Part shown: positions 1 to 63,172 of the stretch, in pieces
How positions within the stretch are numbered: the stretch's first letter is position 1
How the letters are laid out: each line of letters opens with the position of its first letter
NCBI GenBank assembly: GCA_945861595.1
Contig: CAMAVE010000005.1
Span: 1 to 63,172, forward strand
Direction of reading: 5' to 3'
DNA: 63,172 bases
DNA from: Synechococcus sp. UW140
GTDB taxonomy: Bacteria > Cyanobacteriota > Cyanobacteriia > PCC-6307 > Cyanobiaceae
Notes under the pieces: generated by a model
Databases searched by the model: none
The model's input: only the letters and a program-made list of their open reading frames with translations
What the model was told of the DNA's origin: nothing
Translations under genes and position numbers: made by a program

Positions 1-934
1 TCCCCCAGGGCCAGCCCATCGACCATCTGATCGGCCGACAACCAGCCGAACTGCTGCACCGCGCCCTGGGCCACATAGGGGAGCACGGCGTAGGCACCGC
101 CGAAGCTGAACAGCGCCATCCGCGTCAAGAACCGGGCCATCAGCGCAAGGGTGCCGTTCCAGCCACCGAGCAGGGTCAGTGCGGCCAGGGGCAACAGCAA
201 CGCCAGCCCCCACACGAGCAAGGTCACGGCAAGCCGGCGACGGGAAAAAAGGGCGTGGGGCGGGGTGGGTGTGTCGTCGTCGTGAATCGCAGGGGGGAGA
301 AGGATTGCCGTCGCGTCAGCGGTTCCCACGGGTCCGGGTCGAGACAAGGACGGGCTAGTTCCCCTCACCAGCAGCGCCGGTCGCAACCGGCCGGCGATCA
401 CCCCCACCAGCGCCGCGCCAATCACCACCAGCGGATAGGGCAGCCTAAGCAGTGCAAGCGCCAGCAGTGCTGCCACCGCCAAGCCGATCAACAGGGGGCT
501 GTGCAGGGTGCGCTTGCCCAGCCGCCAGGCGGCCACCAGCACGATCGACAGCACCGCCGGTTTGAGCACGGCAAACACTGCCGCAAGCAGGGGCAGCTGG
601 CCCCAGATCGCATAAACGCTGGAGAGGGCGAGCAGCACCAGCACCGAGGGCGCCAGGAAGAGGCCTCCGGCGATCAGCCCTCCTGGCACTCCATGCATCA
701 ACCAACCGAGGTAGGTGGCCAGCTGCGGGGCCTCCGGCCCAGGCAGCAACATGCAGTAGTTGAGGGCGTGCAGATAGCGACGCTCCGAGAGCCAGCGGCG
801 GCGCTCCACCAGGTCCCTGTGCAGCAAGCGATCTGCCCGGCCGGCCCACCGAAGCTCACCAGCCCCAGCCCCAGCCGCAGCCAGAAGCGGGAGGCCTCGG
901 CAAGGCTGACGGAGCTGGTTGCCTCGGAATTCAT
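1..934 (-). pseudogene. chrA: Chromate transporter ChrA, frameshifted and cut by window edge
   Basis: The reading frame opens at 934 with an N-terminus typical of the CHR chromate/sulfate antiporter family, including an SFGGPAGQIA stretch. After that residue the family sequence (LLHRDLVERRRW, then LNYCMLLPGPEA) continues in another frame from about 829 down to base 1, without a stop. Adding one base near 826-830 restores a continuous membrane protein. The C-terminal half holds a second SFGGAYAVLP repeat, as expected for two-domain ChrA, and runs off the window. The gene is divergent from the MerR gene at 1092. It is either a recent pseudogene or a one-base sequence error. Confidence 0.8.
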
Positions 935-1091
935 CGGGGGGGGCGACTGGATCCAATGTGCTGAAGAAAGCAGCCGGGACGCCTAGGTGTGGGCTGAGAC
1001 AGCCACCGGCAGCCGTGGAACGCAAGGGTTCCAGGGAGCAGAATCTGGTTCGCGATGTATCGAGGGCAAATCTCTAGCTTGGGAGTGCTTT

Positions 1092-1511
1092 GTGAGACCT
1101 CACGTGCGCATCGGTGAGCTGGCTGCTGCCACAGGGGTTCCGGTCGAAACGCTGCGCTTCTACGAGCAGGAGCAGTTGCTCACCCCGCCCCGGCGCAGCC
1201 GCGCCAACTACCGCCTCTATGGCGAGGAGCACCTGGAGCAGGTGCGCTTCATTCGCCGCTGCCGCAGTCTCGACATCGGCATTGACGAGATCCGGCGTCT
1301 GTTGTCGCTGCGGAGTGATCCAGGCCAGAGCTGCCTGGCGGTGAATGAGCTGCTGGACGAGAAGCTCCTACAGGTGGATCAACGCCTGCGCGAGCTGCAG
1401 GCCCTGCAGCTGGACCTGCAACGGTTGCGCTCCCGCTGCAACATCCCCGCCACTGCCGCTGACTGCGGCATCCTCAAGGGACTGGGAGAACTGGCTCAGC
1501 CGCTGCTCTGA
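1092..1511 (+). CDS. MerR-family metal-responsive regulator, CadR/PbrR-like
   Basis: A 139-residue MerR-type activator with an N-terminal winged helix (IGELAAATGV, then LRFYEQ), a long dimerisation helix and a C-terminal metal loop. Cysteines at about 81, 116 and 125 match the three-Cys pattern of Cd/Pb/Zn sensors such as CadR and PbrR. I chose GTG at 1092 because the frame continues upstream to 987 without any family-like sequence. It lies between chrA (divergent) and a methyltransferase/Zn-Cd ATPase pair (convergent). It is the best candidate to act at the ACCCT/AGGGT operators at 4429-4449 and 4497-4517, although it is not adjacent to them. Metal specificity is inferred. Confidence 0.85.
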   Translation: MRPHVRIGELAAATGVPVETLRFYEQEQLLTPPRRSRANYRLYGEEHLEQVRFIRRCRSLDIGIDEIRRLLSLRSDPGQSCLAVNELLDEKLLQVDQRLRELQALQLDLQRLRSRCNIPATAADCGILKGLGELAQPLL

Positions 1512-1525
1512 CCGGTCAAGATCCG

Positions 1526-2152
1526 CTATGGCTTGGCCTGCCAAGCGGTGTACAAAAACCTCTGTTCGGCTCCGCCAGGGGTGTGGTGGCTGACGCGCTG
1601 ATGCTCAAGCAGCTCAAGCCCAGCCCCGAGTGCCTGCCGTAGTGAATCCACGCTGTGGCGCTGAACCGGTAGGCCGCTGCAGCGTTCGGGCCCGTCCTCC
1701 GCAAAGGTGGCCAGGATCAGATGGCCCCCAGGACGCAGGGATCGGTGCAGTTGCTCGCCATAGCGGCGGCGATCGCCGGGCTCCACCAGGAAATGGAATA
1801 CGGCTCGGTCGTGCCAGAGGTCGAATGCCGCCGGTGGCAGCTCGCCGGAGCGGATGTCGCCCGCGATCCAGCGCACCGCCCCTGAGTGCTCCCCCAGCCG
1901 CTGGCGCGCTGTGTCCAGCGCCGCCGTGGAGATATCGAGAACCGTCAGATCGCTGTAGCCCTCATCCAGCAGGGCATCGACCAGTAGCGAGGCCCCGCCG
2001 CCGACATCGAGGATCTTGGTCGCGCGCTGTGGCGCTAACTGCTGAATCCACTGCAGCGAGGGCTGGGGCTGCCGTTGGTACCAACTGACCTGATCAGCGA
2101 CCTTGTGGCTGTAGACCTCGTCCCAGTGCTGGCTGAGCGACTGCTTCTCCAT
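1526..2152 (-). CDS. Class I SAM-dependent methyltransferase
   Basis: A 208-residue protein with a Rossmann-like methyltransferase core. Motif I reads ILDVGGGAS at about residue 47, followed by an acidic ribose-binding position in VLDIS and by the LRPGGHLILATF strand. The substrate cannot be named; related small methyltransferases accompany metal-resistance genes. It lies about 48 bp downstream of the Zn/Cd ATPase on the same strand, so the two are probably co-transcribed from the MerR-type promoter at 4422-4452. It is convergent with the MerR gene. Confidence 0.75.
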   Translation of the reverse strand: MEKQSLSQHWDEVYSHKVADQVSWYQRQPQPSLQWIQQLAPQRATKILDVGGGASLLVDALLDEGYSDLTVLDISTAALDTARQRLGEHSGAVRWIAGDIRSGELPPAAFDLWHDRAVFHFLVEPGDRRRYGEQLHRSLRPGGHLILATFAEDGPERCSGLPVQRHSVDSLRQALGAGLELLEHQRVSHHTPGGAEQRFLYTAWQAKP

Positions 2153-2200
2153 CAGCCCGGCAATCCTGAGTCCTGACTTTCATGCACCTGCCGCGATAGC

Positions 2201-4396
2201 TCAAGCCCAGCGCTGACGCCGCAGCCGCAGGCCGTTGGCGATCACCAGCAGGCTGGTGCCCATGTCGGCAAAAACCGCTTCCCACATTGTCGCCGTGCCC
2301 AGCAGGGTGAGCAGCAGAAAGGCTCCCTTGATGCCTAGCGCCAAGGCGATGTTCTGCCAAAGCACGGCCCAGGTGCGGCGGGACAGGCGGATCAGGTCCA
2401 CTAGGCGCTGCGGGTCGTCGTCCATCACCACCACATCGGCAGCCTCCATGGCGGTGTCGCTGCCGGCGGCGCCCATCGCAACGCCGATCGCCGCGCTGGC
2501 CAAGGCGGGGGCGTCGTTGATGCCGTCGCCCACCATGCCGGTGGGGGCCTCCAGCTGCAAATCGGCGATCGCCGCCAGCTTCTGCTCAGGCAGCAGCTCG
2601 CTGCGCACCTGCTCGATGCCCAGCCGCCCGGCGATCACAGCGGCGGTGCGGGCGTTGTCGCCGCTGAGCATCACCGGGGTCAGCCCCAGCTGTTTGAGGC
2701 CCGTGATGGCGGCGGCCGCTGTGGGCCTGGGTTGATCCGCTACCGCCATCAGGGCCAGGACGCCCTGCGCATCGGCGAGCAGGCTGACGCTGCGGCCCCG
2801 CTGCTCATGGGCCGCCATCACCTGCTCCAGATCCGGTGTGCAGAGCCCCAGTTCATGCATCCAGCGGTGATTGGCGAGGCGTAGCGTTTGGCCGTCAATC
2901 TCCCCGCTGACACCCCGCCCTCCCTGGGCTTCCAGGGCCTCGACAGGCAGCCGTTCACCACCCAGAGACCTGGCTATGGCACGGCTGATGGGGTGGTCGG
3001 AGCGGGCGGCCAGCGACGCGGCCCATTGGCGCTGCAGAGCGATCGGCACGCGGCCATCCATCACCTCAAACGCCTCCAGCGTTGGCCGGCCAGTGGTGAG
3101 CGTTCCGGTCTTATCGAAAGCCAGGGTGCGCAGCTGGCGCGCCTGCTCCAGATAGAGCCCGCCCTTGATCACGATGCCGCGGCGGGCAGCGGCGGTGAGT
3201 CCGCTCACCAGGGTGACCGGTGTGGCAATCACCAGGGCGCAGGGGCAGGCGATCACCAGCAGCACCAGCGCCCGATACACCGCGTCGATTGGCGTCAGGC
3301 CAAACAGGGGCGGCGAGAGCAGCGCCACTGCCAGGGCCAGGGCGAACACCGCCGGCGTGTAGCGCGCGGCAAAGCGATCCACAAAGCGCTGGATCGGCGC
3401 CCGCGAGGCCTGGGCCTCCTCCACCGCGTGGATGATGCGCGCCAAGGTGCTCTTGGACGCTGGGGCGGTAACCGTGATCACCAGGCTCCCGTGGGTGTTA
3501 ACCGTGCCGGCGAACACCGCATCGCCAGCACCTTTCTCCACCGGCAGGCTTTCGCCGGTGACCGGGGCCTGATTGACGGCGCTGCTCCCACTGGCCACAA
3601 CGCCATCCAGGGGAATGCGTTCGCCTGGCTCCACCCGCATCACCTGGCCGATGGCCACCGCCGCGACGTGGACCTGCTGCCAGGCCTCTGTGCCTGTCTG
3701 CACCCGGGCCTGCTCGGGAGCCAGCTCCATCAGTCGGCTGATCGCCGCCCGGGCCTGATCGGCGGCCCGGGCCTCCAGCGCCTCGGCGATCGCATAGAGC
3801 GCCATCACCATCGCGGCCTCGGGCCAGTGGCCGATCAGGAAGGCCCCGCTGACCGCCACCGTCATCAGGGCGTTGATGTTCAGCCGCCCCTGCCGCAGCG
3901 CCGCCAGCCCCTTGGTGTACACCGGCAGCCCGGCCAGGGGGATGGCGGCCAGCGCCAGTGCGATCTCCAGAGCCTCATGCAGCCAGGAAGCAGGCAACAG
4001 CGCGTGGATGCCCTCAGCCGCCGCCGCCAGCACCAGGGCGGCGATCAGGCGATTCCATCGCACGCCGTTGCTCACCTGACTAGCGGTGGCTCCTGGCTCC
4101 ACAACGTGAGGCGGGTAACCGAGCCGGCGCAGGATCGTTTCGGCCTGGGTGAAAGCCGCCGGTTCGGCGCGGATCACCAACGTGCGGGAAGCCAGCTGGA
4201 ACCGCAGCTCAGCGATCCCTGTCACGCCAGCTAACGCGTGACGGATTTCGTTTTCCTCTGTGGCGCAGTCCATGGCGTTGATCCGCCAGAGCACCTCACC
4301 GGTGCGGGCCTGTGGAGGTGCGACCGGCGCAGTGGGGTCATTGCTGCAGGTGTGGCTATGGCTGCAGCAGTCATGGTGCTCTGGGACGGGAGCCAT
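2201..4396 (-). CDS. zntA: Zn/Cd/Pb-exporting P1B-type ATPase
   Basis: A 731-residue heavy-metal pump. The N-terminus is rich in His and Cys (HHDCCSHSHTC, residues 7-17) and is followed by an HMA-like domain whose motif is DCATEE (about 43-48) rather than the copper-type CxxC, which points to Zn/Cd/Pb. The transmembrane metal site is CPC at 384-386. TGES (280-283), DKTGT (428-432) and a VGDGINDAPAL hinge are present. The frame extends upstream to 4441, but the -10 element of the MerR-type promoter lies at 4427-4422, so ATG 4396 is the start that leaves a transcribed leader. Metal preference is inferred from the HMA motif and the CadR-like operator. Confidence 0.93.
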   Translation of the reverse strand: MAPVPEHHDCCSHSHTCSNDPTAPVAPPQARTGEVLWRINAMDCATEENEIRHALAGVTGIAELRFQLASRTLVIRAEPAAFTQAETILRRLGYPPHVVEPGATASQVSNGVRWNRLIAALVLAAAAEGIHALLPASWLHEALEIALALAAIPLAGLPVYTKGLAALRQGRLNINALMTVAVSGAFLIGHWPEAAMVMALYAIAEALEARAADQARAAISRLMELAPEQARVQTGTEAWQQVHVAAVAIGQVMRVEPGERIPLDGVVASGSSAVNQAPVTGESLPVEKGAGDAVFAGTVNTHGSLVITVTAPASKSTLARIIHAVEEAQASRAPIQRFVDRFAARYTPAVFALALAVALLSPPLFGLTPIDAVYRALVLLVIACPCALVIATPVTLVSGLTAAARRGIVIKGGLYLEQARQLRTLAFDKTGTLTTGRPTLEAFEVMDGRVPIALQRQWAASLAARSDHPISRAIARSLGGERLPVEALEAQGGRGVSGEIDGQTLRLANHRWMHELGLCTPDLEQVMAAHEQRGRSVSLLADAQGVLALMAVADQPRPTAAAAITGLKQLGLTPVMLSGDNARTAAVIAGRLGIEQVRSELLPEQKLAAIADLQLEAPTGMVGDGINDAPALASAAIGVAMGAAGSDTAMEAADVVVMDDDPQRLVDLIRLSRRTWAVLWQNIALALGIKGAFLLLTLLGTATMWEAVFADMGTSLLVIANGLRLRRQRWA

Positions 4397-4421
4397 CGGA
4401 CTGCAGAAGGGCGTCACGCTC

Positions 4422-4452
4422 AGCATCAACCCTGTAGCCACTCCAGGGTCAA
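4422..4452 (-). promoter_or_regulatory. MerR-type promoter/operator driving the Zn/Cd ATPase
   Basis: Reading leftward there is TTGACC (4452-4447), a 19-bp spacer, then GATGCT (4427-4422). The spacer holds a 21-bp dyad with ACCCT and AGGGT arms at 4429-4449 and a GTGGCTAC-like centre. An overlong 19-bp spacer with an internal dyad is the hallmark of MerR-activated promoters, and the arm sequence matches the CadR/PbrR class. The predicted transcript starts about 20 nt before ATG 4396. Confidence 0.85.
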
Positions 4453-4493
4453 GTGCGCCACTTGCAGTTGCCCCTGCCTCAAGAGCAAGGGAC

Positions 4494-4524
4494 TTGACCC
4501 TCTAGCAACTTGAGGGTTTTTACT
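4494..4524 (+). promoter_or_regulatory. MerR-type promoter/operator driving the VKOR-thioredoxin operon
   Basis: TTGACC (4494-4499) and TTTACT (4519-4524) are separated by 19 bp. The spacer contains a 21-bp dyad, ACCCTC to GAGGGT, at 4497-4517. The arms match those of the divergent ATPase promoter 45 bp away. The predicted start near 4531 leaves a short leader before GTG 4550. The two sites form a divergent pair, probably served by one CadR-like regulator. Confidence 0.82.
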
Positions 4525-4549
4525 GATCCGGCCTGACCCCCGCGCTGTC

Positions 4550-5479
4550 GTGACCAGTTCCGTCCTCAGTGAAAAGCTGCGGCAGAAGCAGAGCAGCTCA
4601 CCCGCACGGGCACCCTGGTTGCGCGTGGCGATGGGCGTGCTCGCCACCATCGGCCTGCTCGACACCGCCTCGATCACCCTCAAGCGCTGGGGTCTGATCG
4701 GCAGCCTCACCTGCCCGGGCGGCGGTGGCGGCTGCGACAAGGTGCTCGGCAGCGCCTGGGGCACGCTGTTGGGCCAGCCCCTCTCCCTCTACGGAGCCCT
4801 GGCCTACGGGTTGGTGCTGGTCCTGGCCCTCAGCCCGTTGCTGCTCAGGGGAGACAGCCGCAGGCAATGGGGTGCCCTCAGTCAGCCGCTGTTGCTCCTG
4901 CTCTCCACCGCCATGGCCGGTTTCAGCCTGGTGCTGGTGGGGCTGATGGTCTTCACCATCAAGGCCATCTGCGTGTTTTGCGTGCTGTCGGCCGCACTCT
5001 GCGCCGCACTGTTCGTGCTCAGCCTTGTTCTCAACCGTTCAAAGGATCGGGGCACTGTGATCTTCCGCGTGGTGATCACAGGACTGTTGGTGTTGTTGGT
5101 GGGTCTGGGCTGGGCGTCGCTGGCCGATCAGCCTGCCGTCAGTGGTGGTCCAGGGATGGCGCCGCCGGTGCAGGCCGAGAGCACACCAGCCAAGGTGGCG
5201 TTGGCCAAGCACCTCACGCAGGTCGGCGCCAGGCTCTACACCGCCTATTGGTGCCCCCACTGCCGCGACCAGAAGGAGCTGTTTGGCAAACAAGCCGCTG
5301 CGGAACTCCAGGTCATCGAGTGTGCGCCGGATGGTCGCAACAACCAAGCCGAGCTGTGCAAGCAGAAAGGGGTCCAGGGTTACCCCTCCTGGGAGATCAA
5401 AGGCACGATCGATTCCGGTGTGAAATCGCTCGATCAGCTGGCCCTGCTCAGCGACTACCAGGGACCACGCCAGTTCTGA
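4550..5479 (+). CDS. VKOR-thioredoxin fusion, disulfide-forming membrane protein
   Basis: A 309-residue cyanobacterial-type vitamin K epoxide reductase homologue fused to a thioredoxin-like domain. It drives disulfide formation in the periplasm or lumen, passing electrons to quinone. The membrane domain shows loop cysteines 55 and 62 and the active CVFC at 141-144. The C-terminal domain has CPHC at 235-238 plus Cys258 and Cys270, so all eight cysteines of the family are present. It starts at GTG 4550, just downstream of a MerR-type promoter, and is separated by one base from the Nramp gene. This suggests metal-induced oxidative folding in the periplasm. Family assignment is firm; the regulation is inferred. 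Confidence 0.92.
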   Translation: MTSSVLSEKLRQKQSSSPARAPWLRVAMGVLATIGLLDTASITLKRWGLIGSLTCPGGGGGCDKVLGSAWGTLLGQPLSLYGALAYGLVLVLALSPLLLRGDSRRQWGALSQPLLLLLSTAMAGFSLVLVGLMVFTIKAICVFCVLSAALCAALFVLSLVLNRSKDRGTVIFRVVITGLLVLLVGLGWASLADQPAVSGGPGMAPPVQAESTPAKVALAKHLTQVGARLYTAYWCPHCRDQKELFGKQAAAELQVIECAPDGRNNQAELCKQKGVQGYPSWEIKGTIDSGVKSLDQLALLSDYQGPRQF

Positions 5480-5480
5480 G

Positions 5481-6833
5481 ATGGAAGCCGATCTCGCCAA
5501 CGCAGCCAACAGCGAGGGGCAGGTCGTCGGCCCGGAGCGTCGTCGGGATCAGCTGAACTGGTCTGTAGCAGCGCGGATGTTCGGCCCGGCCTACCTGGTG
5601 GCCGTGGGTTACATGGACCCCGGCAACTGGGCGACGGATCTTGCCGCAGGATCGCGCTATGGCTTTGGCCTGCTGTGGGTGGTCGCCATCTCCAGCGGGA
5701 TGGCAATGGTGCTGCAGTCGCTCAGCTGCAGGCTGGGCATCGCCACGGGCTGGGATCTGGCCCAGGCCTGCCGACGTCTATTGCCTGACGCCTGGCGGAT
5801 TCCGCTGTGGCTGCTGGCTGAGGTGGCGATCGTGGCCTGCGACCTGGCGGAACTGGTGGGCAGTGCCATAGCTCTGCAGCTGCTGTTCGGCTTGCCCTTG
5901 CCCTGGGGCGTGGCCCTTACCGCTGGTGACACGCTGCTGCTGCTGGCCCTGCAACGCTTTGGCGTTCGTCGCCTGGAGGCGTTGATCATCGCGCTCGTGG
6001 CGCTGGTGGGTGCCTGCTTTGCCTGGGAGCTGTTGCTCCTGAAACCGGACTGGCTGCAGGTGGCTGCGGGATTCCTGCCGCAACCATCGGTGCTGCGGGA
6101 TGGGCAGCAGCTCTATATCGCTGCAGGCATCCTCGGCGCCACGGTGATGCCCCACAACCTCTATCTGCACTCTGCTCTTGTCAACACACGCCGCTGGCCA
6201 GAGCATCCGCCCACCAAACCGCTGCTCCTGCGGCTGGCCAGTCTGGATTCGGTGATGGCGTTGTCCTTCGCCTTTCTGGTGAACGCCGCGATCCTGATCC
6301 TCGCGGCAGGCACCTTTCATGGTGTGGTTGCGGAACCTGTGGAGGATCTCCGTCAGGCCTACACCCTGCTGAGCCCTCTGCTGGGAAGCACCCTCGCGGG
6401 GACCGTGTTCGCCGTTGCGTTGCTGGCCGCGGGACAGAGTTCCACCGTGACCGCCACCATGGCCGGACAGGTGGTGATGGAGGGCTTCCTCAACCTGCGC
6501 CTGCCTGACTGGCAGCGCCGGCTGATCACCCGGGCCTTGGCCCTGATCCCGGCCATGGCCACGGTGGTTCTGCTGGGAGATCAGGCCACAGCCCATCTGC
6601 TGGTGCTCAGCCAGGTGGTCCTGAGCCTGCAGTTGCCGTTTGCGGTCATCCCTCTCGTGCAGTTCTGCACCAGGCGTGGCCTCATGGGAGAGCTGCGGGC
6701 ACCCGGCTGGCTGCAGGGCCTCAGCTGGCTCTGTGCCGCCGCGATTGTGATCGTCAACGTCTCCTTGCTCTCCACCGTTCTGGCCTCTATCAGGCCATGG
6801 CAGTGGCTGACTGCGATGGCAAGCCATGGCTGA
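5481..6833 (+). CDS. mntH: Nramp-family divalent metal transporter
   Basis: A 450-residue polytopic membrane protein of the Nramp family, which imports Mn2+ or Fe2+ with protons. The metal-site motifs are DPGN at 46-49 and MPHN at 223-226; the retained Met in TM6 fits selection for transition metals over Ca/Mg. It starts one base after the VKOR-thioredoxin stop and its end overlaps the next gene by 8 bp, so the three form an operon. An importer under a CadR-type promoter is unexpected; Mn import might offset Cd or Zn toxicity. Confidence 0.92.
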   Translation: MEADLANAANSEGQVVGPERRRDQLNWSVAARMFGPAYLVAVGYMDPGNWATDLAAGSRYGFGLLWVVAISSGMAMVLQSLSCRLGIATGWDLAQACRRLLPDAWRIPLWLLAEVAIVACDLAELVGSAIALQLLFGLPLPWGVALTAGDTLLLLALQRFGVRRLEALIIALVALVGACFAWELLLLKPDWLQVAAGFLPQPSVLRDGQQLYIAAGILGATVMPHNLYLHSALVNTRRWPEHPPTKPLLLRLASLDSVMALSFAFLVNAAILILAAGTFHGVVAEPVEDLRQAYTLLSPLLGSTLAGTVFAVALLAAGQSSTVTATMAGQVVMEGFLNLRLPDWQRRLITRALALIPAMATVVLLGDQATAHLLVLSQVVLSLQLPFAVIPLVQFCTRRGLMGELRAPGWLQGLSWLCAAAIVIVNVSLLSTVLASIRPWQWLTAMASHG

Positions 6834-7254
6834 TGCAGCGCCACGCGCCGTCCTGGTAGCGGTTTGCAGCTCACTGCTGATCACCACGGCGGCCCAGGCC
6901 GCACCGGATTGCCTAGCCCTGAAGGGCCAACGCGATCAGCTCGCCAGGCGTGCGATGACAGCTGAGATCACCCTGTTGCATGCGTTTCGGCAGCGACTAT
7001 GCCCCAGCGATGAAGAGCGAGCGACACAGTCCAAGGCGCTGGCAAGCGGAACGACGGCGCGCGAGCCTTTCAACTATGAAACGTATATCCGTTGCCGCGA
7101 ACAAGCTGAACTCCAGCTGCAGCGCAGTCGGCCGGTTCTGTATCTCAATGTGCGGGGATTCACGTATTACACCCCCGAGGGATCACGTCTGGCAAGGGAA
7201 GCTGATGGCGTGAAGGAGCTGGTCGAGCGCACCTGTACGCCGCCCGCAACCTGA
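6826..7254 (+). CDS. Secreted protein of unknown function
   Basis: A 142-residue protein with a clear Sec signal peptide (hydrophobic VLVAVCSSLLITTAAQA, cleavage probably after AQA near residue 26). The mature part is about 115 residues, charged, with four cysteines (near 29, 59, 89 and 136) that could form two disulfides. I do not recognise the family. It overlaps the Nramp gene by 8 bp, so it is translationally coupled to it and belongs to the MerR-driven operon. Because its predicted form has paired cysteines, the upstream VKOR-thioredoxin could be its folding catalyst; that is inference. Confidence 0.7.
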   Translation: MADAAPRAVLVAVCSSLLITTAAQAAPDCLALKGQRDQLARRAMTAEITLLHAFRQRLCPSDEERATQSKALASGTTAREPFNYETYIRCREQAELQLQRSRPVLYLNVRGFTYYTPEGSRLAREADGVKELVERTCTPPAT

Positions 7255-7278
7255 AAATGGATATACTCCATTCTCAGG
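7250..7278. terminator. Stem-loop between convergent genes
   Basis: Arms 7250-7261 and 7267-7278 pair over 12 bp with one mismatch around a 5-nt loop, overlapping the stop codon of the secreted protein gene. No T-run follows on either strand, so it may be a processing or stability element rather than an intrinsic terminator. It lies in the gap between two convergent operons. Confidence 0.5.
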
Positions 7279-7325
7279 CGGTGCCAACTCAGCCTTTCGG
7301 AAGACTGCTGCCGTCGCAAACTCTC

Positions 7326-8042
7326 TCAGCGGCTTGAAGCCCCGTACCACTGGCGATACCACTGAGCCATCTGCTCGATCTCACGGCTCTGGGCCTTCAC
7401 CATGGCCTGCTGCAGCTCCCGCAGCTCCGGATGCTGGCTGTTGGTCTGAGCCATCGAGGCCATCATCACGCCCATGCGGTGGTGGGGAATCATCTGCTCG
7501 ATGAAGGCCCGATCAAAATCAGGGGCGTTCTTCAGCCACTCGACATCGGTGCCCATCATCCCCATGCCACCGCCACGGCCCATCATCATTCCGCCGCTGC
7601 CGCCCATCCAGCCGCCCCAGCCGGAATAGACCCCACGCCCATAGCTTCCCCCCCATGCCGGCACATCGCCTCCAAACCACTGCCGGTACCAGGCGCGCAT
7701 CTGGTTGTTCTCCCTGGTCTGGCTGTCCTTGATGCTGCGCGCCAGGGACTTGATTTCAGGCCTCTTTGCACGGCTCAGGGCCAGATCTGCCATGGCGATG
7801 GCCCCTTCATGGTGGGGGATCATCATCGCGATGAAGTGCTGATCCATCGACTGGGTGCCCATCCGCCCTGGGCCTGGCAGGCCCCACCCCCTCCAACCTC
7901 CTGGTGAGACCGGCGAGGCGGGGGCTTGTGACAGCGCCGGAGCCCCGAGCGACAGAACAAGCGCGCCCAGCCCTGCTGTAGCAGCGCATCTCAGCACCAC
8001 CGCAGGTTTCTGACCGGATGCTGATGGGGGATGGATCATCAC
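7326..8042 (-). CDS. DUF305 protein, copy 1, with two domains and signal peptide
   Basis: A 238-residue exported protein. A signal peptide ends near residue 40 (ALSQA). Two DUF305 units follow, each with a MIPHH motif (about 75-78 and 187-190) and a Met/His-rich helix. They are joined by a Gly/Met/Trp-rich linker. DUF305 proteins are ferritin-like four-helix bundles found in copper and other metal resistance loci and are thought to bind metal in the periplasm. A good GGAGG ribosome site precedes the ATG at 8042. The upstream neighbour on the same strand is a dead merR gene. Confidence 0.88.
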   Translation of the reverse strand: MMIHPPSASGQKPAVVLRCAATAGLGALVLSLGAPALSQAPASPVSPGGWRGWGLPGPGRMGTQSMDQHFIAMMIPHHEGAIAMADLALSRAKRPEIKSLARSIKDSQTRENNQMRAWYRQWFGGDVPAWGGSYGRGVYSGWGGWMGGSGGMMMGRGGGMGMMGTDVEWLKNAPDFDRAFIEQMIPHHRMGVMMASMAQTNSQHPELRELQQAMVKAQSREIEQMAQWYRQWYGASSR

Positions 8043-8181
8043 GGTTCCTCCATGGGTTTCACCTGCCCACAGTGTGGAAACGCTGCAGGGGGCCGGATGC
8101 CGCTGCGAGTCATTGCTTCACGATCCGCCTCCAGACCTGAAGGCTGGGACGGATTCCATCGCCGTTCTCGGCGGGATTTGG

Positions 8182-8520
8182 CTACAAGCCGTCCAGCAGT
8201 TTCTGCGGTTCTCTCGTGAGTTCTCGCAACTCCTTGATCTAGCACTTGATTACTTCGACCTCGTGGCTGAGCTGATTTGCGATATCGCCGCAGGCCAGCT
8301 CACCGGCATCATTAACCGCCAGGCAGCCGGCACTCTTTGCCAGGGTGAGCCCCAGAGTTTTGGGCCGGCGGATGAACTCCAGGCGGCGCAGGCTGCTCTC
8401 ATCAAACAGGCTCTAACTGTTCTTGCTGCGCATCATCGCCTGCAGGAGGCCGAGATCCTCGTAGCAGCGCAGGGGTTTGACCGACAGGCCGCTGCGCGAG
8501 GTCAGCGCCCCGATCCATGC
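8182..8520 (-). pseudogene. Decayed MerR-family regulator gene
   Basis: Translating leftward in one frame gives a recognisable MerR protein: IGALTSRSGLSVK, then YEDLGLLQ, LRRLEFIRR, a metal-loop-like AGELACGD and a terminal IKELREL helix. Two in-frame stops interrupt it (TAG at 8415-8413 and at 8241-8239), and no start codon lies in frame before the helix-turn-helix; the natural end is TAG at 8184-8182. It reads away from the MerR-type promoter at 8539, which is the usual regulator/target layout. The target operon must therefore now rely on another regulator, most simply the related MerR at 14274. Confidence 0.85.
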
Positions 8521-8538
8521 GCCTTCCGCCCCACGGAC

Positions 8539-8569
8539 TTGACTCTCCCCCTAGAGGAGACTCTAATGT
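8539..8569 (+). promoter_or_regulatory. MerR-type promoter/operator driving the DUF3721 operon
   Basis: TTGACT (8539-8544) and TAATGT (8564-8569) are separated by 19 bp holding an imperfect dyad with CTCTCC and GGAGA arms. The arms match the promoters at 14243-14273 and 15696-15726 and differ from the ACCCT/AGGGT pair at 4.4 kb. The predicted start near 8576 leaves about 20 nt before GTG 8598. Confidence 0.82.
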
Positions 8570-8597
8570 GGAATCAGGTTCTTTCCCTCTCCATTCC

Positions 8598-8813
8598 GTG
8601 AACCCGATCGTTCTGGCACTCCTCCTGTCGGCGGGTGTTGGCCTGTCCTCCGGTGCCGCCCACGCCCAGGCCTACGACATGTTCCCGAGCAAGGCCGCTG
8701 CTGAAAAGCGAGCCAAGGAACTGAAGTGCAGCGGCGCCTTTGCCATGGGCAAGGAGTGGATGCCCTGCCAGAACTTTGATGTCTACGAGAAGGCTGTCTC
8801 CAAGGTGAAGTGA
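8598..8813 (+). CDS. Exported DUF3721 mini-protein, copy 1
   Basis: A 71-residue protein with a signal peptide (about 1-23, ending AHAQA) and a single DUF3721-like unit: a MFPSKAAAEKRAKEL helix, a first Cys in KCSGAF, and a WMPC motif. The frame extends upstream to 8517, but that would place the promoter inside the gene, so I take GTG 8598. Function is unknown. The two conserved cysteines and the metal-type promoter suggest a small periplasmic metal-binding or redox protein. A second copy follows 46 bp downstream. Confidence 0.78.
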   Translation: MNPIVLALLLSAGVGLSSGAAHAQAYDMFPSKAAAEKRAKELKCSGAFAMGKEWMPCQNFDVYEKAVSKVK

Positions 8814-8859
8814 TTGTCCTGGCCTCCATGTCCTGCTCTAGTCAGCCCGCCATCACCCC

Positions 8860-9114
8860 ATGACGCAGTCCTCCACCAGGCTCCTGCAGCACTCCCACCG
8901 GCCGGCCCTGCTCGCGGCCATCGCAGCAGTGCTCTTCGCTCCGCTGCTCACCAACGCCCCTGCCTCGGCGCACATGAAGGGCATGTTCAGGACCAAACAG
9001 GAGGCTGAGAAGCGCGCCGCGGAACTCAAGTGCAAGGGCGCATTCGCGATGGGCAGCCTCTGGATGCCCTGCGCCAATGAGCAGGTCCTGCACAAGGCAC
9101 TCCAGAACGAATGA
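8860..9114 (+). CDS. Exported DUF3721 mini-protein, copy 2
   Basis: An 84-residue protein with a longer signal peptide (about 1-37, ending ASA) and the same core as copy 1: MFRTKQEAEKRAAELKC, then GAFAMG and WMPC. The mature proteins are clearly duplicates, while the leaders differ. The end overlaps the next ATG by 4 bp, so it is coupled to the membrane protein. The conserved spacing between the KC and MPC cysteines argues for a bound metal or a disulfide. Function unknown. Confidence 0.78.
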   Translation: MTQSSTRLLQHSHRPALLAAIAAVLFAPLLTNAPASAHMKGMFRTKQEAEKRAAELKCKGAFAMGSLWMPCANEQVLHKALQNE

Positions 9115-9389
9115 GGCGCCATCATCTGCTGCGCCGCGTGCACCGCACCCTGGTGCCCCTTGCGGCGGTGCCGCTGCTGCTCACGGCCCTCTCCGGCTCT
9201 CTTTACGGCGCCCTCTCGGCGCGGGAAATCGATGCTTTCTGGCTGATGAAGCTGCACACCGGAAACTTCGGCGCCGTCAATCTGCAGCCCTACTACTCCA
9301 CGGTTCTCGGCGTGCTCACCCTCTTCATCGCCGGCTCTGGCATTGGCATGCTGCTGACAAGTAGAAGGGGCAGGAAGCAGAACAGCTAG
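9111..9389 (+). CDS. Small membrane protein, PepSY-associated type
   Basis: A 92-residue protein with two hydrophobic segments (about 13-35 and 66-86) joined by a periplasmic loop that contains LHTGNFG. It resembles the N-terminal helix-plus-loop part of PepSY-TM proteins, in which HRTLV and LHTG occur, but lacks the rest. It overlaps the DUF3721 copy 2 gene by 4 bp and ends the MerR-driven operon. It could anchor or present the mini-proteins at the membrane. Family placement is tentative. Confidence 0.65.
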   Translation: MRRHHLLRRVHRTLVPLAAVPLLLTALSGSLYGALSAREIDAFWLMKLHTGNFGAVNLQPYYSTVLGVLTLFIAGSGIGMLLTSRRGRKQNS

Positions 9390-9559
9390 CTTTTAATCTG
9401 ATGAGGTTGGCAACCCAATCGAAGCAAGACCTCTGCAGTAATCGCCGGAGCACGCTAATCCAACAAGTAACACTGGCTACGCTGACAGCCCCGTCATGCA
9501 CTCAAAACAGCATTGGCCACTGATTGAATGGCAAGGGGCAGAGTTCAATGCCGCATACT

Positions 9560-10030
9560 TTATAGATCATTTCCCGAATAGCCCAGCATGTGACGGCGCG
9601 CCAGATAGAGGATCAAGGGAGGCAAGGTAATCCATTGAACGACCGCAAGCGCGCTCATTCCCAGGATGGGCACTGCAAACACCGGAACACCATAGGATCT
9701 GGAGACATTGACACGAAAGGTTTCCAGTACAAGGGTGATCAGCAGCCCAATGCCGGTGAATAAGACAGTCAGTCGGCGACCCGGTTTCAGTAGCCAGTAC
9801 CGCGAACGTCTTAATATGCTGACGACCCAACTGCTGAACAGGATGATCATCCCATCCCCAAAGGAGCAGTGCGTCAGGTCGGCAACCTTCTCGCCCAAGG
9901 AGGGACTCGAATAGAATTCGTAAAATGGAGATTGCCAGACCTCATATACAAAGTTCAAGAGAAAAGCAAATAGAAAGAGATTTGTCTCTGGTGCTGCAAG
10001 AGCCTTCGAAATCATCAATGGCATGCGCAT
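9560..10030 (-). CDS. Conserved membrane protein of unknown function
   Basis: A 156-residue protein with about four transmembrane segments (roughly 14-32, 58-72, 87-105 and 122-147). Motifs visible are FVYEVWQSPFYE near the N-terminus and LTHCSFGDGMII. Codon use looks slightly less GC-rich than in its neighbours. I do not recognise a named family. It stands alone, convergent with the DUF3721 operon, with no clear promoter or partner. Confidence 0.65.
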   Translation of the reverse strand: MRMPLMISKALAAPETNLFLFAFLLNFVYEVWQSPFYEFYSSPSLGEKVADLTHCSFGDGMIILFSSWVVSILRRSRYWLLKPGRRLTVLFTGIGLLITLVLETFRVNVSRSYGVPVFAVPILGMSALAVVQWITLPPLILYLARRHMLGYSGNDL

Positions 10031-10286
10031 GGCTGTGCGGTGAAAAAACAGTCTGACTGTTATCGAGTGGCGTCCGTCTCGTCGTGCCTTTCGGGCATTC
10101 CTGCTAGTCGAGATGTTGTTCTGCGCTTTCTCGTATGGGGGCGTGATCGTTTCAAGTTGCGGAAGCCAGCCTTTGGCTTGGGATCGATTCAGGCGTGTCG
10201 AGCGGCGTTCCAGGCTTCGAAGAAAGAACTGCTTTGAGTGGTGGCGCCACTAGCATGGAGCGGTCGTTGCGACGGCATAGCAGAGG

Positions 10287-10946
10287 TCATCGAAGGGTTC
10301 TCCTCTTGCTTCTCCTCCAAGGAAGGAAGCCCGGAACATTCGCCATGTAAGCGCGATAACGTTCTCCGAACTCGTGCTCAGCTTGCTGCTCCTCCTGTTT
10401 GGCCAGGCGTAAATACATAATCACAAGCACTGGATACATGGCGGCAGTGAGCAATGTGGGCCATTGCAATAAGAATCCTGTAATCACCAAAATAAAACCC
10501 AAGTACTGGGGGTGCCTAAGACGCGCATAGACGCCGGTGGTGGCGAGTTCATGCTTCTGCTGGGCGGCATACAGGACATCCCATCCCCTTGCGATCAGCA
10601 TGAAGCCTCCACCAATGAGAACAAAGCTTGCAAGATGAAAAGGGCCAAAATGCGGATTCGTGCGCCAACCGACCAAGGTTTCTAGTGAGTGTCCCGCATC
10701 ATGGGAGAACCAGTCCACGGACGGATAGCTACTGCCAAGCCAGCCGGAAAGCAGATAGATTGTCAACGGAAACCCATACATCTCGGCAAATAAAGCCACC
10801 AAGAAGGCGCTGAAAGCACCAAAGCTCCTCCATTCACGGTGCGTCTTTGGCTTGAAAAATGTGAAGGCAAAGAAAATGAAAACCGCAGCATTTATTGCCG
10901 CTAATCCCCAGAGGCCATAGGCTGAAGCGCCGGGTTGGTTCATCAT
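10287..10946 (-). CDS. Isoprenylcysteine carboxyl methyltransferase (ICMT)-like membrane protein
   Basis: A 219-residue polytopic protein with the C-terminal signature of ICMT/PEMT-type methyltransferases: RHPQYLGF near residue 148 and the EHEFGERYRAYM end, which bind SAM at the membrane face. The substrate is unknown. Its start overlaps the DUF2933 stop (ATGA). Order on the strand is DUF305, copA, DUF2933, ICMT. The same partners recur in bacterial copper-resistance clusters, so it probably modifies a lipid or membrane protein during metal stress. Confidence 0.8.
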   Translation of the reverse strand: MMNQPGASAYGLWGLAAINAAVFIFFAFTFFKPKTHREWRSFGAFSAFLVALFAEMYGFPLTIYLLSGWLGSSYPSVDWFSHDAGHSLETLVGWRTNPHFGPFHLASFVLIGGGFMLIARGWDVLYAAQQKHELATTGVYARLRHPQYLGFILVITGFLLQWPTLLTAAMYPVLVIMYLRLAKQEEQQAEHEFGERYRAYMANVPGFLPWRRSKRRTLR

Positions 10947-11194
10947 GAGTTAGTGGTGGTGGTTGGCCCTGGGTCAGGTACTTCTGAAGTGCCTTGATGG
11001 CCGTGCCCATGCCCGCCATGCATGAAGATGTGCATCAGTGGGCAAGCCAGAAACACCAGGTAGGGAAGCGCTCCCAATGTGTGAGCAGTGTGCTCCTTCA
11101 AGAGATAGAAGCCTGCCACAAAGAGAAAGCCGTAGAGAGCGATCTTGGACCGGCGCCGTGGCGACCAATGGGAGAGAAAGAAGGGAGTGGCCAT
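10943..11194 (-). CDS. DUF2933 small membrane protein
   Basis: An 83-residue protein from ATG 11194. It has a hydrophobic hairpin (about 19-33 and 42-55) with the family motif LYGFLFVAGFYLLKEH and a His-rich tail (HGGHGHGHQG) suited to metal binding. The frame extends upstream to 11377, but that part overlaps the end of copA and is not family-like. It overlaps the ICMT-like gene by 4 bp and starts 87 bp after copA, so it belongs to the copper operon. Function unknown. Confidence 0.78.
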   Translation of the reverse strand: MATPFFLSHWSPRRRSKIALYGFLFVAGFYLLKEHTAHTLGALPYLVFLACPLMHIFMHGGHGHGHQGTSEVPDPGPTTTTNS

Positions 11195-11280
11195 GGGATT
11201 TTTGCTTAGGAGTCGAATTGGGCAGACATGGGTCTGAATAACAATGAAGTCGTATGACCTGCTACTGCAGATTCCCTGGA

Positions 11281-13452
11281 TCAAGCCGCTCGGTACCGCC
11301 GTAGCAGCGAGGAGTTGACGATCACCGACAGCGAACTCAGGGCCATCGCGGCCCCCGCGATCATCGGGTTGAGCCACCCCAGTGCTGCGATCGGAACCCC
11401 GAAACTGTTGTAGATGAAAGCCCAGAACAGGTTCTGGCGGATCTTGCGCATCGTGGCCCGCGACAGGCCGATCGCACTCACCACCAGACGCACGTCGTTG
11501 CGGATCAGGATGATGTCACCCGCCTCCTTGGCCACATCGGAACCGGAGCCGATGGCGATACCGATGTCGGCCGTGGCCAGGGCCGGCGCGTCGTTGACGC
11601 CATCGCCCACCATCGCCACCACCTGGCCCGCCTGCTGCAGGGCCTTGATCGTTCCCGCCTTATCCGCGGGGCGCACCTCGGCGATCACCTCCTCGATGCC
11701 CACCTGCTGGGCAATGGCCTTGGCCGTGGTGCGGTTGTCGCCGCTGAGCATGACCACCCGCACACCGCGGCGCCGCAGCAGGTCGACTGCTTGCCGGGCT
11801 TGGGGTTTGACCGTGTCCGCCACGGCGATCACGCCCAGGACCTGATCGCCGCGGCCCAGAATCATGGCGGTTTTGCCCTGGGCCTCGAGCTCAGCGAGCT
11901 GGCCCTGCACAAGCTCTGGAAGTTGGGGCAGGAAGCGGCTCGCCAGGGAACGGTTGCCGAACCAGACGGCACTTCCGCCCAGGCGGGCCGTGATCCCCTC
12001 TCCCACCTGGGCCTCGAATTGCTCCAGCGGCAGCAGCTCCAACTGGCGCATCGCAACGGCATCAACGATCGCGGCCGCCAGCGGATGTTCCGAGCCATGT
12101 TCCAGCGAACCAGCAAGCTGCAGCACCTCCTGCTGCGACACGGTCGCCACAGGTTCCAGATCGGTGAGCACCGGTTTGCCCAGGGTGAGCGTGCCGGTCT
12201 TGTCGAACACCACGGTGGTGAGCTTCTCGACACGCTCCAGCACCTCACCGCTGCGGATCAGGATGCCCAGGTCGGCGCCCTTGCCCACCCCCACCATCAA
12301 CGCCGCCGGTGTGGCGATGCCCAGGGCGCAGGGGCAGGAAATGACCAACACGGCGATGAACGCCAGCAGACCACTGCTGAACTGTCCGGCCAAGGTCCAC
12401 AGGATCAGGGCGGCAACGGCCACCACCACCACGGCCGGAACGAACCAGGCCGTGACCTGATCGGCCAGGCGTTGCACGCTGGCGGTGCTGGCCTGGGCCT
12501 CCTCGACGATGCGGATGATCTGTGCCAGCGAGGTATCGGCACCCACCCGGGTGGTGTGAAAGCGCAGCAGGCCCAGGCCATTCACGGTGCCACCGATCAG
12601 CTCCGCCCCGGCCAGCTTGCTCACGGGTAGCGATTCACCGGTGAGCAGGGACTCGTCGACAGAGGAACTGCCCTCCAGTACCACGCCATCAGCGGGGATC
12701 TTCTCGCCCGGGCGCACCAGCACTGTCTCGCCGAGGGCGATGGCGTCGGCCGGGATGGTCATCTCCATGCCGTCCCGGATCACCGTGGCCGTAGCGGGTT
12801 GCAGGTCCAGCAACTTGCGTACGGCGGCTGATGAGCGTTTCTTGATGATCTCCTCCATGTATTTGCCCATCAGCACGAAGGCGATCACCACCGCCGAGAC
12901 TTCGAAGTAGACGTCGCGCTGATTGACGCCGACCGGTAGCCAGCTGGGTGCGAACACCACCACCACGCTGTAGAGGTAGGCGACGGAGGTGCCCAGGGCG
13001 ATCAGCACATCCATGTTGAGCGCCCGGCGTTGAAGCGCCGCCCAGCTGCCCTGATAAAACGACCAGCCACCGATGATCTGCACAGGCGTGGCCAGGAGAA
13101 ACAGCCACATCCCCCAGCTCATCCAGGGGAGCGCCGGAATGGGAGCCCAGGACACCAGACTGATCCCCGCCGCCAGGGCGAGGAAGGCACCGGCCCGCAA
13201 CAGCGCCAGAGCCAGCACCCCGCCGATCACAAAGCCGACCCGGCGCCGCATGACCTGCAGCTCACGGTCGGGATTCAGAAAGGTCTGCAAACAGCCTTGG
13301 CTGCAGAAGTAATAGCTGCGCCCACCGCGCTGGGTGGAGAGGGCCGTGGCTACGGGCACCACCATGCCGCAGATCGGATCCTTGGCCATGCCCGAGCCGC
13401 TGGGGGCCTGGGGTGGATGGTTGTGGTGATGGCAGGCCTGGTGTGTGGTCAT
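11281..13452 (-). CDS. copA: Copper-exporting P1B-type ATPase with N-terminal YHS domain
   Basis: A 723-residue copper pump. The N-terminus has a His-rich start and a YHS metal domain (CGMVV near 28-32, YYFCSQGC at 47-54) instead of an HMA domain. CPC is at 373-375, TGES at 271-274, DKTGT at 417-421, and a [11 protein letters not shown] hinge and [13 protein letters not shown] in the last helices are typical of Cu+ pumps. It lies 40 bp after a DUF305 gene on the same strand and is transcribed with it from the MerR-type promoter at 14243-14273. DUF2933 and an ICMT-like gene follow. Confidence 0.95.
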
Positions 13453-13492
13453 GGTGGTGCTCCCATTGGCCTCAGGGGTAGATGCTGCTCAC

Positions 13493-14215
13493 TTACAGGT
13501 TGAACAGAGCGTCGTACTTCCGGTACTCCGGCTTGCGCAGACCCTCGAGGGCCAGCATCCGCCGCAGTTCCATGATCTCGGCGCGCTGGGCCACGATCAC
13601 CCCGCGGGCAAAGCGCCGGATCGTTGGGTTGGTGCTCTTGGCCAGCGCGTCGTGGGCCATCATCAGCGCCCCGCCGTGGTGCTCGATCATGCCCTCGAGG
13701 AACCACACCACCCGGTTGTCCTTGGTGGGGCCTTCGCCCATCATCCGCATGCCGTCGATCTGGGCCTGGCTCATGCGCGTGAGCCCGCTGAGGCTGCTGG
13801 GGTCGCCGCCCGCTGCCAGCGCCACGGGGTACACGGGGGCCTGGGGGTACCAGGCCTTACGCCACAGTCCCATCGCCCGGATCTCCTGGGCCTGGTCGCG
13901 CCAGATCGTTCGGGCCAGGGCCCCCACACCGGGTTGGCCGATGTTGAACATGAACTCGCTCATGCGCAGGGCACCGGTGTGGTGCTGCACCATGCCGTCG
14001 ATGAAGCGCAGGTCGTAGGTGCTGCCGGCCGGGCCCACGTCATGGGTGTGGGCGCTGTGGTCCATCGGCGCGGCGACCGGAGCCGAGGCCGGTGCGCCCC
14101 CCGCGGCCGGGGCCGGGGCCATCATCCGGTGGTGCTGGTGGGGATCCATCTGGGCCTGGGCCGCCGGAGCCAGCAGGCCAGCCAGGGCCGCGAGAACCAG
14201 GAGAGGGGATCGCAT
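13493..14215 (-). CDS. DUF305 protein, copy 2
   Basis: A 240-residue exported protein with a signal peptide ending near residue 22 (AQAQ), a His-rich spacer (MDPHQHHRMM and MDHSAHTH), and two DUF305-like bundles with MVQHHTG near 75 and MIEHHGG near 175. It differs from copies 1 and 3, which keep MIPHH and the Met/Gly linker. It is the first gene after the MerR-type promoter and is followed by copA, which fits a role as a periplasmic copper binder feeding or buffering the export system. Confidence 0.88.
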   Translation of the reverse strand: MRSPLLVLAALAGLLAPAAQAQMDPHQHHRMMAPAPAAGGAPASAPVAAPMDHSAHTHDVGPAGSTYDLRFIDGMVQHHTGALRMSEFMFNIGQPGVGALARTIWRDQAQEIRAMGLWRKAWYPQAPVYPVALAAGGDPSSLSGLTRMSQAQIDGMRMMGEGPTKDNRVVWFLEGMIEHHGGALMMAHDALAKSTNPTIRRFARGVIVAQRAEIMELRRMLALEGLRKPEYRKYDALFNL

Positions 14216-14242
14216 GGAACGGATTCGGGAGTACCTGCCGGT

Positions 14243-14273
14243 AGGATGGAGCCTCCTGTAGGTGGAGAGTCAA
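14243..14273 (-). promoter_or_regulatory. MerR-type promoter/operator driving DUF305-copA operon
   Basis: Leftward TTGACT (14273-14268), a 19-bp spacer with CTCCACC and GGAGGCTC arms, then CATCCT (14248-14243). It shares arms with the promoters at 8539 and 15696. It overlaps the 5' end of the divergent merR gene, so regulator and target share this region. Confidence 0.78.
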
Positions 14274-14663
14274 GTGGTGGTGGCGGCGCCCTTGAAGATC
14301 GGTGAGGTGGCTGAGCGCTCCGGCCTCACCGTCAAGACCATCCGCTTCTACTGCGATGAGGGACTGATCCATCCGATCAGCCGCAGTGAGGGCGGCTATC
14401 GCCTGTTCAGCGATGCGGTGTTCGCCGAGCTGACCCTGATCCGCACCCTCAAGGCCATGGACATTCCGCTCCAGGATGTGACCCAGATCCTGGAATCCCG
14501 GCGTTCAGGCGTGTGCACCTGCGCCTCGCTGCAGGCGACGATCCGCAGCAAGGCGGGCGAGATCGAGCAGAAGATCGCCGCCCTGCGCGATCTGCACACC
14601 GAACTCCATGGCCTGCTCAGCCGCTGGGAGGACTGTGGCGGCCAGAAGCCCTCAGCCGCCTGA
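14274..14663 (+). CDS. MerR-family metal-responsive regulator, second copy
   Basis: A MerR-type regulator of about 130 residues with the helix-turn-helix KIGEVAERSGLTVKTIRFY, a dimer helix, and cysteines in SGVCTC and in a terminal WEDCGG. This differs from the CueR-type CxnC loop, so the metal cannot be fixed from sequence. The frame is open from GTG 14262, but that start would place the divergent promoter's -35 inside the gene; GTG 14274, 14277 or 14280, or TTG 14292 directly before KIGEV, are better. The C-terminal gene end overlaps DUF305 copy 3 by 12 bp. It is the best candidate to control the CTCC/GGAG promoters. Confidence 0.85.
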   Translation: MVVAAPLKIGEVAERSGLTVKTIRFYCDEGLIHPISRSEGGYRLFSDAVFAELTLIRTLKAMDIPLQDVTQILESRRSGVCTCASLQATIRSKAGEIEQKIAALRDLHTELHGLLSRWEDCGGQKPSAA

Positions 14664-15337
14664 GCCGCCGAACCACTGGCGATACCACTGGGCCATCTGC
14701 TCGATCTCCTGGCTCTGCACCCGGACCATCGCGGCTTCGAGTTCACGCAGCTGCGGGTGCTGGGTGTTCCATTCGGCGTGGGAGGCCATCATCACGCCCA
14801 TGCGGTGATGCGGAATCATCTGCTCGATGAAGGCCGATCGAAATCGCGGGCCGTTTTGAGCGCCTCCAGGCTCGTGGTCATCCCCGGCATGCCCATGCCT
14901 CCGCCCATCCCCATCCCTATGCGAGGCCCCGTTCCCATCCCCGGGCTGCTGCCGTAGCCAGGGCCGCCGTCCCAGGACGGCACGTCGGCGCCGTACCACT
15001 GGCGCATCTGGCTGACCTCCCGGCTCTGGCTGGCGATGATCCGCCGGGCCAGGGCCCTGGTCTCCGGTCGGCGAGCCTGCGTGAGGGCCAGCGCCGCCAT
15101 CGCGATCGCCCCCTGGTGATGGGGAATCATCATCAGGATGAAGTGAGCGTCGGCAGACCGCTGGCCCATCGGAATTCCTCCCAAGCCCATTCCTGGCCGG
15201 AGTGCTGTTGGGAGCGTGGCGGCGGGATCAGGGGCACCCTGGGCGGGTGCGTAGAGCGCCAGCAGCAGCGACGCTGTGGCGGCGAGACGGAAACCTGCCA
15301 TACAGCCCCGGCAGTCGGGTGTGATGCGCCTGGCCAT
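14652..15337 (-). pseudogene. DUF305 protein, copy 3, frameshifted
   Basis: From ATG 15337, which has a GGAGG site 7 nt upstream, the frame encodes a signal peptide, a first DUF305 unit with MIPHHQG, and a Gly/Met linker, then falls out of frame at ARDFDR near 14836. The expected AFIEQMIPHHRMG continues in another frame to 14652. The sequence has GGCC where GGGCC would restore the gene (14832-14836), so a single G is missing. The rejoined protein closely resembles copy 1. It may be a real inactivation or a homopolymer sequence error. It is convergent with the merR gene. Confidence 0.82.
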
Positions 15338-15438
15338 CGAACACCTCCGTAGATCCTCTGCCTTCACCCTGGCCACGGTTCGCGAGGGGGACCAAACAGG
15401 GCCTGGAACACGGCTGGTCAACATGTCCACCAACCAAG

Positions 15439-15471
15439 TCTGTTCCCTCCAGTGAATGGAGGCTCTGGGGA
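15439..15471 (+). promoter_or_regulatory. Decayed MerR-type operator
   Basis: A CCTCC/GGAGG dyad (15446-15450 and 15458-15462) followed by CTCT aligns base for base with the right half of the promoter at 15696. The -35 region reads TGTTCC instead of TTGACT. It lies just upstream of a glutaredoxin fragment, so promoter and gene seem to have decayed together. Confidence 0.45.
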
Positions 15472-15520
15472 TGGGGAGGCTCGCGTTCATCCCCTCAAGC
15501 TCAGCACGCCATCTCCGGTT

Positions 15521-15664
15521 CATGAGGTGCGGCTCTGTCGCATGGATCTGACCGACCATCCCTGCTCCTGGGGCTTGCGGGCCGAGCTGCTGCTGCGAGA
15601 GCAGCGCATTCCCCAGGATGCTCTTGGTGGTGCGGGTCCTGCTGTACCGATGGCCGCTGAATGA
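15521..15664 (+). pseudogene. Glutaredoxin-like gene fragment
   Basis: The sequence HEVRLCRMDLTDHPCSWGLRAELLL matches, over its two short halves, the N-terminal strand and active-site helix of glutaredoxin-like domains: VRLYRM, then C-P-x-G or C-x-x-G, then a leucine-rich helix. After about 30 residues it diverges (GGAGPAVPMAAE) and stops at 15664, without the rest of the fold. It probably is the remains of a glutaredoxin or glutaredoxin-membrane fusion gene from the metal island. Confidence 0.55.
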
Positions 15665-15695
15665 TCACGGCAGGTAAAGCCAGTGGCGAGGGGGC

Positions 15696-15726
15696 TTGAC
15701 TCTCCCCTCAAGGGGAGGCTCTACGG
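15696..15726 (+). promoter_or_regulatory. MerR-type promoter/operator driving DUF411 and multicopper oxidase
   Basis: TTGACT (15696-15701), a 19-bp spacer containing a near-perfect CTCCCCT/AGGGGAG dyad, then CTACGG (15721-15726) as a weak -10. It matches the promoters at 8539 and 14243. The predicted start near 15733 precedes ATG 15752. Confidence 0.8.
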
Positions 15727-15751
15727 TTGGCATGTGTCTGTGCCGGGTGCC

Positions 15752-16249
15752 ATGAATGCATTGACCCTCCGCCTTCTCCCAAAGGCCTTGAGTCTGCTGT
15801 TGACGTTCGGCGGGGCCTTGGCCGTTTCCTCAGGGAATGTCGCCCACGCGGCCCAGGCCAGTGCTCCGGCCCTGACTCCTGTCACGGCCTATCGCACGGC
15901 CAGCTGCGGCTGCTGCAAGGGCTGGTTGCAGCACATGCGCGCCAATGGTTTCGTTGTCCGGGATGTCGTGGTGGCGGATCTCCAGGCGATCAAGCGACGC
16001 CTGGGCGTGCCCAATCGCCTCAACTCGTGCCACACCGCCGAAGTGGCTGGCTTTGCGATCGAGGGTCACGTTCCTGCCGCCGATGTGAGGCGACTGCTGC
16101 GCAGTCGCCCGGCCGTGGCCGGCATCGCCGTTCCCGGCATGCCCCTGGGTTCCCCAGGGATGGAATCGCCTTATGGCAAGGAGCCGTTCACGGTGCTGGC
16201 CTTCACCCGCGCAGGAACCATCAGCGCCTTCTCCCGTCACCCCCAGTGA
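15752..16249 (+). CDS. DUF411 exported metal-binding protein
   Basis: A 165-residue protein with a signal peptide (hydrophobic LSLLLTFGGALAVSS, ending AHAAQA near residue 34) and a DUF411 domain: a thioredoxin-like fold with CGCCKGW at about 52-58, SCHTAEV from Cys93, and a GHVPAADVRRLL helix. DUF411 proteins accompany copper and silver resistance genes. ATG 15752 is preferred because upstream starts (GTG 15734, ATG 15683) precede or crowd the promoter. A multicopper oxidase gene follows after 10 bp. Confidence 0.88.
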   Translation: MNALTLRLLPKALSLLLTFGGALAVSSGNVAHAAQASAPALTPVTAYRTASCGCCKGWLQHMRANGFVVRDVVVADLQAIKRRLGVPNRLNSCHTAEVAGFAIEGHVPAADVRRLLRSRPAVAGIAVPGMPLGSPGMESPYGKEPFTVLAFTRAGTISAFSRHPQ

Positions 16250-16259
16250 GGCCCCGGCC

Positions 16260-17735
16260 ATGACCACTCCCCTGCGGCGCAGGCAGGTGCTGGGCCTGGG
16301 GTTCGCCGCCCTGGGCACGGCGGTGGCGGCTCCGGCTGTCTGGAACCGGCTCCAGCGCTCCGCCTCGTCCCTTCGACCCGCCACCCTGGCCTCCCGGGGT
16401 GGTGTGGCCGAGCTCGAGTTGTTGGCCCAGTCCTCACGGAGCACCATCCCGGGCGGCCCTGCCGAGCTGCTCACCTACAACGGCCGATCACCCGGCCCTT
16501 TGCTGGAGGTGAAGGCCGGAGATCAGGTGCGCCTGCGGCTGCGCAATGGTCTGAATCAGCCCACCAACCTGCACTTCCACGGGCTCCACATCCCGCCCAC
16601 CGGAACGGGCGACAACGTGTTCCTGACGGTGCCGCCCGGCGGGTCCACCGAGTACGCCTTCCGCCTCGCCAAGGACCACCCGGCCGGCCTCTTCTACGTC
16701 CACCCCCACCAGCACGGCCTCTCGGCGGATCAGGTGTTCGGCGGCCTCGGCAGTGCCCTGGTGGTGCGCGGCGATCTGGACCGGATTCCGGAAGTGGCGG
16801 CCGCCCACGAAAGCGTGCTGGTTCTCAAAGATTACGCCAGCAGCGGCGGCCAGGACGCCGCCATGGGCGTCGGGCGCATGCTCGGCCGGGAAGGTCGCCT
16901 GCTCACGGTGAACGGGGAGATCAACCCGGAGCTGCCTATCCCCAGCGGTGGACTGCTGCGGCTGCGCCTGCTGAATGCCTCCAACGCCCGCATCTACCGC
17001 CTGGCCCTGGAGGGGCATCCCCTGGTGCTCATCGCCACCGATGGCGGTGCGATCGGGACGCCTGAGCCCCTCAAGGAGCTGGTGCTGGCACCGGGCGAGC
17101 GGGCCGATGTGCTGGTGCAGGGAAACCAGACTCCTGGCAGCTACCGGCTGCTCAACCTGCCCTACCGGCGCAGTGGCCACATGGGCATGGGCGCCGCTGA
17201 GGAACGCCCCCGGACGCTGGCCACCCTGCGCTACGCCGGAGCGGTGGCGCCGTTGCCGCTGCCGCAGACCCTGATCCCGGTGGCCGCCCTGCCGGCACCG
17301 GAGCGCACCCGCCGGTTCGTCCTGGCCCACGCCATGGGGATGGGTGGCATGGGCGGCATGAACCACGCCATGGGAGGCATGGGGGGTGGCGGCATGGGCA
17401 TGGGCTTCCAGATCAATGGCCAGGCGTTCGAACCGGATCGCATCAACACCCGAGTGCAGCTCGGCAGCACGGAAGACTGGTTGATCGTCAACGACGACGT
17501 GATGGACCATCCCTTCCATCTGCACGTCAATCCCTTCCAGGTGATCACCCGCGGGGGCCGACCTGAATCCCAGCGCCGCTGGAAGGACACCGTGCTCGTG
17601 AAAGCGGGCGAGGAGGTGCGGCTCCGGGTGACGTTCCGGGATTTTCCCGGTCGCACCGTCTACCACTGCCACAACCTGGACCATGAGGACATGGGTCTGA
17701 TGGGGGTTCTGCAGATCGAGGAGCGAGGCGTCTGA
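16260..17735 (+). CDS. Multicopper oxidase, CueO-like, Tat-exported
   Basis: A 491-residue three-cupredoxin oxidase. It begins with a Tat-like signal (RRRQVLGLGFAAL). The four copper motifs are HFHGLH from residue 105, HPHQHG from 148, HPFHLHVNPF around 422 and HCHNLDHEDM from 469, which form the type 1 and trinuclear copper centres. A Met/Gly-rich loop (MGGMNHAMGGMGGGG) before domain 3 resembles the methionine-rich insert of copper-resistance oxidases such as CueO, which oxidise Cu(I) in the periplasm. It is co-transcribed with DUF411. Confidence 0.93.
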   Translation: MTTPLRRRQVLGLGFAALGTAVAAPAVWNRLQRSASSLRPATLASRGGVAELELLAQSSRSTIPGGPAELLTYNGRSPGPLLEVKAGDQVRLRLRNGLNQPTNLHFHGLHIPPTGTGDNVFLTVPPGGSTEYAFRLAKDHPAGLFYVHPHQHGLSADQVFGGLGSALVVRGDLDRIPEVAAAHESVLVLKDYASSGGQDAAMGVGRMLGREGRLLTVNGEINPELPIPSGGLLRLRLLNASNARIYRLALEGHPLVLIATDGGAIGTPEPLKELVLAPGERADVLVQGNQTPGSYRLLNLPYRRSGHMGMGAAEERPRTLATLRYAGAVAPLPLPQTLIPVAALPAPERTRRFVLAHAMGMGGMGGMNHAMGGMGGGGMGMGFQINGQAFEPDRINTRVQLGSTEDWLIVNDDVMDHPFHLHVNPFQVITRGGRPESQRRWKDTVLVKAGEEVRLRVTFRDFPGRTVYHCHNLDHEDMGLMGVLQIEERGV

Positions 17736-17780
17736 GGACGCCTACGGATTCCTCTGACTGCGGTTACCCCCATAACGCCA

Positions 17781-18326
17781 TCAGCCCCAGAGCACCCGCA
17801 GTCCAGCGATCACCAGGGTGTGACCCCAAGGATGCGAACAATCCCGGCGGCAGGGAACCAGCGGCTGCCCAGCTGCGCTCCCAGCGCCCCGCCCATCACA
17901 ACGGCCAAGGCCAGCCAAGGCAGCTCCGGCGGCGGGTGGGGAGCTGCACTCAGCCGACCAAGCAGGGCCATCAGCGAATTGATGAAGGTGAACACCGCTG
18001 ACAGGGCCGCCGCTGTGCGTACCTCTGCCCAGCGCCGGTAGAGCACAGCAAAGGCGTCAACAGGATGCCGCCACCCATGCCCGTGAGACCGGACAGCAGG
18101 CCGATCGCGCCCCGGTAGCCATGGCACTGGCGGCCGATAGTGGTGAGATGGTGGATGGAGCAGGCGGCTTGCCGCGGAAGAAGGGCACTCCCGCTAACAG
18201 CAGCAACACGCCCAGCAGCCTGTTGAACACGACGGCCGGCAGGGTCAACCAGCCGCCCACAAAGGCTGCTGGAATCGAAAGCAGCAGGAATGGCCACAGC
18301 TCAGGGGTCGAGGGGAGAGTGCCCAC
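17781..18326 (-). pseudogene. TauE/SafE sulfite-exporter-family remnant
   Basis: Pieces of one membrane protein occur in three frames: LWPFLLLSIPAAFVGGWLTL (18326 down to about 18170), then GAIGLLSGLTGMGGGILLTPLL, then YRRWAEVRTAAALSAVFTF to about 17830, then TLVIAGLRVLWG ending at 17781. At least three frameshifts separate them. The GLTGMGGGI repeat identifies the TauE/SafE family. About 70 N-terminal residues are absent, replaced by the DUF1651 gene that overlaps its 5' end. It is a dead gene at the border of the metal island. Confidence 0.8.
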
Positions 18327-18580
18327 TGTGGAGAACAGACTTGCCAGCCCTGCTGCCGCTTCTGGGCCCAGAGCTTGATCGCCTGCTCACGCGTCAGCTC
18401 CCTGCGCTTCTTGAGCAGTGGCGGCTCACCGCCGGCCATCACCTCCCCGAAGGTCACCTCTAGGCTCTGGCTCCAGCGGTCGTAGCGCCGTGGCCTGAAG
18501 TGCAGCACCTGGCGGCCGTCGCTCAGCCAGCCCTCCTGCGGCGAGAGCGGCGGCCGGCCAGGCCGATCGACGACGTTCAT
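18245..18580 (-). CDS. DUF1651 protein, read through into TauE remnant
   Basis: A 112-residue frame from ATG 18580. Residues 1 to about 80 match the small cyanobacterial DUF1651 family: EGWLSDGRQVLHFRP, then LEVTFGEVMAGGEPPLLKKR, then ELTREQAIKLW and GWQVC. The last 30 residues (from about QWALSPRP on) are translated from the TauE remnant in another frame and look like a chimeric tail made when the original end was lost. Function unknown; members are common in accessory regions. Confidence 0.7.
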   Translation of the reverse strand: MNVVDRPGRPPLSPQEGWLSDGRQVLHFRPRRYDRWSQSLEVTFGEVMAGGEPPLLKKRRELTREQAIKLWAQKRQQGWQVCSPQWALSPRPLSCGHSCCFRFQQPLWAAG

Positions 18581-18590
18581 GGGGCGCTGC

Positions 18591-18831
18591 TCAGGCCACC
18601 TCCGGCGCCCAGCCCTTCTGGCGGGCCATGTCATCAGTCCAGCCCTGGCAGCGGGACACCAGATGCTCGCCGTGGGCGATCAGCCCCTGGTGCAGCTGGC
18701 AGGTGAGCACCGGGATGCAGTTCACGGCTGCGGGTTTTCACCAGGGTGCCCTCATCGAGGTAGGGCCAGTCTTCGATCGGGGTCTCAAGCCGGGCAGCCA
18801 GGGCCGCTGGCCGGGGGAGAGGGACGCCCAT
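18591..18831 (-). pseudogene. Frameshifted small conserved protein gene
   Basis: One frame gives ARLETPIEDWPYLDEGTLVKT (18831 to about 18740); another continues as AVNCIPVLTCQLHQGLIAHG, then EHLVSRCQGWTDDMARQKGW, ending in TGA at 18593-18591. Both parts look like real coding sequence, so a frameshift near 18735 probably breaks one gene. It ends 10 bp before the DUF1651 start, so they probably formed one transcript. The family is not recognised; similar GWTDDMARQ tails seem to occur in cyanobacterial accessory genes. Confidence 0.5.
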
Positions 18832-18846
18832 GCACCACTCCGTATG

Positions 18847-18860
18847 CGTACACCTGTACT
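18847..18860. promoter_or_regulatory. Possible LexA box
   Basis: The palindrome GTACACCTGTAC (18848-18859) followed by T fits the cyanobacterial LexA consensus RGTACNNNDGTWCB at all positions except the first purine. It lies between the leftward small gene (18831) and the rightward Abi_2 gene (19012), so it could control either. A single short match is weak evidence. Confidence 0.35.
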
Positions 18861-19011
18861 AGCACGGGTTCGGGCTTTCGGCTGCCGCGGTTTTGCTGAG
18901 CCGACCTCGCGACGGTTGATCCGCCTGCTACCTTTCCAGCATCAACACCCCCCAGGCCTCTGCCGGTCTCCGGCATGCCCAAACAGGGGGGTCACTCTTC
19001 CCAGCGGACGT

Positions 19012-19935
19012 TTGTTGAGGTACTCCAAGCCTCCGCTGAACATTCCAGACCAGCTTCAGCAGTTACGCGATCGAGGTCTGCTAGTCCGTTCAGACGACTT
19101 AGCGCTGAACGCTCTCGAGCTGATCGGCTACTACCGCCTGAGCGCGTATTGGCTGTTTTTCGAAGAACCTCCAGCGCCAGGAGAGACCAGGAGCCACCGT
19201 TTCAAGCCTGGCTCCAGTTTTGAGCAGGTGATTGAGCTCTACAACAGGGACCGTCTGATTCGACTGCTGGTGATTGACGCGATTGAGCGAATCGAAATCG
19301 CCGCCAGATCAGCCTGGGTTCAGGGAATGAGCATGAAGCATGGGCACCACTGTTACCTCGACCCGCTGCTATTCCGCTCTGACTTCAATCACGGCGAACA
19401 GCTCGAGCAACTACGTAGTCAGCTTCAGCAGAGCAATGAAACATTTGTGATCCATTACCGGCAGACTTATTCAGAGCCTGAGTTGCCGCCAATCTGGGCC
19501 ATGACCGAGCTGATCTCCCTTGGCACGCTGCGCGCCTGGATCGCCGCAACAGAGCTGGACAGCAAGACCAAGGTGGCGCGGTCCCTGGGAATCCCGTCGG
19601 CCCAGGTGCTGAATGGTGTCTTGCACTCCTTGAATCTGCTTAGAAACATCAGTGCCCACCACGGCAGGTTGTGGAATCGTCTGATCGTCAAGCGGCTCCC
19701 GAAGATCAAGAAGCTCCAGAACCTCCTGGTGCTGGAGGCTGTTGACGGAGAAGGGGTGCAGCCCTCTAAGAAGCTGTACAACTACCTTGTCGTGATGGCC
19801 ATCATCGTGCGTAAGGTTGCGCCTCTCAGCACCTGGCCGTCTCGGATGGCTGTCGTCATGTCAGAAATGGGGCCCGAGCAACAGGGTGCCATGGGCTGCC
19901 CGGTTGGCTGGCAACAGCAACAGATCTGGAGCTGA
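19012..19935 (+). CDS. Abi_2-family (AbiD/AbiF-like) HEPN protein
   Basis: About 307 residues. The N-terminus (LRYSKPPLNIPDQLQQLRDRGL, two short motifs, then LIGYYRLSAYW) and the central YNRDRLIRLLVIDAIERIE are characteristic of the Abi_2 family of phage abortive infection proteins. An RNISAH sequence near residue 210 followed by RLWN is the Rx4H motif of HEPN ribonucleases. No ATG lies near the start; tandem TTG codons at 19012 and 19015 are the most likely initiators, although the frame is open from 18628. It probably aborts phage growth by cutting RNA. No antitoxin is evident next to it. Confidence 0.82.
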   Translation: MLRYSKPPLNIPDQLQQLRDRGLLVRSDDLALNALELIGYYRLSAYWLFFEEPPAPGETRSHRFKPGSSFEQVIELYNRDRLIRLLVIDAIERIEIAARSAWVQGMSMKHGHHCYLDPLLFRSDFNHGEQLEQLRSQLQQSNETFVIHYRQTYSEPELPPIWAMTELISLGTLRAWIAATELDSKTKVARSLGIPSAQVLNGVLHSLNLLRNISAHHGRLWNRLIVKRLPKIKKLQNLLVLEAVDGEGVQPSKKLYNYLVVMAIIVRKVAPLSTWPSRMAVVMSEMGPEQQGAMGCPVGWQQQQIWS

Positions 19936-19963
19936 TCGGCATCGCCGAATCGAGGGTGTTTGA

Positions 19964-20245
19964 TCAGTAATCCTCCGGGAACAGGACCGTCGTGATGGGA
20001 CCGCCTGCTTCGCCGCGCAGGTCTTCTGTGATCACCCAGATGGTCCCGTGTTCCTCGGTGTCGTAACTGGAGAAGAGCCGGCCTTCTGCGTAGCTGTGAT
20101 CGGCGTCATTGGCGGCCTTGTCCTCAGCATCAAGGTCGCCCCAGTCGCGGGCAACATGGCGATCGAGCAGGCCGACGATCACGGCTTCCGGAACTGATGC
20201 TGCGACGGCGGCGGTGGCGACGACCCGGCCGAGGGAATGACGCAT
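19964..20245 (-). CDS. Conserved small accessory-region protein
   Basis: A protein of 93 residues from ATG 20245 (or 101 from ATG 20269). Motifs: GRVVAT near the start, LLDRHVARDWGDLDAEDKAAND in the middle (two adjacent motifs), and IWVITEDL plus TTVLFPEDY at the end. This architecture is common in small plasmid- and prophage-encoded proteins of unknown function. It is convergent with the Abi_2 gene and precedes the Rad52-like gene region on the same strand. Confidence 0.72.
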   Translation of the reverse strand: MRHSLGRVVATAAVAASVPEAVIVGLLDRHVARDWGDLDAEDKAANDADHSYAEGRLFSSYDTEEHGTIWVITEDLRGEAGGPITTVLFPEDY

Positions 20246-20313
20246 GAGGATGAAGGAGTGAGGCCGCAACTGGCTGCTGCGGCCCGATGGGCGATGGTGG
20301 AAGTCTGATCCGC

Positions 20314-21285
20314 TCAGCCTTGCGGCGACTCATCGTGCCGCTGGTGCTGCACCAGAAACGCTTCGATCCAGTCGTGGTGACGCTTCTGCAGGATCCGATC
20401 AGCGATCGTCGTGGCCTCCTCAGGGATGGAGAAGCGCTTGCGGAATCCCTGGGTGAGGGCCTCCAGCAGGGGGCGAGGGAGCTGGCGGATGGCGCCGTGC
20501 AACGTGCGGATCGTGGCCGCATCGAGGGGGAGCAGCCCCGGATCCTGCTGGGATGCAGGGGCGACAGCCTGAGCCGAGGGCTCTGCTGGTGCCGATGCCC
20601 TGGCCTGGTGCTGCGCAGCCGGCTGGGCCTGGCAGGGCTGGACCGCTGGGCGTTCTTGAGCCGCTGAGCTGGTGACATCGCGCTGGCGCTTGTCATAGAG
20701 GGCGAGGCCAAACGGGTTCCCGAAGGTCATCAGCGCCCGCTTCATGGCGTCGGTCTCGGCCTCCTTGAGAGCCGATTCATGCGCCTGGCCCAGATCCACG
20801 TCGATGCCGTGGCCGGCACCACTTCCCTCGCGGACCAGGGGCACCAGGCCACCGGCCGTGACCGTGACGCGCACGCGGGCGGTGTAGGTGACGCCCCAGC
20901 CAGGCTTCTGGTCCCGGCCAATCAACCGTTCGGCCTGGGCAACGCAGCGGACGGCGATGGTCTGGCGCTGCCAGCCATCGAAGCCAAAGATGCGGTTCGC
21001 TTCCGCGATCACCTGCCAACCCTCCAGGTAACTCACACGGCTGCGGCCCTGCTCTCGCTGGCGGACATTGGCCCGATCGAGGGGGGCGGAGAGGGCAGCG
21101 AGCTGTTCTGGGGAGAAGCCGGAGGGCTGAGCTTGGGGAGCGAAGCCAGCTTCTGGTGGGGCCTCTTCTGCGCGGTCAGCAGAGCGGATCAACTCCAGGG
21201 CCGATGGCGGCCTCTGGCTGGGTCGAGGAGGAGCGGGGCGGCTGGTGGTGCGGGCCCCGTTGGTGGAAGGCGCGGCGACGGTCAT
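20314..21285 (-). CDS. Rad52/Rad22-family single-strand annealing protein
   Basis: A 323-residue protein from ATG 21285. The conserved domain (about residues 60-175) contains VSYLEGWQVIAEANRIFGFDGW and, further on, GWGVTYTARVRVTV, GHGIDVDLGQAHESALKEAE and DAMKRALMTFGNPFGLALY, the Rad52 family signature for DNA strand annealing. A Gln/Ala/Pro-rich linker (about 180-235) leads to a C-terminal helical part. Such proteins serve phage and plasmid recombination. It lies in a leftward cluster with Gp157-like and DUF2493 genes. Confidence 0.85.
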   Translation of the reverse strand: MTVAAPSTNGARTTSRPAPPRPSQRPPSALELIRSADRAEEAPPEAGFAPQAQPSGFSPEQLAALSAPLDRANVRQREQGRSRVSYLEGWQVIAEANRIFGFDGWQRQTIAVRCVAQAERLIGRDQKPGWGVTYTARVRVTVTAGGLVPLVREGSGAGHGIDVDLGQAHESALKEAETDAMKRALMTFGNPFGLALYDKRQRDVTSSAAQERPAVQPCQAQPAAQHQARASAPAEPSAQAVAPASQQDPGLLPLDAATIRTLHGAIRQLPRPLLEALTQGFRKRFSIPEEATTIADRILQKRHHDWIEAFLVQHQRHDESPQG

Positions 21286-21374
21286 GGCGTGGTGAGGGAT
21301 GGGTGTGAGGAGTGAGGAGGAAATGGGGTCTGGCTGCAGCACCGGAACCCCACCTGTGAGGGGGCTTTGCTCCC

Positions 21375-22010
21375 TCAGCAGATGCGCCAGGAGCGGCGAG
21401 AGAGGAGCTGGGCACCGGTGATCTGCTGACCGGCCTTGAGGGCCTCCTTGATGGCGGCCTTGTCCGGCTTGCTGGTGGTGGTGAAGCTCAGCCACTCGGC
21501 ATCGAGGGTCTGCTCGTCGTCGATCACCACGGCCGAGGACTTACGGGAGGTGAGCTCGTGATTAGGGAACGAGAAGCGGGTGGCGCTGGGCTGGAGCTGG
21601 GTGAGGACAAACACCAGCGACTCCTCCAGCGCATCGGCCCTGCTGGCATCGCCACTGGCCAGGGCGGTGAGGCGCTTGGCCTGCTGCTGGCGGTAGGCGG
21701 CCTGGCCGCGCAGGTGCTCGATCACCCAGCAGGTGGCATCGGCCTTGGCGGCCAGTGCCGCCTTGTTGCCTTCCTCGGCCAGCAGGGCAGCCTCCAGCTC
21801 GGCGAGGGCCTGGGCGCGGACCTCGGCGTCGTCGCTCTCCAGCTGCTCGGCCAGCTGGCCAACGGCGGTGGTGAGCTCCTGGGCCTCGATGCCCAGCTGC
21901 CAGAGCAAACCGGAACGCTGCAGCGAGCAAGCAGGGCCTGAGGCCGAGGGCTCTGCCATGGGGACAGGAGCATCGACTGGAGCGACGGGAATGGGGGTGA
22001 GAACGGCCAT
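21375..22010 (-). CDS. Siphovirus Gp157-like protein
   Basis: A 211-residue protein from ATG 22010. A Pro/Ala-rich start is followed by a long helical region rich in Ala, Glu and Gln (about 35-145) and the Gp157 family C-terminus: SSAVVIDDEQTLDAEWLSF, then DKAAIKEALKAGQQITGAQL. Gp157 proteins occur in phages and plasmids next to recombination genes and have been linked to phage resistance. It lies upstream of the Rad52-like gene (90 bp gap) on the same strand. Confidence 0.82.
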   Translation of the reverse strand: MAVLTPIPVAPVDAPVPMAEPSASGPACSLQRSGLLWQLGIEAQELTTAVGQLAEQLESDDAEVRAQALAELEAALLAEEGNKAALAAKADATCWVIEHLRGQAAYRQQQAKRLTALASGDASRADALEESLVFVLTQLQPSATRFSFPNHELTSRKSSAVVIDDEQTLDAEWLSFTTTSKPDKAAIKEALKAGQQITGAQLLSRRSWRIC

Positions 22011-22062
22011 GGGATGGACGGCGATGGGATGGGGGATCGAGGCAGCGGCGTTGCCGCTGGGA

Positions 22063-22596
22063 TTAGGGGAGAGCTGGGGCCTGGCTGATCTGCGCCACGG
22101 CGATCGGCACGGGTGAGCTGGTGGCCATGCGCCGGGCCTGCTGCACCAACGAGGCGGTGCCGGCACCACCGGGGAAGGCCACGACCAGCACGGCCACAGG
22201 AGAAGCGGGGGATGCGAGGGCCACAGCCCGGCTGATCGCCAGCTCGAGCAGCTCGCGATTGCGGATCGGCCCGGCGGCGCGGCCATGGCGGCGCCAATCG
22301 GCAGGGAGCACCTCAACGGGCCAGCCCAGCTGACGGGCGGCGCGGCCGATGGCACGATCAGCGCCGCGGGCTCCGCCATGGAGAAGCTCATGCACGACCT
22401 GGCCGCTGGTGCGGGCCAGCAAGGCGGCTGCGATCTGCTGCGGGGACCAGAGCAGATCGCGCCCACCACCGGCGACCACCACCCGACCAGCGCGGGCGGG
22501 CCTCAGCGGGGTGATCACGGCCGGCGCCAGCAATGGCCCAACCGGATAAGAACCCAATGCAGCGGCCTGTGCCACCACTGAAGGGTGTGAATTCAT
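22063..22596 (-). CDS. DUF2493/YspA-type SLOG-family protein
   Basis: A 177-residue protein with an N-terminal VVVAGGGRDLLW strand-turn, HGGARGADRAIGRAARQLGW and ADWRRHGRAAGPIRNRELL, the signature of the YpsA-related SLOG fold that binds nucleotides or nucleotide-derived ligands. The last part (VLVVAFPGGAGTASLVQQAR) completes the fold. SLOG proteins are proposed sensors in phage and plasmid conflict systems. It is the first gene of the leftward Rad52 cluster. Confidence 0.82.
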   Translation of the reverse strand: MNSHPSVVAQAAALGSYPVGPLLAPAVITPLRPARAGRVVVAGGGRDLLWSPQQIAAALLARTSGQVVHELLHGGARGADRAIGRAARQLGWPVEVLPADWRRHGRAAGPIRNRELLELAISRAVALASPASPVAVLVVAFPGGAGTASLVQQARRMATSSPVPIAVAQISQAPALP

Positions 22597-23609
22597 GACC
22601 TACAGAGCAAACGAACGGAGCAGGTTGTCTCGGGATTTCGTTGCCGCAGGCGATGGGCTCGGGGCCTTTGGCGCAGTTCTTATTCTACCAGTACAGGAGC
22701 ACTAATAAGGCGGGAGGCCCGAGCCGCCGCAGTGCTTCTCAGCGAATCGCCGCCACTGATCTGACGGGCACAAAACGAGAAGCTCTCGCTACGAACTACA
22801 GGCTTCTGTGTGAATCGGCCGCGCAGCCGCGCGCGGAGCACCGGTGCCTTTCCTCGCCAAGCTGGTGCCTTCCAAACGCCTGGCCACCGCAGCCGCGGGA
22901 GCATCGCCACGCTCTTCATCCCCACTTGGCATCCCCCGCGGAGGGCGGCGGCGGCGACCGACGCAGGCCACGGCGCAGCCGTGGCACGCTGAGGGAAGCC
23001 GCTGCCGGCCGTAGCACCCTGCGGAGCGTCGAGCCCCCGATCGTTCGTTGCACACAACCCAGAGCACATTCGCTGGGTTGCCAGCTGATCGTCGCCTGGA
23101 CCGAATGAGCACCAGGTTCTCGCTTTACCCCTGCCAGGCGGTCAACAAACGCGGGAGGATCGATCCGGATCGTCGTCCCCAAAGATCCCAGCCCATCCCC
23201 AGCAAGCCCGGCAAAGTGGTGGTGCAAATGGTGGTGTATTTACCGAGCCCCCTCACCTAGAAGCCAGTGCTGGCCTCCTTTCTCAAAGGTGGTTCAGAGG
23301 ACACCCTCTCCGTTTTATAAAACCTTTAATGAAGGATGGACGTCCTGGCCAGGGCCGCAGCCGGGGCTTAAAAAATTTGATCGGCCAGCACTAAATATCT
23401 AGGCGCAGGGATGAACAACTCGCCAGGCGATAGCTGGCGTCTAAATCACTTCGTTGGCCCAGCCGAGCCCATGGCACTTCAAAATCTTGTGCACTTCTAC
23501 GAGAACAAGACAATTACCTAGCCGAGAAAGAATAGCAATCTTGGCCAGCGAAGCGAAGAGGCTATCCAAACGATTGGTAGACTTGCAATCGAATTATCAC
23601 GGCCACGCC
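22597..23609. other. Gene-free stretch
   Basis: About 1 kb. The first 100 bp must hold the promoter for the leftward SLOG-Gp157-Rad52 genes. The rest has only short overlapping frames with Arg/Ala/Pro-rich composition and no recognisable protein, RNA or repeat. Base composition falls after about 23,240. Confidence 0.5.
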
Positions 23610-24287
23610 ATGGTTACTTGGATCGCCAAGGGGTCGCGCACCAATAGCGAACAGGTCAAGGAGGGGCTAGCCCTGTCTTTACTGGCACTCCTCCAAATTG
23701 CGATTAGTGGCCTGTTTCTGAAGGATGCCCAGGGCTTTGTCGCCCAGTCGGGCAATCCCCTGATCATCAGCATCGATGCTTTCATGCAGGCCCTGGTTCG
23801 GCCGCTTGGCATTCTATTTATCGTCTCGTTCCCACTTTTCTGGCTGGCCCTGCTTCGGGGCAAGCTTGTGCCGCGCTGGCTGTTTGATGCCGTGGGCATC
23901 TGGTATTGCCTGCGTTTGCTAATGGAATTCGCCTTACTCAATGCCCTTCTATTCACTCCCGCGGTTAGCCCACGGCTACTGGTGGGCCAAATCATCGTCT
24001 TCATCCCCTGCTTTGTGCTGACCTGGGGCTGGATCATGTGGCGTGTCGATTTTGTCAACAGGGCAAGCCCCCAGCAGGTTGTGTCGCTCCCTGATGAAAT
24101 GGAACCCATCACTTCTTTTGACTACTACCACACCTCCGTGATTTCGATTGTCAACAAGGGCAGCTCAAAATTTCAAGGGGTCACTCGCACAGGTCGCTTC
24201 TATGTATTAATCCACAGCCTTATGCTACTAGACTTGCTTGGCTTAATAATCGCCCGCGTATACGGCTTGGTCCAAAAGATGGTCTAA
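23610..24287 (+). CDS. Membrane protein, possible degenerate ion channel
   Basis: A 225-residue protein from ATG 23610. Transmembrane segments lie near 17-35, 55-80, 92-112 and 125-148, and a last pair flanks a re-entrant-like segment (FDYYHTSVISIVNKGSSKF, then RFYVLIHSLMLLDLLGLII). The layout of the last part recalls two-helix potassium channels, in which F-x-Y-x-S-x-x-x-x-T precedes TVGYGD, but no selectivity filter is present. It stands alone in a gene-poor stretch. Channel ancestry is a guess; membrane location is clear. Confidence 0.6.
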   Translation: MVTWIAKGSRTNSEQVKEGLALSLLALLQIAISGLFLKDAQGFVAQSGNPLIISIDAFMQALVRPLGILFIVSFPLFWLALLRGKLVPRWLFDAVGIWYCLRLLMEFALLNALLFTPAVSPRLLVGQIIVFIPCFVLTWGWIMWRVDFVNRASPQQVVSLPDEMEPITSFDYYHTSVISIVNKGSSKFQGVTRTGRFYVLIHSLMLLDLLGLIIARVYGLVQKMV

Positions 24288-24401
24288 AGAACCACCACTA
24301 GCAATGCCCAGGAATCAAAAGAGACCAAAACCAAATGCATTCCATACTCGCCAAAAACTTGGCTATAGATCGAATTAGGCCTCCATGGTTCCCCCAGGAG
24401 A

Positions 24402-24758
24402 TCAGCAATCGCCAAACAGCTGGGAACTCGCCTCATTAAAGAGGGTGTAGGCCTCGTCATTGTGAATGCCACTCACCGCCAGGGATGCGGTCTTTCTCAA
24501 GGTGCAGCAATCTATCGCCAACGAAACGGCCCAATCATCATGCTCAGCGTGGTAGGTGGCACTGAGGCCATCCTGGGAATAAATCGTTTCGTTGTAGCGG
24601 GTAAAGCCCAGGCCCTGGGCGATCTGGGCAATGCCGGCCAGGGATTCCACCAGGGCACCCTCCGAGCGGATCGCCGTGGTGTACACCGTCGGCGCCAGGG
24701 GTCTGGCCTCGCCTTCGAGGCTCAGACCGTGGGCCAGGGTCTTGATCAGGGTCTTCAT
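24402..24758 (-). CDS. Hypothetical protein, soluble
   Basis: A 118-residue protein from ATG 24758 (16 more residues if ATG 24806 is used). Mixed alpha/beta composition with coherent codon use: LIKTLAHGLSLEGEARPLAP, then LVESLAGIAQIAQGLGF and AISLAIDCCTLRK-like SLAIDCCTL near the end. No signal peptide, membrane segment or known motif. I do not recognise the family. Divergent from the TMEM175-like gene across a region with a perfect palindrome at 24999-25016. Confidence 0.6.
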   Translation of the reverse strand: MKTLIKTLAHGLSLEGEARPLAPTVYTTAIRSEGALVESLAGIAQIAQGLGFTRYNETIYSQDGLSATYHAEHDDWAVSLAIDCCTLRKTASLAVSGIHNDEAYTLFNEASSQLFGDC

Positions 24759-24998
24759 GCCGTTGCGGTTTGGGGCCAGGCCCCATCCGTAGTGCTGCTG
24801 GGACACTAGAGGTGCTGCCCATGGCAGCGCAACCCCCTAGGGGTGGTGTCAACGAACCCCCACCGGTGAAAGGCGATCCTCGTGAGCTGCGTCCCAGCGA
24901 GGGGGTCTGCGTGCGCCATGGCTCAGGCCTAAAAACCACTGTGCGGGCGCTTCGCTTGCTCGCCCATGGTTCACCGCCCTAGGCCGAGGCCGCCCTAG

Positions 24999-25016
24999 AC
25001 GCCAGGTGCCTGGCGT
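24999..25016. promoter_or_regulatory. Palindrome, possible operator
   Basis: A perfect 8-bp inverted repeat, ACGCCAGG and CCTGGCGT, with a 2-bp centre. It sits 30 bp upstream of ATG 25047 and between two divergent genes. No T-run follows, so an operator is more likely than a terminator. A TTGACC sequence lies just downstream (from about 25031). Confidence 0.45.
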
Positions 25017-25046
25017 GGGTCGCAGTAGTCTTGACCTTATTAGCTA

Positions 25047-25694
25047 ATGGCATCCATGCGGGGGACCCCCAGGGAATCGGCCAGCCTGCTGAACATGGTG
25101 GATGGCGTTTTTGCGGTGGCCATCACCCTGGTGCCCGCCAGCCTGCCCAACGTGCAACCAGCCGCAAGCGGCGCCTCCTTGATGATCACAACCCTGTCGA
25201 TCATCCTGATCGCGGTAACAATGTTGCTGCTCTGGTACAAGATCCGCAACTTGGTGCAATTAAACAACAAACTAAACCCCCTAGAGATGGCCCTTCTGGG
25301 CTGCATCCTAACGGTGGTGGTCATCATTCCAAAAAGCGCTTTCATCTCCATTCATTACGGCGGGGGCCAGGGTAGTTTCTGGCTATGGAGTGATTCGCAA
25401 TGGGTTAACTTTCAATACCAGATGCTCTTCCTACTGGTCGACACAGCGGCCTTTGTGCTCACCATTAGAACCCTACGAGCTGCGGCAGCCCAGGCCTATC
25501 CCCGCCCGATTCGGCGCTGGCTGTTGGGGGTTGAGGCCCTAGGCCTCTCGCTGTTCATTTTGGTCATCCTGACTGAAAATTTATTCATCAACGTCAATGG
25601 GCTGTTTGTCTTTGTCGCCCCCGTAGTGCTATTTCTCGAAGAAATTCTATGCACGCTCAAATTGAAACGCTTCAGCGCTGACCACCCCTCCTAG
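25047..25694 (+). CDS. TMEM175/DUF1211-like membrane protein
   Basis: A 215-residue protein with about six transmembrane segments. The first carries MVDGVFAVAITL, close to the FSDGVFAIAITLL signature of the TMEM175 potassium channel family, though the usual RxxxFSDG motif is altered. Only one repeat is present, as in bacterial members. The remaining helices are hydrophobic without further motifs. It may be a cation channel of this family. It has no close partner gene. Confidence 0.68.
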   Translation: MASMRGTPRESASLLNMVDGVFAVAITLVPASLPNVQPAASGASLMITTLSIILIAVTMLLLWYKIRNLVQLNNKLNPLEMALLGCILTVVVIIPKSAFISIHYGGGQGSFWLWSDSQWVNFQYQMLFLLVDTAAFVLTIRTLRAAAAQAYPRPIRRWLLGVEALGLSLFILVILTENLFINVNGLFVFVAPVVLFLEEILCTLKLKRFSADHPS

Positions 25695-26392
25695 GCATTC
25701 TCCTTGCCGTTTGCCTGGCCGTTCGTCCAACCACCACCAAGCCCAAGCCTTAGGGCAGCGCGAGCGCTCCTGGTCGGGGGCTGGGGGAAGCGGTTGAACC
25801 GATTTCCCCGATCAAGGGACGATTGGCGATCTCCGGCCATTGGCTCCCCTGGTCGACCTTGCTGGCGTTGCTAGCAGGGCCCGCCTGGGGCCAGATAGTC
25901 CTAGAGACGATGCCAACACCATCGCCCTCACCAGGCGCGAACCAGGCCCTAGAAGGTGCCTGGCATCCCATTTTGACAGCCATCCCTAGGCCAGCTCTTC
26001 CAGCTGCCTCCCTCGCGCAATCGCTTGGCTCCTACGACGCAGGGATGGAGCAAGGGAATGGCTGCAGGAGGGGAGCCGAGGCCAAGGCAAGGCGGTAACG
26101 CTGGATTGGGATAGGCCTTTTCGGCATGGCACGATCCCTGCCTGATGCCAAGAAAGGCTTCTTGCCGCAGCGCCTGCTCCGGGATCGGTGCTGTCAGGCT
26201 GCCACCCGTTGCCCACGATCCGACCCTGGCCATCGCTGCGTGTCGCTGAGCGCTAGCGCCGCCACGCAGCCGCCTCAGGGGTGAGGCGCCCCTCCCCACC
26301 TGCCTCCCGAGGTGCTCCTGTGAAGTTTCACTGAGCCACCCCAGGCGGCCGCCCGGCCGAACCTAGGCTCCTTCAGATTCTCTTAAGAATTG
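25695..26392. other. Gene-free stretch
   Basis: About 700 bp. An open frame at 25823-26098 starts with a short hydrophobic run, but it is Pro/Ser/Arg-rich afterwards and has no clear ribosome site. A CCTAGG-type palindrome recurs (25689, 25986, 26362). A short AT-rich run near 26380 could be the promoter of the small Cys-rich gene that follows. Nothing else is recognised. Confidence 0.45.
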
Positions 26393-26581
26393 ATGGTCGG
26401 TCTGCTCCGCAACTGCTCCTCCTGCGCCAATTTCTCCGCCCAGCAGGGCTGCGAAGGCGTTTGCCGCGTCTGGGGTGCCGTGATTACGGCCTCCCGGTTA
26501 CAAGGAAACCAGTGCCCCCATTGGTGGGCAGAGCGGGGGCAGACGGCCGTTCAGCAACCCTTGTTCGCCCTGCGACCTTGA
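26393..26581 (+). CDS. Small Cys-rich protein
   Basis: A 62-residue frame with CSSC, then CEGVC and CPHWW. Two closely spaced Cys pairs plus Cys41/His43 could bind zinc or an iron-sulfur cluster. ATG 26393 follows an AT-rich stretch (CTTAAGAATTG). No family is recognised, but the spacing of the Cys residues is unlikely in random GC-rich frames. It stands alone. Confidence 0.45.
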   Translation: MVGLLRNCSSCANFSAQQGCEGVCRVWGAVITASRLQGNQCPHWWAERGQTAVQQPLFALRP

Positions 26582-27155
26582 AAACGCCTGCGACCTAAGC
26601 CACCCCAATGGGCTGTAGAGCTTGGCCGCAATCCAGGCCCGGCCGCTGGTGGGCTAGCGGATCAGGCGGAGTAGCGATTCGCAACGAACAACGCCCCCCT
26701 CGTACCAACAGACCTACTTGACACTGGCTAGCAGGGGCACTCTGGCTAGTTTGATCAGAGTGCTGTTGACACGAGGTCGCCCTAGGTAGCCGTTCAGCCT
26801 TAGAAAACCACCAACGAGCTGTTGCTTGATCGGCCACAGTGCTGATCAAACGATCAATAAGATTCGGCAGATCGAAATCACAACCCTAGATGCACTGGGC
26901 TTTATTGTTTGGGCGCATGGTCGGCTAGGCGCCGCATTGGATTGACCAAGGATTAAGCAACGGTCCTCTCATTTGCTCTACAAGCCTTGCTCAATGGCGC
27001 TTATCAACAGCAATTTCACAGCGCTTCACCATCTCAAGTGATCTGAGCCTAGGCTTGGCTAGAGGCTAGGCAGGGGAAGATGGGAAATCGTCAGAACCAC
27101 TGCTGCGATCGAGGCCAATCCCCAGGCACCCACGCCGGGATTGGGCAGATCCGGC
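26582..27155. other. Gene-free stretch
   Basis: About 570 bp of lower GC content than the flanking core. No frame gives a recognisable protein on either strand, and I see no repeat, tRNA or strong hairpin. Confidence 0.45.
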
Positions 27156-27428
27156 ATGGTTGAAACCCACCGAAAAACAATCATCCACCTAACCGATCGT
27201 GAATACGCTCTCTATCGGGCGATCTGTGTGGAGCTCGATGATTTGCAGCGGTCAATCCGGCGTGAAGACTATGACGGGCTGGATGTGACCGAATTGGCGG
27301 TGGCGATGCGGGATCGACGCTTCCTGGTGGAATGGTTAAGGGAATTGCGGCTACCACCCGCTTCAAACTTCAACGACTGCGGCTTAACGGTGGAGATGGA
27401 GGACCTAATCTTAACGGATCATTACTAG
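27156..27428 (+). CDS. Hypothetical acidic protein
   Basis: A 90-residue protein from ATG 27156, rich in Glu, Asp, Arg and Leu, probably mostly helical: IHLTDREYALYRAICVEL, then LDVTELAVAMRDRRFLVEWL. No signal peptide or membrane segment. The end overlaps the 3' end of the convergent AraC-type gene by 18 bp. No family recognised; composition argues that it is a real protein. Confidence 0.55.
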   Translation: MVETHRKTIIHLTDREYALYRAICVELDDLQRSIRREDYDGLDVTELAVAMRDRRFLVEWLRELRLPPASNFNDCGLTVEMEDLILTDHY

Positions 27429-27935
27429 ATTTTTACTAGGTAAATAAGCTTGATCGCAAGGGCCTCCAGAGCTCGTAGCAATAAGCCCAAACTGGTTGCA
27501 ACCACTGGCCTGGATAATCAATTCAATTTCCCTTGTGGCATCACAATGCTCATCCCAAGGGATAAGGGAGGCGGCTTGCGGCCGCACATGGTCACAGCTT
27601 CGCCGAAAGCTGCAAACATCCTGGCAATACATTTCCTGAAAAAGACGTTTATCTAGGCGTGTAAAAGCAATACCAGTTTCCAGTCCATGCCAAAGCAACG
27701 ACTCTTCGGGCTTACGGACAATCGAATGGGCCAGCTTCTTCAAACGCCAGCGCTTGATCGTTGTGCTCGGGGCTTCACCAACAATGCTAACGAAGACGGT
27801 GCTTAAGGTTTTCGTGCTGACATGACAGTGTCTTGCCAACTCAGCGATCGCGAGGGGCCGGGGGAAGTATTGCTCAAAAAGACTGGCCGATTGTCTTAAA
27901 ATATCGGCAGCTGATGCAAACGTGGAGGAACGCAC
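27411..27935 (-). CDS. AraC-type DNA-binding domain protein
   Basis: A 174-residue protein with an N-terminal AraC/XylS helix-turn-helix: LAIAELARHCHVSTKTLSTV (about 28-47) leading into the second helix region with IKRWRLKKLAHSIV. The usual upstream ligand-binding domain is absent; about 100 C-terminal residues follow instead and are not recognised. It may be a truncated regulator or an unusual architecture with the DNA-binding part first. No target operon is adjacent. Confidence 0.62.
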   Translation of the reverse strand: MRSSTFASAADILRQSASLFEQYFPRPLAIAELARHCHVSTKTLSTVFVSIVGEAPSTTIKRWRLKKLAHSIVRKPEESLLWHGLETGIAFTRLDKRLFQEMYCQDVCSFRRSCDHVRPQAASLIPWDEHCDATREIELIIQASGCNQFGLIATSSGGPCDQAYLPSKNLVMIR

Positions 27936-28637
27936 TAGTAAAAGATTAATAAAATTTAAACCTCAAGACGAGGCTTCTATGCATCACTTGTACAGCAGAA
28001 GTTCCCCATCCGCTGTTCGCCACGCTACAGACGATGCGAGTAACGGCTCTAACACGCCCAAACCCTGGCAGCGCTTGCACCACCAGCAAGATCCGCCAGC
28101 CGAATTGTCATTTTTGCAAAGCGATTCGGGACTGACCGACCTGGTCAGGGAGCTCCCGCGCAAGGGCTGGGTGCGATTCTTGCTCGGCTGCCTAGGCCCC
28201 GAAAGGCCCTGGGGCTGCAAGCCCTGGAAGGCCCTGGGGCTGCGAGCCCTAAAAAGAGAGACTCCCCAGTCAGGGGCAAGACTGGAACGCGCCTTAAATC
28301 CCCCCCGCAACTCCTTCAAACCGAGTGCCAGACAGCATTCCATCGGGCAGAACTCGGGCTCCCCACCGCGGCCAGGGGTACTCCAAGCCCAAAGCGGGCC
28401 GTCTGCTTCGGGGCCTGGGAAGCAAGCGCGAGTCCTTCTAACCAACCTGCCCTGGCTTGGGAGCCACGGCCTACAGCCCGGATCAACAATGGCCCCAACC
28501 GCTCTCCCAACCAGGACCTGCCCAGGTGCTGGCTAGGGCCGGATGCGGATTATGCATTTACTAGAAGTCGCCACCCTTAAGGGCGGCGACTTGATGTAGG
28601 GTAATGAGCATTAATTCTGTTTATACTGAGTTCCATC
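27936..28637. other. Gene-free stretch
   Basis: About 700 bp. Long frames exist on both strands (27922-28536 and 27984-28445) but both are Pro/Gly/Arg/Ser-rich and unlike proteins. A 25-bp tandem repeat lies at 28203-28250. The last 60 bp are AT-rich (TTAATTCTGTTTATAC near 28612) and probably contain the promoter of the LysR-like gene. Confidence 0.45.
28203..28250. repeat. Two-copy 25-bp tandem repeat
   Basis: The unit begins AAGGCCCTGGGGCTGC and ends AGCCCT; copies at 28203-28227 and 28228-28250 differ at one base in the shared part. It lies in non-coding sequence. Confidence 0.75.
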
Positions 28638-29525
28638 GTGGTCGATGTTGATACCCTGGCGTCCTTGGACGGCGTCCTATGGCTGCGATCGGGTGCCATT
28701 GCCTCCAAACTCCTAGGCCAGCACCAATCGACAATCAGCCGCAATATTAATCGCTGCGAAACCATATTCAACATTAACGCTTCAAAGAACAACGGTGAAT
28801 GGCACCTCAAAGGTGATGCCAATCTCTTGAATCTGGAGCGGGTCGTTCATCAGCGCCATCGCTGGCTAGGCGGACGCCCGCTTCGGATTGAGGCTATGTA
28901 TTGGTCAGCCAAAACCTATCTTGATCCCACACCCGAAGGCTGGCTGCCGGGGAATCATGATCTGCTTAATGTGCAGCAACCTCTCAATCTTCTGCGGGAT
29001 AGCATCCTAGATGCCTGGATAGGTGCCTATCCAGATGTACCCGATGAGGATGACCCGGATTTCGCCTCATTCCCCCTGCTACGCCATCCGATTAATCTAG
29101 TGGTTGGTCAAAATCACCCCTTGCTGGCCGCGGGGGATGGGCTGACCTTTGAGATGGTCTCCCAATATCCGTCCCTGGCCCTACCCGATGGGGCATTCCC
29201 GAAATTTGAAGCCTGCTTAAAACGCATGGGCCTGTGGAATTCCCCTTCCCGGATTAGCCGTTACAAACGAGACAAATGGGAAGGGCGCTGGGAATCGGAG
29301 TTGTTGGTTGGCTATGCATCGATTTTTTCGATTGAATTTTATCCCCAACCCCAATATTTCTTGCCCCTGCAACTCCCCCTCATGGTGGGCGACAATCTAG
29401 TGGTAAAGCGGGAATTTGAAAATCACCCCCGAGTGCTAAAGCTACTCGCTGATTTGAGAAAACGCCTCAATCCATTGCTGGAGGCCCATCCAGAATTCAT
29501 TGGCTTTTGTGGTGACGCAGATTAG
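28638..29525 (+). CDS. LysR-like transcriptional regulator
   Basis: A 295-residue protein. The N-terminus has a helix-turn-helix like LysR proteins (SGAIASKLLGQHQSTISRNI near 18-37), and the body includes PINLVVGQNHPLLAAG, a typical effector-domain strand where LysR proteins have a 'HPLA' turn. The region between them is more divergent than in ordinary LysR members, and the usual VTGGPR-type start of the effector domain is missing. It starts at a GTG after an AT-rich promoter region. No divergent target gene is next to it, so its role is unknown. Confidence 0.65.
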   Translation: MVDVDTLASLDGVLWLRSGAIASKLLGQHQSTISRNINRCETIFNINASKNNGEWHLKGDANLLNLERVVHQRHRWLGGRPLRIEAMYWSAKTYLDPTPEGWLPGNHDLLNVQQPLNLLRDSILDAWIGAYPDVPDEDDPDFASFPLLRHPINLVVGQNHPLLAAGDGLTFEMVSQYPSLALPDGAFPKFEACLKRMGLWNSPSRISRYKRDKWEGRWESELLVGYASIFSIEFYPQPQYFLPLQLPLMVGDNLVVKREFENHPRVLKLLADLRKRLNPLLEAHPEFIGFCGDAD

Positions 29526-30417
29526 GCTGGTACAGGCATTTGCGTCCGTGTAGCAGCTTGGTTACCGGAGCGCTTGTGATCGTCAGACGTCCAACTTGAC
29601 TGGGTTCCTCCCTGCGGGCCCCTTCCATGGCAGCGCGCCCATCCTCGGGGAAGCTCCAGCCGAGCAAGGTACGACCGATCTCTTCATGATGGCGCCAACT
29701 TTGGGGACTGGTTGAGGGCAAGCCGGTCAGGCCAATCGAGCGGTAGGAGACCCTCTCCCTGGAGTGCGGCCATGGCATCGTGATCGGTGGCAGCACTCCA
29801 GAGCCAGGGACCGATCTCAACACAACCAAGGGAGACGGTTGGACCTGTCGTCGCAGGGTCTTGGGGATTTCAGTCTTGGGGATTTCAGTCTTACCATTCC
29901 CATCTTTGCTTCGCCGATGGGTCTTCAGGGGGCCTGGAGCAACCGCGTTGAAGCCCCTCGCCAGCCTGGGGGCCAGTTCGAGTAAGCGGGCCTAGCCCTG
30001 ACAGCCCTGGGGCGAAGGCGCTTTGGTGTGTTGAATTGCGACCTTGCCCACCAGGGGGCTAGCGGGCCTACAGATTTCCTTTAGGATTGGCCCAGTTCGG
30101 GGGTTCGGGTATGTCTCAGGTGAGTTCCCTATTGGCCTTAATGGCCTTGATCGGTTTTGCCGTGGTGGAAGTGGCCACCCGCGTTTTCACCTGAATAGGG
30201 CCGATCTTCGCCCTATTACCAAGATGGGGCTACTGGTTTCTCCGTGGCTGTCGATGTAGCCGTTGGGTTGTCGTTATGGCCGTTGGGTTGGAGTGTGATC
30301 TCGGGCACAGGCTGGGCTGATCAAGATAGGTTCAAAAACTCCAGATTGGTTCAACCCAGATGGAGTGTCCTATTCCCGGAAACGGCAAGACCCCAAAACC
30401 AGCAGGGGCCGACCGTC
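29526..30417. other. Gene-free stretch with short repeats
   Basis: About 900 bp. A leftward frame at 29497-29829 has a protein-like stretch (HHEEIGRTLLGWSFPEDG) but an untidy remainder and could be a gene relic. A 15-bp tandem repeat lies at 29860-29889, and a 12-bp direct repeat (GCCGTTGGGTTG) at 30259 and 30279. I see no certain gene. Confidence 0.4.
29860..29889. repeat. Two-copy 15-bp tandem repeat
   Basis: CTTGGGGATTTCAGT occurs twice in a row at 29860-29874 and 29875-29889 in non-coding sequence. Confidence 0.75.
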
Positions 30418-30660
30418 TCAGCTGTGGAACAACAGCACCAGACCCACGCCCAATTGGTGAAACTCCCGTTCCTCGCGACTGAGGTCCAGGCCCACGGCCA
30501 ATCCTTCCTTGAGAGCGTCCTCAAACGGCGGAGGGGTGGGAGCCTGGCCCCGGCGCCAAAGGGCCGCAATGCCAACCGGGGTGGCATGCCAAATAAAACA
30601 GGGCGTTTCCCCAATCGAGGGCTCCACGAGGGCCTCTTCCAGTAGGGCGCGTATCGGCAT
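30418..30660 (-). CDS. Hypothetical small protein
   Basis: An 80-residue frame starting MPIRALLEEALVEPSIGE, then PCFIWHATPVGIAALWRRG and FEDALKEGLAVGLDL. Composition looks like a small soluble cyanobacterial protein, and the frame uses third-position GC as expected, but I recognise no family. It lies 110 bp upstream of, and divergent from, the glycosyltransferase gene. A rightward frame over the same bases is less protein-like. Confidence 0.45.
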   Translation of the reverse strand: MPIRALLEEALVEPSIGETPCFIWHATPVGIAALWRRGQAPTPPPFEDALKEGLAVGLDLSREEREFHQLGVGLVLLFHS

Positions 30661-30769
30661 GGTTGGCTATTGCTGCGTCCAGCATCGAGATGGGGGCGGA
30701 GCGCGGCAACGCCTTGACAGCTTTTGTGATCTGATGGGGACCTGATGTCCAGCCCTTAGGGTGCGGCCC

Positions 30770-31972
30770 ATGAGCTCCCTCCCTGGCCCGACGGCCCTGG
30801 TGCACGAATGGTTCACACCCCGCTCGGTCGGGGGGGCCGAGCTAGTGGTGCGGGAACTGGATCAACTCCTGGGCCAGCCCCAGCTCCATGCCCTGGTGGA
30901 TGGCGAGAGTCGCCGGCCGGGCAGCTGGCTGGCGGGCCGCCCGATCCACACCAGCTTTATCCAGGCCCTGCCCTGGGGCAGCAGCCATGTGCAGCAGTAC
31001 TTGCCCCTGCTGCCCCTGGCGATTGAGCAGCTCGACCTGGGCGCCTACCCCCTGGTGGTGAGCAGCAGCCACCTGGTTGCCAAGGGGGTATTGACCAGTC
31101 CCGACCAGCTGCATGTCAGCTACGTGCACACGCCCGTGCGTTACGCCTGGGACCAGATGCACGCCTACCTGGGCCAATCGGCCCTGGCCCGCAGTCCCCT
31201 GGGTCCGTTGATTCGCCTGCAGTTGCACCAGCTGCGCCAATGGGATCTGGCCAGCAGCCTGCGGCCCGACCAGCTGGTGGCCAACTCCCGCTTCACGGCC
31301 GAACGCATCCGCCGCTACTGGGGCCGCCGCGCCGAAGTGGTGCACCCGCCGGTGGCCGTGGAGCGGTTCCGCTGGGACCAGCCCCGCGATGACACCTATC
31401 TCTGCCTCTGCCGGCTGGTGCCCTACAAACGGGTTGACTTGGTGATTGAGGCCTTCAACCGCACGGGATTGCCCCTGCTGGTGGTGGGCGATGGACCCGA
31501 GCGCCAGCGGTTGCAGGCCCTGGCCGGCCCAACCGTGACCCTGCTAGGCCGCCAGGACGCCGCGGTGGTGAATGGGCTGTTAGCCCGATGCCGCGCCTAC
31601 GTGTTTGCCGGCCTGGAGGATTTCGGCATCGCCCCGGTGGAGGCGATGGCGGCGGGGGCGCCGGTGATCGGTTTTGGCGGCGGCGGCCTGCTCGATACGG
31701 TGCGCTGCCTCAGCCAGGGCCTTGCCGAGCCCACGGGCTTGCTGTTTCCCGAGCAGAGCATCGCCAGCCTGGTGGCCGCCCTGGAGCACTTCCACCAAGG
31801 ACAGCTCTGGCGCCAGCTGCCGGCAGAGCGTCAGCGGGCCTGGGCTGGGCGCTTCAGTGGGGCCCAGTTTCGCCAACGGTTCGCCGCGGTGCTGGAACGC
31901 GCCTGGCATGACCACGGGCAGCGACGGGCCCAGCGCAGCCAAGCCCTGGCTTGGGGAGCATGGGAATCCTGA
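30770..31972 (+). CDS. Family 4 glycosyltransferase (GT-B fold)
   Basis: A 400-residue enzyme from ATG 30770. The N-terminal half shows VHEWFTPRSVGGAELVV (acceptor side), VSYVHTPVRYAWDQM and VANSRFTAERIRRYWG. The C-terminal half has LCRLVPYKRVDLVIEAF, VVGDGPERQRL, and the donor-binding FAGLEDFGIAPVEAMAAGAPVIGFG motif with the E-x7-E pair. It transfers a nucleotide-activated sugar in polysaccharide or lipopolysaccharide synthesis. A sugar-phosphate transferase gene follows 128 bp downstream, so both probably build surface glycans. Confidence 0.9.
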   Translation: MSSLPGPTALVHEWFTPRSVGGAELVVRELDQLLGQPQLHALVDGESRRPGSWLAGRPIHTSFIQALPWGSSHVQQYLPLLPLAIEQLDLGAYPLVVSSSHLVAKGVLTSPDQLHVSYVHTPVRYAWDQMHAYLGQSALARSPLGPLIRLQLHQLRQWDLASSLRPDQLVANSRFTAERIRRYWGRRAEVVHPPVAVERFRWDQPRDDTYLCLCRLVPYKRVDLVIEAFNRTGLPLLVVGDGPERQRLQALAGPTVTLLGRQDAAVVNGLLARCRAYVFAGLEDFGIAPVEAMAAGAPVIGFGGGGLLDTVRCLSQGLAEPTGLLFPEQSIASLVAALEHFHQGQLWRQLPAERQRAWAGRFSGAQFRQRFAAVLERAWHDHGQRRAQRSQALAWGAWES

Positions 31973-32100
31973 AGGGCAGGGGCCCTGCCCCCGGCGCCCA
32001 GGTTGCCTGTTGGCCAGCCAACTCGGGCAAGCCTCGATTTTGTGTGCCTCTGGCCTGAGTGACCGCCCGGGCCCAGATCGCCTGGGGCCGGGCCGGTTAA

Positions 32101-32817
32101 ATGAAGTCATCTTTCCCTGGGGCGGCGCAGCGTTTGAGTCCCCTGGCCACGATTCCGGCCGATCCCACGGCCCATCGCCTGCTGGCGAGCCAGTCGCTCC
32201 GCGGCCGGGTGATCAAGCGTGCCGGCGACATTGTCTTCTCCCTAGGGGTACTCAGCCTTGGCGCACCAGTGTTTCTGGTGTTGGCTGTGGTCGTGAAGCT
32301 GAGTTCGCGCGGCTCGGTGTTCTACGTGCAGCGCCGCATTGGCCGGGGCTACAAATCCTTCGGCTGCATCAAGTTCCGCACGATGCGCAAGGATGCCGAC
32401 CGCCATCTGGCCTCGGTTTTGGCCTCCTCGGAAGAGTTACGCGCCGAATTCGCCCGCGATTTCAAACTGAAGGCCGATCCCCGCATCACCCCGATCGGCC
32501 GCTTCCTGCGCCGCTCCAGCCTTGATGAGCTGCCCCAGTTCCTGAATGTGCTCCAGGGCCAGATGAGCGTGGTGGGCCCCCGGCCGATCGTGTGGGATGA
32601 GCTGGAGCGCTACGGCCGCTCGATGGATGCGGTGCTGGCGGTGCGTCCCGGCATGACGGGCCTATGGCAGGTTTCTGGCCGCAACAACCTCAGCTACCCC
32701 AACCGGGTGCGGCTCGATCTCCATTACGCCCGCACCCGCACGATTTGGCTCGACCTGCAGATCGTCTTGCGAACCATCGGCGTGGTCCTGTTCCCCCGCG
32801 ACCGCGGCGCCTACTAA
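32101..32817 (+). CDS. Polyprenyl-phosphate sugar-1-phosphate transferase (WbaP/WcaJ family)
   Basis: A 238-residue enzyme that starts glycan synthesis by moving a sugar phosphate onto undecaprenyl phosphate at the inner membrane. One membrane segment lies near 45-68. The catalytic domain has FYVQRRIGRGYKSFGCIKFRTM, DPRITPIGRFLRRSSLDELP and VGPRP motifs and the PGMTGLWQVSGRNN end. Only the catalytic C-terminal half of WbaP is present, as in the short family members. It overlaps the end of the convergent cbiB gene by 4 bp. Confidence 0.93.
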   Translation: MKSSFPGAAQRLSPLATIPADPTAHRLLASQSLRGRVIKRAGDIVFSLGVLSLGAPVFLVLAVVVKLSSRGSVFYVQRRIGRGYKSFGCIKFRTMRKDADRHLASVLASSEELRAEFARDFKLKADPRITPIGRFLRRSSLDELPQFLNVLQGQMSVVGPRPIVWDELERYGRSMDAVLAVRPGMTGLWQVSGRNNLSYPNRVRLDLHYARTRTIWLDLQIVLRTIGVVLFPRDRGAY

Positions 32818-33917
32818 CCCAAGAGCCAGACAGCGCCCAGGGCCACCGCCAGCCAGAGCGCCTCCAGCCGCCGGCTCAAGGCCAGGATCGTCAAAATCGC
32901 CCTCCGATCGGCTGGGGGTTGCCCCTGGGCCAGCAGCGGTTTCTGGCGCCACTGGCCGCCGTAGCGGTTGGCTCCCCCCAGCTGCACCCCCACCGCATGG
33001 GCATAGGCCGCCTGGGATACGCCCGCATTGGGGGAGGGATCGGAGGCGCCATCGACCAGGGCCGCACGGAATAGGCACCAGCTTTGGCCGGGTTGGCCCG
33101 CCGCCAGGGGCAGGCCCAGGGCCACCAGGCGGCAGGGCAGCCAGGTGAGCAGGTCATCGAGGCGGGCGCCGGCGGTTCCCAGCCAGAGCAGGCGACCCCG
33201 GCGGTAACCGAGCATGGAATCCAGGGTGCTGCTGGCCTTGTAGGCCCAGGCCAGGGAAAGGGGGCCGGGGCCGCCATGGCCCCTGCCGGCCAACAGCAAG
33301 GCCGCGCCGACCAGCATCCAGAACAAGGGCCCAAACAGGCCGTCCACGGCGTTTTCACTGGCGCTCTCGGCCGCCGCCCTCAGGATTTCGGCCCGATCGA
33401 GATCGGCCGTGTCGCGGCCCACAAACCAGGCCAGCCGTTGGCGGGCCGGCTCCAGGGGGCCTGGCTCCAAAGCGCCGGGTTCGGGGGCCTGGGGCTCCAG
33501 CTGCCCCGGCTTAGGCCCAGCCGGCCCAGGCGCCTCCGGCTCGGGCAACACCGCCAAAACAGCCTGCACCGCCTGCTCCAGGCTGCGGCCCGCCAGGGCG
33601 CTGGCCAGGCCCAGGAGCACGAGGGGCAGGCCCAGGGCCGGCCACCAGCGGGCCAGCTGCTCCAGGCCCCAACCCGCCAGGGCGCTGCCGCCCACCAGCA
33701 CGCCGGTGATGCCAAAACCGGCTAGCCGCAAGGCCCAGGGGCGATCTCCGGCAAGCAACTCAGCCAGATGGCGCAGGCGGTTGATCCACCAGCCCATCAC
33801 CACCACGGGATGGGGCCAGCCGGGGGGATCGCCCAGGAGGCGGTCGAGGCCGCAGGCCAGCAGCACCAGCAAAAAGGGGTGGATCCCAACGGAATCCACC
33901 CCAGGGGCCAGGGTCAT
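32814..33917 (-). CDS. cbiB: Adenosylcobinamide-phosphate synthase CbiB/CobD
   Basis: A 367-residue membrane protein that joins aminopropanol (phosphate) to adenosylcobyric acid in B12 or pseudo-B12 synthesis. Motifs: LDRLLGDPPGWPHPVVVMGW near 26-45, GRDTADLDRAEILRAAAESASENAVDG, AYKASSTLDSMLGYR, and DGASDPSPNAGVSQAAYAHAVG. A Pro/Glu/Ala-rich insert of about 35 residues (near 125-160, repeated EPxxPxPxxP units) lies between helices and is unusual for the family. It follows ilvC by 37 bp on the same strand, in the conserved clpR-clpP-ilvC-cbiB order. Confidence 0.92.
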   Translation of the reverse strand: MTLAPGVDSVGIHPFLLVLLACGLDRLLGDPPGWPHPVVVMGWWINRLRHLAELLAGDRPWALRLAGFGITGVLVGGSALAGWGLEQLARWWPALGLPLVLLGLASALAGRSLEQAVQAVLAVLPEPEAPGPAGPKPGQLEPQAPEPGALEPGPLEPARQRLAWFVGRDTADLDRAEILRAAAESASENAVDGLFGPLFWMLVGAALLLAGRGHGGPGPLSLAWAYKASSTLDSMLGYRRGRLLWLGTAGARLDDLLTWLPCRLVALGLPLAAGQPGQSWCLFRAALVDGASDPSPNAGVSQAAYAHAVGVQLGGANRYGGQWRQKPLLAQGQPPADRRAILTILALSRRLEALWLAVALGAVWLLG

Positions 33918-33954
33918 GGGGTCCGCCGACCCGAAACAGGAGCCATGACCTGGA

Positions 33955-35106
<1,152 letters not shown>

Positions 35107-35718
35107 TCAGGAGGCGGCAGCCTCGGTGGGATGGGAGATCACCCGGTCGATTAGGCCGTAGTCCTTGGCTTCGGCGGCGCTGAGGAAGTAGTCGCGGTCT
35201 GTGTCCTTGGCGATTTTTTCCAGGCTCTGGCCGCTCATGTCCGCCAGGCTCAAGTTGAGCATGTCCTTGATGCGCAGGATTTCGCGAGCCTCAATCTCGA
35301 TGTCGCTGGCCTGGCGCTGGCTGGTGCCGCCCAGGGGCTGGTGGATCATGATGCGGCTGTGGGGCAAGGCCAGGCGTTTGCCCTTGGTGCCAGCGGCCAG
35401 CAGGAAGGCCCCCATCGAGGCCGCCAGGCCGACGCAGATCGTCACCACATCGGATTTCACATATTGCATCGTGTCGAAGATCGCCAGTCCGGCGGTCACC
35501 GATCCGCCAGGCGAATTGATGTACAGGTAGATCGGCTTGGAGCTGTCCTCGGAATCGAGGTAGAGCATCTGGGCCACCAGGCTGTTGGCGATCGCGTCAT
35601 TCACCTCGGAGCCGAGGAACAGGATCCGCTCCACGCCCAGGCGGGTGTAGATGTCAACCCAGCGCTCGTACTGGCTGCCGGGAAGGCGGTAGGGAACGCT
35701 GGGGGTGCCGATGGGCAT
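35107..35718 (-). CDS. clpP: ATP-dependent Clp protease proteolytic subunit ClpP
   Basis: A 203-residue serine protease subunit from ATG 35718. The catalytic Ser lies in GLAASMGAF (near 100), His in IMIHQPLGG (near 125), and Asp in [11 protein letters not shown] (near 175). It forms the barrel that degrades proteins fed by Clp ATPases. Upstream on the same strand is a ClpR-like gene without the catalytic Ser, the arrangement of the cyanobacterial ClpP3/ClpR core. The upstream frame to 35814 lacks family sequence. Confidence 0.95.
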
Positions 35719-35800
35719 GGGTCTGAAGAGGCGGCGGTGGCGGGCGGAACTGGACGGGATGACCTGGGCGGTGAGGCCTAGGAGCGGGGCTGGGGGCGGA

Positions 35801-36484
35801 TCAGATCGGGGCAACCGCGCCCGGAAGCGCCGTCGGCAACTGCTTCTGGCTGGTGAGCACCCGGTCGATCAGGCCGTACTCCACCGCCTCAGCGGCGGTG
35901 AGGTAAGTCATGCGGTCGGAATCCTTAGAGAGCTGCTCAACGCTGCGGCCCGTATTGCGCGACAGCATTTCGAGCATGGTGTGCTTGTTGTGCAGCACCT
36001 CCTTGGCCCGGATCTGGATGTCGGTGGCCTGGCCGCGGGCGCCGCTGCGGGGCTGGTGCAACACGATCGAAGCGTGGGGCAGGGCGGCCCGGTGGCCCTT
36101 GGTGCCGGCTGAAAGAATCATGGCGGCGGTGCCCATGGCCTGGCCGATGCAGATCGTGTGCACCGGCGGCTTGACATAGCTGAGGGTGTCGGCGATCGCG
36201 AAGGCTTCGGTTTCAAAGCCGATTGCATCACCCGAGTACCAGCTGGTGCCGGTGGAATTGATGTAAAAGAAAATCGGCTTGTCCGGATTGTCGAATTCCA
36301 GGAACAGCAGCTGGGCAATGATCAGCTCGGTCACGTCAATGCCCATCTGGCGCTTGGCGTCGTCGTCACTGAACAGGGGCAGGCCCAGGTAAACGATCCG
36401 CTCCTTCAGCAGCAGGGAGGGCAGATCCGGCGGCGGCGTGCGCATCACCGCAGAATCGCCGTAGTAGGGGGCTGATACCGACAT
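35801..36484 (-). CDS. clpR: ClpR, inactive Clp protease subunit
   Basis: A 227-residue ClpP-family protein from ATG 36484. The segment that should hold the catalytic Ser reads [11 protein letters not shown], where ASMG is replaced so that Gly occupies the Ser position; His in VLHQPRSG is retained. This is the feature of cyanobacterial and plastid ClpR, which assembles with ClpP3 into a mixed ring. It sits 82 bp upstream of clpP and 31 bp downstream of the PIN-TRAM gene. Confidence 0.93.
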
Positions 36485-36515
36485 CCGCGGATCACTGCAG
36501 GCCTGAACCGGGAGC

Positions 36516-37664
36516 CTAGCGGGGGTTCGTGGCGTCATGCTCCGGCGCCTCGGGCCGGTTCGGTTCGGATTTCGCCCGATTGCTGCGACGCGGCTGCGCC
36601 TCCTGGTCGCTGCGGGCGAACACCATCCGGCCCGTGGGGGTCTGCAGGGCGCCGGTGACGGTGACCGCAATCCGCTCGCCGCTGCGGCCCTTACCCCCTT
36701 CGACCACCACCATCGTGCCGTCCTCCAGGTAACCCACGCCCTGGTCGGCCTCCTTGCCATCGCGCACGATCTTGAGCTGCAGGCCATCGCCGGGCTGCAC
36801 CTCGGGCCGCAGGGCCATCACCAGTTCGCTCAGGTTCATCACCTTGAGCTGCTGCACCTCGGCCACCTTGGCCAGGTTGTAGTCGGTGGTGACCAAGGTG
36901 CCGCCAGTGTCAGCGGTGAGCTTCTGCAACTTGTCGTCCACCCCACTGCCCTCGTAACGGGTGGTGTTGACCACTAGGCGCCGGCCGTACTGCTCGCGCA
37001 ATTCGGCCAGCAGCTTGAGGCCGCGGCGGCCCTTGGCCCGCTTCTCATTGTTGGCCGAATCGGCCAGGGCCTGCAATTCATCAATCACGGCTTGGGCCAC
37101 GATCACTTGGCCCTCCAGCAAGCCGGAATCGAGCAGGCCGCGGATGCGGCCGTCGATGATCACGCTGGTGTCGAGGATCTTGGCGGTGGCGGGCATCAGC
37201 ACCCCATCGGCCACCAGCAGGGCTTCGGCGCTAGCGGGGTTGAACAGACGCAGCAGGGTGCGGCCATGCACTTCGGCCAGGTTGTAGCCCGACACGCCGA
37301 AAAACACGTTGCTCAGCACCGCCGCCAGCGGTTTGACGAACACCACCTCCCAGGGCAGGGGCAGCAGCAGGATCGGCGCCAGCAGCAGGTTGGCCACCAG
37401 CAGGCCCAGGATCAGGCCCACGGCCCGGCTGACCAGCAGGTCGGTGGGCATGGAGCGCACCTGGCGCATCAGGCGCTTGCGCAGCTGCTGGAAGAAGAAC
37501 CCCGCCACCAGGCCAAAGAAGGCGCCAAAGCCGCCCATCACCCAGCGCAGGCCCTCCGGGTTCGTGACCTGGATCAGCAGGTCCTCGGGCAGCAGGTCCA
37601 CCCCCAGCCAGCCGGTGGCGGCCCCGGAAATCAGGAACAGAACCAGGATGAGGCTGTCCACCAT
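36516..37664 (-). CDS. PIN/TRAM-domain membrane protein (YacL-like)
   Basis: A 382-residue protein. Three or four N-terminal membrane segments (about 1-20, 40-60, 82-102 and 105-120) precede a PIN ribonuclease domain (LDTSVIIDGRI near 165; acidic positions continue in VIDEL, DD and TTDYNLA) and a TRAM RNA-binding domain (near 300-350, with GYLEDGTMVVVEGG). A Arg/Glu/Pro-rich tail ends the protein. It belongs to the widely conserved YacL family; its substrate is unknown. It heads the clpR-clpP-ilvC-cbiB strand. Its ATG lies in a CCATGG shared with the divergent hemW upstream frame. Confidence 0.9.
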   Translation of the reverse strand: MVDSLILVLFLISGAATGWLGVDLLPEDLLIQVTNPEGLRWVMGGFGAFFGLVAGFFFQQLRKRLMRQVRSMPTDLLVSRAVGLILGLLVANLLLAPILLLPLPWEVVFVKPLAAVLSNVFFGVSGYNLAEVHGRTLLRLFNPASAEALLVADGVLMPATAKILDTSVIIDGRIRGLLDSGLLEGQVIVAQAVIDELQALADSANNEKRAKGRRGLKLLAELREQYGRRLVVNTTRYEGSGVDDKLQKLTADTGGTLVTTDYNLAKVAEVQQLKVMNLSELVMALRPEVQPGDGLQLKIVRDGKEADQGVGYLEDGTMVVVEGGKGRSGERIAVTVTGALQTPTGRMVFARSDQEAQPRRSNRAKSEPNRPEAPEHDATNPR

Positions 37665-37731
37665 GGCCTGTGACGTGCTTGTCCCGATCCCTAAGCAGGA
37701 AGCATGCCCGATCCAGGCCCCGTTGACTGGG

Positions 37732-39069
37732 GTGCTTAACCGCCCGTCTGGGCTTGGCCACAGCCCAGAGCCCGGCGCAGGGGCCCCCCAGGGCGGAGTC
37801 AGCCGCCGCGCCTGGCCGCCCCGCAGCGCCTATCTGCACATCCCCTTTTGCCACCGGCGCTGCTTCTACTGCGACTTCGCCGTGGTGCCCCTGGGCGACC
37901 ATGCCGATGGGGCCGAGTCCGGTTCGATCGCCGCCTACCTGGAGCTGCTGCTGGGCGAGATCGCCGCCGCCCCAGCCGGTCCGCCCCTCTCCACCGTGTA
38001 CGTGGGGGGCGGTACGCCCTCGATGTTGACCCCAAGCCAACTGGGTTCCCTCCTGGCGGCCCTGGCGGCCCGCTTCGGCCTCGCCCCCGGGGCCGAGATC
38101 AGCCTGGAGATGGATCCGGCCAGCTTCGATGGGCCGCGGCTGGCCGGTTATCTCGCCGCCGGTGTCAACCGGGTGAGCCTGGGCGGCCAAAGTTTTGATG
38201 ACGGCGTGCTGGAACGGCTAGGGCGGCGCCACCGCCGCTCCGACCTGCTCCAGGCAGCAGCCTGGCTCAATCAGGCCCGCCAGGGGGGCGACCTTGCCAG
38301 CTGGAGCTTGGACCTGATCCAGGGGCTGCCCGAGCAGGGGCTGGCCGCCTGGCGCGACCAGCTGGACCAGGCCGTGGCCCTGGCCCCACCCCACCTCTCG
38401 ATCTATGACCTGATCATTGAACCGGGCACGGTGTTTGCCTGGCGCCAGGGCCGGGGCGAGCTGGAGCTCCCCGATGCCGACCTCGGCGCCGACCTGATGG
38501 AGCTGACGGCCCAGGCCCTCCAAGCCGCTGGCTACGGCCACTACGAGATCTCCAACTTCGCCCTACCGGGCCACGCTTCGCGCCACAACCGGGTCTATTG
38601 GAATGGCGCCGGCTGGTGGGGCTTTGGCCTGGGCGCCACCAGCGCCCCCTGGGGCCAGCGCCTGGCCCGGCCCCGCACCCGGGCCGCCTATGCCGAGTGG
38701 CTGGCCCAGGGCTCCCCAACCGGGTCACCGGGCCCCGGGTCCGTCCCAGGCGCGGCGGCCGGTCCCAGCGGTGGGTCGCCAACGCCCCAGGACACCACCC
38801 AGGCCCCTGGGCTGCCCTTCGATGAACGGCTGCTGGTGGGGCTGCGCCGCCGCGAGGGGGTGCGCCTGGCGGAGCTGGCCGGCCAGGCGGGCGTGACCCC
38901 CAGCGAGCTGGAGGAGCTACTGGGGCGCTGGCAGCCCTATCGCGAGCGGCGCTTGCTGCTGCAAGACGGTCCCCGCTGGCGGCTGAGCGATCCCGAAGGC
39001 CTGGCCCTCAGCAATGGGGTGCTGCGGGAGCTGGTGGCGTGGTGGGAGGAGCGGACGGGGGAGGACTGA
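37732..39069 (+). CDS. hemW: HemW-type radical SAM protein (coproporphyrinogen III oxidase-like)
   Basis: About 445 residues. The radical SAM motif is [10 protein letters not shown] (near 42-51 with the GTG 37732 start), preceded by [30 protein letters not shown] and [16 protein letters not shown] follow, and the C-terminal HemN domain has a winged helix. Members with this Cys pattern act as haem chaperones rather than as true HemN. ATG 37663 is in frame but overlaps the divergent gene's start. A Pro/Gly/Ser-rich insert lies near 335-360. Its 3' end overlaps panB by 62 bp. Confidence 0.88.
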
Positions 39070-39892
39070 TGGGCGGACTGGTCGGCGCAGCGCTGGCGGC
39101 CAGGCCCGTGACCCAGCCCCCCAGGGCCTCGATCGCCAGGCTGCGGCCGGCCAGCAGGGGCGGACAGAAGGGGGGCTGCCGCTCCGTGAGGCCGAGCAAA
39201 TCAGCCGTGACCCGCACCTGGCCATCGCAGTCATCGCCGGCGCCGATGCCGATCACAGGAATCGTGAGCTCCCGCCGCAGACTGCCGGCCAGATCGGCCG
39301 GCACATGCTCGAGCACCAGGGCAAAACTGCCGGCCGCCTCCAGGTTGAGGGCGGCCCGGCGGAGGCGCTCCTGGCTGATCGGATCGGTGGCCTGGCGCCG
39401 GTAGCCGAGGCGATGGACCGATTGGGGCGTGAGGCCGAGGTGAGCCATCACCGGGATGCCGCTGCGCACCAGCCGGTCAACCACGGCCACGGTTTCCGGT
39501 TCGCCCCCCTCCAACTTCACCGCCGCGGCCGGGCTGTGCTTCAGCACGGCTCCGGCGGCCGCCACGGCCCCATCGAGGCCGCACTGGTAACTCAAAAAAG
39601 GCAGGTCGCAGACCAGCAGGGGTTGGCGGGCGGGCGGGCGGCCCAGGCCCCGGCCCACGGCGCGGCAATGCTGGAGCATCTCCTCCAGGGTCACCGGCAG
39701 GGTGGTGGCATGGCCGAGCACCACCATCGCCAGGGAATCGCCCACCAGCACCACATCGGCGCCGGCGGCCTCCACAAGGGCCGCCGAAAGGGCATCCCAG
39801 GCCGTGAGCATGGCAATGGGCCTGCCGTCGAGTTTGAACTGGATCAGATCGCCGGGACGCAGGGGCACCGATCCTCCGGGGCTCAGGCCCAT
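39008..39892 (-). CDS. panB: 3-methyl-2-oxobutanoate hydroxymethyltransferase
   Basis: A 294-residue enzyme from ATG 39892 that adds a hydroxymethyl group to ketoisovalerate in pantothenate synthesis. Family motifs: [29 protein letters not shown] (two adjacent halves), [35 protein letters not shown] and [16 protein letters not shown]. The C-terminal 25 residues are Pro/Ala/Ser-rich and overlap the hemW 3' end, so the core enzyme ends earlier. The upstream frame to 39937 overlaps the SRP RNA and is rejected. Confidence 0.95.
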
Positions 39893-39905
39893 TGCTAGCA
39901 TCCAA

Positions 39906-40007
39906 CCGACTCGGACCCATGCGGCCCGGACGCCCAAATCTGGTCAGGACCGGAAGGGAGCAGCCACACGGGATGCTCCAGGCAGGCGTGGACTCCGGGT
40001 CACCCCA
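39906..40007 (+). ncRNA. ffs: Signal recognition particle RNA, small bacterial type
   Basis: The SRP core GGTCAGGACCGGAAGGGAGC (39942-39961, with AGCC after it) holds the conserved internal loops that bind Ffh. Flanking pairing closes the hairpin: GACCC (39914-39918) with GGGTC (39997-40001), and ACGCC with GGCGT nearer the core. The length of about 100 nt fits the small 4.5S form. It lies between divergent panB and convergent ftsZ; a terminator follows at 40048. Exact ends are estimated. Confidence 0.92.
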
Positions 40008-40047
40008 TTTCCATTGGTCAGCCTGTTCACTACGGGGGACAACACTC

Positions 40048-40084
40048 CCAAGCCCCTTGGGATCAGGGGCTTGGCCCAATTTTT
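40048..40084 (+). terminator. Intrinsic terminator of the SRP RNA
   Basis: CCAAGCCCC (40048-40056) and GGGGCTTGG (40066-40074) form a perfect 9-bp stem with a 9-nt loop, followed by CCCAATTTTTG. Confidence 0.75.
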
Positions 40085-40088
40085 GATC

Positions 40089-40112
40089 AAAAAATAGGGG
40101 CCCTTCGGCCCC
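40089..40112 (-). terminator. Intrinsic terminator downstream of ftsZ
   Basis: On the leftward strand GGGGCC (40112-40107), a 4-nt loop and GGCCCC (40102-40097) are followed by TATTTTTT. It lies 113 bp after the ftsZ stop and opposes the SRP RNA terminator. Confidence 0.8.
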
Positions 40113-40224
40113 AAGAACGCCTACGGCAGGACAGCAAGATGAGACCCAGGTCCCGCCATGGGACCGTCTGTGGCGGCAGGGGGAAGGGGCCGCCTCTATC
40201 GGCCTCTGTAGCCCCCCGAAGGCC

Positions 40225-41448
40225 TCAGAGCCCCTGTTGACGGTTGAGGAGGAAGGGCGGGATCTTGGCTCCGGGGGCCTCCTGGGCCTGGCTATGGGCG
40301 GCGCGCAGGTCGGCGCTGAAGGTGCTGATCGTGCGTTCGGGCCGGTAGGTGTTGCCACCCTCGAAGCCGGTGGCGATCACGGTGACGTGGATTTCCCCCT
40401 CGAGGGATTCATCCACAACGGCGCCGACAATGATGTTGGCCTCGGGATCGACCACGTCGTAGATCACCTCCGAAGCGGTGGTCATGTCTTCGAGGGTCAT
40501 GTCGCGGCCGCCGCTGATGTTGATCACGCAGCCCTTCGCCCCATCGATGCGGGCCGACTCGAGCAGGGGGCTACTCATGGCCGCCTGGGCGGCCTCGATC
40601 GCCCGCGAGCGACCGGAACCAACGCCAATTCCCAACAGGGCGGTTCCGGCATCGGCCATCACCGAGCGCACGTCAGCAAAGTCCACGTTCACCAAGCCCG
40701 GCTTGGTGATGATGTCGCTAATGCCCTTCACGCCCATACGCAGCACGTCATCGGCGGCGCGGAAGGCCTCCTGCAGGGGCGCCCCGGCAATGGCGTCCCG
40801 GAGCCGGTCGTTGGGGATCACGATAAGGGTGTCCACGTGTTCGGCTAGGCGGGCGATGCCCTCCTCGGCCTGGCGCATGCGCTTGCGGCCCTCAAAGCTG
40901 AAGGGCTTGGTGACGATGCCAACGGTGAGGGCACCGCATTCCTTGGCCACCTCGGCCAGGATCGGCGCCGCCCCGGTGCCCGTCCCGCCGCCCATCCCGG
41001 CGGCGATGAACACCAGGTCAGCGCCCTGGAGCGATTGCAGCAGCTCGTCGCGGGATTCCTCGGCCGCCTTCTGACCGATCACCGGGTTGCCGCCGGCGCC
41101 CAGGCCACGGGTGAGTTTCTGGCCCAGCTGCAGGCGTTGCACGGCCGAAGACTGGATCAAGGCCTGGGCATCGGTGTTGAGCACCCGGTAGCCCACCCCC
41201 TGCAGGTCGGAGGCAATCATGCGATTGACCGCATTGCTGCCGCCACCACCAACGCCAATCACCTCAATGCGGGCGGTCTGGCTGGGCACGATGCCGTTTC
41301 CTCCAGGGACGCTGGCGCTGTACGGGCCTTCGTTCGTGATCTCCATGGAAGGTCCCATGCCGTTCATCCTGGGCAGCATTATGTCGTCGCTTGGTCCAGC
41401 GGGCCTGATCGATTGCGACAGATTCGCTTGAAACCCTGGTTTGGCCAC
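40225..41448 (-). CDS. ftsZ: Cell division protein FtsZ
   Basis: A 407-residue tubulin-like GTPase that forms the division ring. Motifs: [14 protein letters not shown] (nucleotide loop 1), the tubulin signature [21 protein letters not shown], and a C-terminal linker ending [12 protein letters not shown], which matches the conserved tail peptide. About 55 residues precede the GTPase core. The true start may be one of the later ATGs (for example 41367, [10 protein letters not shown]), since cyanobacterial N-termini vary. It lies 23 bp after ftsQ on the same strand. Confidence 0.96.
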
Positions 41449-41471
41449 CGCCTTGTCAAGGTTTCAAGGCC

Positions 41472-42317
41472 TTAATCCACGCCCATGCCGGGGCCACCAG
41501 GGCCGCCAGGCCTGGGCTTGGGCGGCAGGCCCAACTCCGGGTGGTCCGGATCGCTGAGGTCGATCGACTGCACCTTTAATCCCTTGACCCGGGTGGCCAG
41601 GTGGCTGGAGAGGTGGCTGAGCATGTCGAGGCGGCGGCCCAGCTGGCCATCGGGCAGGCCCAAACGCACCTTGCCAAGGGAGCTGGTAACCAGCCAGAGG
41701 TTGCCGTTGGGCTCGAAATGGATCTCGATGAGGGTGGACCCCAGCTGGCCACTGCGGCCTAGCACCTGGGCCAGGGGCGGTCGCAGGTGGTCCTGCCAGC
41801 CGCTCACCAGCAGCAACGGTGCACCGCCCGACGCCATGGCGCCCGATTGCTGGCGGCTGGTCATCCAATTGCCGAGCCGATCGACATAGCCCTGCTCAAG
41901 GCCCTTGCCCGTGCGGCGTTCGGCCCGGGCCACCGCCTTGCGATCGACCAGGTCGATGCGCAGCCGCGGCGGCAGCATCAGCCGGGTCACCTGGACGTTC
42001 TCCACCGGTAGGGCCGCGGCCAATTGGGCCGCGAGCTGGCGCGGCTGGAGATTGAGAAGCTGCACCGGGAAGCGCAGCCGCGCCTCCTGGATGATCTGGT
42101 CCCGGGAGACCTGGCGGCTGCCCACCACCTCCACCTGGGATGGGCTGCGCAAGCTCCACCCCTGGCCGAGCAGCACCCAGCCCAGGCCGGCGGAGGCTCC
42201 GACCAGCACCAAGACGCGCCAGATCTCCCGCAGCCGTTGGCTGCGGCGTTGGAGGCGCAACTGGCGGCGCCGCTCAGCCCCAGGCCCCGGGCGCCGTTCC
42301 GTCTCGACAGGGCTCAC
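41472..42317 (-). CDS. ftsQ: Cell division protein FtsQ
   Basis: A 281-residue bitopic protein. The N-terminal cytoplasmic part is Arg-rich, one membrane helix lies near 33-50 (IWRVLVLVGASAGLGWVLL), and a POTRA domain follows (VEVVGSRQVSRDQIIQEA, then VENVQVTRLMLPPRLRIDLV). The C-terminal tail is Pro/Gly-rich. It links early and late division proteins. Its start overlaps the preceding conserved gene by 4 bp, and ftsZ follows. Confidence 0.9.
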   Translation of the reverse strand: MSPVETERRPGPGAERRRQLRLQRRSQRLREIWRVLVLVGASAGLGWVLLGQGWSLRSPSQVEVVGSRQVSRDQIIQEARLRFPVQLLNLQPRQLAAQLAAALPVENVQVTRLMLPPRLRIDLVDRKAVARAERRTGKGLEQGYVDRLGNWMTSRQQSGAMASGGAPLLLVSGWQDHLRPPLAQVLGRSGQLGSTLIEIHFEPNGNLWLVTSSLGKVRLGLPDGQLGRRLDMLSHLSSHLATRVKGLKVQSIDLSDPDHPELGLPPKPRPGGPGGPGMGVD

Positions 42318-42724
42318 AGGTCGCAGCGGGCTCGGGCCATCAGCTGGTCGATCCAGCGGCGGGCCCGCTCCGCATCGGCAAAGGGCAGGTCCTTGTGCAG
42401 ACCGCCTCCTACAAGGCGTAGGCGACAGGCGCCATGGGCCTCGTCGGTGAGGGGCGCCTCACCGGAGCGCAGGGCCAGCAATTCCACACATTCGAGGGTT
42501 TTCACCACAAACTGATCCTTCTCGACCAGTTGGCCGGCCTCAAAGGCACTCCAGCTGAGCAGGCCTCCCTCCAACTTGGCGCCGCCACAGCTATCGAGCT
42601 TGGCCAGCTCCGCCCCCTGGGCCCAGTCGCGAAACAGCTGCTGACGCCTGCGCTCCAGCCAGCCCAGGGCCGTGAGCAGCACGAACACCAGCAGCAGGGG
42701 CAGCCAGAACAGTCCATGAATCAT
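42314..42724 (-). CDS. Conserved membrane-anchored protein of unknown function
   Basis: A 136-residue protein with an N-terminal membrane helix (about 5-23) followed by a soluble domain: [19 protein letters not shown], then [16 protein letters not shown] and [16 protein letters not shown]. It overlaps ddl (4 bp) and ftsQ (4 bp), so all three are translationally coupled. The position within a division/cell-wall operon suggests a role in one of these processes. No named family is recognised. Confidence 0.75.
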
Positions 42725-43821
42725 CTGGGCTCCACGCTCGCACCGGTGTGTGGCCTGGATTCTTGCGCCAGTTGCACCAACTGGTGCACCAACTCCTCAA
42801 GCGGTAACCCTGTGGCGTCCCAGAGCATCGGATACATGCTTTGGCTGGTGAAGCCCGGCAGGGTGTTGATCTCATTGAGCCAGAGGGCGCCGCTGGCCTC
42901 CTCATAGAAGAAATCCACCCGCGACAGGCCGGCAGCCCCCACCGCCCGGCAGGCCCCAATCGCCATTTCGCGGGCCCGTTCGGCAATCGCCTCGCTGACC
43001 TGGGCCGGAATCACGGTGTGGCTGAGGCCGGCGGTGTACTTGGTGTCGTAGTCGTACCAATCGGCGTCAAAGCAGATCTCCCCCAGCACCGAGGCGGCCA
43101 TCTGGCGATCGCCGAGCACGGCGCATTCGAGTTCCCGGGCCTGGACGCCCTGCTCCACCACCAGGCGGGGATCGTGGCCGGCCGCTTCGCGCAGGCCCGC
43201 CAGCAGGGCGTCGCGATCAACGGCCTTGCTGATGCCCACCGAGGAGCCCAGGTTGGCCGGCTTAATGAAGCAGGGATAGCCGAGTTGGGCCTCCAGCCGC
43301 TCTAGCAACTTGGTGCGTTGGGGCTCAGGCCCCTCCAGCTCGGCGGCCTCCACGCAGGCGTAGGGCACCTGGGGCAGGCCGGCGGCGGCGAAGGCGGCCT
43401 TCATCGCCTGTTTATCCATGCCCACGGCCGAGCCGAGCACCCCCGAGCCCACGAAGGGCACCTGCATCAGGCTGAACAGCCCCTGGATCGTGCCGTCCTC
43501 GCCGTTGGGGCCATGCAGCACCGGGAACCACACCTCCACCTCCAAGGCTCCGTCGGGGAAGCCACGAAAACCGGGCCGCTGGGGCGCCGGCGGCAGGTCT
43601 GCGGGCTGGGCCGGCAGGCCCGAGGCCAGCACCGCATCGGCCACGGCAGGCGGCCACCAGTGGCCCTGCTGGTCGATGTAAAAGCAGCTCAGCCGATAGC
43701 GCTCGGCGTTGGCGCCGCGGCGCAGGGCGCCCGCCACGGTGATCGCCGAGCGGATCGACACGGCATGTTCGCCCGACAGCCCACCGAACACCAGGCCGAG
43801 GTGGGTGGGGGGTGCTGCCAT
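42721..43821 (-). CDS. ddl: D-alanine--D-alanine ligase
   Basis: A 366-residue ATP-grasp enzyme that makes D-Ala-D-Ala for peptidoglycan. Motifs: [14 protein letters not shown] at the start, [14 protein letters not shown] near 104, [15 protein letters not shown] near 185, and [10 protein letters not shown] plus [11 protein letters not shown] near 325 with the Mg-binding Glu and Asn. Its end overlaps the next gene by 4 bp in the ddl-(small gene)-ftsQ-ftsZ order. Confidence 0.96.
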
Positions 43822-43862
43822 GGCGCCGTTGAAGTGGCGCCAAACGTATCAGCGCTCCGGCG

Positions 43863-45344
43863 TCAGGCCAGGGGGGCGGCCAGCGGGGCCGCAGGCTCTG
43901 GGGTGGATTGGGCGATCGAGGCAGCCGGGGAGGGCGACCAACCGGCCGCGGCCAGGGGGCTGCCGCTGAGGGAGAAGGGACGGACATCCTCGATCACCAG
44001 ATCCACCAGCTCGCCAGCCGCGATTGGGCGGCCATCGCTGCGGTGGGAAGGGAAAAAGGTGAGCCGGTTGGAGCGGGTGCGGCCCATCATTTGGCTGGAA
44101 TCCTTGGGGTTGGGACCCTCCACCAGCACCTCCTCGACCCGGCCCAGGTAGCGGCCGCTGCGCTGGCGGGCGATGCGCTCCACCACCTGGTTGATCTGCT
44201 TCAGCCGCTCCACCTTCACGGCCTCGTCGAGCTGGCCGGGCCAGTCGGCCGCAGGGGTGTTGGGCCTGGGCGAATAGGCGGCGGTGTTAACCAGATCGAA
44301 GCCGATCGCTTCGATCAGCTCGAGGGTGCGGCGGTACTGGGCATCGGTTTCACCGGGGAAGCCGACGATCACATCGGCGCTGATCGACGCATCGGGCATG
44401 CGCTCACGGATGCGGTCGATGATGCGCCGGTAGCGCTCCACCGTGTAGCCCCGGGCCATGGCCTTAAGCAGGGCGTCATCGCCGCTCTGGAAGGGGATGT
44501 GGAAGTGTTCGCAAACCTTGGGCAGGTCGGCACAGGCATCGATCAGGCGCTCGGTGAAGTAGCGGGGATGGCTGGTGGCAAAGCGCAGCCGGGCGATCCC
44601 CTCCACGTCATGGACCTGGTGCAGAAGGTCGGTGAGGGTGTGCTGGCGGCGCCCCTCCGGGGTGATGCCGGGCAGGTCCCGGCCGTAGGCGTCGATGTTC
44701 TGGCCCAGCAGGGTGATTTCGCGGAAGCCCCGGGCGGCCAGGCCCTCCATCTCCAGGCGGATCGCTCCGGGGAGGCGCGATTGCTCCTTGCCCCGCACCG
44801 ACGGCACCACGCAATAGGTGCAGCGTTCGTTGCAGCCGTAGATCACGTTCACCCAACCGCAGACCGTGCTGTCGCGCCGGGCGGTGGTGATGTCTTCGAG
44901 GATCTGGTGCTCGCCTGTTGCCACCACCTGCTGGCCGTTCTCCACCTGGGTGAGCAGCACATCGAGGCGGTTGGCGTGTTGGGGACCCATCACCAAGTCG
45001 AGCTCCGGCACGCGCCGCAGCAGGGATTCGCCCTCCTGCTGGGCGACGCAGCCGGCCACCACCAAGGTGAGGTGGGGGTTGAGCCGTTTGCGCTGGGCCT
45101 GGCGCCCCAGGTAGCTGTAAACCTTCTGCTCGGCGTTGTCGCGGATCGTGCAGGTGTTGTAAAGCACCAGATCGGCGCTGTGTTCGTCGCTGCCGGCGAC
45201 GTAACCCATCGTTTCGAGGATGCCGGCCATGCGCTCGGAATCGGCCTTGTTCATCTGGCAGCCAAAGGTGGTGATCCAGTAGCTGCCGCGGCGGGCCCCA
45301 GGCGCCTGGGGGGCCTGGGTGCCTGCGGGGATGATCACGGTCAT
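43863..45344 (-). CDS. miaB: tRNA-2-methylthio-N6-isopentenyladenosine37 synthase
   Basis: A 493-residue enzyme from ATG 45344. The N-terminal UPF0004 domain has its cluster cysteines in [16 protein letters not shown] and AGCVAQQ; the radical SAM domain has CNERCTYC; a TRAM domain (near 400-465) ends with [12 protein letters not shown], which is typical. It adds a methylthio group to A37 of tRNAs reading UNN codons. The last 30 residues are Pro/Ala-rich. The upstream frame to 45512 is Pro/Ser-rich and not family-like. Confidence 0.96.
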
Positions 45345-45595
45345 GGGGCGGCGGTCAGAACGGGTCGGGGGATGGAGCGACTGAGGGGGCGCTGGAGGGG
45401 GCGCTGGGGACGCCTGGGGCGGAGGGGGCGCTGGCCAGCCGCTTCGGGCGGCTTGAACTGGCTTTTCAGCCCTGGGCGAAGCCCCCAGCTGGCGGCTCAG
45501 GGCCATGGCCATGGGCGTTTGCCCTTGGAGTGCTCCGAAATCCCCTGGACCCTGCCAGCCTGCCAGGGCAGGTCCATCGCTGGTGGCGTCAAGGG

Positions 45596-46888
45596 ATGCG
45601 AGTTCGGCTGCGGCGTTTTTCCCTCACCAAGGCCGTGCCCCTGGCCATCAGCCGGGGCACCACGGCCGCGGTGGAGCACCTGCTGGTGGAGGTCGAGCAC
45701 GATGGCCTGATTGGCAGGGGCGAAACCGGCGGCTTTGACACCGGCCTGCGCGCCTACGAAACCGACGCCCTTGCCGCCGAGCTGGCGGCCCTGGTGCCCG
45801 AACTCGAGCCCCTGGCCCCCGAGCCCCTCCAGGCCCTCGACCCCCTGCTGGCCCGCCTGAGCCCGCCGGCCCGCTGCGGCCTGGACCTGGCCCTGCACGA
45901 CTGGTGGGGGCAACGGCTGGAGCAGCCGCTCCACCGGCTCTGGGGGCTGGATCCGGGGGCCTGTGTCGCCACCAGCGTCACCCTGGGGCTAGGGGAACCG
46001 GCGGCGGTGCTGGCGCGGCTCGAGCGCTGGTGGCAGCAGCTGCCCGCCAGCCGCATCAAGCTCAAGCTGGGCAGCCCCGCCGGATCCGACCACGACCGCG
46101 CCCTGGTGCAGGCCGTGACCGAAGCCCTGGCCCGGCGCCAGGACCAGCACCCGGGGACTCTGGAGCTGCAGGTGGATGCCAACGGCGGCTGGGACCTGGC
46201 CACGGCCCAGGCGATGCTGCCCTGGCTGGCGGACCAGGGGGTGGTGCTGGTGGAACAGCCCCTGGCGGCCCAGGCCGATCCGCTCGCCGATCGGGCCGGC
46301 TTTGCCGCCCTGGCGGGCCAGGCGCCCCTGGCCCTGGTGGCCGATGAGAGCTGCTGGAATCTGGCCGACCTGCTGCGCCTGGCCCCGGTGGTGGATGGCA
46401 TCAATATCAAGCTGCTCAAAAGCGGCGGACTCTCGGAAGCCCTGCTGATGGCCCGCTGCGCCCGCGGGCTCGGTCTGGGGGTAATGCTGGGGTGCTATTC
46501 GGACAGCAGCCTGTTGAACAGCGCCGCCGCCCAGCTCTTGCCCCTGGTGGAATGGCCCGACCTCGACAGCCATCTCAACCTGGTGGATGACCCCTTTCAA
46601 GGAGCCGTGCTCGAGGGGGACTGCCTCCGGCCCACGCCCCTACCGGGCCTGGGGGTCCGCTGGACCCCGGGCACCGGGGACGCAGCCGCCCAGGTCGATG
46701 CCGCCGGGCCCAAAGTCGCTGGCTCCAAGGTGACTCGGGCTAAAACCACACCAACCAAAGCCGCTCCAGCCAAAGCCGCTCCAGCCAAAACCGTTGGGTC
46801 CAAGGCCGCCGGAGGCCGTCGGTCCCCAAGCCGCCCATCCAAGGACAACTCCACAGCCAAGGCCCAAGCCAAGGGCCCAGAGGCCTGA
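45596..46888 (+). CDS. Enolase-superfamily dipeptide epimerase / N-acyl-amino-acid racemase with basic tail
   Basis: About 430 residues from ATG 45596 (the frame is open from 45530). The N-terminal capping domain has [17 protein letters not shown]; the barrel has KLKLGS (catalytic KxK), DANGGWD, EQPL, DESC and [11 protein letters not shown] with metal-binding Asp, Glu and Asp and the second catalytic Lys. This fits Ala-Glu epimerases and DgcA-type racemases. A tail of about 65 residues made of Lys, Ala, Pro, Ser and Thr is fused at the C-terminus. It overlaps the DUF1611 gene by 1 bp, matching a DgcA-DgcN pair. Confidence 0.88.
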
Positions 46889-48006
46889 TGCTCAGCGCCT
46901 CCGCCCCCCTGGTGCTGCTGCTCCATGGCGGCCTGGACAACCTCTCCGGCAAGACCGGCCTGGCCCTGTTGCGCTACCGCTCCGGTCCGATCCTGGCCGT
47001 GGTGGATCCGGCCCATGCCGGCGCCGATCTGGAGGCGATCACCGGGATCCCCCGCGCCGTACCCATCGTGGCTTCCCTGGCCGAGGCCCGGCCCCTCCTC
47101 GGGGCCCCAGGCCAGGGCCAGGGTGACGAACGGCCCGTGGCCGTGGTGGGGCTGGCCCCTTCCGGCGGGATCCTGCCGGCCGAGATGGCCGGCGATCTGC
47201 TGTTAGCCCTGCAGGCCGGCCTGAACCTGGCCAGTGGCCTGCACAGCCGCCTCGGCGACGATCCGGTCCTGGCCGCCGCCTGCCAGGACGCAGGGCAATG
47301 GATCTGGGACCTGCGGCAGGAACCACCTGGCTTAACCGTGGCCACGGCCCTGGCCGCGGGCCTGCCCTGCCGCAGGCTTCTGGCCGTGGGCACCGACATG
47401 GCCGTCGGCAAGATGAGCGCCTGCCTGGAACTGGCGGCCGCGGCCAGGCGGCAGGGGATCGATGCCCGCTTCGTCGGCACGGGTCAGGCCGGCATCCTGA
47501 TCGCCGGCCAGGGGGTTCCCCTCGATGCGGTGCGGGTCGACTACGCGGCTGGGGCCGTGGAAGCGGCGGTGCTGGCGGCCGCCCTGGGGGCCGAACCGGC
47601 CAGCCTGCTGCTGGTGGAGGGCCAGGGGTCCCTCTGCCATCCAGGCTCCACCGCCACCTTGCCCCTGCTCCGAGGCAGCCAGCCCACCGACCTAGTGCTG
47701 GTGCATCGCGCCGGCCAACGCTTTGTACGCACCCGGCCGGGTGCCGCTGCGGTGGCGATTCCGCCCCTGGCCGAGGTGATCGCCGCCTACGAGGCCGTGG
47801 CCGCCCTAGGCCGGCCCCCAGGCTCGGCAGCTCCCAAGGTGCGCGCGATCGCCCTGAACACGGCTGGCCTGGATCCGGCTGGGGCCCAAGCAGCCCTGGA
47901 GCAATGCCGGGAGTCTGCTGGGCTGGTTTGTGACGACCCCGTGCGTCACGGTGGAGAGTCCTTACTCAGGGCCTTGCTTGCTTCGCCCGCTGGGACCGCG
48001 CCGTGA
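46888..48006 (+). CDS. DUF1611 protein, DgcN-like
   Basis: A 372-residue protein with an N-terminal Rossmann-like domain (LLHGGLDNLSGKTGLALLRY) and a C-terminal P-loop-type domain (VGTDMAVGKMSACLELAAAARRQG in two halves; GTGQAGILIAGQGVPLDAVR; LVEGQGSLCHPG). DUF1611 members named DgcN act as N-acyltransferases on D-glutamate, upstream of the racemase DgcA, in D-amino-acid use. The 1-bp overlap with the epimerase gene supports that pairing. The substrate here is inferred. Confidence 0.85.
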   Translation: MLSASAPLVLLLHGGLDNLSGKTGLALLRYRSGPILAVVDPAHAGADLEAITGIPRAVPIVASLAEARPLLGAPGQGQGDERPVAVVGLAPSGGILPAEMAGDLLLALQAGLNLASGLHSRLGDDPVLAAACQDAGQWIWDLRQEPPGLTVATALAAGLPCRRLLAVGTDMAVGKMSACLELAAAARRQGIDARFVGTGQAGILIAGQGVPLDAVRVDYAAGAVEAAVLAAALGAEPASLLLVEGQGSLCHPGSTATLPLLRGSQPTDLVLVHRAGQRFVRTRPGAAAVAIPPLAEVIAAYEAVAALGRPPGSAAPKVRAIALNTAGLDPAGAQAALEQCRESAGLVCDDPVRHGGESLLRALLASPAGTAP

Positions 48007-49100
48007 TACCCCCCCAACCGCCGCCGCTACCCCCACCTGGATTGAATCCCGAGTCCCGCATTGGGCCGATCCGGGCGGCCATTGACCAGTTGATCGCCGA
48101 GGCCAGTGCCACCAATACGGGGGTGGCCACCCTGGCCGACCTGACCTCGAGGGCGGCCCGACTGCTGGTGGGGGGCGGCCTGCCCCTCGATCGCCTCAGC
48201 CTGTCGGTGATCCCGCTGCAGAGCGGCCACGACGGCGTTCAGTACTGGTGGGAGCTAGAGCAGATCGATGCGGTGCGCTCCTTCCACCGCACGGCCGATT
48301 ACTTCGAGGAGGAACATCGCCGCAACACGGTCTTCAAGCACCTGCGCGACGCGGGGGAACCGCTGCGCTTGCGTTTGGAGTCGCTGCCAATTGAATCAAT
48401 CGCCTTTGATTTCCTGGTCAAACTCAAACGGGAGGGATTCACCGATTACCTGGCCGAGTCCCTGTTCAGCGACGGCACCTACCTGGCGGCCCTCACCCTG
48501 GCCACCCGGCGCAGCGGCGGGTTCCGCGGATCGGACCTGCAGGAAGTCCAGCGCCTGGTCGGCACCATGGGGATGGCCGTGGTGACGCGCTTCCGCGAAC
48601 GGGCCAAGCTCAATGCCTGGAGTGATCCCCTCACGGGCCTGATCAACCGGCGGCGGCTGGAGCAGCGCCTAGCCGAAGCCTTCGAGGCCAAACTGGCGAT
48701 CAGCCTGCTCCTGTTCAATCTCGATGACTTTGGCGCCTACAACAGCCAGTTCGGCCATTTCTGCGCCGACGATTGCCTGATGGCGGTGTCCCGGGTGCTC
48801 CTGGCCGCCAGCGCGGGCCAGTCCCATTTGCCGGCCCGTTTCGGAGGGGACATCTTTGCCCTGGTGCTAGCTGGGGCCCAGGCCGGAGAGGCCGAAGCCA
48901 TCGGCCGCCAGGTCATGGCCCAGGTGCTGGCCCTCCGGCTGGCCCACCCCGGCTCGAGCGGGTCACCCTTCATCACCCTGAGGGTTGGCCTGGCCGTGCT
49001 GACCCCGCAGGATGGCAGTTCCGCTGGCCTGGTCAGCCGGGCCCAGGAGGCCCTCTCAGTAGCCAAAGAGGCCGGTGGGAACTGCCTGATCAGGCTCTGA
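48003..49100 (+). CDS. GAF-like plus degenerate GGDEF-domain protein
   Basis: A 365-residue protein. Residues about 20-200 look like a GAF-type sensor (WWELEQIDAVRSF, then TYLAALTLATRRSGGF and a linking helix). The C-terminal GGDEF domain starts at DPLTGLINRRRLEQRL, and its signature reads RFGGDIFALVL, with Ile in place of the conserved Glu of GG(D/E)EF. Catalysis of cyclic-di-GMP synthesis is therefore doubtful, and it may be a nucleotide sensor. It overlaps the DUF1611 gene by 4 bp, so it is probably co-expressed with it. Confidence 0.85.
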   Translation: MIPPQPPPLPPPGLNPESRIGPIRAAIDQLIAEASATNTGVATLADLTSRAARLLVGGGLPLDRLSLSVIPLQSGHDGVQYWWELEQIDAVRSFHRTADYFEEEHRRNTVFKHLRDAGEPLRLRLESLPIESIAFDFLVKLKREGFTDYLAESLFSDGTYLAALTLATRRSGGFRGSDLQEVQRLVGTMGMAVVTRFRERAKLNAWSDPLTGLINRRRLEQRLAEAFEAKLAISLLLFNLDDFGAYNSQFGHFCADDCLMAVSRVLLAASAGQSHLPARFGGDIFALVLAGAQAGEAEAIGRQVMAQVLALRLAHPGSSGSPFITLRVGLAVLTPQDGSSAGLVSRAQEALSVAKEAGGNCLIRL

Positions 49101-49321
49101 CCAGGTTGGCGGGGCCTCCAGCTCCCAGGGGACCGGAAGGCCCCGCTGATGCAGCTCCCAATCGGTCCCCAATCCGCCCTGAATCTGGACTTGAGCCTGC
49201 TCTGCGCGCCGATCTTCAGTCCCGATTCCCAGCGGCGCCATTGCCGAACAGGTGGCGGTTTTGGCTTGCTTGGGTGTCCAAACGCCTGGGATTTAGGGCA
49301 GATCCGCGCCGTTTGGCCAAT

Positions 49322-49349
49322 AAAAAGCCCGATCCAAGAGGATCGGGCT
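49322..49349 (-). terminator. Intrinsic terminator after tRNA-His
   Basis: On the leftward strand AGCCCGATCC (49349-49340), a 4-nt loop and GGATCGGGCT (49335-49326) are followed by TTTTTA. The stem is perfect over 10 bp. It lies 20 nt downstream of the tRNA. Confidence 0.88.
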
Positions 49350-49368
49350 GGACGTTCCGAAGGAACAG

Positions 49369-49441
49369 GGCGAGCGAGGGGACTTGAACCCCCGCATGGC
49401 GGAATCACAATCCGCTGCCTTAACCACTTGGCGACGCCCGC
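49369..49441 (-). tRNA. tRNA-His (anticodon GTG)
   Basis: The leftward strand folds as a cloverleaf with acceptor GCGGGCG/CGCTCGC (one G-T pair), D-arm, anticodon stem-loop with GTG in a GATTGTGATTC context, and T-loop TTCAAGT. The base before the acceptor (49442) is G and the discriminator is C, the G-1/C73 pair needed by histidyl-tRNA synthetase. CCA is not encoded. Confidence 0.95.
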
Positions 49442-49506
49442 CACGGCTTTGCCATCTTATCAAGGGGTCATCACTGACCTTGGCTGCGCCAGGGGTCCTT
49501 CTCTTG

Positions 49507-49926
49507 ATGTCGCCGTCGTCCTCCCGTTGGAACTGGCTCCTCTGGCCCGGATTGATCAGTGCCGCCGTGGCGACCCTGGCCTGGACCAATCCGCCCCCAA
49601 GCGACTTTGAGGACTTCGCCGCCGACCAGCTGGTGAACCTGGCAGTGACGGAGGTTTGCGGGCCCCAGGGGCTGCCCATGCTGCTGCAACTGGTGGTCCA
49701 GGACTGCCCCAAGCTGATGCTCAGCCAGCGCCAGACCCTCGGCTCCCTGGCCCGCCAGTCCAGCCGCCGCTGGAATTTCGCTTTGTTCAGCCTCTACCGC
49801 ACCGACCTGGGCGGACCGACCGGGCTGCCGGGCCTAGTGCTGCCCAGGTACAGGGCCCTGACCCTGGCCGGGGCGGGCCAGTTTCTGGTGCTCCACACAG
49901 ATACGGACCCGGGGTCGTCCCGATGA
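49507..49926 (+). CDS. DUF4359 protein
   Basis: A 139-residue protein from ATG 49507. An N-terminal membrane helix or uncleaved signal (about 9-26) precedes a soluble domain beginning TNPPPSDFEDFAADQL with conserved Cys residues near 51 and 67 and RRWNFALFSLYRTDLGG. It matches the cyanobacterial DUF4359 family of unknown function. It overlaps the amidohydrolase gene by 4 bp, so the two are coupled. Confidence 0.82.
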   Translation: MSPSSSRWNWLLWPGLISAAVATLAWTNPPPSDFEDFAADQLVNLAVTEVCGPQGLPMLLQLVVQDCPKLMLSQRQTLGSLARQSSRRWNFALFSLYRTDLGGPTGLPGLVLPRYRALTLAGAGQFLVLHTDTDPGSSR

Positions 49927-51275
49927 CGACAGCCGCTGCTGCCGGGACTGCCAGCGAGTGGGCCCACGAGGCCCCCCCCGGCCGCCGCTGGCTACCGCCC
50001 CTGCGCCTGCCACGGGCCCTGCTGGATCCGTCCCTGACGACGCTGCCGGCGGGCAACGGCGAGGGGTTGGTCACGGTGCGCCTGGCCATCGACGCTGGTC
50101 GCATCGGCGCCATCGAGGCCATCCCCGAGGGTCCTGGCCAGGCCGCTGCTCCCTTGGCGATCACGCCGCCGGTGGATGCCCACGTCCATCTTGATAAAGC
50201 CTTCAGCTGGAGCGCCTTCCCAAACCCATCGGCGACGATGGCGGCGGCCCTGGCCGCCAATGGCCGCGAAGCGGAGCAGCGCACGGCCGACCAGGTGCTG
50301 GAGCGGGGCGAAGCGGGCTTGGATCGGGCCTGGCGCTATGGCCTCAGGGGCCTGCGCAGCCATGTAGACAGCGCCGGTCCGGCCGCCGAGCCGAGTTGGC
50401 AGGCCCTGCTGGACCTGCAACAGCGCTGGCGGGGCCGGCTGGAGCTGCAACTGGTAGCCCTGGTGCCGATCGCCTTCTGGTCGAGCCCGGCGGGGCTGGA
50501 GTTAGCCCGGCGGGTGGCCGCCGCGGGCGGACTGCTGGGGGGGGTGCTGGGGCCGCCCTTCCGCAGGAGCGCCAGCGATGTCGATCACCTCCTCGCCCTA
50601 CTGCGCCTGGCCGAGCGGCTGGGCTGCCCTGTGGACCTGCATGTGGATGAGGGGTCGGCCGCCCCGGGGGCCGGCATGGCCCTGCTCACCGGCCTGATCG
50701 AGCGCCAGGGCTGTGGCGTGCCCGTGACCTGCAGCCACGCCAGCAGCATGGGCCTGATGCCCCTAGGTCCCCGGATCCAGCTGGCGGAACGGATGGCGGC
50801 CGCGGGCCTGCAGGTGGTGGCCCTGCCCAGCACCAACTTCTGGCTGCTCGGGCACCAGGATGGCATCACCACCCCGGAGCGGCCCCTGGCGCCGATCCGG
50901 CTGTTGCAGCAGGTAGGGGTGACCGTGGCCGTGGGCGGTGACAACGTGCAGGACCCCTGGTATCCGGGCGGCGATTTTGATCCGATCGAGTTGCTGCGCT
51001 TTGCCGCGCCGGCGGCCCAGCTTGCCCCCTGGCGGCGCCTGGGGCTGGCGCCCTTCACCAGCGCTGCCGCACGGCTGATGGGCCTGACCTGGGACGGGGT
51101 GCTGCGGCCGGGATCCACGGCCGACCTGGTGGTGCTCGGCGCCAGCAGCTGGAGCGAGCTGCTCGCCCGGCCGGCCCAGCGGCGGGTGCTGCGGGCCGGG
51201 GAATGGCTCCAGCCGCCCGCCGCGGAAGCCCCCCAGCCCCTGCTCACCCCATTCGCAGCCAGGGTTGGCCCCTGA
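49923..51275 (+). CDS. Cytosine deaminase-like metal-dependent amidohydrolase
   Basis: A 450-residue enzyme from ATG 49923. Metal and catalytic motifs: VDAHVHLDKAF (near 85), LRSHVDSAG (near 143), VDLHVDEG (near 240), SHASSMG (near 273) and GGDNVQDPWYPGGD (near 340). These match the CodA/amidohydrolase family that acts on cytosine or related ring compounds. The substrate is not fixed. It overlaps the DUF4359 gene by 4 bp and is followed after 13 bp by an FAD-binding gene. Confidence 0.88.
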   Translation: MTTAAAAGTASEWAHEAPPGRRWLPPLRLPRALLDPSLTTLPAGNGEGLVTVRLAIDAGRIGAIEAIPEGPGQAAAPLAITPPVDAHVHLDKAFSWSAFPNPSATMAAALAANGREAEQRTADQVLERGEAGLDRAWRYGLRGLRSHVDSAGPAAEPSWQALLDLQQRWRGRLELQLVALVPIAFWSSPAGLELARRVAAAGGLLGGVLGPPFRRSASDVDHLLALLRLAERLGCPVDLHVDEGSAAPGAGMALLTGLIERQGCGVPVTCSHASSMGLMPLGPRIQLAERMAAAGLQVVALPSTNFWLLGHQDGITTPERPLAPIRLLQQVGVTVAVGGDNVQDPWYPGGDFDPIELLRFAAPAAQLAPWRRLGLAPFTSAAARLMGLTWDGVLRPGSTADLVVLGASSWSELLARPAQRRVLRAGEWLQPPAAEAPQPLLTPFAARVGP

Positions 51276-51288
51276 GCCGCCGCCACCG

Positions 51289-52755
51289 ATGACCTTGCCC
51301 GCCTGCCCCCCCCACGATCCGGCCAAACCGAGGCCCGTGCTGCCCCCAGCCCTGCCCGGGCCCCTGCCGCCCCTGGCCAGCGAGGCCCAGCTCCAGGCCC
51401 TGGAAGGGGATCTGCTGGCCGCTGGGCTGGCCCCCCTACGCCAACCCCAGGACCTGGCCCGGGGCTCCGCCGATGCCTTCGTCTATTCGCCAGTGTTGAC
51501 GCCCCTCCTGGAGGGCTGCCGCGCCCAGATGCTGGTGCGGGTCCAGACCGTGGATGGGGTTCTGAGGGTGGCGGCGGCCTGTGGCCGCCACGGGGTGAGC
51601 CTCACCCTGCGGGGCGCGGCCACGGGCAACTACGGCCAGTGCGTGCCCTTAGCCGGAGGCCTGGTGCTCGATCTCACCGGCCTCAAACGGCTGCGGGACC
51701 TCGATGGCGACACCGGCGTGGTCACAGCCGAGGCGGGGATCCTGCTCGAGGACCTGGACCAGCAGCTCCACGCCCAGGGGCGGGCCCTGCGGCTGGTGCC
51801 CAGCACCTACCGCAGCGCCAGCCTGGGGGGCTTCATCGCCGGCGGCTCCGGTGGCATCGGCTCCCTGCGCTGGGGCTTCCTGCGCGATCCGGGCCACCTG
51901 CTGGGGCTGGAGCTGGTGACCCTGGAGCCCCAGCCGCGCCTGCTGGCCCTGGATGCCACCGCAGCGCGGGCGATCAACCATGCCTACGGCTGCAATGGCA
52001 TCATCACGTCCCTGAGCCTGGCCACCACCGAGGCGGTGGCCTGGCGCCAGCTTGTGATCGGCTTTTCCAGCTGGGACGGGGCCTTGGCGGCAGCCCAGCA
52101 GCTGCCGGCCTCGGCCCTCCTCCTCAATGGCCTTTGCCTGCTAGAGGCGCCCGTGGCGGCCCAGCTGCCCTGGCCCACCACCTGCCCACCGGCCCCGGGC
52201 CAGGAGCACCGGCTGCTGCTGTTAGCCGCCCCTGGGGCCGTGGCCCCGATCGAAGCCTGGCTGAAGGAGCTGGGCGGCGAGATCCTCTGGCAGGCGCCCC
52301 AGGGAGCCAGCCGCGGGGTGCCCTTGCGGGAGCTCTGCTGGAACCACACCACCCTGCACCTGCGGGCCCGCGATCCCGGCTGGACCTACCTGCAACTGCT
52401 CCTCCCCCAACCGGAAGCTCCCTGCCTGGAGGCCCTCAAGGCGACCTGGGGGGACGCCCTGCTCTGGCACCTGGAGGCCGTGCGCTCGGGCGGCAGCCAG
52501 CGGCTGGTGGCCCTGCCGCTGGTGCGCTGGCAGGGAGCCGGGGCCCTAGAGCGGCTGATCGACCAAAGCCGCCAGCTGGGCGCGGTGCTGTTCAACCCCC
52601 ACGCGATCACGGTGGAAGAGGGCGGGCTGGGGGGGGTGGACGCCGAGCAGGTGGCCGCCAAGGCCGCCTACGACCCGGCCGGCCTGCTCAATCCCGGCAA
52701 GTTGCGCGGCTGGCTCGAGCGCCAGGCTGGTGCGGCAGTCCAGGCGCTGGCCTAG
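51289..52755 (+). CDS. FAD-binding oxidoreductase (FAD_binding_4 family)
   Basis: About 488 residues from ATG 51289 (open from 51265). The N-terminal FAD domain has LTLRGAATGNYGQCVPLAGG, DLDGDTGVVTAEAGILLEDL and PSTYRSASLGGFIAGGSGGIGSLRWG (in parts), the PCMH fold seen in glycolate oxidase subunit D and related enzymes. The C-terminal part ends LLNPGKLRGWL, also family-like. Substrate unknown. It follows the amidohydrolase closely, so both may act in one salvage or degradation pathway. Confidence 0.85.
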   Translation: MTLPACPPHDPAKPRPVLPPALPGPLPPLASEAQLQALEGDLLAAGLAPLRQPQDLARGSADAFVYSPVLTPLLEGCRAQMLVRVQTVDGVLRVAAACGRHGVSLTLRGAATGNYGQCVPLAGGLVLDLTGLKRLRDLDGDTGVVTAEAGILLEDLDQQLHAQGRALRLVPSTYRSASLGGFIAGGSGGIGSLRWGFLRDPGHLLGLELVTLEPQPRLLALDATAARAINHAYGCNGIITSLSLATTEAVAWRQLVIGFSSWDGALAAAQQLPASALLLNGLCLLEAPVAAQLPWPTTCPPAPGQEHRLLLLAAPGAVAPIEAWLKELGGEILWQAPQGASRGVPLRELCWNHTTLHLRARDPGWTYLQLLLPQPEAPCLEALKATWGDALLWHLEAVRSGGSQRLVALPLVRWQGAGALERLIDQSRQLGAVLFNPHAITVEEGGLGGVDAEQVAAKAAYDPAGLLNPGKLRGWLERQAGAAVQALA

Positions 52756-52772
52756 GCGCTGGCCTAGGCGCT
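52744..52772. repeat. 12-bp tandem repeat at a gene end
   Basis: GCGCTGGCCTAG is repeated twice and partly a third time. The first copy contains the TAG stop of the FAD-binding gene, so the duplication lies just past the coding end. Confidence 0.75.
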
Positions 52773-52780
52773 CAAGCGGC

Positions 52781-53383
52781 CTAGCAGCCCAAGCTTTCCC
52801 TAGTGCCGACGCCACTAACCGGGTTGGTACCAGTGGCCGTGCGGCAGAGCTGGCGCTGGCTGGCCCGATCGATGAGGGCATCGCTGAAATCGGCGTTCTC
52901 AATGCGGGCACCGCCAAAGCGGCTGCCCGAGGCAATCGCCCCGCGCAGGATGGCACCGCGCAGGTCGGTGTCGCTGAAGTCGGCCCGATCCATCAGGGCA
53001 TCGCTGAGGTCGCTGCCGTTGAAGTCGGCAGCGGGGAAGGCCGCCTGGGTGAGGATCGCGCCGCTGAGATCGGCCCCAGCAAAGTTGGCGCCGCGGCCCA
53101 CCACCCCGGCAAAGGAGCTGTTGGCCAGCGCCTGGCCATGGAAATCCTGGCCGCTCTGGTTGGTGAGGGTGTAATCGACCTTCTCGAAGGCCCAACCAGC
53201 CCCGGGCTGGGCAACCAGCACGGCCATCAGCACGGCAGACAAGACCACCGGCAACGCCCTAGCCCACAGACCCCGCAGCCCCCGGCCCAGGTCGAGCCGC
53301 CTCGCACACCCATGGGGGAATCCCCCAGCTAGCGGAGATCCGCCCAAGGGATCAGGCCCGAATCGACGCGAAGGCTGGGCCAT
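52781..53383 (-). CDS. Pentapeptide-repeat protein, exported
   Basis: A 200-residue protein from ATG 53383. An Arg-rich start and a hydrophobic signal segment (about 40-66, ending GWAFE) precede about ten pentapeptide repeats with A(D/N)(L/F) patterns, for example GANFAGADLSGAIL and RADFSDTDLRGAIL. The C-terminus ends GVGTRESLGC. This is the lumenal or periplasmic beta-helix type found in cyanobacteria and plastids, where the function is not established. It is convergent with the FAD-binding gene. Confidence 0.88.
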   Translation of the reverse strand: MAQPSRRFGPDPLGGSPLAGGFPHGCARRLDLGRGLRGLWARALPVVLSAVLMAVLVAQPGAGWAFEKVDYTLTNQSGQDFHGQALANSSFAGVVGRGANFAGADLSGAILTQAAFPAADFNGSDLSDALMDRADFSDTDLRGAILRGAIASGSRFGGARIENADFSDALIDRASQRQLCRTATGTNPVSGVGTRESLGC

Positions 53384-53449
53384 GGCATGCCGTGGGCAAA
53401 GGGGCTGGGGGCTAGAGCAGCGTCGATCCAAGCGAGCGCTCCAGCACGC

Positions 53450-54772
53450 TCATCCTGGCCCTACTGGGGCCGGATCGAGCAAGGGGATCAGGGCCCCGAG
53501 CAGATACAGGGAACCGGCCACAACCGGGAGGGCCGTGGCGGGTTCCGAGCGCCCGCCAGCCCCTGGAGAGGCCAACTCACCGGCCCTGGGCTCGCTCCCT
53601 GCCCGCTGGTGCAGCCAGGCCAGGCCTTCGGCAGGATCGGCCACCGGCCGCAATTGACAGGCCAATGCGGGGCAGGCGGCCACCAGATCGGCGGCACTCC
53701 AGCTGGCGTGCTCCGGCAGGGGGGTGATGGCCGCCTGGTCGCCGGGGGCGATCAGGGCCCGCACCATGGCCGCGCCTTGCTTGTGGCGCTGGATCCCCAG
53801 CAACCAACGGCGCCCGCCCGCCCCCCAGGGGGCCCGGTCCCCCTGCTCCAGCTCCTGGCGCAGGGCGCTGGCGGCCGGCGGGTTGTGGGCCCCATCGAGG
53901 AGCAGGGGCTGGCCCCGATAGGAGCGAATCTCCAGCCGGCCAGGCCAGCGGGCCTGAGCCAGGCCCCGCCCAATCGCGCCCGCCTCGATGCCCCAGCCCA
54001 GCTCCCCCAGGGCCTGGGCCATGGCGACGGCCACGGCCCCATTGCGGCGCTGCAGATCGCCGGCCAGGCCGAGGCGGGGCCCGCCCGAAGACTCGGGCTG
54101 TAATGGTTCCACCCAGCGCAACTCCGTGCCAACCCGGCGGGCCTGGTCGTCCAGAACGGCAGCCACCGCCGGCTCCTGGGGGGCACTAACCGCGATGGCC
54201 CCGGGCTGGAACACCCCAGCCTTTTCGAAGGCGATCGCCTCCAGGCTGGAACCCAAGTATTCGCAGTGGTCCAGGCCGATGTTGGCCAGGCCAATCACCC
54301 GGCGGTCGGGGTGGAGGGTGGTGGCATCGAGGCGACCGCCCAGGCCCACTTCCAGGATCGCCAGCTGCACGGCTTCGGCCGCAAGGCGATCAAAGGCGGC
54401 GGCCGTGAGCAGTTCAAAGGGGGTGAGGTGGAAGGCGCCAGCGATCGGTCGCCAGCGGCCCAGGTCGGCGCGGAGCTCGGCGGGGGTGATCCAGCGCTCG
54501 CCCAGCTGCAGGCGTTCACACCAGCTGAGCAAATGGGGGGAGCGGTAGACGCCGTAGTGCAAACCGGCCTCCGCCAGGATCGCCGCCAAGAACGTGCAGA
54601 TCGACCCCTTGCCGTTGGTGCCCGCCACCTGCACGGCAGCAAAGCGGCGCTCCGGCTGGCCACCGGCCGCTAGGGCCCCGGCCAGCCGCTCGAGGCCGAG
54701 GTCCACACCGCGGCTGGCAAAGGGTTCGAGCAGATCGTCCAGATCCACCGGCGCCGGCAGGCCCAGAACCAC
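53450..54772 (-). CDS. folC: Folylpolyglutamate synthase / dihydrofolate synthase
   Basis: A 440-residue Mur-ligase-family enzyme that adds glutamate to folates. Motifs: VAGTNGKGSICTFLAAIL near 48, YRSPHLLSWCERLQL near 75, LEVGLGGRLDATTL near 140, IGLDHCEYLGSSLEAIAFEKAG near 163 (in parts) and LLDGAHNPPAA near 295. The C-terminal domain has a Gly/Ala-rich insert near 395-415. It directly follows argD on the same strand with stop and start adjacent (54773/54772). Confidence 0.94.
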   Translation of the reverse strand: MVLGLPAPVDLDDLLEPFASRGVDLGLERLAGALAAGGQPERRFAAVQVAGTNGKGSICTFLAAILAEAGLHYGVYRSPHLLSWCERLQLGERWITPAELRADLGRWRPIAGAFHLTPFELLTAAAFDRLAAEAVQLAILEVGLGGRLDATTLHPDRRVIGLANIGLDHCEYLGSSLEAIAFEKAGVFQPGAIAVSAPQEPAVAAVLDDQARRVGTELRWVEPLQPESSGGPRLGLAGDLQRRNGAVAVAMAQALGELGWGIEAGAIGRGLAQARWPGRLEIRSYRGQPLLLDGAHNPPAASALRQELEQGDRAPWGAGGRRWLLGIQRHKQGAAMVRALIAPGDQAAITPLPEHASWSAADLVAACPALACQLRPVADPAEGLAWLHQRAGSEPRAGELASPGAGGRSEPATALPVVAGSLYLLGALIPLLDPAPVGPG

Positions 54773-56005
54773 CTAGGAGGGGGCCTTGGGGGGAGTCAGG
54801 TCGGCCGGGGCGGCGGCCGTGCGACTGGCCACCAGGCTGGTGAGGGCCGCCTCGAACCGGCGTACCGCCAGCCTCAGCTGGCGCGGCTTGATCACCAAAG
54901 GCGGCACAAACCGCACCACCCCAGGTCCGGCAGGCACCAGCAACAACCGATGGGCCATGGCCTCCGCCACCAGCTCGGGGGCGGTCACGCCATCGGGCTG
55001 CAGCACTAGGCCCTGCAACAGGCCCCAGCCCCGCACCCCGGCCAGCTGCTGGGGATGGCGGTCCACCAGCTCGCCCAACAGGCCCGCGAGCAGCTCGCCC
55101 ATGCGCCCGGCGTGGGCGACCAGCTGGCGCCGCTCAAGCTCGGCCACCACGGTGAGGCCGGCCCGGCAGGCAAAGGGATTGCCCCCGAAGGTGCTGGCGT
55201 GGTCCCCGGGGCGAAGCACGTCGGCCCGGCGGTTGACGGCCAGGACCCCAATCGGGATCCCGCCGCCCAGGCCCTTGGCCAGGGTGAAGGCATCGGGCTC
55301 CACCCCCAATTTCTGGTAGCCCCAGAGGCAGCCGCTGCGGCCGACCCCCACCTGCACCTCATCGAAGATCAGCAGGATGTCGCGCTCATCGCACAGCTGG
55401 CGGACCCGGGCAAAAAAGGCCGGATCACCAGGATTGACGCCCCCTTCCCCCTGCAGCGGTTCCAGCAGCACGGCCGCCACCCGGGGTCCATCGGCCTCGC
55501 ACTCCTGGAGCAGGGCTTCAAAGGCGGCCGTGTCGTTGTAGGGGAAGAAGCGAAACCCCTCCACCATGGGCTCGAACCCCTGGTGGTACTTAGGCTGGCC
55601 CGTGGCGCTGACCGCCGCCAGGGTGCGGCCGTGGAAGCTGGCCTGGGCCGTGAGGATCACCGGCCGCTCGATACCGCGGCGGGTGTGGCCGTATTTCCGG
55701 GCCAACTTGATCGCCGCCTCGTTCGCCTCAGCCCCCGAATTGCAGAAAAACACCCGATCGGCGCAGCTGTGGCCGGCGATCCAGCCCGCCAGCTGCTCCT
55801 GCTCCGGAATCCGGTAGAGGTTGGAGACATGCTGCAGGCGCCCGAGCTGGCGGCCCAGCGCCTTCTGCATGGCCGGGTTGCTGTGGCCCAGGGTGCAGGT
55901 GGCGATGCCCGCCACGCAGTCGAGGTAACGGCGGCCCTGGTCATCCCATAGCCAGCAGCCCCTGCCCTTCTTCAGGGTCAGGGGATAGCGGCTGTAGGTG
56001 TCCAT
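54773..56005 (-). CDS. argD: Acetylornithine aminotransferase
   Basis: A 410-residue class III aminotransferase from ATG 56005 that converts N-acetylglutamate semialdehyde to acetylornithine in arginine synthesis. Motifs: DQGRRYLDCVAGIATCTLGH, FFCNSGAEANEAAIKLARKY, LIFDEVQVGVGRSG, and TLAKGLGGGIPIG with the PLP-binding Lys. The frame extends upstream across the tRNA-Leu gene, which fixes the start below 56032. folC follows without a gap. Confidence 0.94.
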   Translation of the reverse strand: MDTYSRYPLTLKKGRGCWLWDDQGRRYLDCVAGIATCTLGHSNPAMQKALGRQLGRLQHVSNLYRIPEQEQLAGWIAGHSCADRVFFCNSGAEANEAAIKLARKYGHTRRGIERPVILTAQASFHGRTLAAVSATGQPKYHQGFEPMVEGFRFFPYNDTAAFEALLQECEADGPRVAAVLLEPLQGEGGVNPGDPAFFARVRQLCDERDILLIFDEVQVGVGRSGCLWGYQKLGVEPDAFTLAKGLGGGIPIGVLAVNRRADVLRPGDHASTFGGNPFACRAGLTVVAELERRQLVAHAGRMGELLAGLLGELVDRHPQQLAGVRGWGLLQGLVLQPDGVTAPELVAEAMAHRLLLVPAGPGVVRFVPPLVIKPRQLRLAVRRFEAALTSLVASRTAAAPADLTPPKAPS

Positions 56006-56031
56006 CACGGGATGGACAGGCTCTAGGGGGA

Positions 56032-56113
56032 TGGGAGCGGTGGGACTCGAACCCACAAACCCGAAGGCGCTCGATTTTGAGTCGAGTCCGTCTACCAATT
56101 CCGGCACGCTCCC
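56032..56113 (-). tRNA. tRNA-Leu (anticodon CAA)
   Basis: The leftward strand has acceptor GGGAGCG/CGCTCCC, discriminator A, D-arm with GGTAGAC, anticodon stem CTCGA/TCGAG with loop CTCAAAA (anticodon CAA, reading UUG), a class II long variable arm, and T-loop TTCGAGT. CCA is not encoded. It lies 26 bp before argD and 12 bp after murA. Confidence 0.95.
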
Positions 56114-56125
56114 TTGATCCCGATC

Positions 56126-57421
56126 CTAGGGGAGCCGCCGGATCGAGGCGCCAACCCCATTGAGCTTGCCCTCCAGATCGGCATAGCCCCGATCCAAATA
56201 CTCAAGCCCCTGAACCGAGGTGACCCCATCCGCCGCCAGGCCGGCCAGCACCATGGCGGCCGAGGCGCGCAGGTCGCTGCCCTGGACCGGGGCGCCGCTG
56301 AGGCGGGGCACACCCTCAATGAAAGCCGTATTGCCTTGAAGCCGGATCGCCGCCCCCATGCGCTGCAGCTCGGCCACGTGCTGGAGGCGGTTTTCGAAGA
56401 TGTTTTCGGTGATGATGCTGGTGCCCTGGGCCGTGGCCAGCAGACTCATAAAGGGAGCCTGGAGGTCGGTGGGGAAGCCGGGGAAGGGCTGGGTGCGCAG
56501 GTCGACGGCGCGGATCTCGTCGGCACTGATCTCCAGGGTGGAGCCATCCATGGTGAGCTTGCAGCCCACGTCCTCGAGCTTGGTCAGAACGGCGCCAAGG
56601 TGCTCGGGGATCACCGGACCGACCCGCAGGCGCGAGCGGGTGATGGCAGCGGCGAGCAGGAAGGTGCCCGCTTCGATGCGGTCGGGGATGACGGCGTAAT
56701 CGGCGCCATGGAGCCGCTCAACGCCCTCAATCGTGATCGTGGTGGTGCCAGCGCCGCGGATCCGCGCTCCCATGGCGCTCAAGAGCCCGGCCAGGTCGAT
56801 CACCTCCGGCTCGAGGGCCGCGTTGTCGATCACGGTTTCGCCCTCAGCCAGGGCGGCGGCCATCATCAGGGTCTCGGTGGCGCCAACGCTGGGGCAATCG
56901 AGATGGATCCGGCCCCCGGTGAGGCGACGGCGGCGGCCTGGCACCACGGCGGAAACCACACCGTGGTCGATCGTGACCTGGGCTCCGAGGGCCTTGAGAC
57001 CCTTCACATGCTCAACCACGGGCCGGGTGCCGATCTGGCAACCGCCGGGAAGGGGCACCTGGGCGATGCCGAGACGGGCCAACAGGGGGCCAATACAAAA
57101 GAAGCTGGCCCGCAGGCTGTTGACCAATTCGTAGGGGGGAGACGACTGGTTCAGACCAGACCCATCCAGCACCAGACTGTCGGCGGAGCGCTGCACACCC
57201 ACGCCCAGGGAGCCGAGGATGTCACCCATGCCGAGGATGTCGGTGAGGGGCGGCACATTGCGCAGCCGCAGGGCATCGGCCGTCAACAGGGAGGCGGTCA
57301 TCAGCACTAGGGCTGAATTCTTGGCGCCACTGACCCGCAACTCACCGGCGAGGCGGCGGCCACCAGCAATCTCAAGCTGGGGGCTGAGCACCTGAATAGA
57401 CGGGACAACCGTCAGGGTCAT
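56126..57421 (-). CDS. murA: UDP-N-acetylglucosamine 1-carboxyvinyltransferase
   Basis: A 431-residue enzyme from ATG 57421 that starts peptidoglycan precursor synthesis with phosphoenolpyruvate. Motifs: [16 protein letters not shown] near 26, [16 protein letters not shown] with the fosfomycin-binding Cys near 120, and [14 protein letters not shown] near 308. The twofold repeat of the family is complete. The upstream frame to 57517 is not family-like. A tRNA-Leu gene follows on the same strand after 12 bp. Confidence 0.96.
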
Positions 57422-57602
57422 GGCTTCCGATGTCCCGGACTGGGAGCCCCATCTTGCCGGCCAACCCTGAAGGCGTCCAGACGTCCGGCGCCAGAACTGG
57501 CTTGTTTTTGCCCGCAAATCCTCCCTAAGGCCTGTTTCCAGGCCGCTCTAGAGGGGCCAGGGCCATGGGCTATGGTCACTGGGTCGCTGCGGCGACACGC
57601 CC

Positions 57603-57686
57603 GCGGATGTGGCGGAATTGGTAGACGCGCTAGTTTCAGGTACTAGTGGCAGCAATGTCGTGGGAGTTCAAGTCTCCCCATCCGCA
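57603..57686 (+). tRNA. tRNA-Leu (anticodon CAG)
   Basis: Acceptor GCGGATG/CATCCGC, discriminator A, D-arm with GGTAGAC, anticodon stem CTAGT/ACTAG with loop TTCAGGT (anticodon CAG, reading CUG), long variable arm and T-loop TTCAAGT. CCA is not encoded. Second leucine tRNA in the window, on the opposite strand to the first. Confidence 0.95.
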
Positions 57687-57698
57687 TACGAAACAAGC

Positions 57699-57729
57699 CT
57701 GGGTCAGGCCGCTTCCTGACCAGCTTTTT
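57699..57729 (+). terminator. Intrinsic terminator after tRNA-Leu (CAG)
   Basis: CTGGGTCAGG (57699-57708) pairs with CCTGACCAG (57715-57723) with one bulged G, followed by CTTTTT. Confidence 0.82.
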
Positions 57730-57863
57730 CGCCTACAGGTCTTTTCCATCCCTGACTCGGACGCACGCTCGTGATGGGACCGATGGTTCCGAGGCCGCCT
57801 AAAGCCACTGCCAAACTGCAGCACGCCATTGGTTAGGGTCCAGGTCAGGCCCAGGGCAATTCC

Positions 57864-58112
57864 ATGATCATTCTCAAGATCAGCAATGCTTCCGAAGTGG
57901 TGGCCTCCAAGCTCGGCAAATTTCTGCAGGCCCTCACCCCCGATGCCCTTGATCAGGCCTCGGTAGAAGACGTGCTCTTGAAAAAACTGATTGAAAACCT
58001 GGCGGCCGAGGGCCTCAAGGGCGAGGTGGCCGCCGTCAAGGGGTTGGACCTGCAGGAGGCCAACCTGGTGATCCATGGCAACCTGCACGTGCGCCGTCAC
58101 CACGAGTTCTGA
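57864..58112 (+). CDS. Conserved small protein of unknown function
   Basis: An 82-residue protein: MIILKISNASEVVASKLGKF, then LDQASVEDVLLKKLIENLA and NLVIHGNLHVRRHHEF. Probably alpha/beta and soluble. The beginning and the His-rich end look conserved, but I recognise no family. It lies 38 bp before the methyltransferase gene on the same strand and may be its operon partner. Confidence 0.7.
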   Translation: MIILKISNASEVVASKLGKFLQALTPDALDQASVEDVLLKKLIENLAAEGLKGEVAAVKGLDLQEANLVIHGNLHVRRHHEF

Positions 58113-58150
58113 GCCCAAGCAGGGATTTGGGATCGGTGCGCACGACTGGA

Positions 58151-59137
58151 ATGGATGCGGATCCAGGCCAGGGGGATCTTGAGCTGATTTCCAGCCGGCG
58201 CAATCCGCTCGTGGGGCGGCTGCGGGCCCTGCACCAGGGCAGCGGCCGCCGCGAGCAGCAACGGCTGCTCCTGGAGGGCACCCACCTGCTCCAGGAGGTC
58301 CTGCGCCTGGGCCTCAGGCCCGATTGGCTCCTGGCCACCGCCCCCTGGATGGACCGCCACGACGCGCTGCTCGCCCAGCTTCGACAAGGAGCCCCGCAGG
58401 GTGCGAGCCCATCAGGGGGGGATTCCGCCCTCCAGCTACGGGTGGTGAGCGAGGAGGTGCTGGCCGCCGTTGCCACCACCGAGCAACCCGATGGCGTCGT
58501 GGTGACCCTGCCCCTGGAGCAGCTGCCCCAGCCCCGGGCCTGGCCGGCCAGCAACAACCAGCCGGGGGACTCGCCGAAGCAGGAGCCCCCCCCGGACCCC
58601 TTTCCCAGTTTTGTGCTGGCCCTCGATCGCCTGCAGGATCCGGGCAACCTGGGCACCCTGTTGCGCTGTGCCCTGGCTGCTGGTGTGGAGGAGGTGTGGC
58701 TGGCGGGCGGGGCCGATCCGCACCAGCCCAAGGTGCTGCGGGCCTCGGCGGGGGCGGCCCTGGCCCTGCCCCTGCGGCGGCTGCAAAACCTGGGGCCGGC
58801 CCTAGCCGAAGCCGTTGGGTGGGGCAGCCAGGTGGTGGCGACTGTGGTGGCACCGGCGGTCGCTCCGCGATTGAACCCTGGGCAGGAGCCATCGGTCACG
58901 GGATCCGCGGGGACCGCCGGCCAGGCCCCAGCGGTGCGGCCCTACTGGGAGCTGGATTGGGGCCTGCCCACGGTGTTGATGCTCGGCAATGAGGGGGCGG
59001 GCCTGGATCCGGCCCTGATCGCCCTGGCGAGCGAGCGGGTCACGATCCCCCATGCCGCCGCGGTGGAATCCCTGAACGTGGCCCTGGCGGCGGCGCCCCT
59101 GCTGCTGGAGCGCTGGCGCCAACGGCTGGGGGGGTGA
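58151..59137 (+). CDS. SpoU/TrmH-family RNA 2'-O-methyltransferase
   Basis: A protein of about 328 residues from ATG 58151 (open from 58127). An N-terminal substrate-binding domain (ISSRRNPLVGRLRAL, then LLEGTHLLQEVL) precedes the knotted SPOUT domain with LDRLQDPGNLGTLLRCALAAG, VLMLGNEGAGLDPAL and IPHAAAVESLNVALAAA, the three SpoU motifs. It methylates a ribose in rRNA or tRNA; the target is unknown. A Pro/Gln-rich insert lies near 140-160. Confidence 0.9.
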   Translation: MDADPGQGDLELISSRRNPLVGRLRALHQGSGRREQQRLLLEGTHLLQEVLRLGLRPDWLLATAPWMDRHDALLAQLRQGAPQGASPSGGDSALQLRVVSEEVLAAVATTEQPDGVVVTLPLEQLPQPRAWPASNNQPGDSPKQEPPPDPFPSFVLALDRLQDPGNLGTLLRCALAAGVEEVWLAGGADPHQPKVLRASAGAALALPLRRLQNLGPALAEAVGWGSQVVATVVAPAVAPRLNPGQEPSVTGSAGTAGQAPAVRPYWELDWGLPTVLMLGNEGAGLDPALIALASERVTIPHAAAVESLNVALAAAPLLLERWRQRLGG

Positions 59138-59174
59138 CGGGGGAGAATGCCCCTAACAACCGCAGGATCCTTCG

Positions 59175-60713
59175 GTGAGCGCCTCCAGTTCCGATGCCTC
59201 CAGCGCCACTGGCACAGATGGCATGGCCTTTGATTTCGATGTGATCGTGATCGGAGCCGGCTATGGCGGCTTCGATGCGGCCAAACATGCCGCCGACCAT
59301 GGCCTGCGCACGGCGATCATCGAATCGCGCGACATGGGCGGCACCTGCGTCAACCGGGGCTGCGTGCCCTCCAAGGCCCTGCTGGCGGCCAGCGGCCGGG
59401 TGCGGGAACTGGCCGATGCCAAGCACCTGGCCGGCTTTGGCATCCACGCCGCGCCGGTGCGCTTCGAGCGCCAGAAAATCGCCGACCACGCCAACCAGCT
59501 GGTGGCCACGATCCGAGCCAACCTCACCAAGACCCTGGAGCGGGCCGGCGTGACGATCCTGCGGGGCAAGGGCCGACTTGAGGGCTCCCAAAAGGTGGGG
59601 ATCCGCGAAATCAGCGGCGTAGACCGGATCCTTAGCGCCCGCGAGGTGATCATCGCCACCGGCTCCGATCCCTTCGTGCCCCCCGGCATCGAAACCGATG
59701 GGCGCACGGTGTTCACCAGCGATGAGGCGATCAGCCTGGAATGGCTGCCCCGTTGGATCGCGATTATCGGCAGCGGTTATATCGGCCTGGAATTCGCCGA
59801 TGTCTACACCGCCCTGGGCTGTGAAGTGACCATGATCGAAGCCCTCGATCGGGTGATGCCCACCTTTGATCCCGACATCGCCAAAATCGCCGCCCGCAAC
59901 CTGATCGAGGGCCGCGACATCGATGCCCGCTCTGGCGTCCTAGCCCGCCAAGTGACGCCAGGCTCGCCCGTGCGAATCGAGCTGGTGGACATGGCCACCC
60001 GCGAACCCGTTGAAACCCTGGAGGTGGATGCGGTGCTCGTGGCCACCGGCCGGGTGCCGGTGAGCAAGGAGCTCAACCTCGGCTCCCTGGCGGTGGAGAC
60101 CACCCGGGGCTTCATCCCGGTGGATGACGAGATGCGGGTGCTGGTGAATGGGGCGCCCGTGCCCCACCTCTGGGCCGTGGGCGATGTCACCGGCAAAATG
60201 ATGCTGGCCCACACCGCCGCCGCCCAGGGCGCCGTGGCCGTGGACAACATCCTGGGCCACCGGCGCCGCATCGATTACCGCTCGATTCCGGCGGCCACCT
60301 TCACCCATCCGGAGATCAGTTCGGTGGGCCTTTCTGAAGTGGAAGCCAAGGAGCTCGCCACCAAAGAGGGCTTTGAGCTGGGGCTGGTGCGCAGCTATTT
60401 CAAGGCCAACACCAAGGCCCTGGCCGAATTGGAAAGCGATGGCCTGATGAAGTTGCTGTTCCGTAAAGACACCGGCGAAGTGTTGGGCGCCCATCTCTAC
60501 GGCCTGCATGCGGCCGACCTGATCCAGGAGATCGCCAACGCCGTGGCCCGCCGCCAGAGCGTCAGTCAGCTGGCCACCGAGGTGCACACCCATCCCACCT
60601 TGAGTGAGCTGGTGGAAGTGGCCTACAAGCAGGCGGCCCAGGCTGTGGCAGCGGCCCAGGCCGGTTCCCCAGCAGCAGCCCCGGCATCGGCCCGCCAGCC
60701 GCTGGGGGTCTGA
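59175..60713 (+). CDS. lpd: Dihydrolipoyl dehydrogenase
   Basis: A 512-residue FAD/NAD disulfide oxidoreductase from GTG 59175, the E3 subunit of 2-oxo acid dehydrogenase or glycine cleavage complexes. FAD site [14 protein letters not shown] near 23, redox pair [16 protein letters not shown] near 55-70, NAD site [20 protein letters not shown] near 200, and the C-terminal [14 protein letters not shown] with the catalytic His-Glu pair. An N-terminal Ser/Ala-rich tail and a C-terminal Ala/Pro-rich tail extend beyond the core. trpC follows after 4 bp. Confidence 0.96.
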
Positions 60714-60717
60714 GCCG

Positions 60718-61602
60718 ATGGAGATCCGTCGCCGGCCGCCCAACCCCCCTGTGAAGGTGGCCCATCTGATGTATGGCATCCCCCATCCGGAGGAGCAGCC
60801 GCGCCACATTCTCGAAAAAATTGTCTGGGAAAAGGACAAGGAGGTGGCTAGCGCCCGGGAGCGGGTGCCGCTGGAGAAGCTCAAAGAGCAGATCGCAGCC
60901 CTACCTGCCACCCGCGATTTTTTCGCGGCCCTGCGCGCCGGCATGCCCAAACCGGCCGTGATCGCCGAGATCAAGAAAGCCAGCCCCAGTAAGGGCGTGA
61001 TCCGGGAGGATTTCGATCCCGAAGCGATCGCCAGGGGCTACGCCGCAGGCGGCGCCAGTTGCCTCTCGGTGCTCACCGACAAGGCCTTTTTCCAGGGAGG
61101 CTTTGAGGTGCTGGTGCAGGTGCGCCAGGTGGTGGATCTGCCCCTGCTCTGCAAGGACTTCATCCTCAGCCCCTACCAGCTCTATCAGGCCCGGGCCGCC
61201 GGCGCCGACGCCGCCCTGCTGATCGCAGCGATCCTCACCGACCAGGACATCACCTACCTGCTCAAGGTGGCCCGCTTCCTGGGCCTGGCCGTGCTCGTGG
61301 AAGTGCATGACGGCGCCGAACTGGAGAGGGTCTTGGCCCTCGATGGCGTGAGCCTCGTTGGCATCAACAACCGGGATCTGGCCAGCTTCGAGGTGGACCT
61401 CGGCACCACTGCCACCCTGCTCGAAACCCATGGCGAGCGCCTGCGGGCCCAGGGAATCCTGGTGGTGAGTGAATCGGGCCTGTTCCAGCGCTCCGACCTG
61501 GACCGGGTTCAGGCCGCCGGTGCCGAGGCGGTGCTGGTGGGAGAAGCCTTGATGCGCCAGACCGATGTCACGGCGGCCTTGAAGGGTCTCATTCACGGTT
61601 AA
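60718..61602 (+). CDS. trpC: Indole-3-glycerol phosphate synthase
   Basis: A 294-residue TIM barrel of tryptophan synthesis from ATG 60718. Catalytic motifs: [19 protein letters not shown] near 83-102, [21 protein letters not shown] (in parts) near 145-165, [14 protein letters not shown] near 196, [14 protein letters not shown] near 218 and [12 protein letters not shown] near 248. A cyanobacterial N-terminal extension of about 30 residues is present ([19 protein letters not shown]). It follows lpd by 4 bp, probably in one transcript. Confidence 0.96.
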
Positions 61603-61663
61603 GTCCCGATCACCGCACTCCCAAAAGGGAAGGAACCAGCCCATGGCACCCCAGGCCTAATCC

Positions 61664-62812
61664 GTGATGCTGGCTGCCGCCGTCATGGCCTTTGCTGCAC
61701 CGATGGCCATGGCACCCACCATGGCTGTTGCACCAAGCATTGCCGTGGCATCAGCCATAGGGGTGGCCTCTCCGGCAACCATGGCGGCACCCGTCTTACG
61801 CGTTGGCATCGTTGCCGGCCAATATCCCTGCTCTTACCTGGATCAAGGGATTTGGAAGGGCAGTGCCGTAGAGCTTTGGGGGGCTGCCGCCGAACGCACC
61901 AAGTTGCCCTTCGTGGTGCAGCGCGCCGGCACCCCCCAGGAGGCGATCGACTCCCTAGTGAGCGGCAAGTTGGATGTGGCCGTGTCCTGCTTCAACCTCA
62001 CCCATGGGCGCTTGCGCAAAGTGGGTTACACCACCCCCTATCGCTTCGAGGGCATCAAGATCCTGGGCAAAGCCAAGCAGTTTGACCTGCTTGGCATTCT
62101 CAGTCGTGCGATCAAAGACGTGCGACTGCCGCGGGCCTTTAGCCTCCTTTTTGGCACCACCTTGCTAATCACCATTGCCACGGTGATCCTTGAAAAAAGG
62201 CTTGTAGAAGCCATCTTTGCGGAAAAGTTATCTGCCAAAAACTTCACAAGACTCTGGCTTTTACTGACGATTGGCCCCTCGCCCCTCGATAAAACCTCCA
62301 GACTAAAAACGGCCACTTTGCTGGCTTTCAGCCATTATGTGCGCATCATCTTCAGTGGTGCCCTGATTGCCGCGATCACGGCGGCCGCCATCGGCGAATC
62401 GATTGAAGCTGACGGTCAATTCTCGATCGCCGGCTTCTCCGACCTGGAGGGGCTTCGCATCGGCGTGGCCGATGGCAGCTACGCCGAAGCCCTGATCAAA
62501 GACAAACTGCGGGCGCTCCACAACAAAGCAGGGGCGTCCAGCTCCACGCTGGTCAAGTACAAGCGGAATCAGGACCTAGCCGATGCCCTCAAGCACGACC
62601 AGGTCGATGTGATTGCCGGCGATGCCGCCGCTGTTGAGGCTCTGGGCGCCCAGCTCGCCAATGTCGGGCATTATTTTATTTATGCGGCGGAACTGGCAAA
62701 AACGCCCCAAGGCTTTCTGATCGCACCCACGGTCTCTCGGGCGATTGATGCTGCCCTTGATGATGCGGTCGTGTCCCTTGAGACAGACCGCTTTCAGGAG
62801 CCGAAGCCCTAG
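61664..62812 (+). CDS. Ionotropic glutamate receptor-like (GluR0-type) protein
   Basis: A 382-residue protein. After an Ala/Met-rich signal region (1-42), a periplasmic binding lobe starts VLRVGIVAGQYPCSYL and includes GKLDVAVSCFNLT. Two membrane segments (near 155-172 and 225-245) with an intervening segment then split the binding domain. Lobe 2 resumes at FSDLEGLRIGVADGSYAEAL and ends near 365. This is the GluR0 layout (lobe, pore, lobe). The pore segment lacks the TVGYGD filter of GluR0. The ligand is unknown. Confidence 0.78.
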   Translation: MMLAAAVMAFAAPMAMAPTMAVAPSIAVASAIGVASPATMAAPVLRVGIVAGQYPCSYLDQGIWKGSAVELWGAAAERTKLPFVVQRAGTPQEAIDSLVSGKLDVAVSCFNLTHGRLRKVGYTTPYRFEGIKILGKAKQFDLLGILSRAIKDVRLPRAFSLLFGTTLLITIATVILEKRLVEAIFAEKLSAKNFTRLWLLLTIGPSPLDKTSRLKTATLLAFSHYVRIIFSGALIAAITAAAIGESIEADGQFSIAGFSDLEGLRIGVADGSYAEALIKDKLRALHNKAGASSSTLVKYKRNQDLADALKHDQVDVIAGDAAAVEALGAQLANVGHYFIYAAELAKTPQGFLIAPTVSRAIDAALDDAVVSLETDRFQEPKP

Positions 62813-62856
62813 GAAGCCTGGCCACCCTTTGGCGCCAATCGAGGAGGGAAAGGGTC

Positions 62857-62888
62857 CCAAACAAAAGCCCCCGCCACGGGCGAGGGCT
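62857..62888 (-). terminator. Intrinsic terminator downstream of rpsD
   Basis: On the leftward strand AGCCCTCGCC (62888-62879) pairs with GGCGGGGGCT (62875-62866) with one mismatch, and is followed by TTTTGTTT. It lies 60 bp after the rpsD stop. Confidence 0.85.
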
Positions 62889-62947
62889 CGGGTAGCCGGT
62901 TGGCGGAAGGGCGGAAAGGCCAGCAATAAGCGCCGGCCCAGCGGGCT

Positions 62948-63172
62948 TCAGACCTTGCGGGAGTAGAACTCCACCACCAGCAATTCGTTGATCTCGAGGG
63001 CGACCCATTCGCGCTCGATCTTTCCACCCACCTTGGCCGCCATCTTGGCCTTGTCGAACTCGAGGTGGGGGGGAATGTTGGCCAGACCTGGGAACTCAAG
63101 GTTGGCCTGGGCAAGCAGCTTGCTGGCCTTGCGTTCGCGGATCGCGACCACATCGCCGGCCCGGCACTGGTA
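62948..63172 (-). CDS. rpsD: 30S ribosomal protein S4, C-terminal part
   Basis: The frame runs from the window edge to the stop at 62948. The sequence ([20 protein letters not shown], then [12 protein letters not shown], ending [11 protein letters not shown]) is the end of S4, including the last strand of the S4 RNA-binding domain. S4 starts 30S subunit assembly by binding 16S rRNA. The N-terminal two thirds lie outside the window. An intrinsic terminator follows. Confidence 0.95.

Follow-up and report, generated by a model that had tools for sequence, protein, structure and literature searches.

Introduction

In Synechocystis, copper resistance involves CopM, a copper-binding DUF305 protein controlled by the two-component system CopRS (PMC4335983). 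Among PepSY_TM reductases, FoxB binds two haems through histidines on both membrane faces, and CrpH, a proposed copper reductase, needs the same His motifs (PMC13038864). It is established that an N-terminal His can chelate transition metals through its amino group and imidazole (PMC12537917), and the histidine brace is a natural metal chelate formed by such a residue (PMC10952591). CopC, DUF6702 proteins and anglerases are exported, with a conserved His at the predicted mature N-terminus and further potential ligands (PMC12537917). MerR-family operons of the mer, cad and zntA type combine a divergent regulator with an operator that has a 19-20-nt spacer. CueR, the Cu(I)-type member of this family, has Ser at the position equivalent to Cys77 of CadR.

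Here we describe an operon of three small genes, A, B and C, in Synechococcus sp. UW140, within a 63,172-nt stretch of contig CAMAVE010000005.1 (hereafter the window). Although its components are reminiscent of known systems, none of the described systems tested has this combination of parts or a half-size membrane partner of this kind. DUF3721, the domain of proteins A and B (PF12518), is not mentioned in the literature searched, nor is it in the paper on N-terminal-His metalloproteins (PMC12537917), and the description of the operon as an undescribed system in an earlier note thus appears to hold. The firmest layer of our interpretation is that this is a metal-regulated periplasmic metal-handling module, which we consider very probable. 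The fuller reading, in which A-B-C provides metal-inducible periplasmic metal handling with B capturing the metal and C serving as a half-size haem-type electron carrier, is tentative and stands at slightly less than an even chance.

Operon layout and conservation

The A-B-C operon is real and conserved. Gene A (8598..8813, +) encodes an exported DUF3721 mini-protein of 71 aa with two Cys and no His in its mature part; gene B (8860..9114, +) encodes a second such protein of 84 aa with His38 as its predicted mature start; and gene C (9111..9389, +) encodes a two-helix membrane protein of 92 aa, like a miniature PepSY_TM protein, with invariant H11 and H49. A and B score 43.1 and 53.2 bits against PF12518, both above the curated cut-off of 27 bits, and the 2.18-Mb assembly has no further DUF3721 match. 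Given that their mature parts are 55% identical, the earlier note was correct in describing them as duplicated, and the spaced Cys pair that it saw in the contexts KC and WMPC corresponds to C58 and C71 of B. The start codon of C lies within the stop codon of B (ATGA, 9111-9114), and this 4-nt overlap bears out the proposed coupling to a two-helix membrane protein. The start codon of A is GTG 8598; translation from ATG 8517 was rejected, because that longer ORF begins upstream of the promoter. In comparisons with two relatives, all three genes have dN/dS values of 0.13-0.24, indicating purifying selection, which together with the conserved gene order rules out chance or artefact as the origin of the operon. 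Gene order, coupling, operator, export motifs and invariant residues were all read directly from the sequence.

Conservation of the neighbourhood in other genomes had been set beforehand as a test, and a DUF3721 gene lies directly upstream of C, on the same strand, in 130 of 143 C matches. B and C overlap by 4 nt in 71 of 116 distinct pairs, and in nearly all others C starts within ~25 nt of the B stop codon. The conserved core is therefore B-C. The three-gene unit that was originally proposed stands as one recurring layout (merR | A-B-C, as in the window) and not as the core. A second layout is MerR | DUF305-B-C, a single gene row with the operator before DUF305 (~35 loci), and a third is DUF411-B-C or B-C alone, for example in genomes of 1.6-1.7 Mb.

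Operator and regulators

The operon is preceded by a MerR-type promoter and operator (8539..8569, +; TTGACTCTCCCCCTAGAGGAGACTCTAATGT), with a -35 hexamer TTGACT at 8539, a 19-nt spacer and a -10 hexamer TAATGT ending at 8569. The dyad ACTCTCC-N7-GGAGACT lies between the hexamers, and the MerR-type promoter suspected at this position is thus present. No ordinary promoter was found at the operon by a sigma-70 consensus scan, as expected with a 19-nt spacer. The exact operator pattern (TTGACYYTCC-N6-9-GGAG) matches three times in the window, compared with 0.01 matches expected from shuffles, and likewise three times in the whole assembly, where the reversed control pattern has no match. All three operators of this genome fall within one metal island, each before metal genes: A-B-C, a DUF305 gene with a divergent MerR gene (14253..14273, -, overlapping the start of this second MerR ORF), and a DUF411-multicopper oxidase pair (15696..15717, +). 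The operator was found in 69 of 201 Cyanobiaceae genomes, in which the reversed control pattern matched once.

The relationship to MerR-family operons of the mer, cad and zntA type is evident in the dyad operator between the -35 and -10 hexamers, the 19-20-nt spacer and the divergent regulator. An intact divergent regulator is, however, missing at the operon in the window genome. In its place is a decayed merR (8134..8514, -), which is intact in most relatives, including the cultured strains Synechococcus sp. CS-1325 and Cyanobium sp. N.Huapi 1H5, and is 57% identical, with in-frame stops, to the intact merR of locus L040 over query residues 3-129. At the 29 other best C-match loci, several of which are near-identical and a few of which have A lost or broken, a divergent merR homologue is present at the operon in 26 and a box with a 20-nt spacer precedes the operon in 24. 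The operator of A-B-C in the window has N7 between its dyad arms, whereas 23 distinct relatives with the exact box have N8 (20-nt spacer); the operator before the second DUF305 gene likewise has N7. Loss of the cognate merR, with a spacer one base shorter, may reflect regulatory rewiring to the second MerR regulator (14262..14663, +; MerR_1, E=1e-16), which is a possible trans-acting regulator of the operon. Either this second MerR serves the operator in the window genome, or the operator has escaped control. The apparent decay of merR may alternatively be an assembly error, which is conceivable as the assembly is ~86% complete and in 143 contigs.

What the cognate regulator senses is only partly suggested by its sequence. 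The operon-type MerR proteins of relatives fall below the NCBIfam equivalog cut-offs for CueR, ZntR, CadR and MerR (best score 89 bits, cut-offs of at least 143), so all four identities were rejected. In this respect they differ from the regulators of mer-, cad- and zntA-type operons, and they have their own conserved Cys/His set: a Cys aligned with Cys77 of CadR, together with C65, H69 and C123. The second MerR type has conserved Cys74 and Cys76 near the CadR Cys77 position, as well as C114. A Cys near this position in both MerR types is typical of divalent-metal sensors and unlike CueR, which makes copper uncertain.

Metal-gene neighbourhood

The operon has metal-resistance genes as neighbours. 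An exported CopM-like DUF305 protein (7326..8042, -; PF03713, E=9e-46) is encoded upstream. Downstream are a copper-type P1B-ATPase (11281..13452, -), which scores 575.8 bits against TIGR01511 (cut-off 397) and confirms the copper-type ATPase reported nearby, and a second DUF305 protein (13493..14215, -; PF03713, E=9e-29) behind the same operator type as A-B-C. Also behind this operator type is a DUF411 protein (15752..16249, +; PF04214, E=9e-26), whose start was placed after the promoter by inspection, followed by a multicopper oxidase (16173..17735, +; PF07731/PF07732/PF00394), whose true start is probably further in than 16173. The island also encodes a membrane protein (9560-10030, -) and a small exported protein (6826-7254, +), both without a Pfam match. 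Across genomes, a gene for DUF305, DUF411, multicopper oxidase or P1B-ATPase lies within 5 kb of B-C in 57 of the 83 loci whose flanks extend 7 kb or more, and none of these four searched-for genes does in the other 26.

Given that DUF305 is the domain of the copper-binding CopM, the regulon points to copper, and we consider copper the metal with moderate confidence. The likeness to the CopM system consists of DUF305 genes in the same island behind the same operator type and of the DUF305-B-C rows in many relatives. Unlike CopM in Synechocystis, which answers to CopRS, these genes have a MerR-type operator.

The same neighbourhood bears on whether the module acquires metal rather than conferring resistance, with B fishing periplasmic metal inward, as anglerases do, and C reducing it for uptake in the manner of CrpH. 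Such a role would fit the attachment of N-terminal-His anglerases to permeases (PMC12537917), the support that CrpH gives to copper-dependent oxidases (PMC13038864) and the retention of B-C in streamlined 1.6-1.7-Mb genomes. However, metal excess is the normal inducer of MerR-type promoters, the neighbours are detoxification-type genes and no importer is consistently attached, and we consider acquisition improbable.

Exported proteins A and B

Based on 51 diverse B proteins, the invariant residues of B (window numbering) are H38, G41, A49, C58, P70, C71, E74, L77 and H78. His38 directly follows the predicted signal peptide and is His in all 116 distinct B proteins. In the same 116, the residue at -1 is A, S, G or T and that at -3 is A, S, G, V, L or T. 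The cleavage site was predicted by the -3/-1 rule, and since these residues fit signal peptidase I, mature B is predicted to start with His. B thus shares with N-terminal-His metal proteins both the predicted post-cleavage His (116/116) and a second conserved His (H78). His38, the Cys pair and the C-terminal His78 likely form a metal site, as judged from conservation.

The DUF3721 domain is modelled as alpha-beta-beta-alpha with a mean pLDDT above 90; the two Cys flank a short beta-hairpin, and the conserved His of B would be located at an exposed tip. In fold searches against solved structures B had no significant match, and neither B nor C matched PDB sequence profiles. Compared with CopC, DUF6702 proteins and anglerases, B is built on this ~50-residue predicted domain with an added Cys pair. 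Both A and B are members of PF12518, a family without a described function. What sets B apart is its invariant His at the mature N-terminus and an LH at the C-terminus, and in the operon-type copies the C-x-G-x-H motif is without its internal His. This internal His occurs in many B proteins outside the A-B-C layout and is Phe in the A-B-C type. Protein A has nearly the same domain as B and no His in nearly all of 18 distinct homologues.

Two Cys are retained in A and B even in copies that have lost every His, and in the B model they lie beside the hairpin. Both observations could also be explained by a thiol-disulfide relay, in which the Cys pairs of A and B would cycle, C would be the electron source, metal-damaged periplasmic proteins would be repaired and metal binding would be incidental. 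We think this unlikely, given that the Cys are 12 residues apart and not arranged as CxxC, that His38 and His78 of B are as conserved as the Cys, and that the fold search of B against solved structures returned no thioredoxin-like fold. More improbable still is that DUF3721 is a small structural zinc-finger-like module with a coincidental regulatory link to metals. A DUF3721-like C-x3-H...C-x2-H stretch within a protein of a phage structural-gene region would suit this explanation. The B subfamily of the operon, however, has lost the internal His (Phe instead) and keeps His38 and His78, and many loci repeat both the operator and the arrangement in a row with metal genes.

Membrane protein C

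Protein C is predicted to form two long helices joined by a short loop (AlphaFold2, mean pLDDT 76). H11 and H49 are invariant in all 122 C proteins compared, as are P21, T25, G29, W44 and G51. Judging from the distribution of charges, H11 would lie where helix 1 meets the cytoplasm and H49 within the loop on the periplasmic side, which would place a conserved His on each membrane face, as in PepSY_TM proteins. PepSY_TM is also the commonest Pfam match of C relatives (50 of 56 members, best 6e-6). Taken singly, however, window C scores 12.3 bits and its relatives up to ~25 against PF03929 (PepSY_TM), below the cut-off of 28.8 bits, and the periplasmic PepSY domain between the helices is absent. 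Protein C may thus work in a PepSY_TM-like manner, but with these two features of membership lacking we do not file it as a member. The likeness to FoxB and CrpH consists of the invariant His on both faces and of the link of CrpH to copper (PMC13038864), whereas C has only 92 aa and two helices. The earlier statement that no enzyme is present may therefore be wrong, since C resembles half of a PepSY_TM metal reductase core with two invariant His.

Other identities for C were considered. FtsX (E 0.005 here) was rejected because it is the rarer match (20 versus 50 of 56 members), and C as a fragment of a local full-length PepSY_TM protein was rejected because no such protein scores above the cut-off in 41 Cyanobiaceae genomes. 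Fold searches of C against solved structures gave no significant match. Two-helix paralogues of C occur elsewhere in cyanobacteria. One in the window genome (L205; contig C14, ~25938-26198) is located between rplS-like and map-like genes, a neighbourhood shared by L200.

Natural tandem fusions of C relatives (~190 aa) carry the H...LH.G pattern twice, and one of them reaches 47.4 bits for PepSY_TM, above the 28.8-bit cut-off, in a match that runs from the last part of copy 1 into the first part of copy 2. Such fusions (L212-L217, e.g., L213:1501-2091) are found in other cyanobacteria, with the same His pair in each half. Together with the two-helix paralogues, they link C to the PepSY_TM family. 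A homodimer of C would supply two His per membrane face.

The chief alternative to electron transfer is passive buffering, in which A and B would be periplasmic metal chaperones or sponges and C a mere membrane anchor or dock without haem. This explanation shares the regulon and the His/Cys evidence with our main reading and could account for the sub-threshold PepSY_TM score of C and for the phages that carry B without C. Yet a simple anchor would have no need of H11 and H49, invariant in 122 C proteins, or of the PepSY_TM-like H...LH.G pattern, and the natural four-helix fusions of C relatives also speak against it. We regard passive buffering as possible but rather unlikely. Haem binding and electron transfer by C are in our judgement a real possibility, somewhat short of an even one.

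Distribution and phage copies

DUF3721 was found in 262 of 300 Cyanobiaceae genomes. Among 386 cyanobacterial genomes sampled more widely, the 57 with a match all belong to Cyanobiaceae, and none of the 328 from outside this family has one, in which respect the module also differs from the CopM system. Named records with the operon are from Cyanobium and Synechococcus.

Several loci depart from the common arrangements. Two separate DUF3721-C gene pairs occur within 10 kb of one genome (L126), and in L193 (5324-5650, -) a B with an extra hydrophobic C-terminal helix directly precedes C. In an IMG/VR contig (L226) an integrase-like gene adjoins DUF305-B-C, which suggests that this cassette is able to sit on an integrative element. 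A different DUF3721 tandem (L003:1486-2197, L004:1492-2354, L005, L011:1399-2115 and L018) consists of an exported DUF3721 copy, often lipoprotein-like with a His-rich tail, and a protein of 145-160 aa that has hydrophobic GIxPxGxxSIG repeats and carries DUF3721 at its C-terminus. It lies near a porin-like gene or a Fur-family-like regulator and is perhaps another metal system.

Three IMG/VR contigs (L227/L230, L228/L231 and L229/L232) carry B without C, with the N-terminal His, the Cys pair and the LH pattern all intact. These copies (L227:4938-5156, L228 and L229:3430-3648) lie beside a glutaredoxin-like gene. Transaldolase, thymidylate synthase and PhoH genes are also among their neighbours, and the DNA of these genes resembles that of T4-like Synechococcus phages, Bellamy and S-SM2 among them. 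The presence of B without C on these contigs suggests that B can be useful alone. A plasmid or cultured-phage origin of B was rejected, with no match in 72,556 plasmid and 50,697 phage records. Phage B has a weak match (E 2e-4, 20 residues) to the PHROG 'cell division inhibitor'. Two further IMG/VR matches (L233:4024-5154 and L234:5243-6373), in which a DUF3721-like C-x-G-x-H ... MPC-x-x-H stretch lies inside a 376-aa protein of a phage structural-gene region, were rejected as B copies.

Proposed function and implications

We suggest the following scheme, in which metal identity, haem, electron flow and hand-over are the parts that we infer. Rising metal would cause a MerR regulator to turn the regulon on. 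Protein B would bind periplasmic metal, most likely copper, through the amino-terminal chelate of His1 (His38 of the precursor), His78 and/or the thiolates. A homodimer of C could rebuild the four-helix, four-histidine core of a PepSY_TM reductase and bind two haems. The dimer would take its electrons from the quinone pool or on the cytoplasmic side and deliver them outward, reducing Cu(II) bound to B or the cysteines of B or A. The final recipient of the metal might be a DUF305 protein, the multicopper oxidase or another carrier in the periplasm. As a His-less, Cys-only paralogue, A could serve as a thiol partner or metal acceptor.

A bolder proposal is that picocyanobacteria possess, in just the two genes B-C, a minimal transmembrane metal reductase, in which the 50-residue exported B captures copper at its N-terminal His and Cys pair and C, a half-size haem membrane protein related to the PepSY_TM core, reduces it as a homodimer, and that cyanophages took B as an auxiliary gene. 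In this complete form we think the proposal is probably not correct, although it is by no means far-fetched. Should C prove to be a haem protein, the PepSY_TM reductase core would be seen in a minimal form, and the tandem-fused relatives would be accounted for.

Nearly all sampled Cyanobiaceae have DUF3721, a domain without a described role. The analyses presented here offer a concrete role that can be tested, with exact candidates for the metal ligands of B and the haem ligands of C and with an operator and regulon that are defined. The B gene carried by cyanophages would link infection to the metal handling of the host.
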